From: Onishia taeanensis
GTDB lineage: Bacteria > Pseudomonadota > Gammaproteobacteria > Pseudomonadales > Halomonadaceae
Length of the DNA: 64,000 nt
Assembly: GCF_013349955.1 (NCBI RefSeq)
Contig: NZ_JABVXC010000005.1
Span: 113,679 to 177,678, forward strand
Direction of reading: 5' to 3'
The position numbers were made by a program, and so were the translations under genes. The notes under the pieces are model-generated. The model saw only the letters and a list, made by a program, of their open reading frames with translations, made no database searches and was not told the DNA's origin. Of this stretch, positions 1 to 64,000 are shown one piece after another; within the stretch, counting starts at the first letter, position 1, and every line of letters starts with the position of its first letter.

Positions 1-759
1 CTGGACAACTACACCAAGATCTTCACCGATCCGGACATCCGCGGGCCCTTCCTGCAGATCTTCGTCTGGACCTTCGTGTTCGCCGGGCTGACGGTGGTCT
101 TCACCCTGGCGGTGGGCTTCACCTTGGCCGCGCTGTTGCAGTGGGACCAGCTCAAGGGCAAAGCTGTCTACCGCACCCTGCTGATCCTGCCCTATGCGGT
201 GCCGGCCTTCATCTCGATCCTGATCTTCAAAGGCATGTTCAACCAGAACCACGGTGAGATAAATCTGATCCTCGAAAACCTCTTCGGCATCAGCCCCGAC
301 TGGTTCACCGACCCGGCGATGGCGCGCACCATGTTGTTGATCGTCAACACCTGGCTCGGCTACCCCTACATGCTGCTGCTATGCATGGGGCTGATTCAGT
401 CGGTCCCCAACGATCTCTACGAAGCCTCGGCGGTAGACGGCGGCGGGCCGCTGACCAATATGTGGCGCATCACCCTGCCGCTGATCCTGAAGCCGTTGAC
501 GCCGCTGCTGATCGCCGCCTTCGCCTTCAACTTCAACAACTTCGTGCTGATCGCCCTGCTCACCGGCGGTAAGCCGGACATCCTCGGTGCCAGTACCCCG
601 GCGGGCACCACCGACCTGCTGGTCAGCTACACCTATCGCATCGCCTTCCAGGATGCCGGCCAGAACTTCGGCCTGGCGGCTGCCATCGCCACGCTGATCT
701 TCCTGCTGGTGGTGGGGCTGTCGTGGCTCAATCTGCGCCTGTCCAAGGTCAAGGTCTAA
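1..759 (+). CDS. malF: Maltose/alpha-glucoside ABC transporter permease MalF (5'-truncated by window)
   Basis: Inner-membrane permease subunit of a maltose-type ABC importer. The frame is open from base 1, so the window holds only the C-terminal 252 residues. The permease EAA loop is visible around residue 141 (EASAVDGGG, followed by ITLPL), and the tail [17 protein letters not shown] is very like the end of enterobacterial MalF. Several hydrophobic segments fit the MalF transmembrane core. It stops 14 nt before malG and shares its transcript; malE would be expected upstream, outside the window. Confidence 0.93.
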
Positions 760-773
760 GGAGAAGTCGTCTC

Positions 774-1664
774 ATGGCCATGGTTCAACCCCGTTCGATC
801 CGTACCCGCAAGCTGGGCGCACACCTGGCGCTACTGGGGTTCGTCAGCCTGGTGGTGTTCCCGCTGCTGCTGGTGATCTCGATCTCCTTCCGCGAGGGCA
901 ACTTCGCCACCGGCAGCCTGATCCCTGAACGCTTCTCGCTGGAGCACTGGGCACTGGCCTTCGGCATCCCCTGGGAGCGCGCCGATGGCACCGTCGTCCA
1001 GCCGCCGTTCCCGGTGCTGCTGTGGTTGTGGAATTCGATCAAGGTGGCGTTGGCGTCTTCGCTGATGATACTCGCCCTCTCCACCACCAGCGCTTATGCC
1101 TTCGCGCGCATGCGCTTCGCCGGCAAGGCGCCGATCCTCAAGGGCATGCTGATCTTCCAGATGTTCCCCGCGGTGCTCTCGCTGGTGGCGCTCTATGCAT
1201 TGTTTGATCGCCTCGGCCAGTTGGTGCCCTGGCTGGGGCTCAACACTCACGGCGCGCTGATTCTGGCGTCGCTGGGCGCGGTGGCGCTGCATATCTGGAC
1301 CATCAAGGGCTATTTCGAGTCCATCGACGGCTCCCTGGAGGAGGCGGCGATGGTCGACGGCGCCAGTACCTGGCAGGCCTTCTATCATATTCTGCTGCCG
1401 CTCTCGGTGCCGATCCTGATGGTGGTGTTCATCCTCGCCTTCATCATGTCGATCATGGAATATCCCATGGCCTCGGTGCTGCTGCTCGACGAGGACAAGC
1501 TGACACTCGCCGTCGGCGCCCAGCAGTATCTCGCCGAACATAATCCGCGCTGGGGTGACTTCGCCGCTGCGGCGGTGCTCTCTGGGCTACCCATTACCCT
1601 AGCCTTCCTGCTATGCCAGCGCTGGATCGCCGGCGGGCTCACTGCCGGTGGGGTAAAGGGCTAA
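774..1664 (+). CDS. malG: Maltose/alpha-glucoside ABC transporter permease MalG
   Basis: Second permease of the maltose-type importer, 296 residues as in E. coli MalG. I chose the ATG at 774 because the protein then begins MAMVQP like enterobacterial MalG and is preceded by an AAGGAG-type ribosome site (758-763); an in-frame extension to 723 would run into malF. Family hallmarks are the stretch [11 protein letters not shown], the EAA loop near residue 189 ([10 protein letters not shown]) that docks on MalK, and the terminal TAGGVKG. About six transmembrane segments. It is the last gene of its transcript, followed by an intrinsic terminator. Confidence 0.95.
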
Positions 1665-1701
1665 GCCCCTGATTTCCTCGTCCCGACAGGGACCCCCCTT
1701 T

Positions 1702-1725
1702 CCCCGGCCTTCGCCGGGGTTTTTT
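1702..1725 (+). terminator. Intrinsic terminator after malG
   Basis: A perfect 7-bp stem CCCCGGC/GCCGGGG with a CTTC loop is followed at once by six T residues. It lies 38 nt after the malG stop and ends the malFG transcript. Confidence 0.9.
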
Positions 1726-1896
1726 ATGTCGTGGTCGAAGCCATGGCAGGTTGTGGGGGGGCGACTTCCGGAAGCATGTCGTCCCGCTGGCGCCGGCGTC
1801 GAGGGGGCGATGAGCGTGGCTATCCCGTGTCAGGGCCGCGCTCCCTGCGAGAGAGTGGTTTTCCTCCAGGCCAATCACGGCGATATGGCAACGACA

Positions 1897-1926
1897 ACGC
1901 CCCGGGCGCGAGGCGCACCGGGGCGT
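1897..1926 (-). terminator. Inverted repeat downstream of malK
   Basis: A 9-bp perfect inverted repeat ACGCCCCGG/CCGGGGCGT with a 12-nt loop sits 22 nt past the malK stop. Read on the minus strand it is followed by only a weak T tract, so terminator strength is uncertain. It lies between the converging malG and malK transcripts. Confidence 0.6.
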
Positions 1927-1948
1927 GGCAGAGCAGGGAGAGCGTCGT

Positions 1949-3051
<1,103 letters not shown>

Positions 3052-3064
<13 letters not shown>

Positions 3065-4725
3065 GAGGTTTCCTCGGAATCGGTGATGCAGCGAGCGATG
3101 GCGATGCCATAGGCGGGCAGTGTGAGCCCGCCATCCCGCCAACTGCCGTTGACCATCGCCGGTGCATCGTCGAGGGCCTGGGCATCCTTAGGCGCATCAA
3201 GCTCGCGGGGTTCACCGGCGAAGTTCAGCGCCACCAGCAGGCGCTCGCCCGCGTACTCACGCTCGAGGCATAGCACCTCGTCACGCACCGGTTGGTAGCA
3301 GACCGCGCCCTTGATCAGCGCCGGCCGGGTACGGCGGAAGGCCAGGAAGGCCCGGTAGGCGTTGAGCAGCGAGTCTGGGTCCAGGTCCTGCTGGTCCACG
3401 GCCAGGCCTAGGTGGGCGTCGGGCACCGGCAGCCAGGGCGTGGCCCGGGAGAAGCCGCCGTGGTGGGCATCGGCCCGCCACGGCATGGGCGTGCGGCAGC
3501 CGTCGCGGCCCTTGTAGCTTGGCCAGAAGGTGATGCCGGCCGGGTCGACCAGTTGCTCGAAGCTCAGCTCGGCCTCGGGCAGGCCCAGTTCCTCGCCCTG
3601 GTAGAGGCAGATGCTGCCGCGCTGGGTGAGCAGGAAGGCCAGGTAGAGGCGGAGCCTAGCGCTATCGTCTTCGGCGCCCCAGCGGGTGGCCAGGCGGGTG
3701 ACGTCGTGGTTGCCCAGCGCCCAGCACGGCCAACCGTCGCCGATGCGCGCCTCCATGGCGGCGAGCGTCTCACGCAGGAATTCCGGGTCATGCCGTTCGC
3801 CGAGCAGGTCGAAGGAGTAGGCCATGTGCAGACGATTACCGCCCTGGGTGTACGCGGCCATCACGCCCAGGGAGTCGTCGTCGCCGACCTCGCCGACGCT
3901 GGTGGTGCCGGGGTATTCGTCGAGCAGCGCCCGAAGCCGCTCGAGGAAGGCCAGGTTTTCGGGCTGGGTCTTGTCGTAGAGGTGCTGCTGATAGCCGTAT
4001 GGATTGTCCGGCCGCACGCCGATGAAGCCTGCGGCGATCCCCTCCCGGGGGGGGTTGTCCTTGAGCTCGCCGTGGGTACAGAAGTTCACCGCATCCAGCC
4101 GGAAGCCGTCGACGCCGCGCTCCAGCCAGAAGCGCACCTCGCCCAGAATGGCCTCGACCACCTCGGGCGTCTGGAAGTTGAGGTCAGGCTGTTCGACCAG
4201 GAAGTTGTGCAGGTAGTACTGGCAGCGGCGGGTGTCCCACTGCCAGGCGGAGCCGCCGAAGATCGCCTGCCAGTTGGTGGGCGGCGCACCGTCGGGCCGG
4301 GGGTCGGCCCACACGTACCAGTCGGCCTTGGGGTTGTCGCGGCTCTGTCGGCTTTCCTGGAACCAGGCATGCTGGTCGGAAGTGTGGGAGAGCACTTGGT
4401 CGATGGTGACCCGGAGACCGCGGGCATGGGCGGCCTCGACCAGGCGGTCGAAGTCCTCGAGGGTGCCGAACATGGGATCGACGCCCCGGTAGTCACTGAC
4501 GTCGTAGCCGAAGTCCTTCATCGGCGAGGTGAAGAAGGGCGACAGCCAGATGGCGTCGACATTCAGCGAGGCAATGTAGTCGAGCCTGTCGATCACGCCC
4601 TGCAGATCGCCGATGCCGTCGCCATTGGTATCCAGGAAGCTGCGCGGATAGATCTGGTAGATCACCGCGCCGCGCCACCAGTCGGCGCCCTCGCGGCCGA
4701 GGTACTGAGAGGTATCTGTGATCAT
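3052..4725 (-). CDS. GH13 alpha-glucosidase (oligo-1,6-glucosidase/sucrose-active type)
   Basis: Cytoplasmic GH13 enzyme of 557 residues without a signal peptide, hydrolysing alpha-glucosides such as maltose or sucrose brought in by MalFGK. The catalytic set is complete: nucleophile D211 in GFRLDAVNF, acid/base E279 in SVGEVGDDD, and transition-state residue D341 in ALGNHDV. Overall sequence closely follows the Halomonas alpha-glucosidase (motifs [18 protein letters not shown]-like, [11 protein letters not shown]). The ATG at 4725 gives [10 protein letters not shown]; a longer reading upstream is low-complexity and unlike the family. It is followed by malK with a 13-nt overlap. Exact substrate range cannot be read from sequence. 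Confidence 0.93.
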
Positions 4726-4830
4726 GAGCCGGGTCCTCGTTGTGGATGGGCGTCGGTGCTGGGCCGCGCCCACGGGAAAGAGTGTCGGGCTCATGGTGGC
4801 GGGAGTGCCGAGGAGATAGATCCTCCCGTC

Positions 4831-4863
4831 GGGGACGAGACAGGCGTAGGCAGGGGGAGGAGG
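4831..4863 (+). promoter_or_regulatory. Candidate MalT boxes upstream of the alpha-glucosidase-malK operon
   Basis: Two same-orientation sites, GGGGACGAGA (4831-4840) and GGGGAGGAGG (4854-4863), lie 106-138 nt upstream of the alpha-glucosidase start. The second matches the E. coli MalT box consensus GGGGA(T/G)GAGG in all ten positions, the first in eight. A MalT homologue is encoded immediately upstream. G-rich runs arise easily in such DNA, so this is a hypothesis. Confidence 0.4.
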
Positions 4864-4871
4864 TGGAGCGA

Positions 4872-7598
4872 CTACTCCCCCTGGATGCGGCCCAGTAGGT
4901 CGCCGGCCAGGGCGATGGCCTCTTCCCGGCGGCGGATGTTCTGTTTCTGGTAGAGGCTGCGGATGTGCGTCTTGATGGTGGTCGGCGCCACCGAGAGCTG
5001 TTCGGCGATCTGCTCGTTGGACAACCCGGCGTGGATCAGGCCGAGAATCTGCCACTCGCGGCGGGTCAGCGGCGAGGTGCGGATCAGTTCGGGGACGTCG
5101 GGACGCGTGACGATGTCGGCGATCACGGTGTCGTCGAGCATCAGGCGCACGGCGCGGCCGAAGTCGCGCTGGCGGCCGGCCAGCATTATCAGTCGCTTGG
5201 CTCGCTCGCGCGCCAAGCCATCGAGTTCATGAGTCTCGAGCAGGGCCGTAAGCATGTCGTGAAGAGGCTTGCCCAGCCGCAGAAAACTCCCGGTCAAGGC
5301 CGTGCGCGTAGCTAGGTCGAGTGCCTTTGACATATGCCTCAGTGCCGCATCGCGGTGGTCGCATTGCCATTCCAGCGCCGCCAGACAAAGTTGGTTGCGA
5401 TTGGCATCGGTTATCAGGCCGAAGTGTTGGGTCTGTTCTTCTAGGGCTTCCAGCAGGGGGCGGGCCTCCTCCGGCCGGTCGAGTAGCATCAGGGCGCGGG
5501 CGTGATTGCGTACGTTAGCCTGGGCGAAATGGTTGCTGGCGGTGTCGAGTTCGGCCGCCGGCGCCTCCTGCAGCCAGCGGGTCACGGCATCGCGATCGTC
5601 GTTGGCCTGCCACCAGGCCAGCAGGATGGCATGAGCATTGGCACGCCAGTCGATGTGATAGTCGCCCTCGGCCAGTATCTTGCGCAGGCGGCGGATGTGG
5701 TCGGTGCAATGGGCCTGGTCACCACGGGCCAGGGCGACCTTGGCTAGACCGACGTGACACTGCAGGGTCCAGGCCTCGCCCTGACTGTCAAGTACGGCAA
5801 TGCCTTTGAGTGCCGCCTGCTCGGCCTCGTCCAGGCGGTGCCATTCCCACAGCAGCTGACTGCGGATGCGGTACAGGAACTCGGCCACCGGCAGACGGTC
5901 GAGGCCGCAGTGCTCGATGTGCGCGAAGGCACGTTCCTGGATATCGAACGCCGCCTGCAGGCGGCCCTGTGCCACCAGGGTCTCCGAGTGGTGGCACAGC
6001 GTCCAGAGGATCAATTGGTCGTCGCCGAGGTGTCTGGCTTGTTGCTCCACCGCCTGGATCCGGGCCAGCGATTCCTCCAGCTGGCCCTGAACGAAACGCG
6101 CTTCACAGTAGATGGCGCCGGCCGAGACCGGAGTGGCATCCAGATAGTGTGCGGGCAGCGTTAGCGCCTGCTGGGCCAGCGGGGCGGCCCGCTCGGCGTC
6201 GCCCTGGTTGATCGCCAACTGCGCGCGAAGCGTGGCGAACTCGGCGGCCAGCGCTTGCCAGTCCGGTTCATCGAGTTGTGCCTCGATCCAGCCGATGGTC
6301 CGCTCGGTGCGGTCGAACTGGTACTGGGCATGCGTGACCCAGCCATAGATCAGGGTCAGCCGAGGTGAGGCGCTGAGCCGGGCTTCGCCGAGGGTTTCCA
6401 TGGCCCGCGCCAGCAGGGCGAAGTGGCCGTTGGCTAGCAGGTGCGGGCCGTGGTGTTCGATCAGCGTCGCTAGAGCCGCCGGCTGGTCGGCATTGATGGC
6501 CTGGGCAAGCGCCAGGTCGGGCTTCCCCAGCGCCAGCCATGCGGCGCTGGCTCGGCGGTGCAGCTGGTGTTGGGAGTCAAGGCTCATTTCATGTCGACGA
6601 TGGCACAGGTACTGGGCGAACAAGGGATGAAAGCGCCACCATTGATCGTCGGGGGACAAGCGGTAGAGAAACAGGCCCGCCCGGTCCAGGGCTTCCAAGC
6701 GTTGGGTGATCCGGTCACCTTCCAGCAAGCGTGCCACCAGCTGAGGCGAGAAGCGTTCCAGTACCCCGAGCTGCAGCAGCAACTGGCGGTCGTCGTCATC
6801 GGCACGCCCACTCAGTAGGTCGTCAAACCAGGCCACGAAGTCCGGGTGCGCGCCGCTCATGCGATCGAGCAGGGCATCGAAGCCGGCTCGCGTGGTGGTG
6901 CGCTCGACCAGCCAGTTGAGGGCCATGATCCAGCCTTCAGTCAGGCGCAAGGCGCGCTCCAGGCTGACTCGGCTAGGAGGGAAGATAAGCTGCTCGGCGC
7001 ACAGCGTTTGGGCTTCTTCATGGTCGAAGGCCAGCGCCTCGACGCCGACTTCCTCTAGCTCGCCGCGCAGGCGAAGCGCCGGCAGGCCAAGGGACGGCCA
7101 GGTGCGCGAGACCAGCGTCAGGGTCAGCCAGGGGGGCTGGTGGCGAAGCCAATGCATTAGGCCGGCCAGGATCTCGGGGTTGGTGATATGCTCGAACTCG
7201 TCAATCACCAGTCGGCAGGGCTTGGCCTCGCCGGGCAGCTGTGACAGCCAGGTTTCGACGGTATCCTCCAGGGAGACATCAGGATATTCAGTCGAGTCGC
7301 CGCTGGACGGGGGCGAGCACTGGAGATGCTCCCGGAACAGGGTGCCGAGGGCAGCCTCGAAGTAGCGAATGAAGCGCAGTGGGACATTGTCCTGAGGATC
7401 GAGCCGCAGCCAGGATGCCGCTTGTTCTAGAGCCGGCAAGCGCTCGGCGAGCAGCGTGGTCTTGCCGTAGCCGGGGGGAGCATGAATCACCAGCACGCGG
7501 ATGCGCTCGTCGAGCACGAAGTGATCGTTGAGGCGCTCTCGAGCGACTGTGGTGGGCGGCAACAGTGGCGGAGCGAGCTTGTCTGGCATCAGTCGCAT
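4872..7598 (-). CDS. malT: MalT-type ATP-dependent LuxR-family transcriptional activator
   Basis: STAND-class signal-transduction ATPase of 908 residues (E. coli MalT has 901). An N-terminal NOD begins with ERLNDHFVL and Walker A PPGYGKTT at residues 42-48; Walker B-like LVIDEFEHI follows near 130. The middle is helical repeat (TPR-like) sequence, and the C-terminal 65 residues are a LuxR/FixJ helix-turn-helix (TRREWQILGLIHAGLSNEQI). In the family, maltotriose plus ATP triggers oligomerisation and activation of mal promoters. It lies upstream of the alpha-glucosidase gene on the same strand, 146 nt apart, and is divergent from the GH32 gene. Start ATG 7598 or 7589. Confidence 0.9.
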   Translation of the reverse strand: MRLMPDKLAPPLLPPTTVARERLNDHFVLDERIRVLVIHAPPGYGKTTLLAERLPALEQAASWLRLDPQDNVPLRFIRYFEAALGTLFREHLQCSPPSSGDSTEYPDVSLEDTVETWLSQLPGEAKPCRLVIDEFEHITNPEILAGLMHWLRHQPPWLTLTLVSRTWPSLGLPALRLRGELEEVGVEALAFDHEEAQTLCAEQLIFPPSRVSLERALRLTEGWIMALNWLVERTTTRAGFDALLDRMSGAHPDFVAWFDDLLSGRADDDDRQLLLQLGVLERFSPQLVARLLEGDRITQRLEALDRAGLFLYRLSPDDQWWRFHPLFAQYLCHRRHEMSLDSQHQLHRRASAAWLALGKPDLALAQAINADQPAALATLIEHHGPHLLANGHFALLARAMETLGEARLSASPRLTLIYGWVTHAQYQFDRTERTIGWIEAQLDEPDWQALAAEFATLRAQLAINQGDAERAAPLAQQALTLPAHYLDATPVSAGAIYCEARFVQGQLEESLARIQAVEQQARHLGDDQLILWTLCHHSETLVAQGRLQAAFDIQERAFAHIEHCGLDRLPVAEFLYRIRSQLLWEWHRLDEAEQAALKGIAVLDSQGEAWTLQCHVGLAKVALARGDQAHCTDHIRRLRKILAEGDYHIDWRANAHAILLAWWQANDDRDAVTRWLQEAPAAELDTASNHFAQANVRNHARALMLLDRPEEARPLLEALEEQTQHFGLITDANRNQLCLAALEWQCDHRDAALRHMSKALDLATRTALTGSFLRLGKPLHDMLTALLETHELDGLARERAKRLIMLAGRQRDFGRAVRLMLDDTVIADIVTRPDVPELIRTSPLTRREWQILGLIHAGLSNEQIAEQLSVAPTTIKTHIRSLYQKQNIRRREEAIALAGDLLGRIQGE

Positions 7599-7733
7599 AT
7601 CACACCGGAATAGGGGCTTAATCGTTATAGATTTCCTCTAGTATGCCCAACCGGTGAGCCCTACGGGACTCTGTTCGACCAAGGTGTTAGGGTCGTCGCT
7701 CTGTTCCGACGCCACCATCGCCGCGAGCCTGAC

Positions 7734-9311
7734 ATGACCGATGCTATCGCCCCTACGCCGGCATATCGTCCGCTATTGCACTTCACGCCGCCCAAGGGCT
7801 GGATGAATGATCCCAACGGGCTGGTGCATCACGCGGGGCAGTACCATCTCTTCTACCAGTATTATCCGCATGACACCGCCTGGGGGCCGATGCACTGGGG
7901 ACATGCCAGCAGCGGCGACCTGGTGCACTGGACCCATCGGCCGGTGGCGCTCACGCCCGATGAACACGGCATGTGCTTTTCGGGCAGTGCGGTAGTCGAT
8001 TGGCAGCATGCCTTCGTGCCGGAATGCGAGATCACCACGGCACCGCGCAAGGCCGAGTGCGGCACGCTGCGTGCGGACATGCTCACGCCCCTGGTGGCCT
8101 TCTTTACCCGCCACGTGCCGGGCGGCTCCCCCGAGCGAGACCATCAGTCCCAAGCGATGGCAGCCAGCCGCGATGGCGGGCGTAGCTGGCAGGCGCGTGA
8201 TGCGGCGATCCTCGACAACCCGGGGCTTCAGGACTTTCGCGATCCCAAGGTGTTCTGGCATGCCGAAAGCGCGCACTGGGTGATGATCCTCACCGAGGGG
8301 CAAACGCTCGGCATCTATCGCACCCAGGGAGGCGCTGACTGGGAGAAGGTTTCCACCTTTGGTGCCGGTTATGGCGCTCACGACGATCTGGCCTGGGAAT
8401 GCCCCGACCTCTTCCCGCTGCCGGTAGAAGGCCGAGTCGGCACCGATCAGCAGGGGGGTGACGGCACGGATCTCGACGCGGGCGCCGATAGCTTTGAGGA
8501 GCGCTGGGTGTTGATGGTCGGCGTGCAGCGCTGTGGCCCTGCTGGTGGCTCCGGCACCCAGGTGTTCATCGGTGACTTCGACGGCATTCGCTTCAAGCCT
8601 GATCAGGCCCCAGAGACGGTAACCTGGTTCGATCACGGCGCCGACTGCTACGCCGCCCAGAGCTGGTCGGATCATCCCGGTGAGCGCCTGGTGATCGGCT
8701 GGATGAGCAACTGGCTATACGCGCATCAGACGCCGACCGGTGACTGGCGCGGCGCGATGACGATTCCCCGAGCGCTGAGCCTTGCTCGTGATGAGCAAGG
8801 CGAGGGTCATGTGCTGCGCCAGGCGATTCCGGATCGGGTTCGCGATAGCGCCCTGGCCCTCGATGCGATTATGGTACCGCGCCAGCCGGCGACCGGCAGC
8901 GTCCTGGAGCTTGGCGAGGCCGAGGCCGCCTTGGCCGAATTCCGGCTCGATCTCGTACCGGGCGCCACGGTGGTGCTTCGCCCCTTCGGCGACGACAGCC
9001 TGGTCTATCGGCTGGAATACATGGACGCCGGCCTCGATGTGACCGTTGAACGTATCGCGCCGTCTGACCCGGACGCGAGTCAAGCGGCCGCACTGAGTGA
9101 GCACTTCCCGCACTGCACCCACTACCATTTGGCCGCCGGGCCGCGCATCGCCTGTCAGCTGTTGCGCGATCGCTGCTCGGCGGAGCTGTTTATCGATGAC
9201 GGGAGGCTGGTGATCACCGAGCTTGCTTTTCCAACCGCGCCGCTGCCGATGACGCTGAGCGTCGAGCAGGGTGAGGTCGGCCTCGGCGCCGTCAGCGGTC
9301 GGCACTGGTAG
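7734..9311 (+). CDS. GH32 beta-fructofuranosidase (invertase / sucrose-6-phosphate hydrolase family)
   Basis: Glycoside hydrolase family 32 enzyme, 525 residues, no signal peptide, hence an intracellular sucrose (or sucrose-6-phosphate) hydrolase. The nucleophile motif WMNDPNG places D26, the RDP motif (DFRDPKVFW) is near residue 169, and the acid/base E222 lies in WECPDLF. A C-terminal beta-sandwich segment follows after about residue 390. No PTS gene is visible and the neighbours are an ABC importer set, so unphosphorylated sucrose is the likelier substrate (inference). It is divergent from malT and convergent with the LacI-type gene, with 36 nt between stops. Confidence 0.92.
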   Translation: MTDAIAPTPAYRPLLHFTPPKGWMNDPNGLVHHAGQYHLFYQYYPHDTAWGPMHWGHASSGDLVHWTHRPVALTPDEHGMCFSGSAVVDWQHAFVPECEITTAPRKAECGTLRADMLTPLVAFFTRHVPGGSPERDHQSQAMAASRDGGRSWQARDAAILDNPGLQDFRDPKVFWHAESAHWVMILTEGQTLGIYRTQGGADWEKVSTFGAGYGAHDDLAWECPDLFPLPVEGRVGTDQQGGDGTDLDAGADSFEERWVLMVGVQRCGPAGGSGTQVFIGDFDGIRFKPDQAPETVTWFDHGADCYAAQSWSDHPGERLVIGWMSNWLYAHQTPTGDWRGAMTIPRALSLARDEQGEGHVLRQAIPDRVRDSALALDAIMVPRQPATGSVLELGEAEAALAEFRLDLVPGATVVLRPFGDDSLVYRLEYMDAGLDVTVERIAPSDPDASQAAALSEHFPHCTHYHLAAGPRIACQLLRDRCSAELFIDDGRLVITELAFPTAPLPMTLSVEQGEVGLGAVSGRHW

Positions 9312-9347
9312 GCAGCCCTGACCGTGCGACCATGCCTGGGCAGGGCG

Positions 9348-10376
9348 TCAGGTGCTTTCACCGACCAGCAGCTCGAAGCCTACGTCGTGCTGTTCAGGAG
9401 TGCGAGCAGCGCCCTCGAGCCTGGCGATCACCCGGCGGGCGGCCTCGCGGCCGATGGTTTCTCGCGGTGAGCGGATGGTGGTCAGGCGGGGGGTGATGCG
9501 CTGACCGATCGGCAGGCCGTTGAAGCCGGCGATGGCGATCTCTTCGGGCACCCGGATGCCCTGACGCTGGGCGTGCAGGATGGCACCGGTGGCCAGATCA
9601 TCATTGGCGAAGTGGATCGCCGTGGCCTCCGGATGATGGGCGAGCACCTCTTCCAGCGCCTGGGCGCCGGTCTCGAACTGGCCGAGATGCTCCAGATCCA
9701 GCAGCGGTGCCGATAGATCTTGTTCTTCCAGCACCTCGCGGTGCCCCGCAAAACGCAGGCCGGCACGATAGTCGCGTTCCAGCTGGGCGGCCACATAGAC
9801 GATCCGGCGATGGCCGCGCCCGAGCAGGTGTCTCGCCATGCAGCGCCCGGCTTCGGCATGATCGAGCCCAATGTTCAGGTCCCGCGCTTCGCCAAGCTCC
9901 ATGATCTCGGCAATCGGGTGCTCCCAGTGCTCGAGCACGCGCTGGCAGGCCTCGTTATGACGCAGGCCGGTCACTACCAGCGCCGAGGAAGACCAGCCGA
10001 GGAAGGTACGCACCAGCTCGCATTCCCGGTCCAGGTCGTAGTCGGTGTTGCCGAGCAGGATCTGGTAGCCGTGGCGCTCGAACTCCGCCTGCAGGCCGGC
10101 GATTACCTCGACGAAGACGATATTGGCAAGCGACGGCACGATCACCGCGATGAAGCGCGAATTGGCCGAGGCCAGGCTGCCGGCCAGCATGTTGCGCACA
10201 TAGCCCACCTTGTCGATGGCTGCCTCGACGGTGGCCCGCGTCGCGGGACGCACCGCCTGCGGCGAGTTGAGCACCCTTGAGACGGTGATGGCTGAGACGC
10301 CGGCCTCCCGCGCCACGTCAGCGAGTGTCGGCTGCATGACACTCTTGCGATTGCGCCGCTGTTTGTCGCCCGCCAT
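9348..10376 (-). CDS. LacI/GntR-type transcriptional regulator
   Basis: A 342-residue LacI-family repressor. The start at 10376 has a strong site GGAGGG eight nt upstream; the longer reading upstream is arginine-rich noise. The N-terminal helix-turn-helix (LADVAREAGVSAITVSRVLN) begins near residue 17, followed by a periplasmic-binding-protein-like sensor domain (IAVIVPSLANIVF; DDLATGAI; GFNGLPIG). It resembles the gluconate-repressor branch. It is divergent from ltnD, so control of the sugar-acid cluster is the natural inference; it converges on the invertase gene and is less likely to serve it. Confidence 0.9.
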   Translation of the reverse strand: MAGDKQRRNRKSVMQPTLADVAREAGVSAITVSRVLNSPQAVRPATRATVEAAIDKVGYVRNMLAGSLASANSRFIAVIVPSLANIVFVEVIAGLQAEFERHGYQILLGNTDYDLDRECELVRTFLGWSSSALVVTGLRHNEACQRVLEHWEHPIAEIMELGEARDLNIGLDHAEAGRCMARHLLGRGHRRIVYVAAQLERDYRAGLRFAGHREVLEEQDLSAPLLDLEHLGQFETGAQALEEVLAHHPEATAIHFANDDLATGAILHAQRQGIRVPEEIAIAGFNGLPIGQRITPRLTTIRSPRETIGREAARRVIARLEGAARTPEQHDVGFELLVGEST

Positions 10377-10725
10377 GGGCTTTCCCTCCTGTGGTCGGTC
10401 CCTGACTGCTTGCTGATTGTCCGACGGCGCCTTTCCTGATCGTTCGCCCCTCGCTGTTCTTATCGGCCGCTGTGCGTTTTCCGGGCGGATTTTAGCCTTC
10501 GGTCCGGCCTCGGGCGAGGGCAACGATCTAAGGCGAGGCGTGTGATTAGACATTGGTCTCGCTTTGTGCGCTGTGTCTTGCTCTGACCAGAATCCTACTC
10601 TAAGAATGAATGGTAGCGCTAACATCGGCGCATCGCCAGAGCCATGCAGCGGCCATTCTTGCCCCTCTTAGGGCCCGCCAGACGAGCGCCATATTCGCTC
10701 ATGATCATTCAGCTAGGAGTCTTCC
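10377..10725. promoter_or_regulatory. Divergent regulatory region between the LacI-type gene and ltnD
   Basis: A 349-nt gene-free stretch between divergent start codons. Its clearest element is the near-palindrome at 10611-10624. I could not place -35/-10 boxes with confidence; short readings across it have no family character. Confidence 0.6.
10611..10624. promoter_or_regulatory. Candidate LacI-family operator
   Basis: The sequence TGGTAGCGCTAACA is a 14-nt near-perfect palindrome with a central CG, the form bound by LacI/GntR-class repressors. It lies 102 nt upstream of the ltnD start and 235 nt from the start of the LacI-type gene, where it could control both. Confidence 0.6.
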
Positions 10726-11679
10726 GTGTCCCCACAAAACGCCTCATCCATCGGTGTCGTCGGCCTTGGTGCCATGGGTCTCGGCTCGGCCACGGCCATG
10801 CTCGAAGCCGGTCTGCCGGTCATTGGCTGCGATATTTCGGCCAAGGCCCGCGAGACCTTCGAGGCAAGGGGTGGGCGCTGCGTGTCCACTCCCGCCGAAC
10901 TTGCCGCCGAGTGCCGTGTGGTAGTGCTGGTGGTGGTCAATGCGGAGCAGGTCGAGAGTGTGCTCTTCGATGCCCCGGCTTCGGGTGAGGCGGCTCTGGC
11001 CGCGAGTCTGGCGCCGGGCAGCCTGGTGATGCAGTGCGCCACGGTGGCCCCTAGCTATGCCACGGCGCTCGGCGAACGGCTGGCGGCGTTGAACCTCGAG
11101 ATGCTCGACGCGCCGATCAGCGGTGGCGCCGCCAAGGCACGCAGCGGCGATTTATCGGTGATGGCCTCCGGTGCCGAGACCGCCTACGCCAAGGGGCAGG
11201 CGGCACTCGATGCCATGGCGGCCAAGGTTTATCGCCTCGGTGATGCGCCGGGCCCAGGCTCCAGCGTCAAACTGGTTAACCAGCATCTGGCCGGGGTGCA
11301 TATCGCTGCGGCCGCCGAGGCACTGGCGCTGGGCATCCGCATGGGGATCGACCCCGAGGTGCTGTATGAGGTGATCACCCACTCGGCGGGTAACTCCTGG
11401 ATGTTCGAGAACCGCGTGCCGCACATCCTCAAGGGCGATTACACCCCGCTCTCGGCGGTGGATATCTTCGTCAAGGATTTGAACATCGTGCACCAGACCG
11501 GCCGCGAGCTGCGCTTCTCGATGCCGGTGGCGGGCAGCGCCCTGCAACAGTTCACCGCCGCCAGCGGTGCGGGCTTCGGCCGCGAGGATGACTCGGCGGT
11601 GATCAAGGTCTATCAGCGTCTGTCTGGCATCGACCTGCCGGCCGCCAACGACGGCAATGCAGGGGAGGGGCTGTCATGA
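10726..11679 (+). CDS. ltnD: L-threonate dehydrogenase (3-hydroxyisobutyrate dehydrogenase family)
   Basis: NAD-dependent oxidation of L-threonate to 2-oxo-tetronate, the entry step of the pathway encoded downstream. 317 residues with the N-terminal Rossmann motif GVVGLGAMGLGSA, the substrate motif DAPISGGAAKA, and the catalytic-lysine segment SSVKLVNQHLAG typical of the family. Translation starts at GTG 10726 after TAGGAG six nt upstream. Its stop overlaps the otnK start (ATGA), giving tight coupling. Assignment to ltnD rather than a generic family member rests on the gene order ltnD-otnK-otnC-otnI. Confidence 0.88.
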   Translation: MSPQNASSIGVVGLGAMGLGSATAMLEAGLPVIGCDISAKARETFEARGGRCVSTPAELAAECRVVVLVVVNAEQVESVLFDAPASGEAALAASLAPGSLVMQCATVAPSYATALGERLAALNLEMLDAPISGGAAKARSGDLSVMASGAETAYAKGQAALDAMAAKVYRLGDAPGPGSSVKLVNQHLAGVHIAAAAEALALGIRMGIDPEVLYEVITHSAGNSWMFENRVPHILKGDYTPLSAVDIFVKDLNIVHQTGRELRFSMPVAGSALQQFTAASGAGFGREDDSAVIKVYQRLSGIDLPAANDGNAGEGLS

Positions 11680-13034
11680 GCCGTGAGCAAGCCTCCAAGA
11701 TCGTGCTCGGTGCCATCGCCGATGATTTCACCGGCGCCACGGACCTTGCCAACAACCTGGTGCGCTCGGGCATGCGCACCCTGCAGGTCATCGGCGTGCC
11801 GAGTGCTGATGTGGCGCTGGACGATATCGATGCGGTGGTGGTGGCCCTGAAGTCCCGCTCCTGCCCGGCGGCGGAAGCCATCCGCGACTCCCTGGCGGCC
11901 CTCGACTGGCTTCAGGCCCAGGGCGCCCGTCAGATCTTCTTCAAGTACTGCTCGACCTTCGATTCCACCGATGACGGCAATATCGGCCCGGTGGCCGATG
12001 CCTTGCTGGAGAGGCTGGGTGCCGCTCAGCCAGATGCGCTGAAAAGTCAGCAGACGGTGATGGTGCCGGCTTTCCCGCTCAATGGCCGTACCGTCTATCA
12101 GGGCCACCTCTTCGTCGGCGACCGCTTGCTCAATGACAGCGGCATGCAGCATCACCCCTTGAACCCAATGCGTGACGCCGACCTGGTACGGGTGCTCGCC
12201 CGTCAGACATCGCAGCGGGTGGGCCTGCTCAACCGGGCGATTCTTGCCAAGGGGGCGCCAGCGGCCGGCGCCCATCTCGCCGAGCTGCAGCAGGCCGGGG
12301 TTCGCCATGTGATTTGCGACACCCTGGATGAGGGCGATCTTGAGGTGATCGCCGCGGCCGTCGTCGAGATGCCGCTGGTCACCGGTGGCTCCGGCCTCGG
12401 TCAGGCGCTGCCGGAGCAGTATCGCCAGAAAGCGTGGCTGGCCCCGGTCGAAAATGCCGGGCGATTGGCGCCGGCCAGCGGAGCGGCCCTGGTGCTCTCC
12501 GGCAGTTGCTCGCGAGCGACGCTAGGTCAGGTCGAGCACTTTCTCGGCCGTCATGAAGGCTTGGCGCTGGACCCGTTGGCGCTGGCCGAGAGCGATGCGC
12601 CGATCGAAGACGCGCTTGAATTCGCCCGGACTCGGCTATTCGGCGCTGCCACAGGCCCGGTGCTGATCTATGCTTCGGCGGCGCCGCAGGCAGTGGAAGC
12701 CGCCCAGGCGACGCTGGGGGCGGCTCGGGCCGGCGAGCTGGTCGAGCGGGCGCTGGCGACCATCGCCCAGACGCTGGTCGCCGAGGGCGTGGGGCAGTTG
12801 CTGGTCGCCGGTGGTGAGACCTCCGGGGCGGTGGTGTCGGCGCTGGGCGTTGGCGAGCTGCGCATCGGCGAGCAGATCGATCCTGGCGTGCCCTGGACCC
12901 AGACACAGCTTGCTGGTCGCGAAGCGCCGCTGTCGCTGGCGCTCAAGTCCGGCAATTTCGGCGGCGTCGACTTCTTCACTCGCGCCTTCGACGTCCTGTC
13001 CGAGCAGTCGAGTGCGGCAGAGGAGGGCGCATGA
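11676..13034 (+). CDS. otnK: 3-oxo-tetronate 4-phosphate-forming four-carbon acid sugar kinase
   Basis: DUF1537-family kinase, 452 residues, phosphorylating 3-oxo-tetronate. The N-terminal signature GAIADDFTGATDLANNLV and the conserved FFKYCSTFDST are present, with the C-terminal nucleotide-binding half carrying LLVAGGETSGAVV and LALKSGNFGG. Its start overlaps the ltnD stop by 4 nt, and its stop overlaps the otnC start in the same way, so the three form one coupled translation unit. Somewhat longer than the usual ~420 residues. Confidence 0.9.
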   Translation: MSREQASKIVLGAIADDFTGATDLANNLVRSGMRTLQVIGVPSADVALDDIDAVVVALKSRSCPAAEAIRDSLAALDWLQAQGARQIFFKYCSTFDSTDDGNIGPVADALLERLGAAQPDALKSQQTVMVPAFPLNGRTVYQGHLFVGDRLLNDSGMQHHPLNPMRDADLVRVLARQTSQRVGLLNRAILAKGAPAAGAHLAELQQAGVRHVICDTLDEGDLEVIAAAVVEMPLVTGGSGLGQALPEQYRQKAWLAPVENAGRLAPASGAALVLSGSCSRATLGQVEHFLGRHEGLALDPLALAESDAPIEDALEFARTRLFGAATGPVLIYASAAPQAVEAAQATLGAARAGELVERALATIAQTLVAEGVGQLLVAGGETSGAVVSALGVGELRIGEQIDPGVPWTQTQLAGREAPLSLALKSGNFGGVDFFTRAFDVLSEQSSAAEEGA

Positions 13035-13678
13035 GCACCCGAGACGATAACCGCTTGCGCGAGCAGATCGCCGTCTACGGCAAGTCGCTGTTCGACCGCG
13101 GCCTGACCATGGGATCCAGCGGCAATATCAGCGTGCGCCTCGACGATGGTGGCTGGCTGATGACGCCCACCAATGCCTGTCTGGGGCGGCTCGATCCGGC
13201 GCGTATCTCGCGGCTCGACCGCGATGGTCGCCACCTTGACGGCGCCAAGCCGACCAAGGAAAGCGTGCTGCACATGGCGATGTACGGCGAGCGGCCTCAG
13301 TCCGAGGCCATCGTGCACCTGCACTCGACTCATTCGGTGGCGGTCTCCTGCCTACCCGAGGTGGATCCTTGCGACTGCATCCCACCGCTGACCGCCTACT
13401 ACGTGATGCGGGTCGGCCGGCTGCCCCTGGTGCCCTATCACATGCCGGGTGACCCGGCGCTGGGCGATGCGGTGAAGGGGCTCGCCGGCAAGCACAGCGC
13501 CGTGCTGCTGGCCAATCACGGCCCGGTGGTGGCCGGCAAGTCACTGGAAGCCGCGGTCTATGCGACCGAGGAGCTCGAAGAGACCGCCAAGCTCTATCTG
13601 CTGCTGCGTGGCCAGAACCCTCGCGGTCTGAACGAGGAGCAGGTGGCGGAACTAGAGGCGCGGTTTCCCCGCGATTGA
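13031..13678 (+). CDS. otnC: 3-oxo-tetronate 4-phosphate decarboxylase (class II aldolase family)
   Basis: Class II aldolase/adducin-fold metal enzyme, 215 residues, that decarboxylates 3-oxo-tetronate 4-phosphate to dihydroxyacetone phosphate. Visible motifs: GSSGNISVRL near the start, the acid residue region KPTKES, the metal pair HLHSTHS, and LLANHGPVVAGKS with the third histidine. AGGAGG precedes the ATG, which overlaps the otnK stop (ATGA). Confidence 0.9.
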   Translation: MSTRDDNRLREQIAVYGKSLFDRGLTMGSSGNISVRLDDGGWLMTPTNACLGRLDPARISRLDRDGRHLDGAKPTKESVLHMAMYGERPQSEAIVHLHSTHSVAVSCLPEVDPCDCIPPLTAYYVMRVGRLPLVPYHMPGDPALGDAVKGLAGKHSAVLLANHGPVVAGKSLEAAVYATEELEETAKLYLLLRGQNPRGLNEEQVAELEARFPRD

Positions 13679-13720
13679 CACAGAGCACGATGCGCCGCCG
13701 CTTGCGGTGGACGCAACGAT

Positions 13721-13753
13721 CGAGATAACGACGAGATAACAACGAGACAACAG
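13721..13753 (+). repeat. Tandem repeat, three 11-nt units
   Basis: Units CGAGATAACGA, CGAGATAACAA and CGAGACAACAG run head to tail and end nine nt before the otnI start. They add 33 nt (a multiple of 11, not of a codon frame in use) to the otnC-otnI spacer. One of several unrelated three-unit repeats in this window. Confidence 0.85.
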
Positions 13754-13761
13754 GAATCGAC

Positions 13762-14556
13762 ATGATCCGACTGGCCGCCAATCTCAGCATGCTGTTCCCG
13801 GAACAGGCCTTCATGGAGCGCTTCTCGGCCGCCGCCGCGGCGGGCTTTCAAGGCGTCGAATATCTCTTTCCCTATGCCTTCGAGGCCCGGGAACTGCGCT
13901 CGGCGCTGGATGACAACGCCCTGAGCCAGGTGCTGTTCAATCTGCCGCCGGGAGACTGGGACGCCGGCGAGCGGGGGTTGGCGAGCCTGCCCGGCCGTGA
14001 GGCTGAATTCCGCGATAGCGTCGTTGAGGGCATTCGCTATGCACAGGCGCTGGACTGTCCGCGGCTGCACGCCATGGCGGGCTTGTTGCCCGAGGGCGCC
14101 GATGCGGCGATCCGAGAGGCGCACCTTGCGACCTACATCGAGAATCTACGCTTCGCGGCCGGAGAACTCGAGAAGGTCGGCAAGACCCTGCTGATCGAGC
14201 CGATCAACGGCCGCGACATGCCGGGCTTCTTCCTGCAGCGCCAGGGGCAGGCCCGCGAGGTGCTCGAACGGGTCGGTGCCGACAATCTCAAGGTGCAGTT
14301 CGATCTCTATCACTGCCAGATCGTCGAGGGGGACCTGATCCGCAACATGGAAGCGCAGTTCCCCCACATCGGCCACGTGCAGCTCGCCGGAGTCCCGGAG
14401 CGCCATGAGCCGGATCTGGGTGAGGTGAATTACCCGGCGGTGCTCGCTCACCTCGATGCCTTGGGCTATCAGGGCTGGGTGGGCTGCGAATATCGGCCGG
14501 CCGGCGATACCCGCTCGGGGCTGGCCTGGGGCCGTGATTATGGCCTGCGTGGCTGA
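13762..14556 (+). CDS. otnI: 2-oxo-tetronate isomerase (hydroxypyruvate isomerase family)
   Basis: Xylose-isomerase-like TIM barrel, 264 residues, converting 2-oxo-tetronate to 3-oxo-tetronate, i.e. linking LtnD/DenD products to OtnK. The start MIRLAANLSMLFPE and the segments LLIEPINGRDMPGFFL, QFDLYHCQIVEGD and HVQLAGVPERHEP (metal-binding acidic and histidine residues) are characteristic of the Hyi/OtnI family. It follows otnC after an 83-nt spacer containing a tandem repeat. Confidence 0.9.
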   Translation: MIRLAANLSMLFPEQAFMERFSAAAAAGFQGVEYLFPYAFEARELRSALDDNALSQVLFNLPPGDWDAGERGLASLPGREAEFRDSVVEGIRYAQALDCPRLHAMAGLLPEGADAAIREAHLATYIENLRFAAGELEKVGKTLLIEPINGRDMPGFFLQRQGQAREVLERVGADNLKVQFDLYHCQIVEGDLIRNMEAQFPHIGHVQLAGVPERHEPDLGEVNYPAVLAHLDALGYQGWVGCEYRPAGDTRSGLAWGRDYGLRG

Positions 14557-14603
14557 GTTCGCCGGAAAAGCGCTGAGCCAAGCGGTATCGCCTCAAGCAG
14601 CTG

Positions 14604-14648
14604 TGCTTAAACAACCATGCTTTAAACAGCCAAGCTTTAAACAACGAC
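14604..14648 (+). repeat. Tandem repeat, three 15-nt units (first of two arrays)
   Basis: Three related units starting at 14604, 14619 and 14634, with core GCTTTAAACAACCA, lie in the otnI-denD spacer. The sequence is much richer in A+T than the flanking genes. Confidence 0.75.
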
Positions 14649-14668
14649 GCACCTGATTCGTACCACGA

Positions 14669-14713
14669 CAATCCACACAACGACCATTCACATAACAACC
14701 ATTCACATAACAA
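14669..14713 (+). repeat. Tandem repeat, three 15-nt units (second array)
   Basis: Two identical copies of CCATTCACATAACAA (14684 and 14699) preceded by a diverged copy CAATCCACACAACGA (14669). The array ends 13 nt before the denD start codon. Confidence 0.85.
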
Positions 14714-14726
14714 CCAGGTAGCTGCC

Positions 14727-15689
14727 ATGCACGTTCTGATCACCGGTGCCGCCGGTTTCCTCGGCCAACGCCTCGTTCACGCTCTTGCCGCCTGCCGCGA
14801 GCTGGACGGTCAGCCGCTCACGCGCCTGACCCTGGTCGACCAGGTGGAGGCGTCCGTGCCCGAGATCGCAGGCGTCGAGTGCGTCGCTCGGGCCATCGAC
14901 ATCGCCGCGCCCGGTGCTTTGGACGCAAGCCTCGACGAGCACCCGGAGGTCATCTTCCACCTCGCCGCGGTGGTCAGTTCGGCCGCCGAGGCCGATCTGG
15001 ATCTGGGCATTACCGTCAACTTCGAGGCCACTCGGGCGCTGCTCGAGGGCTGCCGAGCCCGCAAGCTCTCGACCACTCGCTTGATCATGGCCAGTTCGGT
15101 GGCGGTCTATGGCGGCGACCTGCCGGATGTCGTCGAGGACATGACCGCGCTGACGCCGCAAAGCTCCTATGGCACCCAGAAGGCCATGTGCGAGCTGTTG
15201 ATCACCGACTATAGCCGCCGTGGCTTGATCGATGGACGGGTGCTGCGTCTGCCGACCATCGTCATCCGCCCGGGGCGGCCCAATGCCGCAGCCTCGAGCT
15301 TCGCCTCCAGCATCCTGCGCGAGCCGCTCAACGGCGAGGATGCCGTCTGCCCGGTGCCTACCGATCTCGAGCTATTCGTGATGTCGCCGCGCCGGGTCAC
15401 TGAGGCGCTGATTCACGGTGCCGAGGTGACCGGCGAGGCCTTCGGCCCCTCCCGAGCACTGATGCTGCCGGGCATCACGGTGAGCGTCGCCGAGATGCTC
15501 GAGGCGCTGCGCGAGATCGGGGGCGAAGAGGCCCTGGCCCGGGTCCGCCATGAGCCTGATCCGCGCATCGAGGCCATCGTCGCCAGCTGGCCATCTCGCT
15601 TCATCAATGCACGCGCCCGGGAGCTCGGCTTCCAGGGCGATGCCAACCTTCGCGACATTGTCGAGAGTTATCTCGGCGAGCGTGACTGA
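14727..15689 (+). CDS. denD: D-erythronate dehydrogenase (SDR family)
   Basis: Extended short-chain dehydrogenase/epimerase-fold enzyme, 320 residues, oxidising D-erythronate to 2-oxo-tetronate, a second entry into the OtnI-OtnK-OtnC route. The Rossmann motif ITGAAGFLGQRL is at the N-terminus, MASSVAVYGGDLP follows, and the catalytic YGTQK (Y..xK) is near residue 150. Placement next to otnI and a TRAP transporter supports denD over a generic epimerase. Confidence 0.88.
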   Translation: MHVLITGAAGFLGQRLVHALAACRELDGQPLTRLTLVDQVEASVPEIAGVECVARAIDIAAPGALDASLDEHPEVIFHLAAVVSSAAEADLDLGITVNFEATRALLEGCRARKLSTTRLIMASSVAVYGGDLPDVVEDMTALTPQSSYGTQKAMCELLITDYSRRGLIDGRVLRLPTIVIRPGRPNAAASSFASSILREPLNGEDAVCPVPTDLELFVMSPRRVTEALIHGAEVTGEAFGPSRALMLPGITVSVAEMLEALREIGGEEALARVRHEPDPRIEAIVASWPSRFINARARELGFQGDANLRDIVESYLGERD

Positions 15690-15690
15690 G

Positions 15691-15709
15691 TCCTCGATCC
15701 CGTCGAGGA
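15691..15709 (+). other. Intercistronic hairpin between denD and dctP-like gene
   Basis: A 7-bp stem TCCTCGA/TCGAGGA with a 5-nt loop directly follows the denD stop. No T tract follows, so it is more likely an RNA-processing or stability element than a terminator. Confidence 0.5.
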
Positions 15710-15748
15710 ACACCCCAGCGTGTCTCTGCAACCCAAGAGGTCATAACA

Positions 15749-16750
15749 ATGAAAGCCAAGTTTGCACGCCACAGCCTGTCCGTTGCCATCGGCAGCCTTA
15801 CCACCGCGGCCCTGGCGCTCGGCGCCATGAATGCCCAGGCGGCCCAGACCATCAACCTGGGGCATACCCTCTCCGACAGCTCCCACTACTCGGTGGGCGC
15901 GGATGCCTTCAAGGAAACCCTAGAGCGCCTTAGCGACGGCGAGTTCGAGGTGGTCGAGCACCCCTCCGGTGCCCTGGGGGGCGAGCGGGCGATGATCGAG
16001 GGGCTGCAGATCGGTACCGTCGATGTGGTCATTACCTCCACGGGCCCGCTGGGCAACTTCGTACCGCAGACCTACGTGCTCGATCTGCCGTTCCTGTTCA
16101 AGGACTACGATCAGGCTCGCTGCGTGCTGGACGGTGAGGTTGGCCAAGAGCTACTCGACAAGATGGGCGAGCATAATCTGGTGGGGCTTGCCTGGTCGGA
16201 AAATGGCTTCCGCCACATGACCAACAGCAAGCGCCCGGTGACCTCGCCCGGGGACGCCGAGGGTCTGAAGATTCGCACCATGGAAAACAAGGTGCACATG
16301 GCGGCCTTCGAGCAGATGGGCGTGCACCCGACCCCGATGGCCTTCCCGGAGGTCTTTACCGCGCTACAGCAGGGCACCGTGGACGGCCAGGAGAACCCCA
16401 TCACGGTGATCGTGGCAAGCAAGTTCTGGGAAGTGCAGGATAACCTGTCGTTGACCGGCCACGTCTACTCGCCGGCCATCGTGCTGGGCTCGCCGGTGCT
16501 GATGGATGGCCTCAGCGAAGAAGAGCAGGGCTGGTTTGAACAGGCCGCTCAGGCCTCTGCCGAGGCCACTCGCGAGGAAGTCTCGCGCCTCGAGCGTGAT
16601 GGCGTGGAGATGTTGCGTGAGAAAGGCATGACCGTGGAGACCGATATCGACAAGGCGCCGTTCCAGGAAGCCGTCAAGCCCGCCTACCAGATCTACACCG
16701 ACCAGTACGGCAGCGAGATGCTCGACCGTATCCGTGCCAGCGACTGCTAA
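15749..16750 (+). CDS. TRAP transporter solute-binding protein (DctP family)
   Basis: Periplasmic binding protein of 333 residues with a signal peptide (basic MKAKFARH, hydrophobic core, cleavage after AQA near residue 28). Mature sequence has the DctP features: binding of a carboxylate by the arginine in KIRTMENKVHM and the QQGTVDGQENPI motif. Encoded just after denD and before the two TRAP membrane subunits, so D-erythronate and/or L-threonate is the likely ligand (inference). Confidence 0.93.
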   Translation: MKAKFARHSLSVAIGSLTTAALALGAMNAQAAQTINLGHTLSDSSHYSVGADAFKETLERLSDGEFEVVEHPSGALGGERAMIEGLQIGTVDVVITSTGPLGNFVPQTYVLDLPFLFKDYDQARCVLDGEVGQELLDKMGEHNLVGLAWSENGFRHMTNSKRPVTSPGDAEGLKIRTMENKVHMAAFEQMGVHPTPMAFPEVFTALQQGTVDGQENPITVIVASKFWEVQDNLSLTGHVYSPAIVLGSPVLMDGLSEEEQGWFEQAAQASAEATREEVSRLERDGVEMLREKGMTVETDIDKAPFQEAVKPAYQIYTDQYGSEMLDRIRASDC

Positions 16751-16765
16751 CGCTGGCGACACCCT

Positions 16766-16791
16766 GATCCGGCGCCGGGCGGTGCCGGATC
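16766..16791 (+). other. Strong hairpin between TRAP binding-protein and DctQ genes
   Basis: GATCCGGCGCC pairs with GGTGCCGGATC (11 bp including one G-T) around a 4-nt loop in the 52-nt spacer, with no T tract. Such intercistronic hairpins often stabilise the binding-protein message so that it is made in excess over membrane subunits; that role is inferred. Confidence 0.65.
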
Positions 16792-16802
16792 CTCCCTAAA
16801 GT

Positions 16803-17375
16803 ATGGTGGATGTGATGGTGGAGCTTTTCCTGCGCTTCGAGCGCCTGACCACCCGGATCGCCCTGCTGGCGGCGATCGCGATGCTGATCATCTCGGTCAC
16901 CCTGGGCTTCTATCAGGTGGTGACTCGCTTCGTGCTGGATGCGCCTTCGACCTGGTCGGAGGTGATCTCCCGTTCGGCGATGATCTGGTGCGTGTTTCTT
17001 GGCGCGGCGGCCGGTTTTCGTGGGGGCTTCATGATGTCCGTCGAAGTCATCTACAAGCTGCTGCCTGCCCGTCGGCTGATCTGGCTCGAGGTCTTCGTGG
17101 CCCTGTGCTGCCTGATCGTGTTCGTGGTGCTGATCCAGTACGGCACGTCCATGACGCTGCGCGTGCGGACGCAAATGCTTTCCGGGCTGGAAGTGTCGAT
17201 CGCCTGGGCCTATGCGGCCATGCCGGTAGGGGCTGGCTTCGCGCTGATCGCCGTGCTGGCGCGCCTGCTCGCTCAGATCACCGGTCGGGAGACCATCGGT
17301 CCCGAGGAAAGCGAGACACCCAAGGTCGCCGCTCCCACGCCTGACACCCATCCGCAAGACGAGGTGCGCCCATGA
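16803..17375 (+). CDS. TRAP transporter small membrane subunit (DctQ family)
   Basis: 190-residue inner-membrane protein with four hydrophobic segments, the DctQ topology, with the family's RSAMIWCVFLGAAAGFR region in the second/third segments. The C-terminal ~30 residues are proline- and charge-rich. Starts ATG 16803, with an alternative ATG four codons later. Its stop overlaps the next gene by 4 nt (ATGA). Confidence 0.9.
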   Translation: MVDVMVELFLRFERLTTRIALLAAIAMLIISVTLGFYQVVTRFVLDAPSTWSEVISRSAMIWCVFLGAAAGFRGGFMMSVEVIYKLLPARRLIWLEVFVALCCLIVFVVLIQYGTSMTLRVRTQMLSGLEVSIAWAYAAMPVGAGFALIAVLARLLAQITGRETIGPEESETPKVAAPTPDTHPQDEVRP

Positions 17376-18646
17376 ATGCGGCCATTGGTCTGTCGTTGAT
17401 CATCCTGTTCAGCCTCGGGGTGCCCATTGCCATCTCGATTCTGCTGGCCTCGATCATTGGCATCGAGTTCTTCTCGCGCCTGCCTTTGTTGCTGGTGCCA
17501 CAGCAGATGTTCGTCGGCATCGACAATTTTCCGTTGATGGCGATTCCCTTCTTCATTCTCGCCGGCAACCTGATGGCCGCCGGCGGTATTTCTCGGCGCT
17601 TGGTCGATCTGGCCAAGGCGATGGTCGGCGGTGTGCAGGGTGGCCTGGCCATGACCTGCGTGTTGACCTGCATGATGTTCGCCGCGGTGTCCGGTTCCAG
17701 CGTCGCGACGACCTTCGCCATTGGCTCGATCCTGATTCCGGCGATGGTCAAGCACGACTACCCGCGGCCGCTGGCGGCCTCCATCCAGGCCTCGTCGGCT
17801 GAGCTCGGGGTGCTGATTCCGCCCTCGATCCCGCTGATCCTGTACGGCGTCAGTACCGATACGTCGATCGGCAAGCTGTTTATCGCCGGCATCGGGCCTG
17901 GGCTTCTAATCGGCGGCGCGCTGCTTTTGTTCTTGTATATCTTCTGCAAGATCCGTGGCTATGGCATGCGGGACCGTGAGGATCGTCATGATCTGCCCAC
18001 GGCCTTCAAGCGTGCCTGGGCGGCCATGCTCATGCCGGTCGTGGTGATAGGCGGTATCTACGGCGGCGTCTTCACGCCCACCGAGGCATCCGCGGTTGCA
18101 GTGGTCTATGCCGTGATCGTCGGTGGGCTTGTGTATCGCGAGCTGAACTTGGATGAGCTGGTGCCGATCCTCAAGCAGAGCGTGATTTCCACGGCGGCGG
18201 TGATGCTGATCATCGCGGCCGCGGCGCTGTTCAGTTTCCTGATCAGTCGCTCGGGTCTGCCGGCCGACGTGGCCAGCTGGGTAACCCAGGTCTTCGACAG
18301 CCCCATCTCCTTCCTGCTGGCGGTGAACGTGATGCTGCTGATCGTCGGCATGTTCATCGAGACCTCGGCGGCGATCCTGGTGCTGGCCCCGATCTTCACG
18401 CCGATCGCCGTCCAGTACGGCATCGACCCGGTGCACTTCGGTCTGATTGTGGTGGTCAACCTGGCACTCGGCATGTTCACGCCGCCGCTGGGCGTCAACC
18501 TGTTCGCCGCCTGTGCGGTCGCCAAGCTGTCGATAGATCAGCTGTTGCCCTGGCTGATGCGGTTTGTGCTGGTGGTGCTGGCCTGCTTGATCGCCATTAC
18601 CTACATGCCCTGGATTTCGCTAGGCTTGGTCGACCTGCTGTATTGA
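17372..18646 (+). CDS. TRAP transporter large membrane subunit (DctM family)
   Basis: 424-residue, ~12-TM permease that drives Na+-coupled uptake with the DctP and DctQ partners. DctM hallmarks include FILAGNLMAAGGISRRLVD, FAAVSGSSVATTFAIG, LGVLIPPSIPLILYG and TPPLGVNLF. Translation is coupled to the DctQ gene by an ATGA overlap. Confidence 0.93.
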   Translation: MNAAIGLSLIILFSLGVPIAISILLASIIGIEFFSRLPLLLVPQQMFVGIDNFPLMAIPFFILAGNLMAAGGISRRLVDLAKAMVGGVQGGLAMTCVLTCMMFAAVSGSSVATTFAIGSILIPAMVKHDYPRPLAASIQASSAELGVLIPPSIPLILYGVSTDTSIGKLFIAGIGPGLLIGGALLLFLYIFCKIRGYGMRDREDRHDLPTAFKRAWAAMLMPVVVIGGIYGGVFTPTEASAVAVVYAVIVGGLVYRELNLDELVPILKQSVISTAAVMLIIAAAALFSFLISRSGLPADVASWVTQVFDSPISFLLAVNVMLLIVGMFIETSAAILVLAPIFTPIAVQYGIDPVHFGLIVVVNLALGMFTPPLGVNLFAACAVAKLSIDQLLPWLMRFVLVVLACLIAITYMPWISLGLVDLLY

Positions 18647-18655
18647 TAGCCAGCA

Positions 18656-18697
18656 AGCACTTATCAGAAAGCACTTATCAGAAAGTACTTGTCAGAA
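18656..18697 (+). repeat. Tandem repeat, three 14-nt units
   Basis: Two identical AGCACTTATCAGAA units (18656, 18670) and one variant AGTACTTGTCAGAA (18684) begin ten nt after the DctM-gene stop. Confidence 0.9.
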
Positions 18698-18801
18698 AGG
18701 CCGTTGCCATCCGCCACGGCTAGGAGAGCGCAGACTCACATTGGCTTATTTATTCCCCTTTTATCACGGCCTGTTCACCAAGGCTGACAAGGAGCAAGAG
18801 C

Positions 18802-19689
18802 ATGACGGATTCCCGACGGGTAGGGCTGATCGGTGTTGGCCTGATGGGGCATGGCATCGCCCGCAATCTGCTGCGCCATGGTCACGCACTGAGTTTTCTC
18901 GATCACCCGGGCAACCAGCCGGTGGATGACCTGATGGCCGAAGGCGCAACGCGCCTGTCGAGCGCCGCCGATGTCGCTGCCGCGGCCGATGTGGTGATCC
19001 TGTGCGTGACCGGTTCGCCGCAGGTCGAGGCGGTGCTCAGCGAGGCCGGGGGCGTGTTAGATGGCCTGGCGCCCGGTAGCATCGTCATCGACTGTTCCAC
19101 GGCGATTCCCAGCTCGACGGTGGCGATCGCCGAGCGGGTCGTCGAGCAGGGCGGGCGTTTCTGCGACGCCGCGATGACCCGGACGCCCAAGGAAGCCGAA
19201 GAAGGGCGACTGAACCTGATCGTCGGCGCTGCGAGCGAGCTCTTCGCCGAGATTCGCCCCTTGCTCGAGAGTTTCGCCGAAGCGATTACCCACGTCGGGC
19301 CGGTAGGCAGCGGGCACCGGGTCAAGCTCTTGCACAACTTCGTATCGCTGGGTTTCTCGGCGGTGCTCGCCGAGGCGTCAGCTGCCGCGCGCCAGGCCGG
19401 CATCTCGCCGCAGGCACTGGTCGAAGTGCTAGGCAATGGCGGTGGTGCAGGCGTGGTCTTCGAGCGCCTGAAACCCTTCATTCTTGCCGATGACGCATCG
19501 AGCTTTCGCTTCTCGCTGTCCAATGCCGATAAGGATATCGGCTACTACCAGCAGATGGTCGCTGAATTGGGAGCCAGCCACCAAGCCGCCGATGGGATCG
19601 CCGGACTATATCGACAGGCCGTCGAGCAGGGGCACGGTCAAGCGGCGGTACCGGAGCTTGTTGCCCTGCTGGCCGAGGCATCGCGTTAG
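18802..19689 (+). CDS. NAD(P)-dependent oxidoreductase, 3-hydroxyisobutyrate dehydrogenase family
   Basis: 295 residues with N-terminal Rossmann motif GLIGVGLMGHGIARNLL, the DAAMTRTPKEAEEG substrate loop and the catalytic lysine in HRVKLLHNF. It is a paralogue of the ltnD product within the same cluster but lacks the usual GG in the substrate loop (TRTPKE replaces ISGG), suggesting a different substrate. AGGAGC precedes the ATG. It lies 155 nt after the TRAP genes and may be the last member of the operon; the exact sugar acid oxidised is unknown. Confidence 0.85.
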   Translation: MTDSRRVGLIGVGLMGHGIARNLLRHGHALSFLDHPGNQPVDDLMAEGATRLSSAADVAAAADVVILCVTGSPQVEAVLSEAGGVLDGLAPGSIVIDCSTAIPSSTVAIAERVVEQGGRFCDAAMTRTPKEAEEGRLNLIVGAASELFAEIRPLLESFAEAITHVGPVGSGHRVKLLHNFVSLGFSAVLAEASAAARQAGISPQALVEVLGNGGGAGVVFERLKPFILADDASSFRFSLSNADKDIGYYQQMVAELGASHQAADGIAGLYRQAVEQGHGQAAVPELVALLAEASR

Positions 19690-19762
19690 ATGCCCGGGGA
19701 ATAGGCACGGCGCCGTCGCAAATCGCGTATCCTTAACGAGGACATGAGCAAGGAGCGATGAC

Positions 19763-20509
19763 GTGGCGGCGTTGGTCTATTGGATGGACATGGCGGGGGT
19801 GATCGTCTTTGCGCTGTCGGGGGTGATTCTTGCCTGCCGCACGCGCATGGACCCCTTCGGAATGCTGGTGCTGGCGGCGGTGGCCAGCATCGGCGGTGGC
19901 ACTATTCGTGATCTGGTGCTGGGCGTGCGCCCGGTGTTCTGGGTCACGGACCCCACCTATCTGTGGGTAGTGCTGGCAACCGTAGCTCTGTCGATTCTCG
20001 GGTTTCACTACATTCATCGCCTGACGCGAACGTTTCTGCCGGTGACAGACGCCTGCGGACTTGCACTGTTCACCGTGATCGGCACCCACAAGGCGCTGAT
20101 GCTTGGCAATGCCGGCGTGGTGGCGGTGCTAATGGGCATGATGACCGGGGTTGCCGGCGGCATGCTGCGCGATGTGCTGGCGCGGCGGGTACCGATGGTG
20201 TTGCGCCAGGAGATCTATGCGACGGCGTCGATCCTTGGTGGCACGGCCTATGTGCTGCTCCTTGAACTCCAGATGAACACCGTTCTTTCCATTGGCCTGG
20301 CACTGGGGCTGACTCTCTCACTACGCCTTGCGGCTATTTACTGGCAACTGAGCCTACCCACCTTTGCATGGGTGGTCACGCCACCACCGGAGCCCGCTGA
20401 TACTCCCCCCCGTGACACGGCGGTCAGCGATGCCCCGGCCCACGTACGGCGACGTCCTAAAGTGAGGGTCAAACTGATCAGCCCCAGAACGACACGCCGC
20501 CGCCGCTGA
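19763..20509 (+). CDS. TRIC-family cation channel (UPF0126/YadS-like)
   Basis: 248-residue membrane protein with two internally similar halves of three TM segments. The signature glycine-rich kinked motifs SIGGGTIRDLVLG and GVAGGMLRDVLA appear once per half, as in bacterial TRIC channels (trimeric K+/cation channels, also annotated as YadS/YicG). GTG start at 19763 with AAGGAG seven nt upstream. The last ~50 residues are a soluble proline/arginine-rich tail ending in RRRR, not part of the usual core. Confidence 0.88.
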   Translation: MAALVYWMDMAGVIVFALSGVILACRTRMDPFGMLVLAAVASIGGGTIRDLVLGVRPVFWVTDPTYLWVVLATVALSILGFHYIHRLTRTFLPVTDACGLALFTVIGTHKALMLGNAGVVAVLMGMMTGVAGGMLRDVLARRVPMVLRQEIYATASILGGTAYVLLLELQMNTVLSIGLALGLTLSLRLAAIYWQLSLPTFAWVVTPPPEPADTPPRDTAVSDAPAHVRRRPKVRVKLISPRTTRRRR

Positions 20510-20568
20510 GGCAACCTCTCTAGTGAGTCTATACTTTTCCTGCAGCCATGTTCCGGCAGGAGGTCGTC

Positions 20569-21654
20569 ATGCGATCAAGGGCATTTGGGTATGAGGCCTA
20601 TCATCCGGTACAGAGCCGGCTGCGCTGGGTTCTGCTTTGGCTACTGTGTTGTCTGGTTGTCGGATGTGCGACTAGCTATCCGCTTTCGCAGCAGGACATC
20701 GCGGCCGAGATACGTGATCGCTACGACACCGCTTTCGACATACTGCCCGCCGCCAAGCAGCGCCACTATGCCCAGCGGCTGTATCGGCTTACCGGCGATG
20801 AGCGGTATCTACCGCCACTGCAGGACTACGGCAGGCGACTCGTTGCGTCTTTGCAAAAAGATATAACCGGCTTGGCCCAGCCGGGCTATGCCGCTCGTCG
20901 AGCCGCCGCGCTGCTAGAACGCTACCCTGAGCGAACCAGAAAGCAACGCAGACGCAAAGAGATGCTGGGGGACTGGGGCGAGATGATTTTCGCCAAGTAT
21001 CTCGCCTTTCGGCTGAATCAGGCGCGCGCTCACGGTCTGTTGAATGATCAGCAGCTGCCCGGAGCCGATAGGGCGATCGCGTACCTCGAGGATCAGCCGT
21101 ATCGCAATTTCCTGACGTCCCCTGACGTACTCGAGGTCTATGCCGCTCAGGTCGCAAACCTGGCCTATGACCTCTATGGGTTGGGGGTGGCCGATCTGCG
21201 ACATGAGACCAAGGCGGCCTTTCGTGCTCACTACCCACCGGAACGTGATGCCGCGCTGTCGCAAGCTTCCTTTCGCAACAAGATCTATGGCATGACGCAC
21301 TTCGTGATTGCCGCCAGCGACTATTACCAGCATCAGGTGTCGGCTGCTGACAACGCCTGGATCCTCGAGGCGTTCGATGCTCGGATCGATCGTATCCTGG
21401 CCGAGACCAAGGAAGACATCTACACCGAAGTTGGTATCAGCTTCCAACTGGTGGGGCTAACCGATCACCCGGTCGTTGCGCATACTCAGCAAGCACTGAT
21501 CAGCGCCTATGACCCAGAGGCAAGAATGATCCCCGGTGAGTTCGGTAGCACTGATCTAGCACGAGGTGAGCACCGCAACGTGCTGGCCATCATGCTGCTG
21601 GATTGGCCCCGGCGGCTTTATGTCGGGCCGAGGCTCGAGTCGGTCGTTCAATGA
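20569..21654 (+). CDS. Predicted lipoprotein, DUF3541-like
   Basis: 361 residues starting at ATG 20569, chosen because AGGAGGT lies immediately upstream; a further in-frame ATG at 20548 lacks such a site. A hydrophobic signal region ends in LVVGCATS, a lipobox with the lipidated cysteine near residue 35. The rest is mostly alpha-helical without motifs I can assign a reaction to; I believe it matches the DUF3541 family of marine gammaproteobacterial proteins. Convergent with the acyltransferase gene. Function unknown. Confidence 0.7.
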   Translation: MRSRAFGYEAYHPVQSRLRWVLLWLLCCLVVGCATSYPLSQQDIAAEIRDRYDTAFDILPAAKQRHYAQRLYRLTGDERYLPPLQDYGRRLVASLQKDITGLAQPGYAARRAAALLERYPERTRKQRRRKEMLGDWGEMIFAKYLAFRLNQARAHGLLNDQQLPGADRAIAYLEDQPYRNFLTSPDVLEVYAAQVANLAYDLYGLGVADLRHETKAAFRAHYPPERDAALSQASFRNKIYGMTHFVIAASDYYQHQVSAADNAWILEAFDARIDRILAETKEDIYTEVGISFQLVGLTDHPVVAHTQQALISAYDPEARMIPGEFGSTDLARGEHRNVLAIMLLDWPRRLYVGPRLESVVQ

Positions 21655-21682
21655 GCGGGGCATCTTGCTCAGGGCACCCCCC

Positions 21683-22483
21683 CTAGAACGCCAGACCTTC
21701 TGATACCTGGGCGCCAGCCAGCTGTCGGCGGAGTTGGCGCTTGATCTCCAGGTAGAAGGGCGTGAGTTCCTTCTTGAACTCATGCTTTGCCCTTTCATGG
21801 TTGATATAGAAGCCCCCACGGGTGCCGAAGTGTTCGAAGATCTCCGTGATTCTGGTGAAGTGGAATCCCGAGAAGGACAACGCCCGCGGCAGGTTGGGCT
21901 GCATCATGGCGAAGACATGCGGCCTTTCGGTCAATCCCACCAGGGCAAAGGTGGTAAGAAACAGACCGATCATGATCATGGGGAAGAGTTGTCTCTCCTC
22001 GTCGCGGAAGTCGAGGTAGTCTCCATGTCCGGTGAATTGATGTTTTCTGTGGCGAAACGAAGAAGGGACCGCGAATCGGGAAACTTCGCAGGTCTCCTCG
22101 GGTGGGAAATTCGCTGGGCCTAAGGAAGGATGGTGGAAGAGGGGAGTGCAGATACCTTCTAGCGGCAGTGTTGGCTTTTTCCTCCCTAAACTCATCGGGG
22201 AAACCAGCCTCATACAGCCGGCAATCAAGCCGGTACGCTTATGCGTGATGAAGCAGTGAATCGAGGCGTCTTCGTACTGATCAAACTCTAGTCCTCTTTC
22301 CTTGTCGGCGCTGAGTTGGTAGTCGAGTTCTTCGACGAACACCTGGTGCCTGAGACGCCTGAGTGTATTCTTTTCCTCTGGAGTGGTGGCGATGTTGAAC
22401 TGGAACTGCTCCAGGAAAGCGTCGATCTTTTCTTCCATTCCACTCTTTTCCTGTGACGTTCCTTGCTCTTTCAGGATATTCAT
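21683..22483 (-). CDS. LuxI-like / exosortase-associated-type N-acyltransferase
   Basis: 266 residues of the GNAT-like acyltransferase group that includes autoinducer (LuxI) synthases and the PEP-CTERM/exosortase-associated acyltransferase. Visible features: the RLRHQVFVEELDYQ segment (conserved arginine, start of the LuxI-like core), FDQYEDASIHCFITHKRTG with the acidic pair, IAGCMRLVSP, and CEVSRFAV (the E.SR.aV signature of LuxI-type enzymes). Substrate is unknown. It follows the GGDEF/EAL gene by 19 nt on the same strand and is the last of a four-gene operon. The first ATG has a weak ribosome site; an internal ATG at residue 16 is preceded by AGAGTGG and is a possible start. Confidence 0.8.
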   Translation of the reverse strand: MNILKEQGTSQEKSGMEEKIDAFLEQFQFNIATTPEEKNTLRRLRHQVFVEELDYQLSADKERGLEFDQYEDASIHCFITHKRTGLIAGCMRLVSPMSLGRKKPTLPLEGICTPLFHHPSLGPANFPPEETCEVSRFAVPSSFRHRKHQFTGHGDYLDFRDEERQLFPMIMIGLFLTTFALVGLTERPHVFAMMQPNLPRALSFSGFHFTRITEIFEHFGTRGGFYINHERAKHEFKKELTPFYLEIKRQLRRQLAGAQVSEGLAF

Positions 22484-22502
22484 TAGCTTGACTCTAAGTC
22501 AT

Positions 22503-25334
22503 TTATTTCATGATTGTTGTAAAGAAAGTGCTGTCCGCGCTGGCAGGCTTTCCAATGTGGAACCCTTGGCCATACTCTATGCCATAGCGTGTCAGTAGCT
22601 CGATAGTCTCTTCGTCATCAACAAACTCGGCAATAGCATGCTTGCCAAGCCCATGGGCTATATCGGATATGGCCTTGACGATGACTCTACTGTTGCCGTC
22701 TTCTTTTATACTTTGAATGAAAGAGCCATCTATCTTGATGTAATCTACCGGCAGCTTGCTGAGGTAATGGAAGCTACTGAAGCCTACGCCGAAATCATCC
22801 AATGCCGTCTTACAGCCTAGATCCCGCATTCCCTGCAGAACCTGGCGGGCAGTGGAGAAGTCCGTGACGGCGGACGTTTCGGTGACTTCCAGGATCAGTT
22901 GGTGCGGGTTGGCGCCGCTGGTGACGAGTTGGCTTTCGAGAAAATGATTTAGTTCTTGATCGTGTAAAGTGTTGCCAGACAGGTTGACCGATAGGGTGAT
23001 CCCTCTGTCCTGAACCTGGTTCAGTATCATGAGGCTCTTGCTCAACACCCAGCGATCAATCTGAATGATCTGGCCACTGCGTTCGGCGATAGGGATGAAC
23101 TGCCAGGGCGCTATCAGTTCACCATTCTCGCAGCGCATCCGTAATAGCAGTTCATAGTGCTTGATCTCGCGATCGGCGAGGGAGGAGATGGGTTGAGCCA
23201 TCAGTTCGAAGGCATCGTGCTGTAGTGCTTCCCTGATGCGCTCAATCCAGTAGACGCGTTGATGAAGCTCGTTTTTCGCCTCGTCGAGGGTAGAGAGAAT
23301 ATGCCAGCGTTTCAGGCTGCTTTCCTTGGCCTTATACATGGCCACATCGGCATTGGCCATCAGCTCATCGGGCGTATGACCGTGGAGCGGAAAACAGGCG
23401 ATGCCAATACTCATGCTGGCCCTATGGCACCGCCCGTTCGGTAGCAGCAGAGTCGTGCTGTCCAGACGCTGTTCCAGTTCATGGGCAACCTGGATGGCGT
23501 CGGCTTCATCGGCATGCTCCAGCAATATTGCAAACTCATCGCCGCCCAAGCGGGCGACAGTGCCCTTGTCGCCAATCGTCTCTTCGATGCTCTGGGCCAC
23601 CAGCTGAAGTAGCCGGTCGCCAGCGGGATGTCCACTGAGTTCGTTGACATCCTTGAACTGGTCGAGGTCCGTGAAGAGAACGACCCCCGTGTAGTTATTG
23701 GTCAGGGCTGTTGCGATTTTTTCCTTGAAGGCGCGACGGTTGTACAGGTTGGTCAGGGAATCACGGCTTGCCAGCCAGGCGAGACGGGACTCGGCGGCCT
23801 TTCGTTCCGTGATATCAATACCCACCGAAATTGTATGCATGACCCTGTTTCTGCTCTCGGAGAGTGGGGCGTGATACCAGACGATGGTGCGCTCTTGGTC
23901 ATGAGGGCCGCGGAGAATGCGCTCCTCTGCCTGGTGGTTATGCTCATCGAGATGGGGATCGCCTACAGAATGAAAGAGCGCTTCAAACCGTTGCCCGAGG
24001 ATCACCTCATAGGGCTGGTGAAAGATATCCTGACAATATTGATTGACTAGGCTGATGCGGCCCTGATCATCCTGCGTCAGGATGAGGACATGTGCCGTAT
24101 CGAGCAGACTCTCGATGAAGTCTCTTTCTCGAGCCAGTTCCACTAGCCGCGCATTGAGCAGTTCACCACGTGACGAGACCTCCGCCTCCAGGGTCTCCAA
24201 CTGGCTGGTGAGATCCAGTGCCGTCGCATCCAGTAGGTCGATTTCATCCGACAAGCGACGTTTCGGTCGAGGGATCATCTGCCTGGTTCTGGCAAAACCG
24301 CCTTCCGCCAAGGCAGGCAGGACGCTGGCGAGCCGCCGGACCCTCGACATGGGTTTCCAGAGAATGGCTAGAAGCATTGCTTCGGCAGCTAGCCATCCAA
24401 TTAAACCGGTCGTGAGGATTGTGCCAGTATTTCGGTTAATGGCATCTATTTGCGATGAAATATCGGACATAAGTAAGAAATGGCCATTTGCACTTCGTGT
24501 GCTTCCGCTTTTGAGGAGAACTGCACTGATTTCTATATGCTTATTATCATGTTTCAGCCTAATCGACTGATCTTGCAACTCTTCTAATGAACTGATGTAT
24601 GCCGCTTGGTGTATCAGCGGCAAGGTTTCTTTTTGGTTGGTTAGTGTAGCCAATTTCCCATGCCAGGCGCTAACACTGCGTGTTATGTCCAATTGCTCTT
24701 GGGCATATTGTCCTGTAATTAGCAGGGCTATATCGCTTCCCGATACTTCTCGGGCCTGCCGAGTTACATCGGCCAGTGAGCGCGAGATCAAAATAGCACC
24801 ATGGCTTTGGCCATCTACCAGAATAGGAGCCAACACATACTGCCGGCAGTTAGCGAAGCAGCGTAATGTTTTGAAGGGGACGTCGGAGGCAATAACTTTC
24901 TTGCCCCATTCCGTGATGGGTAAGTCATGGCCTGCCTGACTGGCACCCCATTGAGCAAGCGGCTGGCCAGAGCCATCTAGCACCATGAGCTCGTCAATAC
25001 CAGCTTCCAGTTGTAGTGTTGGCCATTTATTATTGAAAGAGTCGGCGATGATTGTTTGATCAGCCTGCTTCAGAGCATTTCCAAGATCAGGGGTGAGAGA
25101 GGCGTTCAGTGCTGCGATCTGCCGCAGGCTATCCATAGACTGGCTGAGGGCTTGGCGAATTACCCTGGTTTGGCGTTTCAGCTGAACGTTGCGTGAGTCA
25201 TCGAACTGTCGCAGAAGGTTGTCTCGGCTGACCATTGTGAAGACTGTGGTCATCCCAAGTAGCAGAAGGCTGCTCAACGCAATTACGCGCCAAGTCAATC
25301 CAAGCTTAGGTTTTGTCTGCTGCGACCTGTCCAT
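22503..25334 (-). CDS. Membrane sensor diguanylate cyclase/phosphodiesterase (PAS-GGDEF-EAL)
   Basis: 943 residues. TM1 near residues 16-36, a ~270-residue periplasmic sensor region, TM2 near 315, a HAMP-like linker, a PAS domain (~405-515), then GGDEF (RLGGDEFAILLEHA) and EAL. The GGDEF active site is intact but has no RxxD inhibitory site just upstream. In the EAL part the signature is ELLLRM, with DDFGVGFSSFHYL and KIDGSFI present, so phosphodiesterase activity is plausible. It would make and/or degrade cyclic di-GMP in response to a periplasmic signal. It sits between a porin-like gene (52 nt upstream) and the acyltransferase gene. Confidence 0.93.
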   Translation of the reverse strand: MDRSQQTKPKLGLTWRVIALSSLLLLGMTTVFTMVSRDNLLRQFDDSRNVQLKRQTRVIRQALSQSMDSLRQIAALNASLTPDLGNALKQADQTIIADSFNNKWPTLQLEAGIDELMVLDGSGQPLAQWGASQAGHDLPITEWGKKVIASDVPFKTLRCFANCRQYVLAPILVDGQSHGAILISRSLADVTRQAREVSGSDIALLITGQYAQEQLDITRSVSAWHGKLATLTNQKETLPLIHQAAYISSLEELQDQSIRLKHDNKHIEISAVLLKSGSTRSANGHFLLMSDISSQIDAINRNTGTILTTGLIGWLAAEAMLLAILWKPMSRVRRLASVLPALAEGGFARTRQMIPRPKRRLSDEIDLLDATALDLTSQLETLEAEVSSRGELLNARLVELARERDFIESLLDTAHVLILTQDDQGRISLVNQYCQDIFHQPYEVILGQRFEALFHSVGDPHLDEHNHQAEERILRGPHDQERTIVWYHAPLSESRNRVMHTISVGIDITERKAAESRLAWLASRDSLTNLYNRRAFKEKIATALTNNYTGVVLFTDLDQFKDVNELSGHPAGDRLLQLVAQSIEETIGDKGTVARLGGDEFAILLEHADEADAIQVAHELEQRLDSTTLLLPNGRCHRASMSIGIACFPLHGHTPDELMANADVAMYKAKESSLKRWHILSTLDEAKNELHQRVYWIERIREALQHDAFELMAQPISSLADREIKHYELLLRMRCENGELIAPWQFIPIAERSGQIIQIDRWVLSKSLMILNQVQDRGITLSVNLSGNTLHDQELNHFLESQLVTSGANPHQLILEVTETSAVTDFSTARQVLQGMRDLGCKTALDDFGVGFSSFHYLSKLPVDYIKIDGSFIQSIKEDGNSRVIVKAISDIAHGLGKHAIAEFVDDEETIELLTRYGIEYGQGFHIGKPASADSTFFTTIMK

Positions 25335-25386
25335 GAGTGAATAGTTTTATCCTATTAGCATATACCTAATCATAACGAAGATGAGG

Positions 25387-26607
25387 TTAAAAGCGCACCG
25401 AAAATTGAGCCAGGAACATATTCCAGTATTGACTAGTATTGGACGCGTCAGGGTTGTCCTGAATAGGTATCCACCCCGTGCCATTGATATAATGGTACTC
25501 TGCCGAGATGAGAACCTTAGGGTATGGTTGCCACTGCAGACCCATGGTCCAATCCTTTGCAAACTGTGAGTGGGCTGGTCCAGCTCCACTGGATTCAAAG
25601 TGCTTGCCTGAAGGGTCATCACGGTTGCTGATCAAACTGTCATAACGAACAAGCCACTGCCAGTCCCTTCTCAGGCGGTGGATATACTGTAAATACCAGC
25701 TGTTTCCAGTGGATGAAAAATTCCTTGGTTCATTAAATCCATAAAGTTCAGTCTTTCTGACTGCATATTCTCCAGTCAGGCTCCAGTTTTCGGAGTTATA
25801 TTGAACAGAGAATACCCAGGGTTGGAAATTAAGTTTACCGTTGTTAAGGTTACTGTCATTTGACTCGTAATCTGCCTTGGCATGTCCAACACTAATGGCA
25901 GAGATGATCCGTCCCGCATCATGCTCGTATCGGAGCTGGGCGATGAGCGAAGACTCTGAGTCAAAGGAGCCCGACCTGTCACCGAAGCCCAAGGTCCTGT
26001 CGACATCCTCACCCAACTGAGCTTCGCCAAGACCAAGCTGGGCCCTGATGTTGCCGCTACTGAGGCGTTCTTCGGCGTAGAGGGTGGCACCGTCTCCGGC
26101 CAGGCCAACCGTGCGGGTCCTGTCAAAGTAGATGGATTGAGGAAGTAGGATGCTCGGCCGTGTAAAAGCTACATCGCGTGTCTGGTTGTAAAAGCCAAAA
26201 GGGTTCTTGAACCGGCCTAGCTGCAAGCCTATATTTCTCTTCTGGTTTGAGAATACTTGGTAATCAATCACTCCATAGTCCAGCTCGGGCTGAGCTTCAC
26301 TTCCATCGCCACCTGCGCGCCTGCTTAGTACCTGGGCGGCAACCAAAATATCTTCGTGGGGGCGAACGGAAAAATTGACGCCAACTTCGGTAAATTGGGT
26401 GCTACCACCGCTTTCGCTGCTGGGGCCAAAGAAGTCGTTGTCATCAGTGATCACTAGTGCCTGACTGAGAAAGCCATGGACTTGTAGCGTACTGCCCATA
26501 CCCTGAGCACTTGCATTTGTGGCAGTTGCTAGGAGACCCAAGATGCCGATGACACTAAGAAGTCGTGCCCCTGCTTCACTCCATTGATATGACTTGGACA
26601 CGATCAT
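25387..26607 (-). CDS. Outer-membrane porin-like beta-barrel protein
   Basis: 406 residues with a signal peptide (cleavage near ASAQG, about residue 35) and many alternating amphipathic strands. It ends with the outer-membrane C-terminal pattern FLAQFSVRF (terminal phenylalanine). No transport specificity can be read. Its start overlaps the end of the upstream periplasmic-protein gene by 32 nt; downstream is the GGDEF/EAL gene. Base composition is lower in G+C than the flanking metabolic genes. Confidence 0.85.
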   Translation of the reverse strand: MIVSKSYQWSEAGARLLSVIGILGLLATATNASAQGMGSTLQVHGFLSQALVITDDNDFFGPSSESGGSTQFTEVGVNFSVRPHEDILVAAQVLSRRAGGDGSEAQPELDYGVIDYQVFSNQKRNIGLQLGRFKNPFGFYNQTRDVAFTRPSILLPQSIYFDRTRTVGLAGDGATLYAEERLSSGNIRAQLGLGEAQLGEDVDRTLGFGDRSGSFDSESSLIAQLRYEHDAGRIISAISVGHAKADYESNDSNLNNGKLNFQPWVFSVQYNSENWSLTGEYAVRKTELYGFNEPRNFSSTGNSWYLQYIHRLRRDWQWLVRYDSLISNRDDPSGKHFESSGAGPAHSQFAKDWTMGLQWQPYPKVLISAEYHYINGTGWIPIQDNPDASNTSQYWNMFLAQFSVRF

Positions 26608-27037
26608 CCAGATACTCCCTATCTAGATACCCCAGACTTCCTGGGGTGGTAGCGATGCGTTCTAGCATTGCCGGTTGTGATATCACTTTCGTGGGGGCCT
26701 GTCCTGTTCCCGAAAACACGACACGATCCCAGGACAGTTGAAGTTGGTGAGGGTAGACCGACAGGCTTTGCTTGGCGAAGCGCTCATGTACAGGGTGGTC
26801 GTTTGGCAGTACGAGGACCCTCAATACCTGCCCGTCGGGCCAGGTGCGTTGTCGCATGGCGAACATGGCTCGTGCGGTATCCCGGTTCAGCGATGTTGTT
26901 CTGACGCCTTGGTGCGCGACCATGACGATATCGAGCGGTCCTTCTTCAGCAATAGAAATTGGTGCGAGCACCATGGCCAAACTCGTTAGCAACCAGCGTG
27001 TCAAGCTGAACGGCTGAACAGACCTTATTCCCGACAT
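26576..27037 (-). CDS. Small periplasmic phosphate-binding-protein-like (PBP-like) protein
   Basis: 153 residues with an N-terminal signal peptide (LLTSLAMVLAPISIAEE). The mature part is a single lobe of the periplasmic-binding fold in the PstS-like group: DIVMVAHQGV, the FAMRQRTWPDG segment, the WDRVVFSGTGQAP region, and IATTPGSLGYLDR near the end. Too small to be a full transporter binding protein; such proteins often act as sensors. First gene of the four-gene minus-strand operon, overlapping the porin-like gene by 32 nt. Confidence 0.78.
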   Translation of the reverse strand: MSGIRSVQPFSLTRWLLTSLAMVLAPISIAEEGPLDIVMVAHQGVRTTSLNRDTARAMFAMRQRTWPDGQVLRVLVLPNDHPVHERFAKQSLSVYPHQLQLSWDRVVFSGTGQAPTKVISQPAMLERIATTPGSLGYLDREYLDDRVQVISME

Positions 27038-27444
27038 GGATCACCCAAACGGTTTATGGAACCTGGTCGGGCATTTTGCGGTTCGATAACTGCCTTGGCC
27101 GCGTCGTTCACGCCGTCGCCGGCAGGAGAAGTGCTTGGGCCGAGAGAAAGGCATGCACAGCGAGCAATATTTAACATCGGCTGACTGATAAACCTTTCAC
27201 TCCTCATGTCGCAGTAGTCAAACTTATGCGATCAGGTCCTAATGACAACTTGAAATATTGTTGTATTCATTAATGGCACTTATCTAAGCATCTTAAAGCA
27301 CGCCTGATGAATTGGCTATGTCGACTGCAGCCTGATCTGGAGACGTCAGTGACAGGTGAGCCGACACAGAAAAGTGTGCCATGAAAAAGGGGGGGAGAGA
27401 TGAGAGCAAAATGGCCGGCAGCGAAAACTGCCGGCCAGAGTAGG
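27038..27444. other. Gene-free region: operon promoter side and nhaD 3' region
   Basis: 407 nt between the start of the PBP-like operon and the nhaD stop. The only structured element I see is the hairpin at 27413-27436. The sequence next to the operon start is moderately A+T rich and presumably carries its promoter, which I cannot pin down. Confidence 0.5.
27413..27436 (-). terminator. Terminator-like hairpin after nhaD
   Basis: A perfect 9-bp stem GGCCGGCAG/CTGCCGGCC with a 6-nt loop lies eight nt past the nhaD stop. Read on the minus strand it is followed by ATTTTG, a short T tract. Confidence 0.7.
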
Positions 27445-28911
27445 TCAATGAAGAGCGAAACTGCCAGCATTTAGCCACAGGTGGACGAGAATACTGGCCA
27501 CATAACCGAGGAAAATGATGGGTGACCATTTGAGGTGGCCGAGGAAGGTGTAGGAGCCGCGGGCCTGGCCCATCAGCGCCACACCTGCGGCTGAACCGAC
27601 CGACAGCAGGCTGCCGCCGACGCCGGCGGTTAGGGTGATCAGTAGCCAGTGACCATGCGACATATCCGGCTCCATGGTCAGTACCGCAAACATAACCGGA
27701 ATATTATCGACCACCGCCGAGATCAGCCCTAGAAACACATTGGCCCAGGTGGCATCCCACTGGTTGTAGAGCACTTCCGAAAGCATTGCCAGATAACCCA
27801 TGAAACCCAGGCCACCAACGCACATTACTACCCCATAGAAGAACAGCAGCGTATCCCACTCGGCACGGGCGATGCGGTTGAATACGTCGAACGGAACGAC
27901 ACTGCCCAGGCGCTCCAGCGCCTGAAGGTCTCCGCGCTTTTGGTAATGAGTGCGCTGGCGTTCCAGTTCGCGCGGCAGGCTGCGGCGCAGGTAGTAGCCA
28001 AAGAACTGCAGGTAACCCAAGCCAGTCATCATGCCGAGTACCGGTGGCAGGTGGAGCAGAGTATGGCAGGCCACTGCCGTTGCCACCGTCAGCAGGAACA
28101 ACAGCACGATTCGCCGTGCTCCACGTTTCATCTCGATATGCTCACCGTGAGCCTTGGGATGATAGTTCGGGACGAAGAAACTCATCACCACCGCTGGCAC
28201 CAGGAAGTTGGTCAGTGAAGGCCCCAGTAGCTCGAAGAATTCATAGAATTCCACCAGGCCGGCCTGCCAGACCATCAGGGTCGTGATATCACCAAATGGG
28301 CTGAAGGCGCCGCCGGCATTGGCAGCCACCACGATATTCACACAGCAAAGGTTGATGAAGCGGTGATTGCCTTCAGCCACCTTGGTGACAACAGCGCACA
28401 TCAACAGGGCGGTGGTCAGGTTGTCGGCGACGGGGGAGATCACGAATGCCAGGCCGCCCGTCAGCCAGAACAGGCTGCGGTAGCTGAAGCCGCGTTCCAG
28501 CATCCAACCTCGCAGAGCATCGAATACCCCGCGCTCATCCATAGCATTGATGTAGGTCATCGCGACCAGCAGGAACAGCATCAATTCCGAGAACTCGAGT
28601 AGCGTGGCCCGAAACGCATGTTCGGCAGCGTCTGGCATGCCATTGCTGACATAGACCCAGCCGATGAGTCCCCAGATGATACCCGCAGCTACCAACACCG
28701 GCTTCGATTTTCGCATGTGCAGCTTTTCTTCAAGCATGACAAGTACATACGCAAGAACGAAGATCGCCACGGTAAGCATGCCGACCGCCGAGCCGGTTAG
28801 ATCGAGCTCACCGGACATGGCCAGTACCGATGGGCTGAAGGCCAGGCAGAGCAGGGCGAATGCGATGGCTGGGAGACGATGTTGCCAGGAAAAAGGCGAT
28901 TTATTGTTCAT
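27445..28911 (-). CDS. nhaD: Na+/H+ antiporter NhaD
   Basis: 488-residue inner-membrane antiporter of the NhaD/ArsB ion-transporter superfamily, exporting Na+ (or Li+) in exchange for protons; prominent in halophilic and marine bacteria. About 12 TM segments after an N-terminal cleavable-looking segment (ending VLAMSG). Family motifs: LVAMTYINAMDERGVFDALR, the central SPVADNLTTALLM and NAGGAFSPFGDITTLM half-helix motifs, and the second-repeat SAVVDNIPVMFAVL and SVGSAAGVALMG. The intact paired motifs argue for a functional pump. Monocistronic, with a hairpin terminator after it. Confidence 0.95.
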   Translation of the reverse strand: MNNKSPFSWQHRLPAIAFALLCLAFSPSVLAMSGELDLTGSAVGMLTVAIFVLAYVLVMLEEKLHMRKSKPVLVAAGIIWGLIGWVYVSNGMPDAAEHAFRATLLEFSELMLFLLVAMTYINAMDERGVFDALRGWMLERGFSYRSLFWLTGGLAFVISPVADNLTTALLMCAVVTKVAEGNHRFINLCCVNIVVAANAGGAFSPFGDITTLMVWQAGLVEFYEFFELLGPSLTNFLVPAVVMSFFVPNYHPKAHGEHIEMKRGARRIVLLFLLTVATAVACHTLLHLPPVLGMMTGLGYLQFFGYYLRRSLPRELERQRTHYQKRGDLQALERLGSVVPFDVFNRIARAEWDTLLFFYGVVMCVGGLGFMGYLAMLSEVLYNQWDATWANVFLGLISAVVDNIPVMFAVLTMEPDMSHGHWLLITLTAGVGGSLLSVGSAAGVALMGQARGSYTFLGHLKWSPIIFLGYVASILVHLWLNAGSFALH

Positions 28912-29439
28912 AGTTTATTGTATCGGCTTTGGTTTAAATAATGGTTTTCTACGATGCTATCATGCCGCGCACTCGTACCAATTAGAGACCTTCGATGCAT
29001 GGCGGCAATTAACCTGCTTGCATGATCTACATCATGATTCTGAGCCAGCTCTCGGGTGACAGAACAACATTCGAATGGGAGTGCTGAATACCAGAGATGC
29101 CCAGTGCACCGTTTTTGTGCATCTCCGCCAATCATGTCGGTGATAGCAGTGTGTAGGAAGAGGCGAGCCGGCAGGTCGGTGGTGAACTTGCATCGCGGCG
29201 ATAGGCGAATTTTTGACAACATGTTACGTTAGCCCCCGCGAAGTCTAGTGATACGGCACAGCGTGCTGGCTTCCGCGAAGCATAAGGACTAGATGAGACA
29301 ATGGTGTCGCTCATCACCGACAATTTGACGGCTAATGGCGTCAGGTGAACAGGATGTCCGCTGTCCTTGGACTGTCGTGACCGCTCTCGCCCGGGAAGGG
29401 CGAAGTCTAATCTTTTCTTGAGGTGCAATAAGACGACGC
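28912..29439. other. Gene-free region between nhaD and the DUF3581 gene
   Basis: 528 nt between divergent genes. Readings in all frames are short and without family character, and I see no tRNA, repeat or strong hairpin. A TTGACA hexamer occurs at 29213-29218 but no matching -10 box follows at the right distance. It presumably contains both promoters. Confidence 0.5.
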
Positions 29440-30153
29440 ATGTTTCTCGACAAATTCCATCAGGTCCACGACGGCCGCATCAGCATCAGTGCGGAGCAAG
29501 CCAGTCATTTTGCCAAGCAGGTCGCCGGAGACTACAACCCGATCCACAACCCGGATGCGCGGCGCTTTTGTGTGCCGGGGGATCTGCTCTTTGCGCTAGT
29601 CTTGTCGAAGTTCGGCTTGTCTCAATGCATGACCTTTCATTTCCGCAGCATGGTGGGGGCAGAGGTCGCACTGGACTTCCAGGCGCATGACGATGGCTCT
29701 ATCTGCGTCACCGACGAGCAGGGCAAGGTGTACCTGGAGGTCGAACGAAGTGGTGACCTGACGCACGACGAAGACGTGATTGCGGCCTTTACGCGTCGGT
29801 ATGTGGCGTTTTCCGGCAAGAACTTTCCGCATTATCTCAAGCCGCTGATGCAGACGCATGGCGTCATGTTCAATCCCCAGCGTCCGCTGGTGATCTACGA
29901 CAGCATGGGCTTTTCGCTGGACCGCCTCGATGTCGAAGACCCTGGTCTCGAGCTTGAGGACTCGTCTTTCGAAGTGCTCGGGAAGCGCGGCGAGGCCCTG
30001 CTGGAGTTTGGCCTCACTGCCTGCGGCCAAAATATTGGCAGGGGCTCCAAGAAGCTGGTGGTCAGTGGTCTGCGTGACTACGACACCGCAGCCATGGACG
30101 AGATCGTCTGTGAGTTCTATCGTCTCAAGGCCGCCTATGAGGCAGCGGTCTGA
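29440..30153 (+). CDS. DUF3581 family protein
   Basis: 237-residue soluble protein whose start (MFLDKFHQVHDGRISISAEQ) and the segment HFAKQVAGDYNPIHNPD are characteristic of DUF3581, a gammaproteobacterial family of unknown activity. The DYNPIH segment resembles the hydratase motif of hot-dog-fold MaoC-type enzymes, hinting at a hot-dog fold, but no activity is established. Stands alone, upstream of zntB on the same strand. Confidence 0.8.
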   Translation: MFLDKFHQVHDGRISISAEQASHFAKQVAGDYNPIHNPDARRFCVPGDLLFALVLSKFGLSQCMTFHFRSMVGAEVALDFQAHDDGSICVTDEQGKVYLEVERSGDLTHDEDVIAAFTRRYVAFSGKNFPHYLKPLMQTHGVMFNPQRPLVIYDSMGFSLDRLDVEDPGLELEDSSFEVLGKRGEALLEFGLTACGQNIGRGSKKLVVSGLRDYDTAAMDEIVCEFYRLKAAYEAAV

Positions 30154-30319
30154 TATGACGGCCCCTGGGGCGACGCCGCCTGGGAGAGGGTTGGTCGAGC
30201 CCCCGTCTGCATGATGTACGGTTGCTTGACCGTCCGTTAGTGGGCCGGTCATTCAGTGCAAAGTCATGGGGACTAGCTTATCTTGGCACCTTTCCATTAT
30301 CCAGGAAGGATCGTGCCTC

Positions 30320-31288
30320 ATGATTCGCACGCTACTGCTCGACACCGAAGGTCATTCGCACACGGGTGGAGAAGAGCTGATCGCCGATTGGCGTGAGCAA
30401 TCCGACAGTCGCATCTGGATTGATTTGCAGGGTGTCGCACCTGAAGGCCAGCGAGCCCTGCTCGAGGAATTCGACTGCCACCCACTGGCGATCATTGATG
30501 CCCAGCGAGAGCGCCATCCTCCCAAGATCGAAGAGTTTGAGACGCACACCCTGATTATTTATCGGGGCATATCGTCCTTTGACGCTGAGCTTAACTATGC
30601 TCCACAGCAGGTCGCCTTCTTTATCGGTGATCGTTTTATGATCAGCCTGCACCCAAGTCTTGCCATGAGCATTGATCGCATGTGGGGCCAGGACGGCAGC
30701 AAGCTGCTGGGACAGTCGTCCGGGCAACTGGCGCTGAAGATCATGCATCTCTCGGCGGGTTTTTATCTAGAGAGTCTGCTTGAATTCGAGACTCAGCTAA
30801 GCGATCTCGAGGATGGACTGATTGAAGCGGGCAACGATAGCCTGATGAAGCAGATCATCAGCTATAAGTCACGATTGGTTAAGATGCGCCGAATCTTCAA
30901 CTACCACCAGGCGATTACTCAGGAATTGATGGCCTATGATTACGATCACCTGCCCCGGGAAAATGCCGAGACCCTGCACGCCGTCAACGATGTTCATGAG
31001 CGTTTCGAGCGTTTATATAGCCTGACGCAGATGTATTATGACATCTGCGGCGACCTGGTAGACGGCTACATCTCAATCTCGTCTCACCAGCTCAACATCA
31101 CCATGCGGGTGCTCACTGTTATCACCGCGATCTTTGTCCCACTCGGCTTCCTGGCTGGTCTTTATGGGATGAACTTCGCCTATATCCCGGAGCTAGGCTA
31201 TCACTACGGCTATTTCGTTCTGCTTGGTGTAATGGCCGTGATTGCCACCAGCTTGATTTGGTTGTTCCGCCGCAAGGGCTGGATGTAG
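30320..31288 (+). CDS. zntB: CorA-family metal transporter (ZntB-like)
   Basis: 322-residue inner-membrane divalent-metal transporter. A long cytoplasmic funnel domain (residues 1-255) precedes two C-terminal TM helices; the first ends in the CorA signature YGMNF, followed by a short loop and a basic tail RRKGWM. The ATG at 30320 follows AGGAAGGA nine nt upstream. In the family ZntB moves Zn2+ and CorA moves Mg2+; the short loop after GMN and overall length favour the ZntB branch, but the metal cannot be read from sequence alone. Confidence 0.82.
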   Translation: MIRTLLLDTEGHSHTGGEELIADWREQSDSRIWIDLQGVAPEGQRALLEEFDCHPLAIIDAQRERHPPKIEEFETHTLIIYRGISSFDAELNYAPQQVAFFIGDRFMISLHPSLAMSIDRMWGQDGSKLLGQSSGQLALKIMHLSAGFYLESLLEFETQLSDLEDGLIEAGNDSLMKQIISYKSRLVKMRRIFNYHQAITQELMAYDYDHLPRENAETLHAVNDVHERFERLYSLTQMYYDICGDLVDGYISISSHQLNITMRVLTVITAIFVPLGFLAGLYGMNFAYIPELGYHYGYFVLLGVMAVIATSLIWLFRRKGWM

Positions 31289-31360
31289 CCCTTTCTATGG
31301 TTCTGGATTTCGCGGTGAGAGCGTGGCACTGGGGGATAGCTAGTAACAGGCACACCAAAA

Positions 31361-31382
31361 CGCCAGGTCTGGAAACCTGGCG
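31361..31382 (-). terminator. Terminator for the exported repeat protein gene
   Basis: A perfect 8-bp stem CGCCAGGT/ACCTGGCG with a 6-nt loop, followed on the minus strand by TTTT. A second hairpin (GGCCAT 31401-31406 with ATGGCC 31412-31417) lies between it and the stop codon. Confidence 0.75.
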
Positions 31383-31425
31383 CGAGAAGTCGCAACGCAC
31401 GGCCATTTTTCATGGCCGGTGCTTG

Positions 31426-32325
31426 TCACTTCAAGTAGATCTGCCCCTGTCCATAGAGACTCTGGCAGTCGGCGGCGTCGTGATAGCGATCTTCAGCGAG
31501 GTTGTTAGCATTCACGCCTGGGCCGGCAAAGCGCGGATCGTCGCACTCCCCGTCGTTGGACCACTGGCTGGTGTTATCACCCCACTGGATATCGCCTGAG
31601 CTGTTGACCGTGCCACTGTTCGACGCAAGCGTAATACGCCCCTGTTCATAGAGACTCTGGCAGTCGACGGCGTCGTGATAACGATCCTCGTCGACATTGA
31701 GCGAATGAGCCCCTTCGCCGATGAAGCGTGGGTCGTCGCATTCGCCGTCATTGGCCCACTGGCTGGTATTGTCGCCCCATTCGATATCGCCGCTATTGTT
31801 GACCGGCGTAGGGCTCGAAGAAGAACCGCTCGGTATGCCCGTCCATTGTGGGTCTCGCTCGGAGATCTTGACGATCGCCTCGGGCATTTCGCCGGGGTTA
31901 AAGGTACCAACCCAAACGTTGTAGTTGCCGGAAGGCGCTGACCTCCACTGCAGCGCCGGATTGTTGCCGCTGGTGGTCGAATAGTCGTCGTTGCAGTGCC
32001 AGTTGCCGTTGGCGTCATAGACCACCAGCGTCGTGTCCGCTGCCGACTCGACATAAATGGTGAGTGGGTACTGGCCAGCCTGGAAATTGATGTCCAAATC
32101 CGGCGTTTCGCCGTTCACGAAGCCGCTGCAGTTGGGGCCTGCTTCGGAGGCATCGGTGTCGCCGCCTGCACTTATACTGATCTGGTGAGGATCGGGCTGG
32201 AAACCTGACGTCAACTCAATGGTTTCGTAGAGCGGTGCGGCCTGCCAGTTTAGCGCCTGGGCGGAGCTGGCTAGGCACAGCAGCGGGACGGTGGCGAAGA
32301 CGGCGCAACGTGAAGCGGACATCAT
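31426..32325 (-). CDS. Exported protein: PPC-like domain plus two WGDNTSQW repeats
   Basis: 299 residues with a signal peptide (MMSASRCAVFATVPLLC to cleavage after AQA near residue 24). Residues ~45-160 look like a bacterial pre-peptidase C-terminal (PPC) beta-sandwich (DTTLVVYDANGNWHCNDDY; GNYNVWVGTF). After a serine/proline linker come two ~58-residue repeats beginning SGDI(E/Q)WGDNTSQW and containing NDGECDDPRF, EDRYHDA and DCQSLY; each has two cysteines and many acidic residues, consistent with Ca2+ binding and one disulphide. Start at 32325 has AAGGAA eight nt upstream. Function unknown. Confidence 0.75.
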   Translation of the reverse strand: MMSASRCAVFATVPLLCLASSAQALNWQAAPLYETIELTSGFQPDPHQISISAGGDTDASEAGPNCSGFVNGETPDLDINFQAGQYPLTIYVESAADTTLVVYDANGNWHCNDDYSTTSGNNPALQWRSAPSGNYNVWVGTFNPGEMPEAIVKISERDPQWTGIPSGSSSSPTPVNNSGDIEWGDNTSQWANDGECDDPRFIGEGAHSLNVDEDRYHDAVDCQSLYEQGRITLASNSGTVNSSGDIQWGDNTSQWSNDGECDDPRFAGPGVNANNLAEDRYHDAADCQSLYGQGQIYLK

Positions 32326-32666
32326 GAATGCATTTCCTTGCAATGGGAGAGCGATGACGAGGCACATCGCAGGATAATATGGTCAGAAATGCTGGAAATG
32401 TCACGCTTTGCAAGGCTTTTCGGAGCTGTTTCTCCTGAATTCATGATCTGAACGCCTAGCCATGACACTACCGGGAGTTGGGCTTTCTAAGCCATTGAAG
32501 GGTGGGCGCACCACTGGGCCACTTGTGGCCTCCGTCATTTTACTCATCTTGCATCTCTCGCCCTGTACCCGCGGACAGTTATGGACCGGCAAGAGGGCGG
32601 GCCAGCCACTATGCTTGGGTCAGGCCCGTTCGGGCCTCTTCGTCATGCTTCGGGAGGTTTTGCATC
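32326..32666. other. Divergent intergenic region
   Basis: 341 nt between two divergent exported-protein genes. It contains a GC hairpin (AGGCCCG 32622-32628 with CGGGCCT 32631-32637) 30 nt before the + strand start, in the leader of that gene. Nothing else is recognisable. Confidence 0.5.
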
Positions 32667-33131
32667 ATGGCCAGAAATTACGTCACGCTTGGTTTAACCA
32701 CTTCACTGTTAATCGCCGCGACTGTCTTTTCCACCGCCTTGCTGAGCACTCCAGCGTTGGCGGCCGATGGGCAGGATCTCACCTTCCAGGGAGACGCCAG
32801 CTTCAACGGCCCGCACGGTGGTCAGGCGATCAAGGCTGCTCTAGTCGATACCACCTCGGGCGAGGTGGTTGATATGCAGTCTGGTACCGTCTCAGCCGAC
32901 GGCGATCCGGCCTTCTCGTTTACCTTCCGCGATGCGCTGCAGGCTGGCGATAGCTATGCGGTCGACTACTGGATCGATTCCAACTTCGGTGGCGGCAGCG
33001 TCGGCACCTGCGACGGCATGCAGCATGACCACCAGTGGCATATCCCCATCGAGGTCGGTAATGGGGCAACGACACATGTCGAAAGCCACGCCCCTTCCGC
33101 CATGTCCCCAGTTTGCGCAAGTTTCGAATAG
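32667..33131 (+). CDS. Exported protein with a His/Cys-rich motif, function unknown
   Basis: 154 residues with a clear signal peptide (MARNYVTLGLTTSLLIAATV to cleavage after ALA near residue 33). The mature part is a small predicted beta-sandwich (FNGPHGGQAIKAALVD; FSFTFRDALQAGDSYAVDYW). It carries GTCDGMQHDHQWHI, a cluster of three histidines and a cysteine that could bind a metal, and a second cysteine near the C-terminus. I do not recognise the family. ATG 32667 has GGGAGG eight nt upstream; an intrinsic terminator follows, so it is monocistronic. Confidence 0.75.
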   Translation: MARNYVTLGLTTSLLIAATVFSTALLSTPALAADGQDLTFQGDASFNGPHGGQAIKAALVDTTSGEVVDMQSGTVSADGDPAFSFTFRDALQAGDSYAVDYWIDSNFGGGSVGTCDGMQHDHQWHIPIEVGNGATTHVESHAPSAMSPVCASFE

Positions 33132-33153
33132 AGCCGTTGCATTCTCGCTAGGC

Positions 33154-33178
33154 GTCCCGGGCACCGCTCCGGGACTTT
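33154..33178 (+). terminator. Intrinsic terminator
   Basis: Stem GTCCCGG/CCGGGAC with an 8-nt loop followed by TTTGTT, 22 nt after the stop of the exported His/Cys-motif protein. Confidence 0.8.
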
Positions 33179-33219
33179 GTTGCCCCGGCCAGCCTGACGA
33201 GAGAGGCATGTAAGGTTAC

Positions 33220-33939
33220 CTACGAAACCTGTGTGGCATGATGGGCCTCTGACGAGACTGTGACCGACTCCATTCGGTAGCCGCACTGATAGATGCTACG
33301 GAGTCGGAAGCCGTGGCTACCGTCGAGGATGAGCTTGCGGCGAAGCCGGCTGATGTGAGTGTCGACGGTGCGGGTCGAAATATCGCCCTGCATACCCCAG
33401 ACGACTTCGAGGAGATGTGCACGTGAGAGCAACTCGTTGGCATGCGTGAACAGCAGCGTTGCCAAGCGGTATTCCTTATCGGTCAGAGTGACGGCGTGCT
33501 CTTCAAAGCGTATGCAGCGCTGCTGGTGGTCCAAATGATAGTCCCCGACCCTAGCGGCAGTATCTTCCGCTATTATTCCCGCGCGCCTGCCTAGGGCATT
33601 GATGCGGGCACTTAACTCTCTTGGCCGCAGTGGCTTGGCAATGAAGTCGTCTGCGCCATGCTCTAGAGCCATTACGACGTCTTCTTCATTCTGGCTGGCC
33701 GTGATGAAAAGGATGAGCCCACGCCAACCATCATGCTGGCGGAGGTTCTTGGTCACATCCATACCGCAGGCATCGGGCAATCGCCAGTCGATGATCAAGA
33801 GATCGAAGGACTGGTGTTGTAAGGCGCGTCGCAGCTCGCTGGCGCGCTGGAAAAGCGATATCTCATGCCCCTCCTTGGCCAAACACAGTTCTATGAAGGA
33901 CTGCTGGATGTCGTCATCTTCTAGAACGCCAATGCGCAT
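33220..33939 (-). CDS. OmpR/PhoB-family response regulator
   Basis: 239 residues: receiver domain with acidic pocket EDDD (7-10), phosphoacceptor D51 in LLIIDWRLPD and K102 in IAKPLRP, then a winged-helix DNA-binding domain (LTDKEYRLATLLF; RTVDTHISRLRRKL; RLRSIYQCGYRM). No kinase follows it on the same strand. It is divergent from the periplasmic protein-hybrid kinase pair starting 138 nt away, which is the obvious partner candidate. Confidence 0.93.
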   Translation of the reverse strand: MRIGVLEDDDIQQSFIELCLAKEGHEISLFQRASELRRALQHQSFDLLIIDWRLPDACGMDVTKNLRQHDGWRGLILFITASQNEEDVVMALEHGADDFIAKPLRPRELSARINALGRRAGIIAEDTAARVGDYHLDHQQRCIRFEEHAVTLTDKEYRLATLLFTHANELLSRAHLLEVVWGMQGDISTRTVDTHISRLRRKLILDGSHGFRLRSIYQCGYRMESVTVSSEAHHATQVS

Positions 33940-34077
33940 TGGTCACTTCCTAAGACATGGCTTTGAGAGAGCATTCTAGTGCAAGGAGCGCTGGTTGATG
34001 CGTTGGTAGGGGACTTTAAAGTTTTTTGGCTTAGTGCCGATATGAAAATCATCTTTTCTAAGAAAAATCATAAATCA

Positions 34078-34587
34078 ATGAAAATACTGACAAAGTTTTT
34101 GTTCGTCACTGTACTCGGAGCTACCGTGATCTTTGCCGGGAAAGTGCAGGCTCTTGAGGCGCCCACCGGTCCTGTCATCCTCGTGGTCAGTGGCAAACTA
34201 AGCAATACCAATGTGGGGGATGAGGCTCACTTCGACCGTGCGATGCTCAAGGCGCTTCCACAGCATGAAACCCTGACACACACACCCTGGCATGATGGTC
34301 AGGTCAGGTTCGAGGGCCCGCTAGGGCGCGAACTGCTCAAGGCTGTGGGCGCCCAGGGAACTAGCATGCGCATTACGGCGCTGAACGACTATGCAGTCGA
34401 CGTCCCAGTGGAAGATTTCATGACTTATGACGTCTTGTTGGCCATGTCGGCTGACGGGCGTGCATTGAGAGTACGTGATCAGGGGCCGATCTTTATTATT
34501 TATCCATTCGATGAGAAGCCTGAGCTGCGCAACGATAATATAGTTTACCGTTCAGTCTGGCAGGTTAAGTACATTGACCTCGAATGA
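34078..34587 (+). CDS. Periplasmic molybdopterin-domain-like protein
   Basis: 169 residues from ATG 34078 with a signal peptide ending VQALEA; an in-frame ATG at 34042 gives a longer N-region and neither has a good ribosome site. The mature part resembles the oxidoreductase molybdopterin-binding (sulfite-oxidase-like) fold without the cofactor cysteine: VILVVSGKLSNTN, LPQHETLTHTPW, FEGPLGRELLKAVGA, LNDYAVDVPVEDF. Proteins of this kind are commonly encoded beside sensor kinases or cyclases and probably act as sensory partners. Its last codons overlap or abut the hybrid kinase gene. Confidence 0.78.
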   Translation: MKILTKFLFVTVLGATVIFAGKVQALEAPTGPVILVVSGKLSNTNVGDEAHFDRAMLKALPQHETLTHTPWHDGQVRFEGPLGRELLKAVGAQGTSMRITALNDYAVDVPVEDFMTYDVLLAMSADGRALRVRDQGPIFIIYPFDEKPELRNDNIVYRSVWQVKYIDLE

Positions 34588-34603
34588 TGCTGTGCCGCCC
34601 AAA

Positions 34604-36826
34604 ATGGCCATCACCATGCAGTCGTTGTTTTCTAGACGATACAGGGTGGCCACCCTGGCGGCGATAATTTTCTTTTTTTCGTTGCTGGTTACCGGCGGAA
34701 TTATACTTCAGCGACACCAAGAGTTGCAGAACAGGTTGGATGAGAATCTTACTTGGGCATCCTATCAGTTTGATAGAGAGGTGCGAGAATTTCGTTTTAC
34801 TATAAGCGGAGTTGATTCGTTCGACCTGGATACTATGATGCTTCGTTTCGATATCCTCTATAGCCGTATGAGGCTCTTTCAACACGGTGAAATTGGTAGG
34901 GAAGTGGGGAATATCGACAGTCTGTCGGAATCGGTGAATAAAGCCGACTCCTTGATCGACTCTATGGATAATCAGCTTTCATCCCTTCCCATTGACGCTA
35001 CCTCACCCCCCCATGACTTACTGGCTAGCTTGCGCCAAAAAAGCACGTCATTACAGGAAATTTCTTCCCGTATTCTACTTGATGTCAATGCCGAGGTGGC
35101 AGCGACGCGCGCGCATCAACAAAGGGGGCTGTTACAGCTCTATGCGTTGGTGATAGCTCTAGTGCTATTGCTGATAGTATCCGGGGGGATTCTCGTTAAT
35201 GCTCTAATACGCGAAGGGCGTCTGCGCGGCGAGAAGGCCTGGCTGCTGCAGCGACAAACCTCTGAATTGAATGAAACAGCGATGCGCGCTCAGGAGGCCA
35301 GTCGCGCCAAGTCGGAGTTCATGGCAGTAATGAGTCATGAGGTCCGTACGCCACTCAATGGCGTAATCGGTATGGCTGACCTGCTGTCTGACGAACCCAT
35401 GTCCGCTCGGGGTTGCAACTACCTAATGGCGCTCAAGCAAAGTGCCGATGGGCTTCAGGCGGTCATCAGCGATATCCTCGATTACACCAAGATAGAGTCG
35501 GGCTCGCTAGAGCTTGAGCAGCAGCCTTTCGATCTCGTCAATTTCTTGGAACAACTATGCGCTGGTTATCAGCTGCGCTGCAATTCCCCAAAGCTGACCT
35601 TCAGACACCATATCGATCGCAATGTGCCGCAATATGTCAGTGGCGATGTCAATCGCCTGCGCCAGATTCTGATGAACTTATGCAATAACGCCATGAAGTT
35701 CACTCAAGAAGGTCTGATTACGCTTTCGGTCATGGCTGAAGCCAATTCATCGATTCGTTTTGAAGTAAGGGATACGGGATGCGGCATTGCGCCTGAGGAT
35801 CAGGCGCGTCTGTTTGCGCCTTTTACGCAAGTGGATGCATCGATCACTCGTCGTCATGAAGGAACGGGCCTAGGGTTGGCGATTTGTCGTCGGCTTGTCA
35901 CTGCCATGGGCGGGACAATTGGTGTGGAAAGTCAGCCTGAGATAGGCAGCAAGTTCTGGTTCGTGGCCGTACTACCCGAGGCCGAAGGTCATGCTATCGG
36001 ACAACGTATGGATACGGCAGCGATAGTTCTGGGGCGACACAAGGTCTTGGTCGTTGAAGATAACCCTATCAACCAGACGCTAGTTGAAGCCATGCTTGCG
36101 CAAATGGAGCAGGATGTGGTGGTGGTTGATAATGGCGCTGAAGCGCTAGTGCGGATGGAGGAAGAGACCTTTGATCTCGTCCTGATGGACATGCAGATGC
36201 CGGTTCTCGATGGGCTTGAAACAACCCGTCGATGGCGAGCGCGCGAGACAGGAAGACATTTGCCAATCATCGCCATGACGGCAAACGTGATGCCTGCCGC
36301 TTTGGAAAGCTGTTTCCGTAGCGGCATGGACAATGTACTGAGTAAGCCCTTTACGCGTGAAGCCATGCTGCTGCTGCTGAGCAAGTATCTTGAGCTGGCG
36401 TCAACTGAGCCTGTGATCGCCGAGCCATGCGACGTCGATGCAGAGGCGCCGTTGAAGAGGTGTGGGGCGTCAGTAAACGGTGACCTCTTGGATGCATCGA
36501 TTTGTGAAGAGCTGCGCTACACCTTGGATCCCGTTGCTCTCGAGGGCTTGATGAGGACCTATTTGATGCGACTCGAAGTGCGCCTTGAGGATCTACAAGG
36601 TTACCTCAATGCCGGCAAGCGGCAGGCGTTGGAGCGCGAAGCGCATTCGCTTAGAGGCGCTTCCGCAGCCTTGGGGTTCGTTGCTATCGCTAAGGTGGCA
36701 GGGATGCTGGAAGAGGCACCGCCCGACACCTCGCGCGAAGAGTTGCAGCGCCATCTCGACGTTTTGTTAAGCCTAAAAGGCGGCGCCTATGAGGTTTTGA
36801 TGGAGGCCAACCTGCTGTCTGCCTGA
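34604..36826 (+). CDS. Hybrid sensor histidine kinase with receiver and Hpt domains
   Basis: About 740 residues. TM1 (~15-37), a ~150-residue periplasmic helical sensor, TM2 (~188-210), HisKA with phospho-histidine H245 in VMSHEVRTPLNG, HATPase (NLCNNAMKF; DTGCGI; GTGLGLAIC), a receiver with D529 in LVLMDMQMPV, and a C-terminal Hpt with H681 in EREAHSLRGASAA: a complete phosphorelay in one chain. The start is unsure: TTG 34574 would overlap the upstream gene, ATG 34604 or 34616 lie just after it; none has a strong ribosome site. It ends 13 nt from the stop of the convergent REC-EAL gene. Confidence 0.92.
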   Translation: MAITMQSLFSRRYRVATLAAIIFFFSLLVTGGIILQRHQELQNRLDENLTWASYQFDREVREFRFTISGVDSFDLDTMMLRFDILYSRMRLFQHGEIGREVGNIDSLSESVNKADSLIDSMDNQLSSLPIDATSPPHDLLASLRQKSTSLQEISSRILLDVNAEVAATRAHQQRGLLQLYALVIALVLLLIVSGGILVNALIREGRLRGEKAWLLQRQTSELNETAMRAQEASRAKSEFMAVMSHEVRTPLNGVIGMADLLSDEPMSARGCNYLMALKQSADGLQAVISDILDYTKIESGSLELEQQPFDLVNFLEQLCAGYQLRCNSPKLTFRHHIDRNVPQYVSGDVNRLRQILMNLCNNAMKFTQEGLITLSVMAEANSSIRFEVRDTGCGIAPEDQARLFAPFTQVDASITRRHEGTGLGLAICRRLVTAMGGTIGVESQPEIGSKFWFVAVLPEAEGHAIGQRMDTAAIVLGRHKVLVVEDNPINQTLVEAMLAQMEQDVVVVDNGAEALVRMEEETFDLVLMDMQMPVLDGLETTRRWRARETGRHLPIIAMTANVMPAALESCFRSGMDNVLSKPFTREAMLLLLSKYLELASTEPVIAEPCDVDAEAPLKRCGASVNGDLLDASICEELRYTLDPVALEGLMRTYLMRLEVRLEDLQGYLNAGKRQALEREAHSLRGASAALGFVAIAKVAGMLEEAPPDTSREELQRHLDVLLSLKGGAYEVLMEANLLSA

Positions 36827-36839
36827 GGGAGTGTGCTGC

Positions 36840-38033
36840 CTAGCAAAGTATTTGTGACTGATTCTGCCGTGCTTGTAAGGGGCCTTGATCAATAGGCTGA
36901 TTGATCAACCAAGTGTTGAACTCTGCCTCTGGCATTGCGGGAGCCCATAGATAGCCTTGTCCTTCGTCACAACCCGCAAGCCTCAGGCGTTCTAGTTGGC
37001 CAAGTGTCTCTATACCTTCTGCCACAACCTTTAGCCCCAAGCGCTTCCCAAGCTCTATCGAGGATAGAGTGATAGCGGTAGCCTCGTGCTCTTCATCGCA
37101 ATGTGACACGTAGCTACGGTCCAGTTTCAGTTCATCGAACGGAAGTTGGTGGAGCTGGGTGAGTGATGAATGACCGGTACCAAAGTCATCCAGCGACAAA
37201 CGGCACCCCCGCTCCCGTAAGGCTTGCAAAATGTGGCGGGCATACCGGTAGCACTCGATGCCAGTGTTTTCTGTTAATTCCAGCGTCACGCCCTGCAGGC
37301 CTTTGGCCCTCGATTCCAGCATCCGTTCGAAGGTATCCAGCAGACTGGGCACCTTGAGTAGCTGTGCAGGAATATTGATGGCGATATTCAAATCCCAGCC
37401 ATTCCTATGCCAGCGCTCCTGTTGCGCGAAGGCCTGTTCGATCACGTGCCAGGTGAGGTCGACGATCTGGCCGCTCTGTTCGGCCAGGGGGATGAAATAG
37501 TCGGGGGAAATCATGCCGAGTGCCGGGTCTTCCCAGCGTGTCAGCACTTCCACGCCCGTTATTTTCCGCGATGTCAGGTCGTATTTTGGTTGATACGCCA
37601 GGAATACATACTCACTCTGCATCGCTAGTGCGAGGTCGCTGGCCGTGACTTGGCGTGCCATGCTGTGCTGGAGGCTAATAAAGTGATCCAGTCTGGTAAT
37701 CAAGTTTGGCTTTGGCAAGAAGCCGAGAATGTTGAGGCGCTTCTTGGCACCTTCTTTCAGAATATGGCTCGCAATCTCAGGATCACAGCTGCTTATCAAT
37801 ATGATGGCCATGTCTAACCTGAGGTTACTGAGATAATCAATGACATCTAAGCCATTGAAGTCACCCAGGTTGTAATCCAGCAACATCAAGTCAGCGTCTA
37901 GGAGCTCGGGGTAGCATACAAGATCCCCCAAGCCGTTGGCAGTTACTACTTCGTATCCCCGCTTCTTTAGCAAGTGGCTACTGACCATCTGTATTTCGAT
38001 ATCGTCATCGACGACCACGGCACGTTTGATCAC
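36840..38033 (-). CDS. Response regulator with EAL (c-di-GMP phosphodiesterase) output
   Basis: 397 residues starting at GTG 38033, chosen because AAGGA lies eight nt upstream and the protein then begins directly with the receiver (VIKRAVVVDDDIEI); the longer reading would overlap the chemoreceptor gene. Receiver ~1-125 with the phosphoacceptor in LMLLDYNLGD; EAL domain ~145-385 with signature EVLTRW, LELTENTG, DDFGTGHSSL, KLDRSYV and VVAEGIET, all needed for catalysis. It lies downstream of the chemoreceptor gene on the same strand. Confidence 0.92.
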   Translation of the reverse strand: MIKRAVVVDDDIEIQMVSSHLLKKRGYEVVTANGLGDLVCYPELLDADLMLLDYNLGDFNGLDVIDYLSNLRLDMAIILISSCDPEIASHILKEGAKKRLNILGFLPKPNLITRLDHFISLQHSMARQVTASDLALAMQSEYVFLAYQPKYDLTSRKITGVEVLTRWEDPALGMISPDYFIPLAEQSGQIVDLTWHVIEQAFAQQERWHRNGWDLNIAINIPAQLLKVPSLLDTFERMLESRAKGLQGVTLELTENTGIECYRYARHILQALRERGCRLSLDDFGTGHSSLTQLHQLPFDELKLDRSYVSHCDEEHEATAITLSSIELGKRLGLKVVAEGIETLGQLERLRLAGCDEGQGYLWAPAMPEAEFNTWLINQPIDQGPLQARQNQSQILC

Positions 38034-38182
38034 TGGGTAAATCCTTTCGTTATATTGCCCGGGAAGAGGGAAGCCATTGCTAGGTGGATTATCTAGGCGG
38101 TATGAATGCTGGCATTGCACAATGGCGATATGAAGTCGCCAGCCCACGTCGTGGCTGGCGATAACTTCACATCTGCTATCGT

Positions 38183-39868
38183 TTAGAATGCCTCCCATTC
38201 AAGCTCGGATTTTCTTTCCTGGTACGTATTGGCCCGACGCACTGGGGGCGATACGTTGGGACGGCTTGCCAACGCTGGGGCCACCGGTGTCGGTAGGTTG
38301 TCGGCTTGATTGTTGCTCAGTTTGAAGGAGGCAATCAAACCATTGAGTCGCTCGGCCTGCTCTCGCATTTCGCCCGCCGCAGCGCTGGACTCTTCAACTA
38401 GTGATGCATTCTGTTGCGTCATGTTATCGAGCTGGTTGATCGCGGTATTGATCTGCATGATACCCAGGCTTTGCTCTTTCGCCCCGGCAGTAATATCACC
38501 GATCACATGAGTTACGCGCTCAATGCTGTCAACGATTTCATTCATTGTCTTGCCGGTACTCTGAACCAGGTCGACGCCTGTTTGAGTGCGAGCGACCGAT
38601 GTATCGATTAACTCACGAATTTCGCGCGAGGCGTCACCGGAGCGGCTTGCCAGCGTGCGGACTTCCTGGGCAACAACCGCGAATCCCCGGCCATGCTCCC
38701 CGGCGCGTGCAGCCTCGACAGAAGCGTTGAGTGCCAGGATATTGGTCTGGAAAGCAATACCATCGATCAGGGTGATGATTTCGCTGATCTGAGAGGCCGA
38801 CGTTCTGATCTCCTCCATGGTGCTCTGGACTTGGTTCATGGCTTCCTGCCCACGGCGAGTAACATCTACCGTTGACAGGACAAGCTGATTGGCCTCTGTC
38901 GCAGCATCTGAAGTAACGGCGACGGTTGCGGTGATTTCCTCCATAGAAGCCGATGTTTCCTGCAGACTCGAAGCCGCTTGCTCTGTGCGTGATGCAAGAT
39001 CCTGGCTGCCCTTGGCGATTTCATCCGAGGCAAAATGCACGCTCTTGGTACTGGTGCTCACTGCCTGAAGGGTCTTATCGATGCGGCTGACGAAGGCATT
39101 GAACTGTAGCGCTAGATCGCCGATTTCATCGGTGCGTTTGGTATTGATTCGAGCAGTCAGATCTCCATCACCCTCAGCAATCTCTTTGATACGCCCGGTA
39201 ATCTGGCGAATCGCTTTCGACATCATCTGCGGACCAATGAGAGCCAGTGATACGGCACCGATGAAGACTAGAATGACGAAAGTCAATGTGGAGGTCTGGT
39301 GAGTGTTTATCTTGCTGATAGCGTGGGCTTCCATCTCCAGAATTTTGGGCATGATGGCCTCGCCGGCAGCGTTCAAGAAATCTCTGAAATCCGCGAAAGT
39401 AGCAGTGGCTTGTCCATCCAGAAGGCTATCGGCGGCAATGTCATTATCTTGTGCATGAAAAGTGATGACATTCTTGGCTTGCGCCAACCATTGCGTGAAC
39501 TTTTCCTCGCTACCGTTCAATAACTGGGTGACTTCAGGATGATTCACCATGACGCTCGAGAATTCGTTGATGCGGTCTTGAACCTGTTGTGTATTTTCCT
39601 GGAAGTCGCTGATGGCTTTTTCAGCATTTTCAGTGCCCGGCTCTTCTCGCATGTATTCCAGTACACTCATCTGGGCCTGATACAGGTCGCGATCAGCATT
39701 GGTGATGAGGAAAATGGCGCGGGTAAAGTCGTTGCCGATTTCTACCATATGCTTCTTCATGGAGCTTACGAGGAAGAAGTTGAGGGCAAAAACGATTAGC
39801 AGGGATATTGCTACCCCGGTAAAGGCAACAGAGTATTTCACGCTAATACGGTTTAAGGCTTTTTTCAT
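38183..39868 (-). CDS. Methyl-accepting chemotaxis protein
   Basis: 561 residues. TM1 ~10-32, a periplasmic four-helix-bundle ligand domain, TM2 ~190-212, HAMP, and a long signalling hairpin with the conserved tip [20 protein letters not shown]. The chain ends EWEAF, a match to the xWxxF pentapeptide that tethers CheR/CheB, after a flexible proline-rich linker; this marks a high-abundance-type receptor. Ligand unknown. Start ATG 39868 (MKKALNRIS) has only a weak ribosome site. The REC-EAL gene follows on the same strand, 149 nt downstream. Confidence 0.95.
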
Positions 39869-40147
39869 TTTCGTTATCTCGAGAAGTCTGGCTTTTGTGT
39901 AAGCCTTTTTGGTGTGACTACCCGATGAAAAGTACTGTGGACCTTGCAAATCGTCTACATGCCGACGCTATCTTTCACGCTTGTTTACATTTGGGGAAGA
40001 TCGTGGCTCCTTGCCCTCGTCATATCACTAGTGGTGTCGGGAAATTTGACGTGATGAAAGGCGTGTAGCTTGCGAGAGCCAGGCTGCGTTTTACCTCAGT
40101 GCTGCTTGTGGCTGTTACCCGCCGCTCATAGTGCCTCCGCCGCTGAA

Positions 40148-40363
40148 TCAGCCTCGGCGGCGCAGCGGATCGAGCAGCCCGCTGAGGCCGTTGTGGTCGA
40201 TCTCCTGCATCAGTTGCAGTAGCCGGCCGATTTCGCCATTAGGAAAACCCTCCCGGGCAAACCAGTTGAGGTAGCCGCCGGGCAGGTCCGCGATCAGGGT
40301 GCCCTGATGCTTGCCAAAGGGCATTTTCAGTGTCACCAAGCGTTCCAGGTCTTCGGGGTTCAC
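40148..40363 (-). CDS. DUF3820 family small protein
   Basis: 71 residues, GTG start at 40363 after GAGGAA. The sequence (LVTLKMPFGKHQGTLIADLP; YLNWFAREGFPNGEIGRLL) is the DUF3820 fold, a small winged-helix-like family annotated in some genomes as a putative quorum-sensing-regulated virulence factor. No activity is known. Monocistronic. Confidence 0.85.
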   Translation of the reverse strand: MNPEDLERLVTLKMPFGKHQGTLIADLPGGYLNWFAREGFPNGEIGRLLQLMQEIDHNGLSGLLDPLRRRG

Positions 40364-40553
40364 GGCATTTTCCTCGAAAGGTCAGCGAAGGTTTGCGGCG
40401 CCCATGATGGTGTGGGCGTGGTCAGGGGTGCGGTCTTGGTTTATCCCTGTCAGCGGCGAGCTTACGTCAGCGCGCGCTTTCTCTCTATCTCGTTGGCATC
40501 TTGTCTGCCTGTTGCCAGTCAGCACCAGCTTGTTGAGAATGCTGATGGTAACG

Positions 40554-40595
40554 ACTATTAGGAACCTAATAGTAGGAGCCCAATATCAGGGACCT
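40554..40595 (+). repeat. Degenerate tandem repeat, three 14-nt units
   Basis: Units ACTATTAGGAACCT, AATAGTAGGAGCCC and AATATCAGGGACCT run head to tail, ending 32 nt before the start of the NAD(P)-binding protein gene. Similarity between units is partial. Confidence 0.55.
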
Positions 40596-40627
40596 AGCGA
40601 GCGACAAGAACCGATAGGGAGACGAGC

Positions 40628-41260
40628 ATGACCACCTTAGTGATCGGTGCCAACGGCCAGATCGGCCACCAGTTCTGCGCGATTGCCGCCAAAACCGGAC
40701 TGCCTATCAAGGCCATGATCCGCCATGAAGACCAGCGCGCCTGGTTCACCGAACAGGGCATCGACACCGTGATTGCCGACCTGGAAGGCGACTTTCGCCA
40801 TGCCTTCGAAGGCTGCGATCAGGTGTTGTTCACGGCAGGCTCTGGCCCACATACCGGGCCTGACAAGACGCTGTTGATCGACTTGTACGCGGCCACCCGC
40901 GTCGTTGACGCCAGCCGCGAGCTCGGCATCAAGCGCTTTTTAATGGTCAGCGCCCTGCGCGCCGAGAACCCGCAGGAAGCCCCGGAGAAGCTGCGACCTT
41001 ACATGGCTGCCAAGTTTGCTGCCGATGCCTACTTGAGAAGCGCCGGCGTGCCCTACCTGATTCTCAAGCCCGGGCGATTGACTGACGAACCCGCCAGCGA
41101 ACGCGTTGCTACCTCGCTTGAGGAAACCGGCGGCGAGAATACCGTCTCGCGTGCCAACGTCGCCCATGCGTTGGTGCATCTGGTCAAGACAAACGACCTT
41201 ATAGACCGCGAGTTCTGCCTGCTCGACGGCGAGCGCGAGATCGGCGCAGCGCTCTACTAG
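40628..41260 (+). CDS. NAD(P)-binding SDR-like protein (NmrA/YwnB type)
   Basis: 210 residues, atypical short-chain dehydrogenase. The N-terminal dinucleotide motif VIGANGQIGHQF (GxxGxxG) and the segments FTAGSGPHTG, FLMVSALRAENP, YMAAKFAADAYL and ILKPGRLTDEP match the NAD(P)H-binding SDR_a5-type proteins. No catalytic YxxxK is evident in the usual place, so it may be a redox sensor or a flavin reductase; substrate unknown. GGGAG precedes the ATG. Confidence 0.85.
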   Translation: MTTLVIGANGQIGHQFCAIAAKTGLPIKAMIRHEDQRAWFTEQGIDTVIADLEGDFRHAFEGCDQVLFTAGSGPHTGPDKTLLIDLYAATRVVDASRELGIKRFLMVSALRAENPQEAPEKLRPYMAAKFAADAYLRSAGVPYLILKPGRLTDEPASERVATSLEETGGENTVSRANVAHALVHLVKTNDLIDREFCLLDGEREIGAALY

Positions 41261-41269
41261 TCGTGCGTT

Positions 41270-41302
41270 CCGGCATCTTCTTGCCTGGCAGGCTGATGCC
41301 GG
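41270..41302. terminator. Hairpin after the SDR-like gene
   Basis: CCGGCATC pairs with GATGCCGG, enclosing a smaller GCCT/AGGC stem. It starts nine nt after the stop codon. No T tract, so factor-independent termination is uncertain. Confidence 0.5.
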
Positions 41303-41428
41303 CAGCCCGATTCGCGCAGCCATTACGGACATTGGTAGCGGAATATAATAAGCATGCTATTTATTTTGACCTACGTTTGCTGCCATGATTAGTCTGCCCG
41401 ATCCCCTGACTGCATACTACGAGATTCT

Positions 41429-42160
41429 ATGAACGCTACTATCGAGCTGCTGAAATCCCATCGGTCGATCCGCAAGTTCACCGAGCAGAAGATTCCCCAC
41501 GAGCTGTTGCTGGAGCTCGTCCGTGCCGGCCAGAGTGCCGCCACCTCCAGTCACGTTCAGGCGTACAGCGTCATCCACGTGAAGAATCCGGCCAACCGCC
41601 AGAAAATTGCCGAACTGGCTGGCGGGCAGGCCTATGTCGCCGATGCCTCTGACTTCCTGGTGTTCTGCGCCGATATGAAACGCCCCACCGAGGCCTCGGA
41701 ACGGACCGGTGCCAACGTGGTGCGCGGCATGACCGAGCAACTGCTGGTGGCAAGTGTCGATACCGCCCTGATGGCCCAGAACGTCGCGGTCGCCGCCGAA
41801 TCCGAAGGACTTGGCATCTGCTATATCGGAGGTATCCGCAACAATCCCCAGGCCGTCAGCGATCTGCTACACCTGCCCGAGCATGTTTATCCGGTCTTCG
41901 GCATGTGCATTGGCTACCCGGCCCAGACCCCCGACATCAAGCCGCGGCTGCCGGTAGAGGCGATTCTCAAGGAAGATGTCTACGACGATGATCATCAGCA
42001 GGTGGCGGCCTTCGACGACACCATGCATCGCTACTACCGCGAACGCAGCGGCGGTAACAAGGATGCCGACTGGTCGCACAACCTCACCCCGTTATTCGAT
42101 ACCAAGCTGCGTCCCCACATGCGCGACTTCCTGGTCGAGCGCGGCTTCGAAATGAAGTGA
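41429..42160 (+). CDS. nfsA: Oxygen-insensitive NADPH nitroreductase, NfsA/FRP family
   Basis: 243-residue FMN-dependent reductase. NfsA/FRP features: HRSIRKFTEQKIP at the N-terminus (FMN phosphate contacts), SAATSSHVQAYSVI, GLGICYIGGIRNNP, and the C-terminal NADPH-recognition region PVFGMCIGYPAQ...KPRLP. Reduces nitroaromatics or quinones with NADPH; cellular role is commonly linked to oxidative stress. Monocistronic. Confidence 0.9.
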   Translation: MNATIELLKSHRSIRKFTEQKIPHELLLELVRAGQSAATSSHVQAYSVIHVKNPANRQKIAELAGGQAYVADASDFLVFCADMKRPTEASERTGANVVRGMTEQLLVASVDTALMAQNVAVAAESEGLGICYIGGIRNNPQAVSDLLHLPEHVYPVFGMCIGYPAQTPDIKPRLPVEAILKEDVYDDDHQQVAAFDDTMHRYYRERSGGNKDADWSHNLTPLFDTKLRPHMRDFLVERGFEMK

Positions 42161-42173
42161 GGTGCACGTTAAA

Positions 42174-42209
42174 CGACTGTCTCCGCGACTGGCTCAGCGA
42201 CTGGCTCGG
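42174..42209 (+). repeat. Tandem repeat, three 12-nt units
   Basis: CGACTGTCTCCG, CGACTGGCTCAG and CGACTGGCTCGG follow one another 13 nt after the nfsA stop, between the converging nfsA and ygjV-like genes. Confidence 0.8.
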
Positions 42210-42233
42210 ACAGGGCCTCAAATGGTTTCAGCA

Positions 42234-42761
42234 TCAGCCGTGGATATAGCGCAGGCGGGCGTCACGCCGGAGGCGGACAATAGTGATCACGTTGGTCACG
42301 AAAATCAGGCTTTCGGCGATGGTGCCGCCAATCGAGCCGGCCAGCAGGTTGCTGGCGACCCAGCACAGCGCCGCCGCCGCCAGGGCGGCGCGCATGGCAA
42401 TGCCGCGCAGCATGAACATTCCCCAGGTGCCCAGCAGCCCGGCCATCAGTGCCGGGATGTCTCGCGGGCCACTCCAGGTCAGCACAGCCACCGCGAGAGT
42501 CGCCACTAGCATCCCGAGCATAAGCCTGACGTTACGTGGAAAACGGCGCACCAGTGCGATGCGCAGCACGATCAGCGCCGAAATTCCTGCCGCTACCCAG
42601 CTTCCGAACAGCGCGAACTGGGCGGCGAAGGCGACGTTGGCGAATAGCAGCAGCACGAACAGTTTGTCATCGCGCTTGCTGGCAAATGCGACGAGGCAGA
42701 GGGCCAAGGCCACCAGGCTGACGCCTTGACCCAATAGCCATGTTGAGCTGATCTCTTCCAT
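42234..42761 (-). CDS. YgjV-family inner-membrane protein
   Basis: 175 residues, five to six TM helices, matching the YgjV family (LLGQGVSLVALALCLVAFAS; GSWVAAGISALIVLRI; FVTNVITIVRLRRD). Function unknown. The ATG at 42761 is preceded closely by GGAAGG; an in-frame ATG four codons earlier (42773) lies in a 12-nt duplication covering both ATGs, so the exact start is unclear. Confidence 0.78.
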   Translation of the reverse strand: MEEISSTWLLGQGVSLVALALCLVAFASKRDDKLFVLLLFANVAFAAQFALFGSWVAAGISALIVLRIALVRRFPRNVRLMLGMLVATLAVAVLTWSGPRDIPALMAGLLGTWGMFMLRGIAMRAALAAAALCWVASNLLAGSIGGTIAESLIFVTNVITIVRLRRDARLRYIHG

Positions 42762-43118
42762 GCAACCTTCCATGCAACGTCCGCCGTCGAGGCGGGGGGA
42801 GTGGTCTGAATAATGCAGGCGAGGCCATGCTACCACGCTGATGGTGCGATGATGGGGGCCTTGGCGGGCACTGGCAAGGTGATGACGAGCCCTGCTAGGC
42901 CTGAGGAAGCACGCTTGGCATCGATCAATGGGCTAACGTCAGTCGCAATGACATTGATGGTTGGTTCATGCCTGGGCCAAGACGGGGGTGAGTCTGTTAC
43001 CGTCGGGCCTGCGATAGTCAGTCGCTGCGTATGCTGCTTGACTAGAGCGGTCGGTCGGCGCTGCAGATGCAGGATCTGAGAGTGCCGACAGGGTTGATGC
43101 TTGCCAAAAGGAGGCCGA
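42762..43118. other. Divergent intergenic region, ygjV-like / MFS gene
   Basis: 357 nt without a convincing gene. A 12-nt direct duplication (TTCCATGCAAC-type) spans the ygjV-like start. No operator or promoter stands out. Confidence 0.45.
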
Positions 43119-44591
43119 ATGAAGCCGCTTTCTAGTACCGGGTTTGCGCTCTTTGGCGCAGCACTGATCGCTATCAGTTACGGGCTCGCGCGTTTCGCCT
43201 TTGGCCTGTTCGTGCCGCCCATTCGCGATGAGCTGGAACTCACGGCGTCCGTGATCGGTATCATCGGCTCGCTGCCCCTCATCAGCTTCCTGCTCGCCAC
43301 GCTCGTTGCTCCGTTCGCTGCTGACCACCTCGGTGCCCGCAACGCGGCGGTGCTGTCCGGCGCCTTCGGCGTCGCCGGGCTGGCATTGATCAGTCAGTCG
43401 AGTAGTGCACTGACACTCGGTGCAGGGGTGTTCGCATGCGGCATTTGTACCGGCCTGATGATGCCGGCGCTCACGGCGGCCATGCAGGCGCTGGTCAGGC
43501 GCTCGCTGCACGGGCGTGTTAGTTCCGTCATGAATGCGGGCACCAGTATCGGCGTGGTCGTTGCCGTGCCAACGGTGCTTTTCCTGACCGGCGCCTGGCG
43601 CCTCGCCTATATCTCATTCGCCGTGCTGGCCGCCATCGGCGTGATCGCCGCATGGTTTCTGTTGCCCTCGGTATCGAGGATCTTGCCGGCAAACGCCGCT
43701 CCTCCGCCTCCCATCAACGAATTGCCGTGGTCGCGGCTGATCAGGCTCTCGCTATTCGCCTTCCTGATGGGCTTCGTCTCAGCGGCCTACTGGATCTTCG
43801 CGCCTGACCTGGTGGTCACCCTTGGCGGCCTGTCATCCGGTGTTACCGGGTGGCTGTGGCTCGCGGTGGGCCTAGCTGGCCTCGGCGGGGCTGTGGTGGC
43901 GGACCTGGCCGATCGCAACAACCCTCCCATCACTCATGCCCTGATGTTGATGATGCTGGCAGCCAGCCTCGCTTTGCTAGCAGCAAGCCCCGGCCAGCCG
44001 CTGCTGGCGGCATTCTCTGCGCTGGTCTTCGGCTTGGCTTATATGAGTTTGACGGGCCTTTACCTGATGACCGGCATTCGCCTGTTGCCGGGTCGGCTGT
44101 CGGTTGGCCCGGTGTTGCCGTTCATGGCCGTCTCGGTGGGGCAAGCGACCGGTTCGCCCGTGGTCGGCATGCTGGTCAATGCATTTGGCTACGCCAATGC
44201 GTTCGCCATGTTCTCCGCGCTCGGCATTCTGGTCGCCATCCTTTCCCCCTTCTATCCAGGCTACATTGCCCAGGCCGAAGAAGAGGAAAGTGGTGAAGAA
44301 GATACTGGTCTCCAGGCAGCATACGATTACCAGCTGCAAGACGAAGAGGGCGAGCCGCTCCATCCCGAGGCGGATATCATCGAGGAAGCAGAAGAAGCAG
44401 AAGCAGAAGAGGCCGCCGCCGCTGAAGCGGAGGAAGAAGCCAGCGCAAGTAGCGGTGATGCTGACTCCGTCCAATCAGACGCAAATACCGATGAGGCCGA
44501 AGCCACTACAGCACAGGCCACATCGGCCCAACCCTCTTCAGACGAAGCAGCCACCGATTCGCAGAAGCCAATCTACAAAGGCAGCCCATGA
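43119..44591 (+). CDS. MFS transporter with long acidic C-terminal tail
   Basis: 490 residues; ATG 43119 follows AAGGAGG. Residues 1-385 are a 12-TM major-facilitator core of the YbfB/YjiJ type (ISYGLARFAFGLFVPPIRDE; GLMMPALTAAMQALV; GMLVNAFGYANAF). The last ~105 residues form an unusual hydrophilic tail very rich in Glu and Ala, then Ser/Thr/Asp, ending QKPIYKGSP. The family normally stops at the membrane core; the tail is in frame with no break. Substrate unknown. Confidence 0.85.
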   Translation: MKPLSSTGFALFGAALIAISYGLARFAFGLFVPPIRDELELTASVIGIIGSLPLISFLLATLVAPFAADHLGARNAAVLSGAFGVAGLALISQSSSALTLGAGVFACGICTGLMMPALTAAMQALVRRSLHGRVSSVMNAGTSIGVVVAVPTVLFLTGAWRLAYISFAVLAAIGVIAAWFLLPSVSRILPANAAPPPPINELPWSRLIRLSLFAFLMGFVSAAYWIFAPDLVVTLGGLSSGVTGWLWLAVGLAGLGGAVVADLADRNNPPITHALMLMMLAASLALLAASPGQPLLAAFSALVFGLAYMSLTGLYLMTGIRLLPGRLSVGPVLPFMAVSVGQATGSPVVGMLVNAFGYANAFAMFSALGILVAILSPFYPGYIAQAEEEESGEEDTGLQAAYDYQLQDEEGEPLHPEADIIEEAEEAEAEEAAAAEAEEEASASSGDADSVQSDANTDEAEATTAQATSAQPSSDEAATDSQKPIYKGSP

Positions 44592-44737
44592 GGCATTGAG
44601 GCAGCGATGTAGGCGGCCAAGAACACGCCTTAGCAGCCAACGCGTCCGCCATAACGGACTGGCTTTGTTGTGGCGCAAGGGCGCTGGGGCGAGAGACTTG
44701 GGGCGTGAGTTTGTAGGAAACGTCTGGAGAGAGACGA

Positions 44738-44758
44738 TAGCGCCCCACAGGGGCGCTA
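44738..44758. terminator. Perfect GC hairpin between converging genes
   Basis: TAGCGCCCC/GGGGCGCTA, a 9-bp perfect stem with loop ACA, between the MFS and coiled-coil protein genes. There is no T tract on either strand, so termination is inferred from position. Confidence 0.5.
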
Positions 44759-44783
44759 CTGTGTAAAGGAGGGTGTAGCTTAA

Positions 44784-45071
44784 TTACTTGAAGCGGGAGC
44801 GCGCCTTTTCCAAGGAGTCGCTAAGCGAGTCCCAGGCGCGTTCCGCGCCAGCCTTGACGTCGTCCCAAGCATCGTCGCTTGAGTTGCGAAGCTCATCGAG
44901 CTTCTCGCGCATCTCCTCGCGCTTCGCCTCTAGCCGGTCGACCTCCTGTTCTTGATCGATTCGTGCGTCGGCCTCGGCGCCTCGGGCTTTTGCCCTCATC
45001 TTGTCCAGCTCGGCCTGTAGCTCATCCAGCTTGGCACGCAGCTTCTGCTCGTAGGCATTTTTCTCGCTCAT
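44784..45071 (-). CDS. Small coiled-coil protein
   Basis: 95 residues, almost entirely charged heptad sequence (KLRAKLDELQAELDKMRAKA; RLEAKREEMREKLDELRN) followed by an amphipathic helix with spaced tryptophans (DDAWDDVKAGAERAWDSL). This resembles the sll1863-type/apolipoprotein-like stress proteins of bacteria. No catalytic feature. AAGGAAAGGAC-type ribosome site upstream. Monocistronic. Confidence 0.8.
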   Translation of the reverse strand: MSEKNAYEQKLRAKLDELQAELDKMRAKARGAEADARIDQEQEVDRLEAKREEMREKLDELRNSSDDAWDDVKAGAERAWDSLSDSLEKARSRFK

Positions 45072-45235
45072 GGGAAAGTCCTTTCCTTTTGGCCAGTGTA
45101 GAGAACCTTGAAGATAGCTCGTGCTGACGACAAGGTGGTTACGATGACAGTGACATATCTAGCCGGGGCGACTGCAAGGCACAAAAGTGTCCAACGGCCA
45201 GCAAACTATGTGGCGTCAGCTACCTTGACTGTTTT

Positions 45236-45271
45236 TTCGGTACGTTCTTCGGTACGTTTTTCGCTACGCTC
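45236..45271 (+). repeat. Tandem repeat, three 12-nt units
   Basis: TTCGGTACGTTC, TTCGGTACGTTT and TTCGCTACGCTC run head to tail, ending 30 nt before the beta-lactamase start. Confidence 0.85.
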
Positions 45272-45301
45272 TTCCTTCACCCCTAGGGTAACGCCGATCT
45301 C

Positions 45302-46108
45302 ATGACACGATTCGCTCGTCTGGCTGCTGCGGCCCTGTTGATTCTGATACCCCTGAACGCTTCGGCCGAAGAATGGCAACAACGCCCTGATTGGGCCGAC
45401 GTGTTCGCCGAGCAAAAGGCTGTCAACGGCACGCTGGTGATTGTCGATAAGCGGGAGGGCCGTGCAGGACGCTTTGTGGTGAATCCCGAACGTGCCAATC
45501 AGCGGCTCTCGCCGGCGTCTACCTTCAAGGTGCCCCACGCACTGTTCGCACTGGATGCCGGTGCAGTGGATGACGAGTTCGAGGTGTTTCCCTGGGATGG
45601 AACCGAGCGCGATGTGCCGCCCTGGAACCAGGACCAGACCCTGCGCTCGGCGCTGCGCTATTCCACCGTATGGGTCTTCCAGCGCCTGGCCAACCAGATC
45701 GGTCGCGAGCGCGAGCAGGCCTACCTGAGTGAGATCGGCTACGGCAACGCCCGAGTGGGTGATGACGTCGAGACCTTCTGGCTAGATGGCAGCCTTAGGG
45801 TCAGTGCCGTCGAGCAGGTCGAATTCCTCGAGCGGCTCTATGACATGGCGCTGCCTTTCACCGAAGCTGACCAGCGGCTGGTGAAAGACATCATGATCAA
45901 TCAAGCAGATGGTGACTGGATTCTGCGTGCCAAGAGCGGCTGGGACGGCCAGGTCGGTTGGTGGGTCGGCTGGGTCGAGCGGCCCAGCGGCCCGGTGTTC
46001 TTCGCGTTGAATCTCGACACCCCCGAGCGCTTGGCCGACCTGCCCAAGCGCAAAGCCATCACCCGAGCGGTGCTGCGTCGTTTGGAAGCGCTGCCGATGT
46101 CGCAATGA
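45302..46108 (+). CDS. Class D (OXA-type) beta-lactamase
   Basis: 268 residues with a signal peptide (cleavage near NASAEE, residue 22), hence periplasmic. All class D landmarks are present: S73-TF-K76 (active serine and the lysine normally carbamylated), S121-TV, Y147-G-N149, W160-region, and K211-S-G. Located in a housekeeping-like neighbourhood with no mobile element or integron site visible and with host-like composition, so it is probably a resident gene. Spectrum cannot be inferred. Confidence 0.93.
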   Translation: MTRFARLAAAALLILIPLNASAEEWQQRPDWADVFAEQKAVNGTLVIVDKREGRAGRFVVNPERANQRLSPASTFKVPHALFALDAGAVDDEFEVFPWDGTERDVPPWNQDQTLRSALRYSTVWVFQRLANQIGREREQAYLSEIGYGNARVGDDVETFWLDGSLRVSAVEQVEFLERLYDMALPFTEADQRLVKDIMINQADGDWILRAKSGWDGQVGWWVGWVERPSGPVFFALNLDTPERLADLPKRKAITRAVLRRLEALPMSQ

Positions 46109-46140
46109 GCCAAGCCCCGCGCTAACCGGCGCTGCCGCGG

Positions 46141-46911
46141 TTAGCCCGCTGCCATTCGCATCGCCAGATCGTTCAGGAAGTCCTGGATGCGGGCGGCATT
46201 GGTGCCCAGGTCGCTCTGGCCGACCCGTGATGCCGAGCGCATGTCGACCCTCACACCGTCATCTACCTGCGTTAGGCGGATCACTACGTCGTCCTTGAAG
46301 CCAAACCAGCGGGTGGTGGCGGTGGCCTCGAGCCTCGAGTCGCTGACGGCCGCGACCTCCCAGCCTCTAGCGACTACCGTGGCCTCGACTGCCGCCATGG
46401 CATCTTCCATCGGCACGGGGAGGGTGAGCGCGTGCAGCCTGCCATAGGCGGCCCGCTGTTGGTCGGCGAAGCCCTGCGGATAGGCCACTTCGTTGGGGGC
46501 GGCTTCCCGCGCAGCGGCCAGCGCCTCGAAGGCCGGCGGATGCTCGAGATCGGTAGTGATGTCATGGATTGGCGGTACCGTTTGAGCCCGCTGCATCATG
46601 TGAGCGGGCAGGGCGATCATCGCCACCACTGCCGCGCTGGTGAGCAGCCCCACCAGTACCAGGCGCCAGCGGCGACAGAAGGCCGCGACCAGCACTGTGA
46701 TCAGGCCCACCGCGCCTGCGCCTACCGCCAAGTGCGCGCCCTGACGCAGCATTGAGAATGAGGTGCCAAGCGACACCCAGTCCAACCGGTAGGCGCTGCC
46801 TGATCCCGCCATCAGAGCCGCTGCGGCGACCACCAGCACAACACCCAGCCAGGCGCTCACGACCGGCCAGGCTCCGCCGCGCGGTCGCGGCTTGAATATC
46901 GAAGATGCCAT
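46141..46911 (-). CDS. DUF1499 membrane protein
   Basis: 256 residues: three N-terminal TM helices (~15-110) then a DUF1499 domain (PPIHDITTDLEHPPAF; ARGWEVAAVSDSRLEATATT; WFGFKDDVVIRL; VDMRSASRVGQSDLGTNAARI). AAGGAG precedes the ATG. Function unknown; the family is common in proteobacteria, often as a soluble protein, here fused to membrane helices. Confidence 0.85.
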   Translation of the reverse strand: MASSIFKPRPRGGAWPVVSAWLGVVLVVAAAALMAGSGSAYRLDWVSLGTSFSMLRQGAHLAVGAGAVGLITVLVAAFCRRWRLVLVGLLTSAAVVAMIALPAHMMQRAQTVPPIHDITTDLEHPPAFEALAAAREAAPNEVAYPQGFADQQRAAYGRLHALTLPVPMEDAMAAVEATVVARGWEVAAVSDSRLEATATTRWFGFKDDVVIRLTQVDDGVRVDMRSASRVGQSDLGTNAARIQDFLNDLAMRMAAG

Positions 46912-47308
46912 CTTTGCTCCTTGTCAGTTTTCACCCGGAATTCGGTGGTGGTTCTTCAGACATGCGTCGTTGTTTATGGAGTCAGCGATGACGGAGCCGT
47001 CTATGGCACCGTCTATGCAACAGAGGCCTCAGCATACGTGCAGCAGCGCCTCTATACCTATTCTACTGCCAGTGGCGGAATGTGCCTTGGCGTTGGCGAG
47101 CGATACCGACAACACAAACGCCAGCGCGCTATGGTGGCGCCTTTGCAGCCCTGGTTCGTGATATGGCTCGCGTTTCTTGAAGCATCCTGCTTTGAATCAG
47201 CCTGATTTGAGTCAGAGAGCGCATGCAAAACATGCTAAAGCACGGGTGACTGCGGCAGACATCCTGATAGGCTAGGTGCTGACAAGGATGCCGCAAAGGA
47301 TCTGCGTA
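46912..47308. other. Gene-free region with two short tandem repeats
   Basis: 397 nt between divergent genes. It holds a 12-nt pair (GAGCCGTCTATG/GCACCGTCTATG, 46994-47017), a three-unit 15-nt array (47173-47217) and a small palindrome GCATG/CATGC (47221-47235). No credible coding sequence. Confidence 0.5.
47173..47217 (+). repeat. Tandem repeat, three 15-nt units
   Basis: TTTCTTGAAGCATCC, TGCTTTGAATCAGCC and TGATTTGAGTCAGAG; the second and third are clearly related, the first about two-thirds identical. Confidence 0.6.
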
Positions 47309-47653
47309 GTGCCTGATATCGCAAACACCCCCCGTATTACCCTGCACCCGCACACTCGCCGGGTACGCATCTATTCAGGCGACACTCTGATCGCCGACAG
47401 CGAAAACGCCATCGAACTGCGCGAGCGTGGTTATCCACACCGCCATTACATCCCAAAAGAAGATGTAGATATGTCGACGTTGTCGACGTCCTCCACCGTC
47501 ACCCACTGCCCCTTCAAAGGGGATTCCACCTACTACTCATTCTCCAGCATTAATGACGTCGCCTGGAGCTATGATCAGCCGATTGAGGAAATGGAGGCAA
47601 TCGCTGGGCGCTTGGCATTTGATACGGAAAAAGTGACGGAGCGGGTTGAGTGA
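47309..47653 (+). CDS. DUF427 domain protein (intact copy)
   Basis: 114 residues from GTG 47309. I chose this start because its first residues (VPDIANTPRITLHPH) and the AAAGGA upstream align with the ATG and leader of the second copy at 56286. The DUF427 motif set is present: RVRIYSGDTLIADSENAIEL, RGYPHRHYIP, STVTHCPFKG (conserved His-Cys) and SINDVAWSYDQP. The family is small, of unknown biochemical role. A frameshifted paralogue occurs 9 kb downstream. Confidence 0.88.
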   Translation: MPDIANTPRITLHPHTRRVRIYSGDTLIADSENAIELRERGYPHRHYIPKEDVDMSTLSTSSTVTHCPFKGDSTYYSFSSINDVAWSYDQPIEEMEAIAGRLAFDTEKVTERVE

Positions 47654-47908
47654 AGGCTGGTTGGCCGCAAAGCGGACATGGAAGGGCGGGATGCTTGATA
47701 TGGCTTGGCATCAGAATGCTGCTGGCGCATAACCGCTGCACCGGCGTCCTGCCTGCCACTGGGCGGCCTTGAGTCAGCGTTGCCTTCTCAAGGCTGCCCC
47801 AGAAAAGCGATAAGCACTACATCAAAGTGCGGATGTGTCTTTCACCTCGCATTCGACACATCGACGAGTCGATCCTGAGTTCAATGCTTTCTTGAATGCC
47901 AGGCTGGA

Positions 47909-48925
47909 CTAGTTTTGCATCGGAATGCCATCTTCCCAGCGAAAGCCGATGCCGCCGCCCTGCCAAACGCCGTCATCCAGCGGGCTGGGCCCATGAATGT
48001 CGACATGCTGCGGCAAGCCGAAGCCGGGCGCGAGGTCCTGGGTGCCGCGAACGGTGCTGCGGTGCATGATCCGCAGGCCCTGTTCCTCGGCGGGTAGATG
48101 AGCACCGGGAGCCGCGCGATGCGCGACGGCCAGGTTGTCGATGAACACGCAGTCGTTTTCCTGATACTCGAATTCGGCGGCGTAGCCGTGCTCAAGCCCC
48201 GCATTCAGGATGTCGTTGTATTCATGGCACAGCTGCGTCAGTTCATCGGCGGTCAGCAGACGAAAGGCCTCCTCGTCGGGGAGCTTCTCGATCACCGCCC
48301 CCGTCATGCCCAGGTGTAGCCAGATGCACTTGCGCTTGGAGATAGGGTGCTCATGCACCACGGGATGCACCACGCCGGATGAGGAGTTCACCGAGGCGAG
48401 GCGGCTCCAGTAGGCCTGCCGATCCTCTGGGAGGGCGTCATAAGCGGCACCCTGATGGGCGAAGTAGGTGCCGCCGCCTTGCTCGGCCGGCCGGATGATG
48501 TGATAGCCCGAATGCGAGAAGGTATCCGGGTTGAAGCTGCCGTCGTTGTGCCATTGCGGCCCCACGCCAGGAATGCCATGACGCTGATCGTTCGACAGGC
48601 GGAAGATATGCCGATTGCCCTTGGGGGTGGCCGGGTGCACACCATGAGTGCTGTGCAGCTCCTTGCCACCCCACCAGCAACTGGCGCGCAGAAAGTCATC
48701 GGCCTCTAAAGGCGTATCGTTCTTGAACACCAGAAAGCCGCGCTTGGCCATTTCCTGCTCGAGTGCCTCGATCACCTCTTGAGGCGGCGCATCCTGGGCA
48801 GAAAGGTCGATGCCGCGGACCTCGGCGCCCAGCGGATCGAGTGGCGCGATGGAGCCGCCGAATCGTTCGATGATGGCAACGCGGGTGGGATCGAGGGGCG
48901 CAATGGTCGATGGGTTAGTCGTCAT
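47909..48925 (-). CDS. TauD/TfdA-family Fe(II)/2-oxoglutarate dioxygenase
   Basis: 338 residues; ATG 48925 follows AGGAGG. Jelly-roll dioxygenase with the iron-binding H126-x-D128 (QWHNDGSF), the distal histidine in LRIMHRSTVRG, and the 2-oxoglutarate-binding arginine just after. ELHSTHGVHP and NDCVFIDNLAVAHRA are family segments. Substrate not predictable (taurine, sulfonates and amino-acid derivatives are all known for the family). Monocistronic as far as visible. Confidence 0.9.
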   Translation of the reverse strand: MTTNPSTIAPLDPTRVAIIERFGGSIAPLDPLGAEVRGIDLSAQDAPPQEVIEALEQEMAKRGFLVFKNDTPLEADDFLRASCWWGGKELHSTHGVHPATPKGNRHIFRLSNDQRHGIPGVGPQWHNDGSFNPDTFSHSGYHIIRPAEQGGGTYFAHQGAAYDALPEDRQAYWSRLASVNSSSGVVHPVVHEHPISKRKCIWLHLGMTGAVIEKLPDEEAFRLLTADELTQLCHEYNDILNAGLEHGYAAEFEYQENDCVFIDNLAVAHRAAPGAHLPAEEQGLRIMHRSTVRGTQDLAPGFGLPQHVDIHGPSPLDDGVWQGGGIGFRWEDGIPMQN

Positions 48926-49012
48926 GGCTAACCTCCTATCACTGTTCCCGTGCGGCGGTCGCTGGATAACGAAAGCGACCTTGCGTGGTGAGCCCATTCG
49001 CTAGGGCAGGGC

Positions 49013-49054
49013 AACTATCAAGGACCAACTATCAAGGACCAACCATTAAAGGCC
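49013..49054 (+). repeat. Tandem repeat, three 14-nt units
   Basis: Two identical AACTATCAAGGACC units (49013, 49027) and a variant AACCATTAAAGGCC (49041), in the spacer between the divergent dioxygenase and DUF2235 genes. Confidence 0.9.
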
Positions 49055-49215
49055 GCACGGGATGAATGTGGCCTTATTCTCTCAGAGTGCTCCAGCAGGA
49101 CCAAACGGCCGGCAGCTAGGGTATGACTGGCCGTGACTCGCGACCCGTGACCGGCACTGGCGATTTTCATGGGCGAATTACACTGAAGGGTACAGTGGCC
49201 AGCGAGGATGGGGAG

Positions 49216-50253
49216 ATGGCGAATATTGTGGTCTGCGCAGACGGTACCTGGAACCGCCCCGAGGATGACCTGAAACAGGACTTTCCCACCAATGTGCTGC
49301 GGCTCTCCCGAGCCATCAAGCCCGACGGCGGTGACCTGAAACAGCATGTCTTTTACGACTGGGGGCTTGGCTCATACCACCATAGCCTGAGCGCGGGAGC
49401 GACCGGCAAGGGCATTCAGAAGAACATCATGGATGGCTATCGCTATATCCTGCATAACTACGCTCCGGGTGACCGGATATTTCTGTTTGGTTTCAGCCGC
49501 GGTGCCTACACCGTGCGAGCCATAAGCGGGCTGATCAACAACTGCGGCATTCTCAAACGCCAGGATGCGCGCTTGGTGACAGAAGCCTGGAAGATCTACA
49601 AGAGCCCCAGCGCGAAGAACCATCCCCGCGGAGAAGCCGCCATGGCGTTTCGGGCCCGCCATAGCCACGTATCGCGGCAGGTACATTTCATCGGCGCCTG
49701 GGACACCGTTGGTGCGCTGGGCATTCCCCATAGCCTGATGGGGCTCTTCGAGCGGGATGACGAATTCTACGATACCAAGATCGGTGCCAACGCCTCGGTA
49801 GTGCGCCAGGCCCTGGCCATCGATGAAAAGCGCGAAGACTTCGAGCCCACCATCTGGCTGCCCAGGCCAGGTGTCGATATGAAGCAGGTCTGGTTTGCCG
49901 GCGTGCATACCGATGTTGGCGGCTCCTACCCGCCCGATAAAGGAACCGGCATTCGCGCCTCTGATACGCCCCTCGAGTGGATGCTCACCGAAGCCGAAGG
50001 TGCTGGCCTGATGGTGGAGCGGCATCTACGGGATAGCCTGACGCCGGGAGAGCGGGGCAAGCTCCACCAATCCCGCAAACACGTCTATCGGTTGAAGCCT
50101 CCGTTGCAACGGGAGTTGATCGTCTCAGGCAAACCCACCCTCATTCATCCCAGTGTCAGACGCCGCTACGAAGCCGACCCCAGCTACAGACCTCCCCAAC
50201 TGAAAATACTGGTCGATCAATATGGCTGGGATCAATTGGACGTGGGCGCCTGA
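49216..50253 (+). CDS. DUF2235 alpha/beta-hydrolase domain protein
   Basis: 345 residues from ATG 49216 (MANIVVCADGTWN, the standard DUF2235 opening); GAGG lies eight nt upstream. The nucleophile elbow GFSRG gives S94, with the acid in FIGAWDTVGALG and the catalytic histidine in FAGVHTDVGGSYP, so an intact lipase/esterase-like triad. DUF2235 includes Tle1-type phospholipase effectors of type VI secretion, but no VgrG, PAAR or immunity gene is nearby, so a housekeeping hydrolase is likelier here. No signal peptide. Confidence 0.88.
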   Translation: MANIVVCADGTWNRPEDDLKQDFPTNVLRLSRAIKPDGGDLKQHVFYDWGLGSYHHSLSAGATGKGIQKNIMDGYRYILHNYAPGDRIFLFGFSRGAYTVRAISGLINNCGILKRQDARLVTEAWKIYKSPSAKNHPRGEAAMAFRARHSHVSRQVHFIGAWDTVGALGIPHSLMGLFERDDEFYDTKIGANASVVRQALAIDEKREDFEPTIWLPRPGVDMKQVWFAGVHTDVGGSYPPDKGTGIRASDTPLEWMLTEAEGAGLMVERHLRDSLTPGERGKLHQSRKHVYRLKPPLQRELIVSGKPTLIHPSVRRRYEADPSYRPPQLKILVDQYGWDQLDVGA

Positions 50254-50310
50254 CCGAGGGCGTATCGACGGCACGCGGTCACGCCACCCTCGCGAGGCCA
50301 GGCCGCATCG

Positions 50311-51306
50311 CTATTCGTAGTGCTGCTGCCAGCGCTTCACCCCTATCTGTTCCTTGAGCAGTTCCAGCATATCCACCAGCACTTGCTCGGTGATCTGTTC
50401 GGTCTTGGGATCGGTGCGCAGCCAGGCATCGAAGCCGCTCTCGGCCAGGTGCTCCACCAGCGATGAAAACTCCGCCGATTTCAGCCCCGCCAGCGCCTCG
50501 TCGACCAGGTGGCAGGCCAGGTCGGAAAGCGATCCCTCCAGGCCACGCGTCAACTGGCTGCCCATCGGCAGCCGCGAGAGCCGCTTGAGCTCCGGGCTTT
50601 CCGCCAGGGTGCGGCTGACCAGACCGCGCACATAGCGCAGGGTATCGTCTCGGTTATTGGTGTAGGCATCGCCCGCCATGGTCTCCAGCCGCTGGCTGAC
50701 CTCGCGTATCAGCGCCTGTTTGCGGGGCTCCACCACCCGCTCGACCACCGAGGACGAGAGCCCATCGCCGGAACGCAACTCCTGCTGCACGTTATCGAGC
50801 ATGCGAATGGCGATACGGTCGGTGAGCTCCTCCAGCAGGATGTCGTAATACTTGGCGATCACGCTGTAGAGATACCAGCGCCGCACGTCGATCAGCCCCA
50901 TGCGTTGCAGCCGGTGCAGCAACGAGATGACGCGCAGGATACGCAGCAACCTAAAGCCGCCCAGCGGGATGCAGCCCAGCACGTCGTACCAGTGCACGAA
51001 GGGATAGAAGAACCAGCGGTGGTAGTGCCGCTCGGCGATGGCCACCGCCCAGCCCAGCAGCACGTCGAGCAAGAAGATGCTCACGAACGCCAGGTCGATG
51101 CTGAGGAAATTAGCGTGGATGTGCTGTTCGTAAGCGCCATGCAGGCCGGGCGCCACGGCCTCGAAGGCAGCGTTCAACGGCGGCAAGAGAAACAGGCTAT
51201 CGAACAGTAGCAGCGCCAGGTTGACGATCACCAGCGCGATGATGAACAGATCCCACACCAGGTGGGCCCGTTCCAGGGCCGGCGAGGTCGTGCGGGTGGC
51301 AGGCAT
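50311..51306 (-). CDS. Voltage-sensor-domain membrane protein lacking a pore
   Basis: 331 residues. Four N-terminal TM helices (~15-150) resemble the S1-S4 voltage sensor of ion channels; S4 carries regularly spaced arginines (GFRLLRILRVISLLHRLQR). No S5-P-loop-S6 pore follows. Instead there is a ~190-residue soluble helical domain (ELTDRIAIRMLDNVQQELRS ... VLVDMLELLKEQIGV). This is the topology of voltage-sensor-only proteins; activity is unknown. Convergent with the DUF2235 gene. Confidence 0.8.
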   Translation of the reverse strand: MPATRTTSPALERAHLVWDLFIIALVIVNLALLLFDSLFLLPPLNAAFEAVAPGLHGAYEQHIHANFLSIDLAFVSIFLLDVLLGWAVAIAERHYHRWFFYPFVHWYDVLGCIPLGGFRLLRILRVISLLHRLQRMGLIDVRRWYLYSVIAKYYDILLEELTDRIAIRMLDNVQQELRSGDGLSSSVVERVVEPRKQALIREVSQRLETMAGDAYTNNRDDTLRYVRGLVSRTLAESPELKRLSRLPMGSQLTRGLEGSLSDLACHLVDEALAGLKSAEFSSLVEHLAESGFDAWLRTDPKTEQITEQVLVDMLELLKEQIGVKRWQQHYE

Positions 51307-51443
51307 GGTGCCTCCTTGAACGCGATGCCGAGGGGGTGTGCTCCATCCTATAGCCTTCGCCTGCCGTCGACACCCTTACATCCTAGGCGTACTCCTCAAA
51401 GCCAACGCCGCATCGTATTCAGGCGTTCACCGTGCCCATGACG

Positions 51444-52520
51444 TCAGGTGGCGTTTCGCCATTCCTGAAGCAGCCGATTCACGAGCTCGCCGGCGGGGAG
51501 TTCGCGCGCCAATGGCGCGCCCTGTCCGGCCCAGTGTGCGGCGAATTCATGATGGCCAAGACCGGCCGCCGCCGCGTTGAGGCGCTTGGCCGCATCGTAC
51601 GCCACGGGGTAAGCGGGGGGCATTACTTCGGGGATGGTTTCGGGCGTGGCTTCGGCGTGGCGAATCAAGCGGTTGAGGATGCCACGTGCCGGCCGCCCCG
51701 ACAGCGCCGATGTCATGCGGGTCATTTCGGCACGTTCGCTCTTGAGGGTCGAGCGATAGCCTTCGTTGGCCGCCGATTCTGGGCACAGGATAAAAGCAGT
51801 TCCCAGTTGGGCGGCACAGGCGCCCAGCGCCAGGGCCGAGCGGATGCCTTGGCCATCCATGATGCCGCCGGCCGCGATGACTGGCAGGGCCATTTCCTTG
51901 ACCAGCCGGCGAACGAGCACCAGCGTGCTTAGCCGTTCATCGCCAGCCTGCGAATCGAAGCAGCCGCGATGCCCGCCCGCCTCAAAGCCCTGGGCCACGA
52001 CCGCGTCGACGCCCCTCGCCTGGATAGTTCTCGCCTCTTGCAGGCTGGTGGCCGTCGCCAGCGTGTAGATGCCGGCTTCGCGCAGGGCGCGTATCCGCGT
52101 CTCGGACGGCAAGCCGAAGTGAAAGCTGACCACGGCGGGCCGCGTCTCGAGCAACATCTCAAAGGCTATATCGTCTTCCACGAAGCTGCGGTAGATCTCA
52201 TCGAGCTCGGCCGGCGGCTCACCGCCACTTTCCCGAAACAGCGGCGCCAGATGCGCGAGCCAGGCCGACTCCAGAGCCGCGTCGCGCCGCGCGGGCGCAT
52301 GGCAGAAGACGTTGACGTTAAACGGGCGTGACGTCAGCGCCTGGGTCTGTTCGATCATGGTCCGGGCCTGGTTAACTCCGCTGGCGCCGATGCCCAGAGA
52401 GCCCAGGCCGCCGGCGTTCGACACGGCTGCGGCTAGCGCCGGCGTGGCGACGCCAGCCATAGGGGCTTGGATGATGGGCTGGATGCCCAGCCGGTCGGTC
52501 AGGGGATTCGACGATGTCAT
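51444..52520 (-). CDS. NAD(P)H-dependent flavin oxidoreductase / nitronate monooxygenase family
   Basis: 358-residue FMN TIM-barrel enzyme. Features: [53 protein letters not shown], the phosphate-binding [30 protein letters not shown] and [13 protein letters not shown] 52520 follows GGAGG; a longer TTG start is unlikely. Nitroalkanes are oxidised by family members, but substrate is uncertain. Divergent from the LysR gene with 93 nt between starts, so probably under its control. Confidence 0.9.
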
Positions 52521-52556
52521 GTGAACGGCCTCCAAGAGCGCGAGAAACGATGGCTT

Positions 52557-52581
52557 TTATTCATTCTCATATTAAGAATAA
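52557..52581. promoter_or_regulatory. Candidate LysR-type binding site
   Basis: Nested dyads in the divergent spacer: ATTCT-N7-AGAAT (52563-52579, fitting the T-N11-A rule) inside TTATTC/GAATAA (52557-52581). It lies 33-57 nt upstream of the LysR gene start. Confidence 0.55.
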
Positions 52582-52613
52582 AATAGGTTAATAGATTCCA
52601 AAAGGCGAATCAT

Positions 52614-53501
52614 ATGGACCTGGAAACCCTGAAAATATTCGAGGCCGTCGCCGCTGAGCTGAGCGTGACCCGCGCCGCCGCGCGGCTCGGGCGTGCCCCC
52701 TCCAACGTCACGACGCGCATCCAGCAATTGGAGGCGGAGCTGGACGCGGCGCTGTTCATTCGCCTCGGCAAGCGCATCACGCTTTCGACGGCGGGGCAGC
52801 GTTTCCTGACCTACGCACAGCGCCTGCTGGCGCTGGAGGACGAGGCCCGGCAGGCCGTGGGCGGCAGCGGTGATGGCAGCCTGCGTATCGGCAGCATGGA
52901 GAGCACGGCGGCCAGCCGGCTGCCGGCGCCGCTGGCAGCCTTCAACCGCGCCCATCCGGCGACCCGGCTCGAGGTCAGCACCGGCCCCTCCGGCCCGCTG
53001 GTGGAAGAAGTGCGCGACGGGCGGCTGGACTGCGCTTTCGTGGCCTTGCCCGCCGAGCTTGAGAACGAGCCAGCCCTGGCCGAGATGGGGCTGCAAAGCG
53101 CGCCGGTTTGGGAGGAATCGTTGCTGCTGCTGTTGCCGCCCGCCGATGCTGTGGCCACCACACCGGCGGAACTTATCACCCGTACTCGCACCCGCACCCT
53201 GGCGGCCTTCAAGCCGGGCTGCACCTACCGCGCCATGGCGGAACAGCGGCTCGGCATCGTCGCCGGGAGCGAGTGGCGTGTTCAGGAGCTCGGCTCCTAC
53301 CACGCCATGGTGGCGGCCGTTTCGGCGGGCGCCTGCGTCACCCTGCTGCCGCGCAGCGTGCTGGAACTGTGCCGCGTGCCGGACGACCTGACCACGCTGG
53401 AGATGGGCACCGTCACCACGCGCCTGCTGTGGCGCCGCGGCTACGAGACGCCCGCCTTTCAGGCGTTCGCGGGTGAGTTTCTGAGGGAGACATGTACCTG
53501 A
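52614..53501 (+). CDS. LysR-family transcriptional regulator
   Basis: 295 residues. N-terminal winged helix-turn-helix (LETLKIFEAVAAELSVTRAA, RLGRAPSNVTTRIQQLEAEL, LFIRLGKRITLSTAG) followed by the LysR effector-binding domain (residues ~90-290). Divergent from the flavin oxidoreductase gene, the classical arrangement for a LysR regulator and its target; the shared spacer contains a fitting dyad. Confidence 0.93.
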   Translation: MDLETLKIFEAVAAELSVTRAAARLGRAPSNVTTRIQQLEAELDAALFIRLGKRITLSTAGQRFLTYAQRLLALEDEARQAVGGSGDGSLRIGSMESTAASRLPAPLAAFNRAHPATRLEVSTGPSGPLVEEVRDGRLDCAFVALPAELENEPALAEMGLQSAPVWEESLLLLLPPADAVATTPAELITRTRTRTLAAFKPGCTYRAMAEQRLGIVAGSEWRVQELGSYHAMVAAVSAGACVTLLPRSVLELCRVPDDLTTLEMGTVTTRLLWRRGYETPAFQAFAGEFLRETCT

Positions 53502-53598
53502 TTCTGCGATTCGGGTGGCTCACCGGGCAATCAGTCGACCGTCCTTCGCAAACATGCCAGACTTCCATGCCTAACCCTCGCCGGCGGAATGCCTCTGA

Positions 53599-54819
53599 AT
53601 GAAGCTCAAGTGCCTGACACTGGAAAACTTTCGTGCCAAGCCCTCTCTGTCGATGACATTGGGGCCGCGCCTGACCCTGCTGATGGGCGCGAATGGCAGC
53701 GGCAAGACCACGCTGCTGGACGGTATCGCCATCGGGCTCGGTGAAATCCTCACCTATCTGCCTGGTGTGTCGGGCATGACCTTCAAGAAACGCGGTGAGA
53801 TACATCAGCGGGATAACCGCCTGGCTCCCTTCACGCGGATTAGCCTGGAAACCCCGCAGGGGCTGGGCTGGGACCGCCTGCAGCGGCGCGACAACAGCAA
53901 GAAGACGACCGGCGAGATTCCCCCGGGGCGAGGCGTGAAGGCGCTCAAGCAGCACCTGGACACTTCTGTGATCGAGCCCTGGTCGGCCGGTGAATCCTTC
54001 GAACTGCCGGTGTTTGCCTATTATGGCGTCAGCCGCGCTTTGCTGGATTTGCCCCGGAGTCGCAAAGGATTTCCCAAGTCACATGAACGCTTCGATGCCC
54101 TGGCCAATGCGCTGAACGCCGATACGCGCTTCAAGTCGGCCTTCGTCTGGTTCTACAACAAGGAAAACGAGGAGCATCGCCTGCAGAAGCAGCACAAAAG
54201 CTTCGATGTGACACTTCCCGAGCTGGACGCCGTCCGCCGTGCCATCACACGGTTGTTTCCGGACCTATCCGAGCCGCATGTCGAGCTCAATCCACTGCGT
54301 TTCGCGGTGAAGCAGGAAGGCGAGTGGCTTGACATCGCCCAGCTCAGCGATGGCTATCAGACCCTGTTGGGTTTGGTCATAGATCTCAGTTCACGCATGG
54401 CCATGGCCAATCCGCAGCTGGACGATCCGCTGGCAGCCGAAGCGGTGGTGATGATCGACGAAGTCGATCTGCACTTGCATCCCGAGTGGCAGCGGCGAGT
54501 GCTGGGAGACCTGCTGGCCACCTTCTCCAATACCCAGTTCATCGTCACCACGCATAGCCCCTTTATCGTCGAGGCGCTCAACAATCACCTCAAGCGCAGC
54601 CAGATCGACGGCCTCGAGATCGCCAGCGAGTCCATCCGGTCACTGCTGCCGCTTTCGCCGGAAGAGGTGGCTGCCTATCACGTGACGCCGGACGAGGCTC
54701 AGTCGCTGATGGATGCCGATCTGGGCCTGCTCGATGACAAGCTGCTCGGCCACTTCAATGCCATCAATCGTCTCTATGACGAGATGCGAGATATCGAGTG
54801 GGAGCATCGCGAGGCATGA
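53599..54819 (+). CDS. AAA (ABC/RecF-like) ATPase, candidate defence-pair subunit
   Basis: 406 residues. Walker A GANGSGKTT (30-38) after MKLKCLTLENFRAKP; signature-like LSDGYQTLLGLV (~253); Walker B VVMIDEVDLHLHPEWQ (~285); switch histidine in FIVTTHSPFIVEA (~318). This is the RecF/Rad50-like AAA_21/AAA_15 architecture used by OLD, PtuA, RloA and similar nuclease-coupled ATPases, with only a short helical insert in place of a long coiled coil. No nuclease domain of its own. Its stop overlaps the next start (ATGA), so it is translationally coupled to a PD-(D/E)XK protein. Base composition resembles the host. Confidence 0.9.
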   Translation: MKLKCLTLENFRAKPSLSMTLGPRLTLLMGANGSGKTTLLDGIAIGLGEILTYLPGVSGMTFKKRGEIHQRDNRLAPFTRISLETPQGLGWDRLQRRDNSKKTTGEIPPGRGVKALKQHLDTSVIEPWSAGESFELPVFAYYGVSRALLDLPRSRKGFPKSHERFDALANALNADTRFKSAFVWFYNKENEEHRLQKQHKSFDVTLPELDAVRRAITRLFPDLSEPHVELNPLRFAVKQEGEWLDIAQLSDGYQTLLGLVIDLSSRMAMANPQLDDPLAAEAVVMIDEVDLHLHPEWQRRVLGDLLATFSNTQFIVTTHSPFIVEALNNHLKRSQIDGLEIASESIRSLLPLSPEEVAAYHVTPDEAQSLMDADLGLLDDKLLGHFNAINRLYDEMRDIEWEHREA

Positions 54820-55313
54820 ACCTGGGCGAGTATCAGCACTGCGTGTGCCGCAAGATGGGCAACACACAGGCGCAGTGCCTCGGGGAGTACACGCTCGGTG
54901 AGCAGGGCAAGCTGGTTCGCCTGACCCCCAAGACAGGAGAGCGGGGCGTCGCTGTCGTGCTGGATGGCTGCGTGTTGCGTGACAACCAACCGAAGTGCGA
55001 TGGCCTCTTCCTCTGGCAGGGCAATCAACGCCATGCGGCCGTGCTCGTCGAACTCAAGGGAGCCGGTGATATTCCGCATGCCTTCGAGCAGTTGGCCTAT
55101 GTGAAGCGTCATCGGGCGGAATATCGGCAGCTGGTGGCTTGCCTGGAAGAGGAAGCACGCGGGCGGGTAGCGGAAAAAGCCGTGGTGGTAACCAACGGCC
55201 TGCTGCCCAAGCCGGAACAGGAACGGCTGGAGAACCACCACGGCATCCGAGTGATGGCCGTCATACACTGCGAAGCCAGCTCGCCAATCCCGGATGTCCG
55301 GGATTATCTCTGA
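54816..55313 (+). CDS. PD-(D/E)XK nuclease-like protein coupled to the AAA ATPase
   Basis: 165 residues from ATG 54816, overlapping the ATPase stop by 4 nt. I read a RecB-type nuclease core: D62 in KCDGLFLW, E79 and K81 in VLVELKGAG (the D...ExK triad), then Q92 with Y95 in FEQLAYVKRH (the QxxxY helix of that superfamily). N-terminal residues 1-50 carry three cysteines. No other domain. I do not recognise a named family; the assignment to the nuclease superfamily is from motif order and spacing. Together with the ATPase it forms a two-gene module. Confidence 0.72.
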   Translation: MNLGEYQHCVCRKMGNTQAQCLGEYTLGEQGKLVRLTPKTGERGVAVVLDGCVLRDNQPKCDGLFLWQGNQRHAAVLVELKGAGDIPHAFEQLAYVKRHRAEYRQLVACLEEEARGRVAEKAVVVTNGLLPKPEQERLENHHGIRVMAVIHCEASSPIPDVRDYL

Positions 55314-55432
55314 TTGGCCAGTGTATCAACGAGTCTATCTACCGCGGCGGCCAGCGTTTCGTCGATGACGTGCAGGTACACCATCCAGTCGTCGACCTGG
55401 TTAAACGCCACCTTGGCTGCGCCCCAGCGCGT
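55304..55432 (-). pseudogene. Possible 3' remnant of an unidentified gene
   Basis: The minus strand has a 42-residue open stretch with natural-looking composition (RWGAAKVAFNQVDDWMVYLH ... VDRLVDTLANQR) preceded by an in-frame stop and without a start codon. It overlaps the last bases of the nuclease gene and lies upstream of the acetyltransferase. It may be the tail of a gene whose 5' part was lost. No family recognised. Confidence 0.3.
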
Positions 55433-55511
55433 TCATCGTTTGACAGCGGCGGGCGGCATGGCGTCTTTTATCGGCGCAGTAGCGGTACAAGAAGCAACAA
55501 GGGAATGTTTG

Positions 55512-55955
55512 ATGAACGTCGAGAGCGTAGGGAAAGCCGACTATCGTGAGCTGCTGGATGTCTGGGAGGCATCGGTCAGGGCAACCCATGATTTCTTGCG
55601 CGAACAGGACCTGTTGGAGCTGAAGCCGCTCATTTACGAGCAGTATTTCGGCGCGGTCGGTTTAACCTGCGTAAAAGGCGGAAGTGGTGAAATCCTAGGC
55701 TTCTGTGGCGTGCACGACGGCAATATAGAAATGCTGTTCATCGCACCGCAGGCACGCGGGGAGGGCATCGGCTCCTTACTACTGGATGATGCGGTAACGG
55801 CCCAAGGCGCCACCAAGGTAGACGTTAACGAACAGAACCCACAGGCGCTGGGCTTCTACCAGCACAAAGGTTTTACCGTCAAAGACCGCTCCCCGCTCGA
55901 CGGCCTGGATAAGCCCTATCCATTGCTGCATATGGAACTTGAAAATACGCCGTGA
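55512..55955 (+). CDS. GNAT N-acetyltransferase, YjaB-like
   Basis: 147 residues from ATG 55512, with AAGGGA seven nt upstream. GNAT fold with the acetyl-CoA loop PQARGEGIGSLL (Q/RxxGxG/A) and the YjaB-like segments VWEASVRATHDFL, VDVNEQNPQALGFYQHKGF and DKPYPLLHMEL. Substrate unknown. Upstream in-frame sequence (from 55314) has no family character. Not part of the ATPase-nuclease unit, from which it is 198 nt apart. Confidence 0.88.
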   Translation: MNVESVGKADYRELLDVWEASVRATHDFLREQDLLELKPLIYEQYFGAVGLTCVKGGSGEILGFCGVHDGNIEMLFIAPQARGEGIGSLLLDDAVTAQGATKVDVNEQNPQALGFYQHKGFTVKDRSPLDGLDKPYPLLHMELENTP

Positions 55956-56285
55956 CGCATCGCGTCAGCTGTAGTTCGCTTGATCAGGCCACCGTTTGCT
56001 TAAGCCCTCGCTGCTAGACGAGCCCAGCGAACCCTCCAGGTCCGGCAGCGGCGCCGCTCCGCTGCTCCTTACTCATCCTGGTAGTTTCCCTCAGCCCAAT
56101 ATCGCCACCTCATGATGGGCAAGTGGTGTTAGCGCCAAGCATTCGATGGCTCGGTTGATGTTTAGTGGGCCATTCTCATGATACTGACGTTGATCAAAAG
56201 CCTAAGTGAAATTGTCGCCAAACAGTGACATTCTGACTCCCTCGTTCTAGGCTGATGGACCAGCCTATACGCAAGGGAACTGCCG
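55956..56285. other. Gene-free stretch before the DUF427 pseudogene
   Basis: 330 nt with a small inverted repeat (TGACGC/GCGTCA) at the acetyltransferase stop and nothing else I can name. Confidence 0.45.
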
Positions 56286-56565
56286 ATGGCCGATCACACC
56301 GCCGAACCTCGCATTACCCTGCATCCGCATTCCCGGCGGGTTCGCATCCTCGATGGTGACACTCTGCTCGCCGATACCCGCAACGCCATCGAATTGTGTG
56401 ACGTGGTTATCCACCTAGACAATATTTGCCGCGTGCGGGTGTGGATATGTCGAAGCTCTCGGTTTCCTCTACCGTCACCCACTGTCCGTTCAAGGGCGGT
56501 ATCAACTATTACTCACTGGTGGATGTGGCTTGGTTTCATGAACAAGCTGCTTGCGAGAAATAGAA
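56286..56565 (+). pseudogene. Frameshifted DUF427 gene
   Basis: The first 38 codons (MADHTAEPRITLHPHSRRVR...) match the intact DUF427 protein at 47309. After NAIELC a single-base deletion (GACGTGG where the intact copy has GAGCGTGG) shifts the frame; the +1 frame then continues with RGYPPRQYLPRAGVDMSKLS, SSTVTHCPFKGG and VDVAWFHEQ. The 3' end is shortened and stops at AAATAG just before A+T-rich DNA begins. Thus both frameshifted and truncated, relative to its sister. Confidence 0.85.
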
Positions 56566-56699
56566 TCTTGGTGGGAAGCTGATATTTCACCTCGGGAAAG
56601 TGCTAGCTAAAAAGTCTTTGGGAACATAAAAATCACTGATGGAATGATTTGTAAATACAGTGTTTTAAATATACAGATTTGAAAATAAGGTTGCTGGTT

Positions 56700-59609
56700 A
56701 TGAATGATCCTAAAGGCTCATTGTGGCGAAAGTGGGATATGCACGTCCATACCCCATACTCGATATTGAACAATCAGTTCGGCGAAGATTTTGATGAGTA
56801 TGTGGTGAGGCTGTTTAAGTCTGCCATTGAGCGTGGAGTGGAGGCTATTGGTATTACAGATTACTGTATTATTGATGGGTATAAAAAGCTGGTGAAAGAT
56901 TATTTGAATGATGAGAAAAAATTAAAGTGTTTGTTTTCTGATGAAGAGGTAGAAAAAATAAGAAAAATAGCTGTATTTCCTAATCTTGAGTTTCGTCTTA
57001 ATAAGCTTGTTATTGGGAATGAAGTTGACTTAAAGTGGAATAGAAAAACTAACTTTCATGTGCTTCTCTCAAATGAGTTGACTCCAGAAGTTATAGAGGA
57101 AGAGTTTCTTTCTCGCGTTGAGTTCGAAATTCAGGCTATACCTGGGCAAAGAGCGGAAAGAAGGGGGTTGTCCAAGTCTAACTTGGAAGCTTATGGGCGC
57201 CAATTGATTGATCAGCACCCCAAGTTTTCTGGGAAAAACCCACTAGCTGTCGGGATATGCAATGCATCTGTAGACTCAGGAGAAATTGCAGATATATTAT
57301 ATTCTGATGCAAGGCTTAAGAGGAAATATTTGCTAGCCCTTCCTTGTGATGAAGATCTTAGTATAGTCAGTTGGGATTCAGCTGGACATGGGCTCAGGAA
57401 AACATTAATTCAACAAAGCCAGCTGGTTTTCTCCTCAAATAAAAATACACGAAAATTTCTGTTGGGTGGATTTCACGGCACTGTTTCCGAATTCAAAAAA
57501 GAATTCGGTTTGCCCAAGGCATGTATTTGGGGATCAGATGCGCATAGTTATGAAGGCTTGTTTAATCCTGATGAAAATAGGAATACTTGGATAAAAGCTG
57601 ACTTGACTTTTGAAGGGCTCAAGCAAGTTGTTTTTGAACCACAGTTTAGAGTTGCTATACAAGAGACTTGTCCTAGCAAGAAGACTGGTTATGAAGTTAT
57701 AGATTCGGTAAGGTTTATCGATAGCTCTGGAAAAGGTTTGTTTCAAGAGGGTGAAATAAATGTCAACCCTGAGCTAACTTCAATAATTGGTGGGAAGTCG
57801 TCGGGTAAATCGTTGTTGTTGTACCATATCGCAAAAACCGCAAACCGCGATGAAACAGAAAAAAAGCGATCTCTGGCGGGAGCTAGCAGCTATAATGAGT
57901 TGTTTGATGAGAAGGCTTTTGACTTTGAAGTTCTTTGGGCCGATGGTAGTGTTCAGAGGTTGAAGGAGAGGAATGCACAAAAGCCAATTACTTATATACC
58001 CCAGTTGTATATTAACAAGCTTGCTGAAGAGAACGGTAGGGATCAGCTTAACGAGCTGGTTTTAGAAGTTATATTCCAAGATGCTTCTGTCAAGCAAAGA
58101 GTGGAGAGTCTTTATAAAGAGCGCGATGTTACAAATGAAAGAATTGGATCGGCTGTGGCCAAGCTAGTTGGGTTGAGGCATCAGTATTCAAGAGCAAAAA
58201 AAGAATTAGAAAATATCGGAGATTTCGAGTCTGTCAAAAAAGAAATAGAGCGGATAAATAATGAAATTGAGCGCGTTCAAAAATCTTCTGGGTTTACACC
58301 TGAAGAGCACCAAGAATACAAGAGCCTGTCTTCTAGGTTGTCTAGGATAGAAAAGCGTAAAGTTTCAATAGAGCTGTTTTCCTCTAACCTTCAAGAGTTG
58401 GGTGATAACCTTGTTGATGAGATTGAATCATCATTGTCAAATGTTGGAATTTATTTAGGTGATGCAAATAGTTCTCCAAAAATCAGTGTTTCCGAGAAAC
58501 TAGCTTCGACGGTCTCCGGGGGGCTCTCTAAGTTAAAGCTTGACATCCAACAAGAAGTTGGTTTTGCAAGAAGTCGCGCAGAAAAGTTGTGTGAGAAGCT
58601 GAAAGCTCAAGAAGTAGCAACCTCTACGGCTCTCGAACAGTTTTCAAAAAAGATAAAAAGCCAAGAAGAGTTGAAAGATCTCCAAGCTTTTCTGAAAAAA
58701 CAAGAGCTAAAGCTCAAGTCGATTGAAGAAGCTGAAAAAGATGTTCAGTTGGTGAGAAAACAAGGCGGAGATATAGCTGCACAGCTACGTAATCTATATT
58801 CACATCTTTTTTCTATATATAAAGATATGGAGGGTGTTTTTAATGATGCCGCAGATGTAGATAGCGAAGTGATTAAGCTAATAGCAAGCGTTGAGTTTGA
58901 TCACGATCGCTTTGATAGTTTCATTGGCTGTTTTGATGGTAGGGGTAGTCTGAGTAGTTTGCTGGGCTGTTCTATAGACGAAGCTAATAGATATAAATAT
59001 AGAAAAGATAGTCACATTGAATCGATATTTGAGATTGTAGAGAAAACTCGTGATTTTTCTAAAATATCGAAAAAAGTTAAAAAGAGTGTTGATGAAGAAG
59101 CATTATTAAGAAATTTGCTGCAAGATTGCTTTTATATATCTTTCGATCTTTTGTATAAAGATGATGACATTATATCTATGTCGCCAGGTAAGCGTGGTTT
59201 GGTTTTGATTAATCTTATACTTCATCTCAGCAATTCTTCCCATCCAATTCTTATTGATCAGCCTGAAGATAATCTAGACAACCGAACTGTGTATAATGAG
59301 CTTAGAGATTTTGTTAGAGAAAGAAAAGTGGGGCGGCAAATAATAATGGTTACACATAACGCAAACATGGTTGTGTCTACTGATTCGGAATGCGTTGTTG
59401 TTGCGAATCAATCTGGGCAGCAAAGGGGTGTGGAAAATGAAAGCTGTAAGTTTGAGTATGTCTCCGGCGCTATTGAGTACACGTTCATAAACTTACAAGC
59501 ACCGTCTGTTCTAAAGGCTTATGGGATTCGAGAGCATATATGTGAAGTTCTAGAAGGCGGTCAGCTTGCATTCGAGGAACGAGAAAGAAAGTATGCTTTT
59601 AGATCCTGA
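56700..59609 (+). CDS. TrlF-family PHP-domain/SMC-like ATPase
   Basis: 969 residues. N-terminal PHP phosphoesterase domain: DMHVHTPYS gives the metal pair H15/H17, GITDY D54, further acidic residues in FPNLEFRL and GNEVDL, and the late motif WGSDAHSYE. The ATPase has Walker A GGKSSGKS (~363), a long coiled coil (~450-720), Walker B LIDQPEDNLDNR (~850) and a switch histidine in IMVTHNANMVV. This is the TrlF arrangement: SMC-like ATP sensor plus metal-dependent PHP hydrolase/nuclease. Composition is strikingly A+T rich against host genes on both sides, pointing to transfer. ATG 56700 has AAGG upstream; a TTG at 56679 is possible. Confidence 0.85.
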   Translation: MNDPKGSLWRKWDMHVHTPYSILNNQFGEDFDEYVVRLFKSAIERGVEAIGITDYCIIDGYKKLVKDYLNDEKKLKCLFSDEEVEKIRKIAVFPNLEFRLNKLVIGNEVDLKWNRKTNFHVLLSNELTPEVIEEEFLSRVEFEIQAIPGQRAERRGLSKSNLEAYGRQLIDQHPKFSGKNPLAVGICNASVDSGEIADILYSDARLKRKYLLALPCDEDLSIVSWDSAGHGLRKTLIQQSQLVFSSNKNTRKFLLGGFHGTVSEFKKEFGLPKACIWGSDAHSYEGLFNPDENRNTWIKADLTFEGLKQVVFEPQFRVAIQETCPSKKTGYEVIDSVRFIDSSGKGLFQEGEINVNPELTSIIGGKSSGKSLLLYHIAKTANRDETEKKRSLAGASSYNELFDEKAFDFEVLWADGSVQRLKERNAQKPITYIPQLYINKLAEENGRDQLNELVLEVIFQDASVKQRVESLYKERDVTNERIGSAVAKLVGLRHQYSRAKKELENIGDFESVKKEIERINNEIERVQKSSGFTPEEHQEYKSLSSRLSRIEKRKVSIELFSSNLQELGDNLVDEIESSLSNVGIYLGDANSSPKISVSEKLASTVSGGLSKLKLDIQQEVGFARSRAEKLCEKLKAQEVATSTALEQFSKKIKSQEELKDLQAFLKKQELKLKSIEEAEKDVQLVRKQGGDIAAQLRNLYSHLFSIYKDMEGVFNDAADVDSEVIKLIASVEFDHDRFDSFIGCFDGRGSLSSLLGCSIDEANRYKYRKDSHIESIFEIVEKTRDFSKISKKVKKSVDEEALLRNLLQDCFYISFDLLYKDDDIISMSPGKRGLVLINLILHLSNSSHPILIDQPEDNLDNRTVYNELRDFVRERKVGRQIIMVTHNANMVVSTDSECVVVANQSGQQRGVENESCKFEYVSGAIEYTFINLQAPSVLKAYGIREHICEVLEGGQLAFEERERKYAFRS

Positions 59610-59665
59610 TGTGTGTCGGGTTTCGGATGATTAACTGCTCGTTTGGCAAAAGAACTTGCACCAGC

Positions 59666-59836
59666 TCATACCCCACTCACCCGCATCTCTCGCCGCTGCG
59701 CCGCGCCCATCAGCTGGCCGCGGCCAGTTTCCACCAGCGTCAGCCAGTGGCGGGTTCGGATGATGACATTGTAGGCCAGCTTCCGGGTGAGGATGGGGTT
59801 CGGCGCGTCGAGCAGCACCAGCGCGGCGTGGGTGGA
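59666..59836 (-). pseudogene. Duplicated 3' end of recD (remnant)
   Basis: The minus strand encodes about 55 residues matching the RecD C-terminus (THAALVLLDAPNPILTRKL, RHWLTLVETGRGQLM, AAQRREMRVSG) and ends at an equivalent stop. By eye it is near 89% identical to 60689-60860 over ~166 nt, including a 47-of-48 identical block. It has no 5' part: the homology breaks off at A+T-rich DNA just upstream. Interpreted as the old or incoming recD end left by an insertion. Confidence 0.85.
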
Positions 59837-59840
59837 TAAT

Positions 59841-59861
59841 CGGGGGCTGTCCCCGTTTTTT
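59841..59861 (+). terminator. Terminator-like hairpin with T run
   Basis: CGGGG/CCCCG stem with a 5-nt loop followed by TTTTTT, at the junction between the recD remnant and A+T-rich DNA. It could end transcription from the TrlF-like gene 230 nt upstream, or be a leftover of the inserted element. Confidence 0.6.
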
Positions 59862-59901
59862 CCAATATTGGGCGCTCTTTCGCATATAAAATACCGCATC
59901 G

Positions 59902-60462
59902 CTAGTACTGAATAATCATACGTCTATAATAATGCGGATCACTTACCTTGGGGTTAAAAATACAGTCCACGAACTCACCATCAGTGCTTCCAAATCCATC
60001 GCTCATGCCGCTGATTACAAAACTACTTCTGTGATTTTCATATATTTCAAAATGAAAGTCCATGAAAAATCCCAAAAAGTCAATGTCGTAAAAGCATTCG
60101 GATTTTCTTCCCGACTCATAAAAACTTTCCCGTTTTGTTGAACCATCATCATACCTGTAACGATCTTCCAGTTTAGACAGCACATCATCTTCGATGCTTT
60201 TCAACTCGGATTTCTGTAAGTCATGTCTGCACTTAAATGCACAAAACAAATAATACCTCGGGTTGCCGGAACTGTACGATCTGGCTGACAGATCTCCCAT
60301 AGTCAGCCCTACTTTTGCAAAAGTATTATTTGCAGCATCGGCAGCCAAATACAACCAGGTCTCTGTTGACTCGAAATCTAGTCTTGATCTCTCCCTGATA
60401 TATTCCAGTTTGTAATCGTCAGAAATATCAATGTCGTCAAGGGTTCTTTTTTCTTTTCTCAA
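59902..60462 (-). CDS. A+T-rich orphan gene, possibly GIY-YIG-like
   Basis: 186 residues in low-GC DNA between the two recD ends. The segment ETWLYLAADAANNTFAKVGL, then SARSYSSGNPRYYLF and KSELKSIEDDVLSKL, has the order seen in GIY-YIG/T5orf172-type domains (Y-x-Y, then KIG-like, then R, then a helix with E), but the signature is degenerate. The C-terminal half is rich in aromatic residues (FLGFFMDFHFEIYENH). I cannot name a family. ATG 60462 has no strong ribosome site. Confidence 0.65.
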   Translation of the reverse strand: MRKEKRTLDDIDISDDYKLEYIRERSRLDFESTETWLYLAADAANNTFAKVGLTMGDLSARSYSSGNPRYYLFCAFKCRHDLQKSELKSIEDDVLSKLEDRYRYDDGSTKRESFYESGRKSECFYDIDFLGFFMDFHFEIYENHRSSFVISGMSDGFGSTDGEFVDCIFNPKVSDPHYYRRMIIQY

Positions 60463-60688
60463 TTTTCTATCCTTTGCTTATAGGAATGTGTCGAATTAAA
60501 GTGGTCATAAAAGTCGTGGCAAATAAAATATTTCACATCATTGCAGTCATGCAAGTCGATATGCTAGTGGGGCACGACCTTCCTGCGTTACCCTAGGCTA
60601 ATCATGACTGGTAATTGCCAATCGTTAACGACTGCTTTTGGCTGAAAGCAGACCTAAACATTGGCTTGAATAAGAGAGCCGAAGCCCA

Positions 60689-62917
60689 TCAGCTCCCCAG
60701 CCCACTCACCCGCATCACCCGTCTCTGCGCCGTGTCCATCAGCTGGCCGCGGCCAGTTTCCACCAGCGTTAGCCAGTGGCGGGCGCGTGTGATGCCGGTG
60801 TAAACCAGCTCCCGGGTGAGGATGGGGTTCGGCGCGTCGGGCAGCACCAGGGCGGCGTGGGTGAACTCCGAGCCCTGTGATTTGTGCACCGTCATCGCGA
60901 ACACCGTCTCCACCGACTGCAGGCGGCTGGGCAGCACCCACTTGATGCGGTCGGTGCCGTCGCCGGCGGGGAAGGCGACCCGCAGCAGGCGGCGATTGTC
61001 GTCGCCGGGCGAGGCGCCCGGGCGCGGCATATCCAGGGTGATGCCGATATCGCCGTTCATCAGCCCCAGGCCGTAGTCGTTCTTGGTGACGAGCACTGGG
61101 CGGCCGGGGTACCAGCGCTGGCGGCCGTCCTGGCTGTCGATCAGCTTCTCCCGCTCCAGCGCCTGGCGCACCCGCTCGTTCAGGCCTTCCACGCCCCATG
61201 AGCCACGGCGCAGCGCGCACAGCAGCTGGAAGTCGCCGTGGGCTGCCAACACGGCACGTGCCCAGTCATCGAAGTCCTGCTGTTCGGCGTCGTCGGTTGG
61301 GCGCCGCTCGGCCATCACGCTCAGGAAGTGGCGATAGCCCACCGGCGGCGGCAGCGTTTCGTCGCGATGTACTCGGCCCTGGCCGGCATGGGGAAAACGC
61401 TCGGGGCAGCCGGTCACCGCTAGGCGGGCCAGGCCGCGCTCGTCGTCGGCGGAAAGCTTCAGGTGCGAAAGGTCGGCGAAGCCGTGGTTGAGGGCGTCGC
61501 CAATCGCTTTGCGCTTGGCGGCGGGCTCGGCTTCCAGGTTGATAGCGGCGGCCAGTTGGCCGATGCCGCTATCTGCCGTGAAGCGGTGGCTGACGCGCAG
61601 CATGGCGATGGCTTGGTCCAGCGGCTGGCCGTCGGCGTCCAGGGTGTCGCTTGGCAGCGGCTGGCCGGTGGCCTCGGCCAGCCACTCGGCGGTGGCCGGG
61701 GTGTAGTGGCCGCCCTCGGCCCGGGCGCACAGGTCGCCGAGCACGGAGCCGGCCTCCACCGAGGCGAGCTGGTCCTTGTCGCCGAGCAGCACCAGCCGCG
61801 CCCGGGGCGGCAGCGCTTCGAGCATCGCGGCCATCATGCCCACGTCCACCATCGAGGCCTCGTCTACCACCAGCACGTCCAGCGGCAGCGGGTTGTGGCG
61901 GTCGTGGCGGAAGCGGCGGGTATCGGGGCGCGAGCCGAGCAATCTATGCAGCGTACTCACCTCTTTCGGAATCACCTCGCGCAGCCGCTCGGGATCGTCG
62001 TCCAGGCCGTCGAGTTCGAGCTTGGCCACCTGGCTGGCGATGGACTCGTTGAGCCGGGCGGCGGCCTTGCCGGTGGGCGCAGCCAGGCGAATGCGCAGGG
62101 CCTGCTTTCCTTCCCCCTCGTCTTCACCGAACGCCAGTGCCTGCAGCAGGGCGAGCAAGCGTACCACGGTGGTGGTCTTGCCGGTGCCGGGTCCGCCGGT
62201 GATCACCGCGAAGCGCGAGCGGCCGGCCAGGGCACAGGCGGCCTTCTGCCAGTCGAGCGGCGCGGGCTGTGTGGGCTCGGGAAACAGCGCATCGAGGATC
62301 GGGCGTAAGCGAGCCGCATCCGGGGCGTCGTCGTTATCCGTTCCCCCGAGCCTTGCGACAATCCGGCTGTGAATATCCTGCTCGTGCTGCCAGTAGCGGC
62401 GCAGGTAGAGGCGTGGGCGCGCATTGGTGCCGGCCAGCACCAGCGGCGTGCTGCCGGGGCCTTCGGCCACTAGCTCGGGCTGAGAAAGCGCCGCGCGCCA
62501 GGCGTCGAGCTCCAGCGCAGTCATCACCCGGCTGGGCAACGGTGGAGGGTCCTCCAGGCTATCGCCCTCTGGCGGCAGCGAGAGCGCCAGGTCCGGGGTG
62601 GCCAGGGTCTGAGCCAGGTCGAGACACACATGGCCGCGGCCGAGCTGGTGGCTGGCCAGCGCCGCCGCCAGCAGCAGCAGGGGTGAGGCCTCACTTACCG
62701 GGCTCCCTTTACTCTCCCTGCTTTCGCGGCTCGCCTCGCGATGCAGAAAGGCGGCGAAGGCGCGGTCCAGCGATCGCAGCCAGCCGCGCTCCACCCAGCG
62801 GTCGAGCAGGGCGAACAGCACCGCGTGATCGGCCAGCGCATATTCGGGCGCTTGAATCAGCGCGGTCTCCGGGGCGTCGGTATTGACCGGGGAGGCGTTG
62901 GAAGATGTCGGCATCAT
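60689..62917 (-). CDS. recD: Exodeoxyribonuclease V subunit alpha (RecD helicase)
   Basis: 742-residue 5'-3' SF1B helicase subunit of RecBCD. Walker A GGPGTGKTTTV near residue 238, motif II VVDEASMVDVGMM, motif III LLGDKDQLASVEAG, then the C-terminal FAMTVHKSQGSEFTHAAL and the motif VI region TGITRARHWL. Start ATG 62917 follows GGAGGCC; it overlaps the recB stop (ATGATG with TGA). A large diverse segment is typical of RecD. Its last ~57 codons are duplicated at 59666-59836, so the current 3' end may have been exchanged by recombination. Confidence 0.95.
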   Translation of the reverse strand: MMPTSSNASPVNTDAPETALIQAPEYALADHAVLFALLDRWVERGWLRSLDRAFAAFLHREASRESRESKGSPVSEASPLLLLAAALASHQLGRGHVCLDLAQTLATPDLALSLPPEGDSLEDPPPLPSRVMTALELDAWRAALSQPELVAEGPGSTPLVLAGTNARPRLYLRRYWQHEQDIHSRIVARLGGTDNDDAPDAARLRPILDALFPEPTQPAPLDWQKAACALAGRSRFAVITGGPGTGKTTTVVRLLALLQALAFGEDEGEGKQALRIRLAAPTGKAAARLNESIASQVAKLELDGLDDDPERLREVIPKEVSTLHRLLGSRPDTRRFRHDRHNPLPLDVLVVDEASMVDVGMMAAMLEALPPRARLVLLGDKDQLASVEAGSVLGDLCARAEGGHYTPATAEWLAEATGQPLPSDTLDADGQPLDQAIAMLRVSHRFTADSGIGQLAAAINLEAEPAAKRKAIGDALNHGFADLSHLKLSADDERGLARLAVTGCPERFPHAGQGRVHRDETLPPPVGYRHFLSVMAERRPTDDAEQQDFDDWARAVLAAHGDFQLLCALRRGSWGVEGLNERVRQALEREKLIDSQDGRQRWYPGRPVLVTKNDYGLGLMNGDIGITLDMPRPGASPGDDNRRLLRVAFPAGDGTDRIKWVLPSRLQSVETVFAMTVHKSQGSEFTHAALVLPDAPNPILTRELVYTGITRARHWLTLVETGRGQLMDTAQRRVMRVSGLGS

Positions 62918-64000
62918 GTGGCGGCCTCCTCGGCACTGAACAGGGCATCGAGCGCTAGGATCAGCTCGCTTGGCGGGCGTTCGGCGTGTACGCCACGGGA
63001 GGGCGCGCGGGTGCCGCGCAGGAAGACGTAAAGCGCTCCGCCCAGGTGGCGTTCGATATCGTAGTCCGGCAGCCTGGCCTTGAGTAGCCGGTGCAGGGCC
63101 AGCAGGTAGAGGCAGTACTGCACGTCGTAGCGCTTCTCAAGCACGGCCTCAAACATCGCCGCCTCGGTGTAGGCGGCATCGTCCGCGCCCAGGTGGTTGG
63201 ACTTCCAGTCGAGCACATAGAAGCGCCCCTCGTGTTCCACCACCAGGTCGATAAAGCCCTTGAGCATGCCGTTGAGCGTATCGGGCTCGAGCGCTGGCCT
63301 TGGGCGCCCACCGAGTGTGTGAGTGCTTACAAGGGCGTCCAGTTGGCGGGTGTCGACCTTATGGGCGGCGAACCAGAATTCCAGCTCGACGCGGTAGTCG
63401 GTGGCGCCGTTTAGAGCAGCGAGGCGCAGCGGTGCGGCCTCGCCATCGCTAGGGGGCGGCACCGGTAGCGGTGTGGTCAAAAGCTCCGGCAACCACTGTT
63501 CGAGTGCGGTGATCTGGCCTTCCCAGCCGCGGCGGTTGGCGCGCCGGGCCAGGGTATCGGCGCGTAGCGCCTCGTCCTCGGACACCTGGGCGAAGCCTTC
63601 TTCGCCAGCCCATTCCAGCAGGCCGTGCAGGAAGGTGCCCGCCGAGGGCCCGCGGGGAAAGCGGTGAAGCGAGCCTTCGCTCACCGTGGCGGCGTTGGCA
63701 TCGAAGGGCTCGTGGATCACCTCCATGGCCGTCGCCTCATCGGCGGTGGTGGGCTCGGGGGAGGGCTCGGCCTCGTCGTCTGCTCCTGAGCTGTCCTCAT
63801 CCGGGGTGGCGCCGGTGCGCAGCGCCGAGTAGCTGGCGATCCACCAGTGCTCGCGGATCTTTCGAGTGGGCGCGCGGGCCTCACCCAGCGGCACATCATC
63901 GCTGGCAAGCTCCACCGGCGTGGCATCGGCCTCTGGGGCGTCCTGCACCGTGACTCTCTGGGCACAATCGCCAGGGTTCTTGTCGGCCAGCGCTTCGAGC
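62914..64000 (-). CDS. recB: Exodeoxyribonuclease V subunit beta RecB, C-terminal part
   Basis: The frame is open to the window edge, leaving the C-terminal 361 residues: the linker and the nuclease domain. The nuclease site is visible as GFIDLVVEHEGRFYVLDWKS (D...DxK), followed by a Y-rich helix (YDVQYCLYLLALHR) with the QxxxY motif. A potential GTG at 63948 is internal, not the true start. Its stop TGA overlaps the recD start, giving translational coupling. Confidence 0.95.
   Translation of the reverse strand, partial: LEALADKNPGDCAQRVTVQDAPEADATPVELASDDVPLGEARAPTRKIREHWWIASYSALRTGATPDEDSSGADDEAEPSPEPTTADEATAMEVIHEPFDANAATVSEGSLHRFPRGPSAGTFLHGLLEWAGEEGFAQVSEDEALRADTLARRANRRGWEGQITALEQWLPELLTTPLPVPPPSDGEAAPLRLAALNGATDYRVELEFWFAAHKVDTRQLDALVSTHTLGGRPRPALEPDTLNGMLKGFIDLVVEHEGRFYVLDWKSNHLGADDAAYTEAAMFEAVLEKRYDVQYCLYLLALHRLLKARLPDYDIERHLGGALYVFLRGTRAPSRGVHAERPPSELILALDALFSAEEAAT

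Follow-up and report, generated by a model that had tools for sequence, protein, structure and literature searches.

A likely anti-phage gene pair of apparent mosaic origin couples a Septu-type ATPase core to a WonAB-type tail and a predicted PD-(D/E)XK nuclease

What kind of system is encoded by an ATPase gene and a small nuclease-like gene that stand together in Onishia taeanensis, and does the pair belong to any system already named? The two genes lie in the 64,000-nucleotide stretch of DNA analysed here (the window). Gene A (53599-54819, + strand) encodes an ABC-class ATPase of 406 amino acids, and gene B (54816-55313, + strand) encodes a predicted PD-(D/E)XK nuclease of 165 amino acids. 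Present annotation misses this class of system: the ATPase is scored as PtuA, PtuB is not found, and nothing is called.

The layout of the two reading frames is as the initial annotation described it. The stop of the ATPase gene overlaps the start of the 165-residue protein by ATGA (54816-54819, + strand), consistent with translational coupling; gene A ends in GCATGA, and the ATG within that overlap is the start of gene B. The product of gene A bears a Walker A motif, GANGSGKT, at residue 30 (53686-53709), an LSDGYQ motif at residue 249, a Walker B and D-loop, VVMIDEVD, at residue 283 (54445-54468) and an H-loop, TTHS, at residue 317 (54547-54558), all encoded on the + strand. Across 14 relatives D287, E288 and H319 are invariant and Walker A is mostly so. 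The order D62, E79-x-K81, Q92xxxY95 was likewise found in B where it had been claimed, with the motif codons at 54999-55001 (D62), 55050-55052 (E79), 55056-55058 (K81) and 55089-55091 (Q92) of the + strand. D62, E79, K81, Q92, D50, C52 and C61 do not change in 14 relatives with identity down to 47%, among which Y95 is kept in at least 90%; in more distant relatives C9, D50, C61, D62, E79, K81 and Q92 are still invariant, and Y95 is not. Compared with the relative at L022, B has a dN/dS (NG86) of 0.075 and A one of 0.070. Because the two genes are under purifying selection and occur together in every relative found, as a survey of their co-occurrence established, they are real genes and not chance ORFs. 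Separately, B has conserved cysteines at C9, C11, C21, C52 and C61 (54840-54998), several of which persist in distant cousins as a C-x-C near the N-terminus and as DGC..(K/R)CD beside the active site, a pattern that suggests a putative structural metal site.

We found B in 15 of 275 Halomonadaceae genomes, spread over six genera, with one distant cousin (L016) in addition. A search among 85,000 species genomes returned 14 named loci, hosted by Onishia, Modicisalibacter, Litchfieldella, Chromohalobacter, Halomonas, two Chlorobi MAGs and a Desulfobulbus contig, and gene A is directly upstream of B at every one of them. Some copies are damaged: A is frameshifted in L027, and both genes are damaged in the Desulfobulbus locus (L032). 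The loci occupy many unrelated chromosomal contexts, and A and B alone are common to all. Identity to the window's B is about 55% for both Chlorobi and Halomonas proteins, while different Halomonas proteins are 50-57% identical to one another. This comparison indicates horizontal transfer of the pair, to be taken with caution because the Chlorobi records are MAGs. B was found in none of the plasmid, phage and viral-contig records searched, and a scan of viral contigs with the L016 protein and its group gave no match. At two Halomonas loci (L028, 6975-8737; L029, 3064-4826), unassigned genes of 144 and 449 codons stand directly upstream of the pair and overlap the ATPase start; neither product has a Pfam match and the 449-residue protein has no PADLOC match, and these loci may represent the system in a four-gene form.

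Relatives show what the present site of the pair looks like when empty. The pair is the sole content of an insertion of ~1.9 kb (53495 to ~55413) between two host genes on the + strand, a LysR-family regulator on the left (52614-53501) and a GNAT acetyltransferase on the right (55512-55955). Three same-genus genomes (G163, G166 and G168; L048, L049 and L050) lack the segment, their flanks are ~91% identical, and their GNAT gene directly follows the LysR gene. Carried in with the pair was a remnant recognised by protein match, the last ~30 codons at the 3′ end of a nucleosidase-like gene (55314-55413, - strand); L021 has a complete version of that gene (10489-11241; 250 residues) immediately after B. 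Given the three empty sites, the pair moved as a clean ~1.9-kb unit with just a gene fragment in tow. Neither an integrase nor a terminal repeat was seen inside the insertion.

The interval from LysR to recD holds different cargo in each genome. The window has the pair and a TrlF-family gene, and an Onishia taeanensis genome has the pair with GajA and GajB of Gabija (PADLOC 8e-206 and 3e-228). In G168 the interval (L050, 4193-8902) contains two genes for TIR-domain proteins and one for a STAND NTPase-like protein, the last broken by an IS3-type transposase pair. Two further same-genus genomes have unassigned genes at this hotspot (L048, 2653-4020, - strand; L049, 4073-5680), which are candidates for undescribed systems. 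Farther afield, at the Chlorobaculum locus L031, a gene for a NACHT protein immediately precedes the pair, and no obvious defence gene was seen beside it in L022, L023, L024 and L025. As relatives and the window hold Gabija, TIR/STAND or TrlF genes in this interval, a defence role for the pair is well supported by its mobility and its place in a hotspot, both of which lend indirect support to a predicted anti-phage function.

The foreign insertions that had been noticed beside the pair are both real. The TrlF-family gene (56679-59609, + strand), encoding a PHP/SMC-like ATPase, scores 586 bits against NCBIfam NF045780 (cut-off 350), has a GC content of 38.8% compared with 59.3% for the window, and is a second recent insertion in the interval. 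Its island is bounded by a 163-bp duplicate of the recD 3′ end (59672-59834), 88% identical to the original at ~60700-60863. A recD-end fragment, 92% identical, is also present in the same-genus genome G165, and islands may insert repeatedly at the recD 3′ end. Between TrlF and recD, as cargo of that island, lies a 186-codon ORF (59902-60462, - strand; 39% GC) with no convincing family match. The flank on the other side includes a gene for a protein with a T6SS Tle1-like phospholipase domain (49123-50253; Pfam 1e-80).

The ATPase had been called RecF/OLD-like, and its motifs bear out the ATPase; the label proved too general, as the core (residues 1-320) is specifically PtuA-like by three comparisons. 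PADLOC's PtuA model matches residues 1-326 at E 1e-92. By profile, gene A matches solved PtuA structures of retrons Ec78 and Ec83 and of Septu, the best being retron Ec78 at E 8e-47 and the others weaker. In hhalign, the core aligned with a PtuA set of four members annotated with HNH partners over all 320 columns (residues 1-320; 100%, E 2.9e-69), and with the ATPase cores of the OLD-REase pairs, which we call cousins, over 73 columns only (E 2e-7). An AF2 model of A, with pLDDT 60, was left out, and the fold search used the model of B.

Beyond about residue 333 the affinity changes. The C-terminal extension of gene A (residues ~333-406; 54595-54816, + strand), a presumed effector-docking tail, has the sequence VAAYHVTPDEAQSLMDADLGLLDDKLLGHFNAINRLYDEMRDIEWE; an example of a cousin ATPase tail is VAAYFVENGGIRSIMDDELKMIRAEEIDSVSRVINADYDQLLTLDLE. 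Aligned with cousin ATPase tails of the PDC-M29A and PD-T4-4 kind, the tail matched at 95.3% (E 2e-8), and with PtuA tails at 0.2% probability. The score against the cousins was 43.9, the best of 100 column-shuffled controls reaching 15.6, and the match stood at 95.9% once the PD-T4-4 member was removed. BLAST alignments of gene A show the same switch, those with PtuAs ending at residues 324-352 and those with most cousin ATPases spanning residues 280-405. By these profiles the tail appears to be of the WonA/PDC-M29A type and not of the PtuA type, and a docking role is predicted for it.

The initial annotation had read B as a stand-alone PD-(D/E)XK protein, and both the invariant motif and the structural neighbours of an AF2 model agree with that reading. 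The model (pLDDT 81.8, pTM 0.81) places strands at 62-68 and 73-81 ahead of a helix at 83-99, the order expected for D..ExK..Q. Its best VIA neighbours are mostly PD-(D/E)XK enzymes, namely Can2 (Z 6.4), Cdn1 (5.8), EndoMS (5.7), PaqCI (5.4) and FokI (5.0), with BsmI, BamHI, MspJI, Cap4 and Shedu in lower rows; all Z values are below 8, modest figures that would not decide the fold alone. Foldseek returned nothing at E <= 0.001. Metallo-beta-lactamases came first in that search (E 0.02-0.09; TM 0.2-0.3, rmsd 6-10 Å), and we rejected them as noise because the motif and the VIA rows point elsewhere. With Z below 8 and no Foldseek match, the fold call rests on the motif, homology and the enrichment of PD-(D/E)XK rows together.

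Among these, homology to PDC-M29B-like REases is the decisive evidence for the family of B. No Pfam, NCBIfam, PADLOC or PHROGs model matched B itself, and a PDB sequence search with its profile gave nothing meaningful; relatives of B weakly match HSDR_N (E 0.009) and SduA_C (E 0.047). The connection runs through L016, a weak match of B in a family genome, where an AAA_15 ATPase accompanies a 141-residue protein that PADLOC identifies as PDC-M29B (E 5e-13). A reverse search with this small protein found the window's B as the only match in the source genome; elsewhere it found more small proteins coupled to ATPases. We reached the distant B-like proteins via L016, L053, L054, L056, L057, L061, L062 and L063. 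The B family aligned with the REases of the first five of these at 97.9% (E 5.4e-13), across the D50/C52/C61/D62/E79/K81/Q92 core. Three of those five match PDC-M29B, as do L061 and L062 (E 5e-13 to 0.002), and the L063 nuclease matches PD-T4-4_B. Two weak matches from a class-wide search with the B profile, one inside a TPR protein and the other in an unrelated protein, were set aside, as was the single weak match of the PDC-M29B model in same-class genomes, inside an unrelated protease-like ORF. Sequence and model together predict that B is a PD-(D/E)XK nuclease related to the small 'novel REase' effectors of OLD-ABC ATPase pairs.

Read from the profiles, the pair thus presents as a mosaic: a Septu-type ATPase core, a predicted docking tail of the WonA/PDC-M29A type and a cognate REase replacing HNH PtuB. 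The breakpoint, as inferred from the same profiles, would lie near the H-loop (~residues 320-330). We moderately favour the view that this is a distinct, unnamed defence type that arose by recombination there, when a PtuA core gained the tail and REase of WonAB/PDC-M29.

As for function, the pair is likely, in our view, to be a mobile anti-phage module of two genes and mosaic origin, with A as sensor and regulator, B as effector nuclease and abortion of infection as the outcome. A, a PtuA-type ABC ATPase, would form a head-to-tail dimer with ATP at the dimer interface, and B would dock on the WonA/PDC-M29A-type tail of A, in the way proposed for WonA. B itself would be a small nuclease of the metal-dependent PD-(D/E)XK kind, with D62, E79, K81 and Q92 in its active site, kept inactive or unstable until A reports infection; A would then release or activate B, nucleic acid would be cut, and the infection would be aborted. 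WonAB is anti-phage and requires both the ATPase residues of WonA and K71 of WonB, WonB is predicted to dock on the dimerised C-terminal extensions of WonA, and WonB overproduction is toxic only with active WonA (PMC12137116). WonAB blocks translation and does not degrade DNA, pointing to an RNA target (PMC12137116), and retron-Eco7 PtuAB depletes tRNA-Tyr (PMC11555353). By analogy with these two systems, host RNA (tRNA or rRNA) would be a likelier target of B than chromosomal DNA. An A-B complex and its trigger are inferred, as are the nuclease activity of B, its action on RNA and protection against phage.

Could the pair instead be an ordinary Septu variant, in which B is a diverged PtuB and its PD-(D/E)XK reading is wrong? 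The core of A is unmistakably PtuA, and its nearest PtuA relatives are partnered with HNH PtuB. However, PADLOC yields no PtuB match for B at E 1 or for its relatives at E 10, B is homologous to PDC-M29B-type REases and has the motif D..ExK..Q, and A lacks the PtuA tail. The B/REase profile match and a tail unlike that of PtuA largely refute a diverged PtuB, and we hold this explanation to be very improbable. It is unlikely that the pair is plain WonAB/PDC-M29 with a diverged ATPase and no recombination between system types. That B and the tail of A belong to this group, and that all these ATPases are distantly related, speaks for it; against it, the core is PtuA over 320 columns (E 3e-69), compared with 73 columns for cousin cores (E 2e-7), and the BLAST alignments switch, with PtuAs ending by residues 324-352 and most cousins covering 280-405 only.

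Other explanations concern what the pair does. B might cut incoming DNA under licence from A, making the pair a toxin-antitoxin or a plasmid-exclusion/DNA-restriction module, which we regard as possible though doubtful. PD-(D/E)XK enzymes are mostly DNases, and DNA restriction enzymes are among the structural neighbours of B. In addition, work cited in PMC11555353 reports that nicked phage DNA is the target of the PtuAB found in E. coli ATCC 25922. Set against this is the behaviour of WonAB, the closest tested relative of B, where WonB is toxic only with WonA, DNA stays intact and translation stops. We give next to no credence to a housekeeping repair pair of a RecF-like ATPase and a nuclease without a defence role: ATPases of A's class do resemble RecF, Rad50 and SMC, and in this genus the pair is located near recBCD, but it is present in just 15 of 275 family genomes, is cleanly absent from three of the same genus, occupies several unrelated chromosomal sites, extends to other phyla and adjoins other defence genes.

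If the pair is, as we propose, a Septu-type core that gained a new tail and nuclease, it suggests that the sensing and killing halves of such bacterial systems are interchangeable. The ATPases PtuA, OLD, AriA (PARIS) and WonA/PD-T4-4 look like a single sensor theme combined with a variety of effectors. The pair bears on how effectors are exchanged among ABC-ATPase sensors: here a breakpoint is visible, at which a Septu core passes into a WonA-type tail and nuclease at the H-loop. We predict that the choice of nuclease by an ABC-ATPase sensor depends on its ~75-residue tail and on nothing else. If the proposed recombination is true, tail plus effector would constitute an exchangeable cassette on ABC-ATPase sensors, and further sensor-effector combinations would be predicted.

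How new is the combination? The initial annotation had stated that the pair matches no named system, and this holds in that a PtuA core with this nuclease was found in no model or paper searched, the 2020 ABC-ATPase survey, which reportedly coined 'novel REase', being outside that search. It does not hold for the kind of operon, an ABC-ATPase with a small PD-(D/E)XK nuclease, which has been described as WonAB, as the 'OLD-ABC ATPase + novel REase' operon and as PD-T4-4 (PMC12137116); PDC-M29 is a PADLOC candidate system of this kind. No library model calls a system at the locus; PADLOC scores the core of A as PtuA, and would count it as a PtuA on its own, with PtuB missing.

Septu and the PtuAB of type I-A retrons share with the window pair the ATPase core, with its nucleotide-binding motifs and the stretch that separates these (100%, E 3e-69). 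They differ in that the pair lacks HNH PtuB, has a nuclease of another fold and has had its PtuA tail replaced. No PtuB or HNH gene was found beside A, where B has no such match and the next genes are LysR and GNAT, and the inserted segment, which is A and B only, has no reverse transcriptase, which together with an msr-msd RNA marks the cassette of type I-A retrons. Since PtuB and the PtuA tail were looked for and are absent, the pair is by definition not Septu. A precedent for partner change on PtuA-like ATPases is given by ptuXYZ, which also joins a PtuA-like ATPase to effectors other than HNH PtuB but comprises three genes, with DUF262 and PIN/BECR-RNase effectors and no PD-(D/E)XK protein (PMC11980606).

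On the other side, the pair resembles WonAB and PDC-M29 in its gene order, ATPase then small PD-(D/E)XK nuclease, and in the same kind of C-terminal extension, which in WonA is the predicted binder of WonB; the likeness to WonA and WonB is drawn via PDC-M29 and PMC12137116. B falls in one nuclease group with PDC-M29B-like REases, but the PDC-M29B model does not match it, and, at 165 residues, B is ~10 residues longer beyond the Q92 helix and carries a conserved C-x-C..C at its N-terminus. PD-T4-4 is also an ABC ATPase with a small PD-(D/E)XK nuclease, and the PD-T4-4-like nuclease of L063 keeps CD..ELK..Q, whereas PD-T4-4_B models miss the window's B and the ATPase core is unlike. The core of A is PtuA while those of WonAB and PDC-M29 are AriA/OLD-like, and because of this difference in core sequence the pair appears not to be a strict WonAB/PDC-M29 either. 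It is best called a Septu-core, WonAB-effector hybrid, which by analogy would resemble both in its working.

Follow-up and report, generated by a model that had tools for sequence, protein, structure and literature searches.

Truncated copies of the recD 3′ end accompany a hotspot of predicted anti-phage genes in Halomonadaceae

Downstream of recD in Onishia taeanensis, the 3′ end of the gene occurs a second time, with a gene of low GC content between the two copies and another just beyond the second one. How does such an arrangement arise, and what does it reveal about the genes that lie there? The DNA analysed is a stretch of 64,000 nt from this genome, hereafter called the window. In an initial annotation made from its letters, the arrangement had been read as an insertion hotspot at the end of recD, in which incoming DNA carries or duplicates the tail of recD and so leaves the gene complete.

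A repeat search of positions 57000-64000 returned one long direct-repeat family, formed by the end of recD (the working, or proximal, tail) and an extra, distal tail (Table 1). The two copies align without gaps over 163 nt at 88% identity, are separated by 866 nt, and correspond to about codons 686-740 of recD, i.e. its last ~54 codons. These values bear out the earlier estimates of ~55 codons, ~89% identity and 0.9 kb, and the block of 48 nt said to differ at one base is indeed present, at ~48 nt and with a single difference (CATCAGCTGGCCGCGGCCAGTTTCCACCAGCGT[C/T]AGCCAGTGGCGGG). Because the extra tail is matched with E = 8.9e-55 and is the only second place for the recD tail in the 3.84-Mb genome, the repeat is not a matter of chance. 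The initial annotation had named an assembly artefact and the occurrence of both tails in insert-free relatives as findings contrary to its reading, and neither holds. An artefact was rejected since the tail copies differ at 12% of their bases and both lie within a 234-kb contig, and since a matching arrangement is found in single-contig genomes (e.g. G004, G108, G167, G178 and G237; these are our own labels).

The extra tail retains an open frame of 77 aa. Its differences from recD are spread evenly across codon positions (6/8/8), and it therefore evolves as a relic despite that open frame. Both tail copies in the window contain an E. coli-type Chi octamer, at 59731 and 60760. Repeats of CGGGGACAG, which are similar to the REP-like stretch of the window, are present at both tail junctions of locus L053. 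The gene recB lies upstream of recD. With respect to composition, recD has a GC content of 70%, and the genes between and beyond the tails are both at 39%, as had been observed from the letters. The positions first assigned to the feature located the repeat; the TrlF gene, which also belongs to the locus, lies outside them.

Table 1. Features of the recD locus in the window.
Feature	Position	Strand	Remarks
Decayed DUF427 gene	56286-56582	+	Right flank of the hotspot
TrlF family gene, 976-aa ORF, ATG probably 56700	56679-59609	+	Low-GC cargo, putative second layer
Extra (distal) recD tail	59672-59834	-	Probable displaced older recD end, decaying
REP-like palindromic stretch (CGGGGGCTGTCCCCG)	59835-59870		Identified by eye; junction of cargo side and extra tail
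186-aa low-GC cargo gene	59902-60462	-	Between the tail copies; predicted GIY-YIG / T5orf172 fold
recD, intact, 742 aa	60689-62917	-	RecD_N, UvrD_C_2 and other helicase domains; left flank of the hotspot
Working (proximal) recD tail	60701-60863	-	Located by repeat search; presumed to have arrived with the 186-aa gene

The 186-aa gene was found in this genome alone among 275 of the family; neither a relative nor a donor was found in the 274 others. Six relatives of its product occur in Pseudomonas, Burkholderiales, a soil MAG and Enterobacterales. The one in Pseudomonas caspiana is located in an island after guaA, where it adjoins an integrase-like gene (judged by eye) and a DpnII/MboI-type endonuclease. 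The 186-aa protein gave no Pfam or PADLOC match, and its structure was modelled with AlphaFold2 from seven sequences. With a mean pLDDT of 69, this model matched T5orf172 best among viral models (Foldseek, E 7.7e-5, probability 1.00), and its best match in the PDB was the Slx1 GIY-YIG nuclease (Z 7.2, rmsd 4.0, 113 residues). Judged from these matches, the protein is a likely candidate for a GIY-YIG-fold nuclease. Its conserved residues are K50, G52, R61 and E122.

The second cargo gene scored 585.9 bits against the TrlF model NF045780, above the NCBIfam equivalog cut-off of 350. Its product combines a PHP domain with an SMC-like ATPase and also resembles the anti-phage protein Ppl, whose profile it matches at a score below the cut-off. 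A second TrlF, 47% identical, has the same place and direction in a genome of another genus (G256), where the order of genes is recD, a 339-aa gene, TrlF and DUF427. Intact relatives of the DUF427 gene on the right flank match PF04248; the decayed copy in the window does not pass.

To learn what lies in this interval elsewhere, the region after recD was fetched from 60 relatives, giving 61 loci with that of the window. In 31 of the 61, a DUF427 gene (PF04248) follows recD within 13 kb, at a median distance of 5.7 kb. Nearly every genome examined carries differing low-GC cargo after recD, up to DUF427 where that gene was found. The ORFs between the flanks average 48% GC versus 61% outside, and 105 of 148 cargo ORFs were seen in only one of the sampled genomes. 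PADLOC models (E <= 1e-10) were applied to the largest low-GC cargo ORF from each of 29 loci, and 19 matched a defence family, compared with two of ten control ORFs taken from beyond DUF427 (Fisher p 0.025); the two control matches are a reverse transcriptase and an ATPase. The 19 include a dGTPase, a GmrSD-like protein, HerA, CBASS E1-E2, LmuB, OloB, AbiU (twice), Avs5, Drt3b, Drt8, GajA, PifA and DpdJ, such that Gabija, CBASS, DRT, AbiU and Avs5 are among the defence families at recD loci. These data establish the interval from recD to DUF427 as a family-wide hotspot of genes predicted from their sequences to act against phages.

Extra recD tails are likewise widespread. The last 104 residues of RecD were used to search 254 genomes of the family, with a match in 253, and short extra tails are present in about 52 of these 253 Halomonadaceae-type genomes, including that of the window. 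The figure of ~52 is a hand count from two match tables together with G000, G025 and G039, with second full-length RecD-like genes left out. As a control, the last 104 residues of RecB gave a second match in at most 11 of the 253 genomes (Fisher p about 3e-8 for the excess of recD tails). Several genomes with a second RecB match also have a second, near full-length RecD. Among other families of the order, no recD fragment was seen in 98 genomes with a match, where the family-specific query has lower sensitivity. The initial reading of the recD tail is thus right, and the phenomenon is broader than could be seen from one stretch of DNA: the end of recD is an insertion hotspot across the family.

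The 47 extra tails that were mapped beside recD, in 38 genomes, all lie on its strand. They are 85-474 nt long with a median identity of 85%, and reach as far as 15,454 nt from the recD stop codon (median 1.7 kb). Decay is common, with a frameshift in 36 of 63 tails and an in-frame stop in 35 of 63. Tail identity does not fall significantly with distance from recD (rho -0.18, p 0.23). Truncated copies near recD and on the same strand are what would be predicted if the end of recD had been duplicated locally in tandem and then decayed, with unrelated insertions entering between the copies. We consider this course of events very improbable, on grounds that emerge when filled and unfilled sites are compared.

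Such comparisons, which the initial annotation had proposed as an alignment of empty and occupied sites, succeeded for six genomes, at 84-96% identity over 220-900 nt. In G157, the distal tail and the DNA downstream of it correspond to the sequence after recD in G148, G161, G167 and G178 over about 860 nt, at 94-96% identity. The same holds for the distal tails and downstream sequences of G026 relative to the recD end of G044 (546 nt, 91%), G108 relative to G180 (900 nt, 85%), G123 relative to G161 (471 nt, 93%), G129 relative to G002 (220 nt, 93%) and G140 relative to G227 (898 nt, 94%). Given that the site is unfilled in these relatives, the distal tail represents the native end of recD after displacement, and the tail that now completes recD was supplied by the insert. 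Where both tail copies are on one contig, inserts measure 0.5 to 6.5 kb. Of the two possibilities raised at the outset, these comparisons uphold the first, in that the newcomer carries a tail and keeps recD whole; the pair is best understood as a newcomer and a displaced native end, in preference to a duplicated one. Against local tandem duplication, it is the distal and not the proximal tail that has kept the ancestral downstream sequence, and the cargo between the copies is foreign in composition.

Tails of foreign origin also occur away from recD. In G171, a complete genome on a single contig, two tails, with a GNAT-like gene (judged by eye) between them, form part of a low-GC island at a distance of 365 kb from recD. 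The tails are 94-95% identical to the recD of other species and 80-86% identical to that of G171 itself, which again is not expected from duplication in place. The simplest reading of these identities is that a piece of the recD locus of another species has settled elsewhere in this genome.

For the window, no unfilled-site partner was found among the loci fetched. By analogy with the filled and unfilled cases in other genomes, the 186-aa gene would be the newer layer and TrlF the older.

Taken together, we consider it probable that defence genes are inserted by homology to recD at one end and by a non-homologous join at the other. Anti-phage genes would enter and leave the interval between recD and DUF427 without an integrase of their own. 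Chromosomal DNA of a relative would bring in the 3′ end of the donor recD along with the cargo downstream of it, and would pair with the recipient recD by ordinary homologous recombination, so that the donor tail completes the gene. The other end of the insert would be attached, with no need of homology, at a variable position within the old recD tail of the recipient. This old tail, cut at its 5′ side, would be displaced from recD along with the DNA formerly downstream of it and would then decay. Repeated rounds would give rise to layers, in the order recD, newest cargo, old tail, older cargo and DUF427. Among the observations that count against this model are that tail age does not increase significantly with distance from recD, and that no donor was found for the insert of the window, where one-sided homology is presumed.

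The junctions themselves bear on the route. Measured from the PNPIL codons of recD, the 5′ starts of the tails run from about -411 to +42 nt, a range of more than 400 nt, and the end of one GGDEF gene is joined to recD at six differing points (in G136, G168, G180, G025, G138 and G157). Starts are mildly clustered near the codons for VLPDAPNP, where 17 of 57 fall within 35 nt after removal of shared junctions; with uniform spread, about 9.5 are expected and 16 is the maximum. This cluster counts against the model, as it is unlike plain random joining. It is partly due to an internal tail deletion of ~84 nt between two GGTGCTGCC-type repeats, which recurs in distant genomes (G004, G147, G148, G161 and G178).

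A site-specific recombinase whose attachment site lies within the recD 3′ end, with elements that restore the gene end and later lose their integrases, might also be invoked. Inserts that restore the end of their target gene are a classical feature of integrases, and the mild clustering of tail starts near one place would agree with it, as would a tyrosine recombinase in the recD interval of G052 with fragments of the same in G284. The spread of the starts is too wide for a fixed attachment site, which we rejected, and inserts often consist of a single gene. Tyrosine-recombinase motifs were detected in only four of 76 loci (61 recD loci and 15 further ones), with one inside the interval between recD and DUF427, belonging to a recombinase that is scattered among genomes independently of recD, and none in the locus of the window; the search for serine recombinases was a Pfam scan of the window's own ORFs. 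The early remark that no integrase is visible therefore extends to the 61 recD loci, in which these motifs are isolated occurrences. An integrase that itself carries a recD tail, also suggested at the outset, was looked for and rejected, since the candidate, a short tyrosine recombinase near some stray tails, proved to be scattered, with no tie to recD, when traced through 62 genomes. We consider a site-specific recombinase improbable.

Exchange of the recD end between lineages would be a further sign of the homology-anchored route. For close pairs of genomes, the agreement of local distances with recB distances is about 0.6 within recB and drops to about 0.38 over the final ~150 codons of recD. 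This moderate drop is what exchange of the recD end between lineages would produce; its weight is limited because there is a second dip at recD codons -459 to -359. The variable starts, the differing joins of the GGDEF gene, the scarcity of recombinases and the lower agreement at the recD end lead us to favour the homology-anchored route over an integrase. Collections of plasmid, phage and viral sequences revealed no vehicle, which counts against this route. The RecD tail matched 36 plasmid records, 7 phage records and 2 viral contigs; the matches listed are annotated recD genes, large unannotated replicons or weak matches, and none among them resembles a Halomonas-type tail fragment.

The main rival to the homology-anchored route is insertion-duplication, which yields an identical final map. 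A donor recD tail and its cargo would circularise and enter by a single Campbell-type crossover in recD; the junction of cargo and tail would then be the point at which the circle was closed, and inserts might leave again by recombination between tails. Tandem tails that would permit such excision are present, and certain cargo-tail junctions are common to different species, i.e. that of a PAP2 gene in six genomes and that of a HicB-like gene (judged by eye) in G039 and G123. These shared junctions may reflect plain inheritance, the junctions of the GGDEF gene differ among genomes, and circular forms were not seen. On balance we regard insertion-duplication as unlikely.

A bolder reading of the homology-anchored route would make the recD 3′ end a dedicated landing pad and not a passive flank. 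In 24 of 61 genomes, an E. coli-type Chi octamer (GCTGGTGG), which derives from codons for TLVE, is located within the final 330 nt of recD. The VLPDAPNP codons would be a junction-prone stretch with Chi a few tens of bases downstream, and foreign DNA processed by RecBCD would recombine at the recD end. If this were true, the gene of a repair enzyme would itself recruit the anti-phage genes of the cell; we consider it a long shot.

How defence hotspots are built without mobile elements has been an open question, as a clean exchange by homology cannot be traced afterwards. Insertions landing inside recD each left a directional scar. From these scars it can be read, for many strains of one family, which defence genes entered, from which species they came and in what manner they were joined, and scars away from recD, as in G171, may reveal defence genes that moved between loci and species. 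The recD locus is also a ready place in which to seek new anti-phage genes throughout the family. Our search of the literature found no earlier description of a defence hotspot at recD or of such scars.

Related processes are known from toxin loci. In Vibrio cholerae, T6SS effector-immunity genes are displaced sequentially, and these arrays were proposed to form when homology guides one end of the incoming DNA and homology-facilitated illegitimate recombination joins the other (Kirchberger et al., 2017, PMC5361080). As in Vibrio T6SS arrays and Rhs C-terminal displacement, insertion at recD would occur beside a conserved gene with one homologous end, and would shift old genes and gene ends downstream into an array. 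The recD locus differs from both in that it is anchored in a housekeeping repair gene whose end is unchanged and which has to be kept intact, its cargo consists of unrelated predicted anti-phage systems and not toxin-immunity pairs, and what is displaced is of no use, being relics of recD.

Defence islands at integrase sites of E. coli (Hochhauser et al., 2023, PMC10121019) also carry defence cargo at conserved places; these are mostly mobile elements with integrases, and the paper makes no mention of recD or recB. The core defence hotspots of Pseudomonas aeruginosa (Johnson et al., 2023, PMC10250203) resemble the recD locus more closely, with fixed core flanks, nearly constant occupation, diverse defence systems and no single mobile element. 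Their flanking genes are others, with tRNA or tmRNA genes nearby, and no scars of flanking genes were described; their construction was left open, and transfer by homologous recombination was expected to occur without the scars of mobile elements. The hotspots defined by Oliveira et al. (2017, PMC5635113) similarly share with recD core flanks, high turnover, an almost complete lack of integrases and signs of recombination in the flank. Those hotspots are attributed to double homologous recombination, which is traceless, whereas at recD one end would be joined without homology, leaving truncated copies of the gene. The recD locus thus unites features of the hotspots of Oliveira et al. and Johnson et al., and adds scars to them.

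Among the stray recD tails, one pair lies far from its genome's recD. In the family genome G171, a GNAT-like gene sits between two recD tails (locus L053, 8795-10403) 365 kb from that genome's own recD. The surrounding island is low in GC and defence-like, and these remote tails share 94-95% identity with the recD of other species. recD tails can be used as tags for the origin of defence cargo.

An E. coli-type Chi octamer, GCTGGTGG, is carried by both window tails and by the final 330 nt of recD in 24 of 61 relatives. We also observed a similar ~84-nt internal deletion across extra tails, bounded by two GGTGCTGCC-type repeats. Its carriers are distant genomes (G004, L039; G147, L073; G148, L074; G161, L076; G178, L081), reflecting either independent events or one variant that spread.

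Close to some stray tails and defence-like genes (L056 in G246, L045 in G052 and L064 in G044) is a tyrosine recombinase of ~213 aa, containing HTxRRTKASLIYRRTKNLRAVQLLLGHTKLESTVRY, whose genomic placement is scattered.

Features of the window
Feature	Position	Strand	Remarks
Chi octamer	59731 and 60760	minus	one per recD tail
186-aa family member	59902-60462	minus	relatives at loci L109-L114
Decayed DUF427 gene	56286-56582		
PtuA-like ATPase (406 aa) and overlapping 171-aa gene	53599-55313		

The unnamed 186-aa family, with a predicted GIY-YIG/T5orf172 fold, occurs in Pseudomonas, Burkholderiales and Enterobacterales; in P. caspiana its gene adjoins a DpnII-MboI-type endonuclease. In another genus (G256; L155, 1617-6157), a TrlF gene with 47% identity to that of the window lies between recD and DUF427, in the same position and direction. 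DUF427, intact in most relatives, is there the right edge of the hotspot; the window copy apparently decayed through an internal deletion and a frameshift.

The PtuA-like/171-aa pair is also found in relatives (ORF clusters C38 and C111). The 171-aa gene is without a family match, and the two genes possibly represent a Septu-like pair in which it would be the partner.
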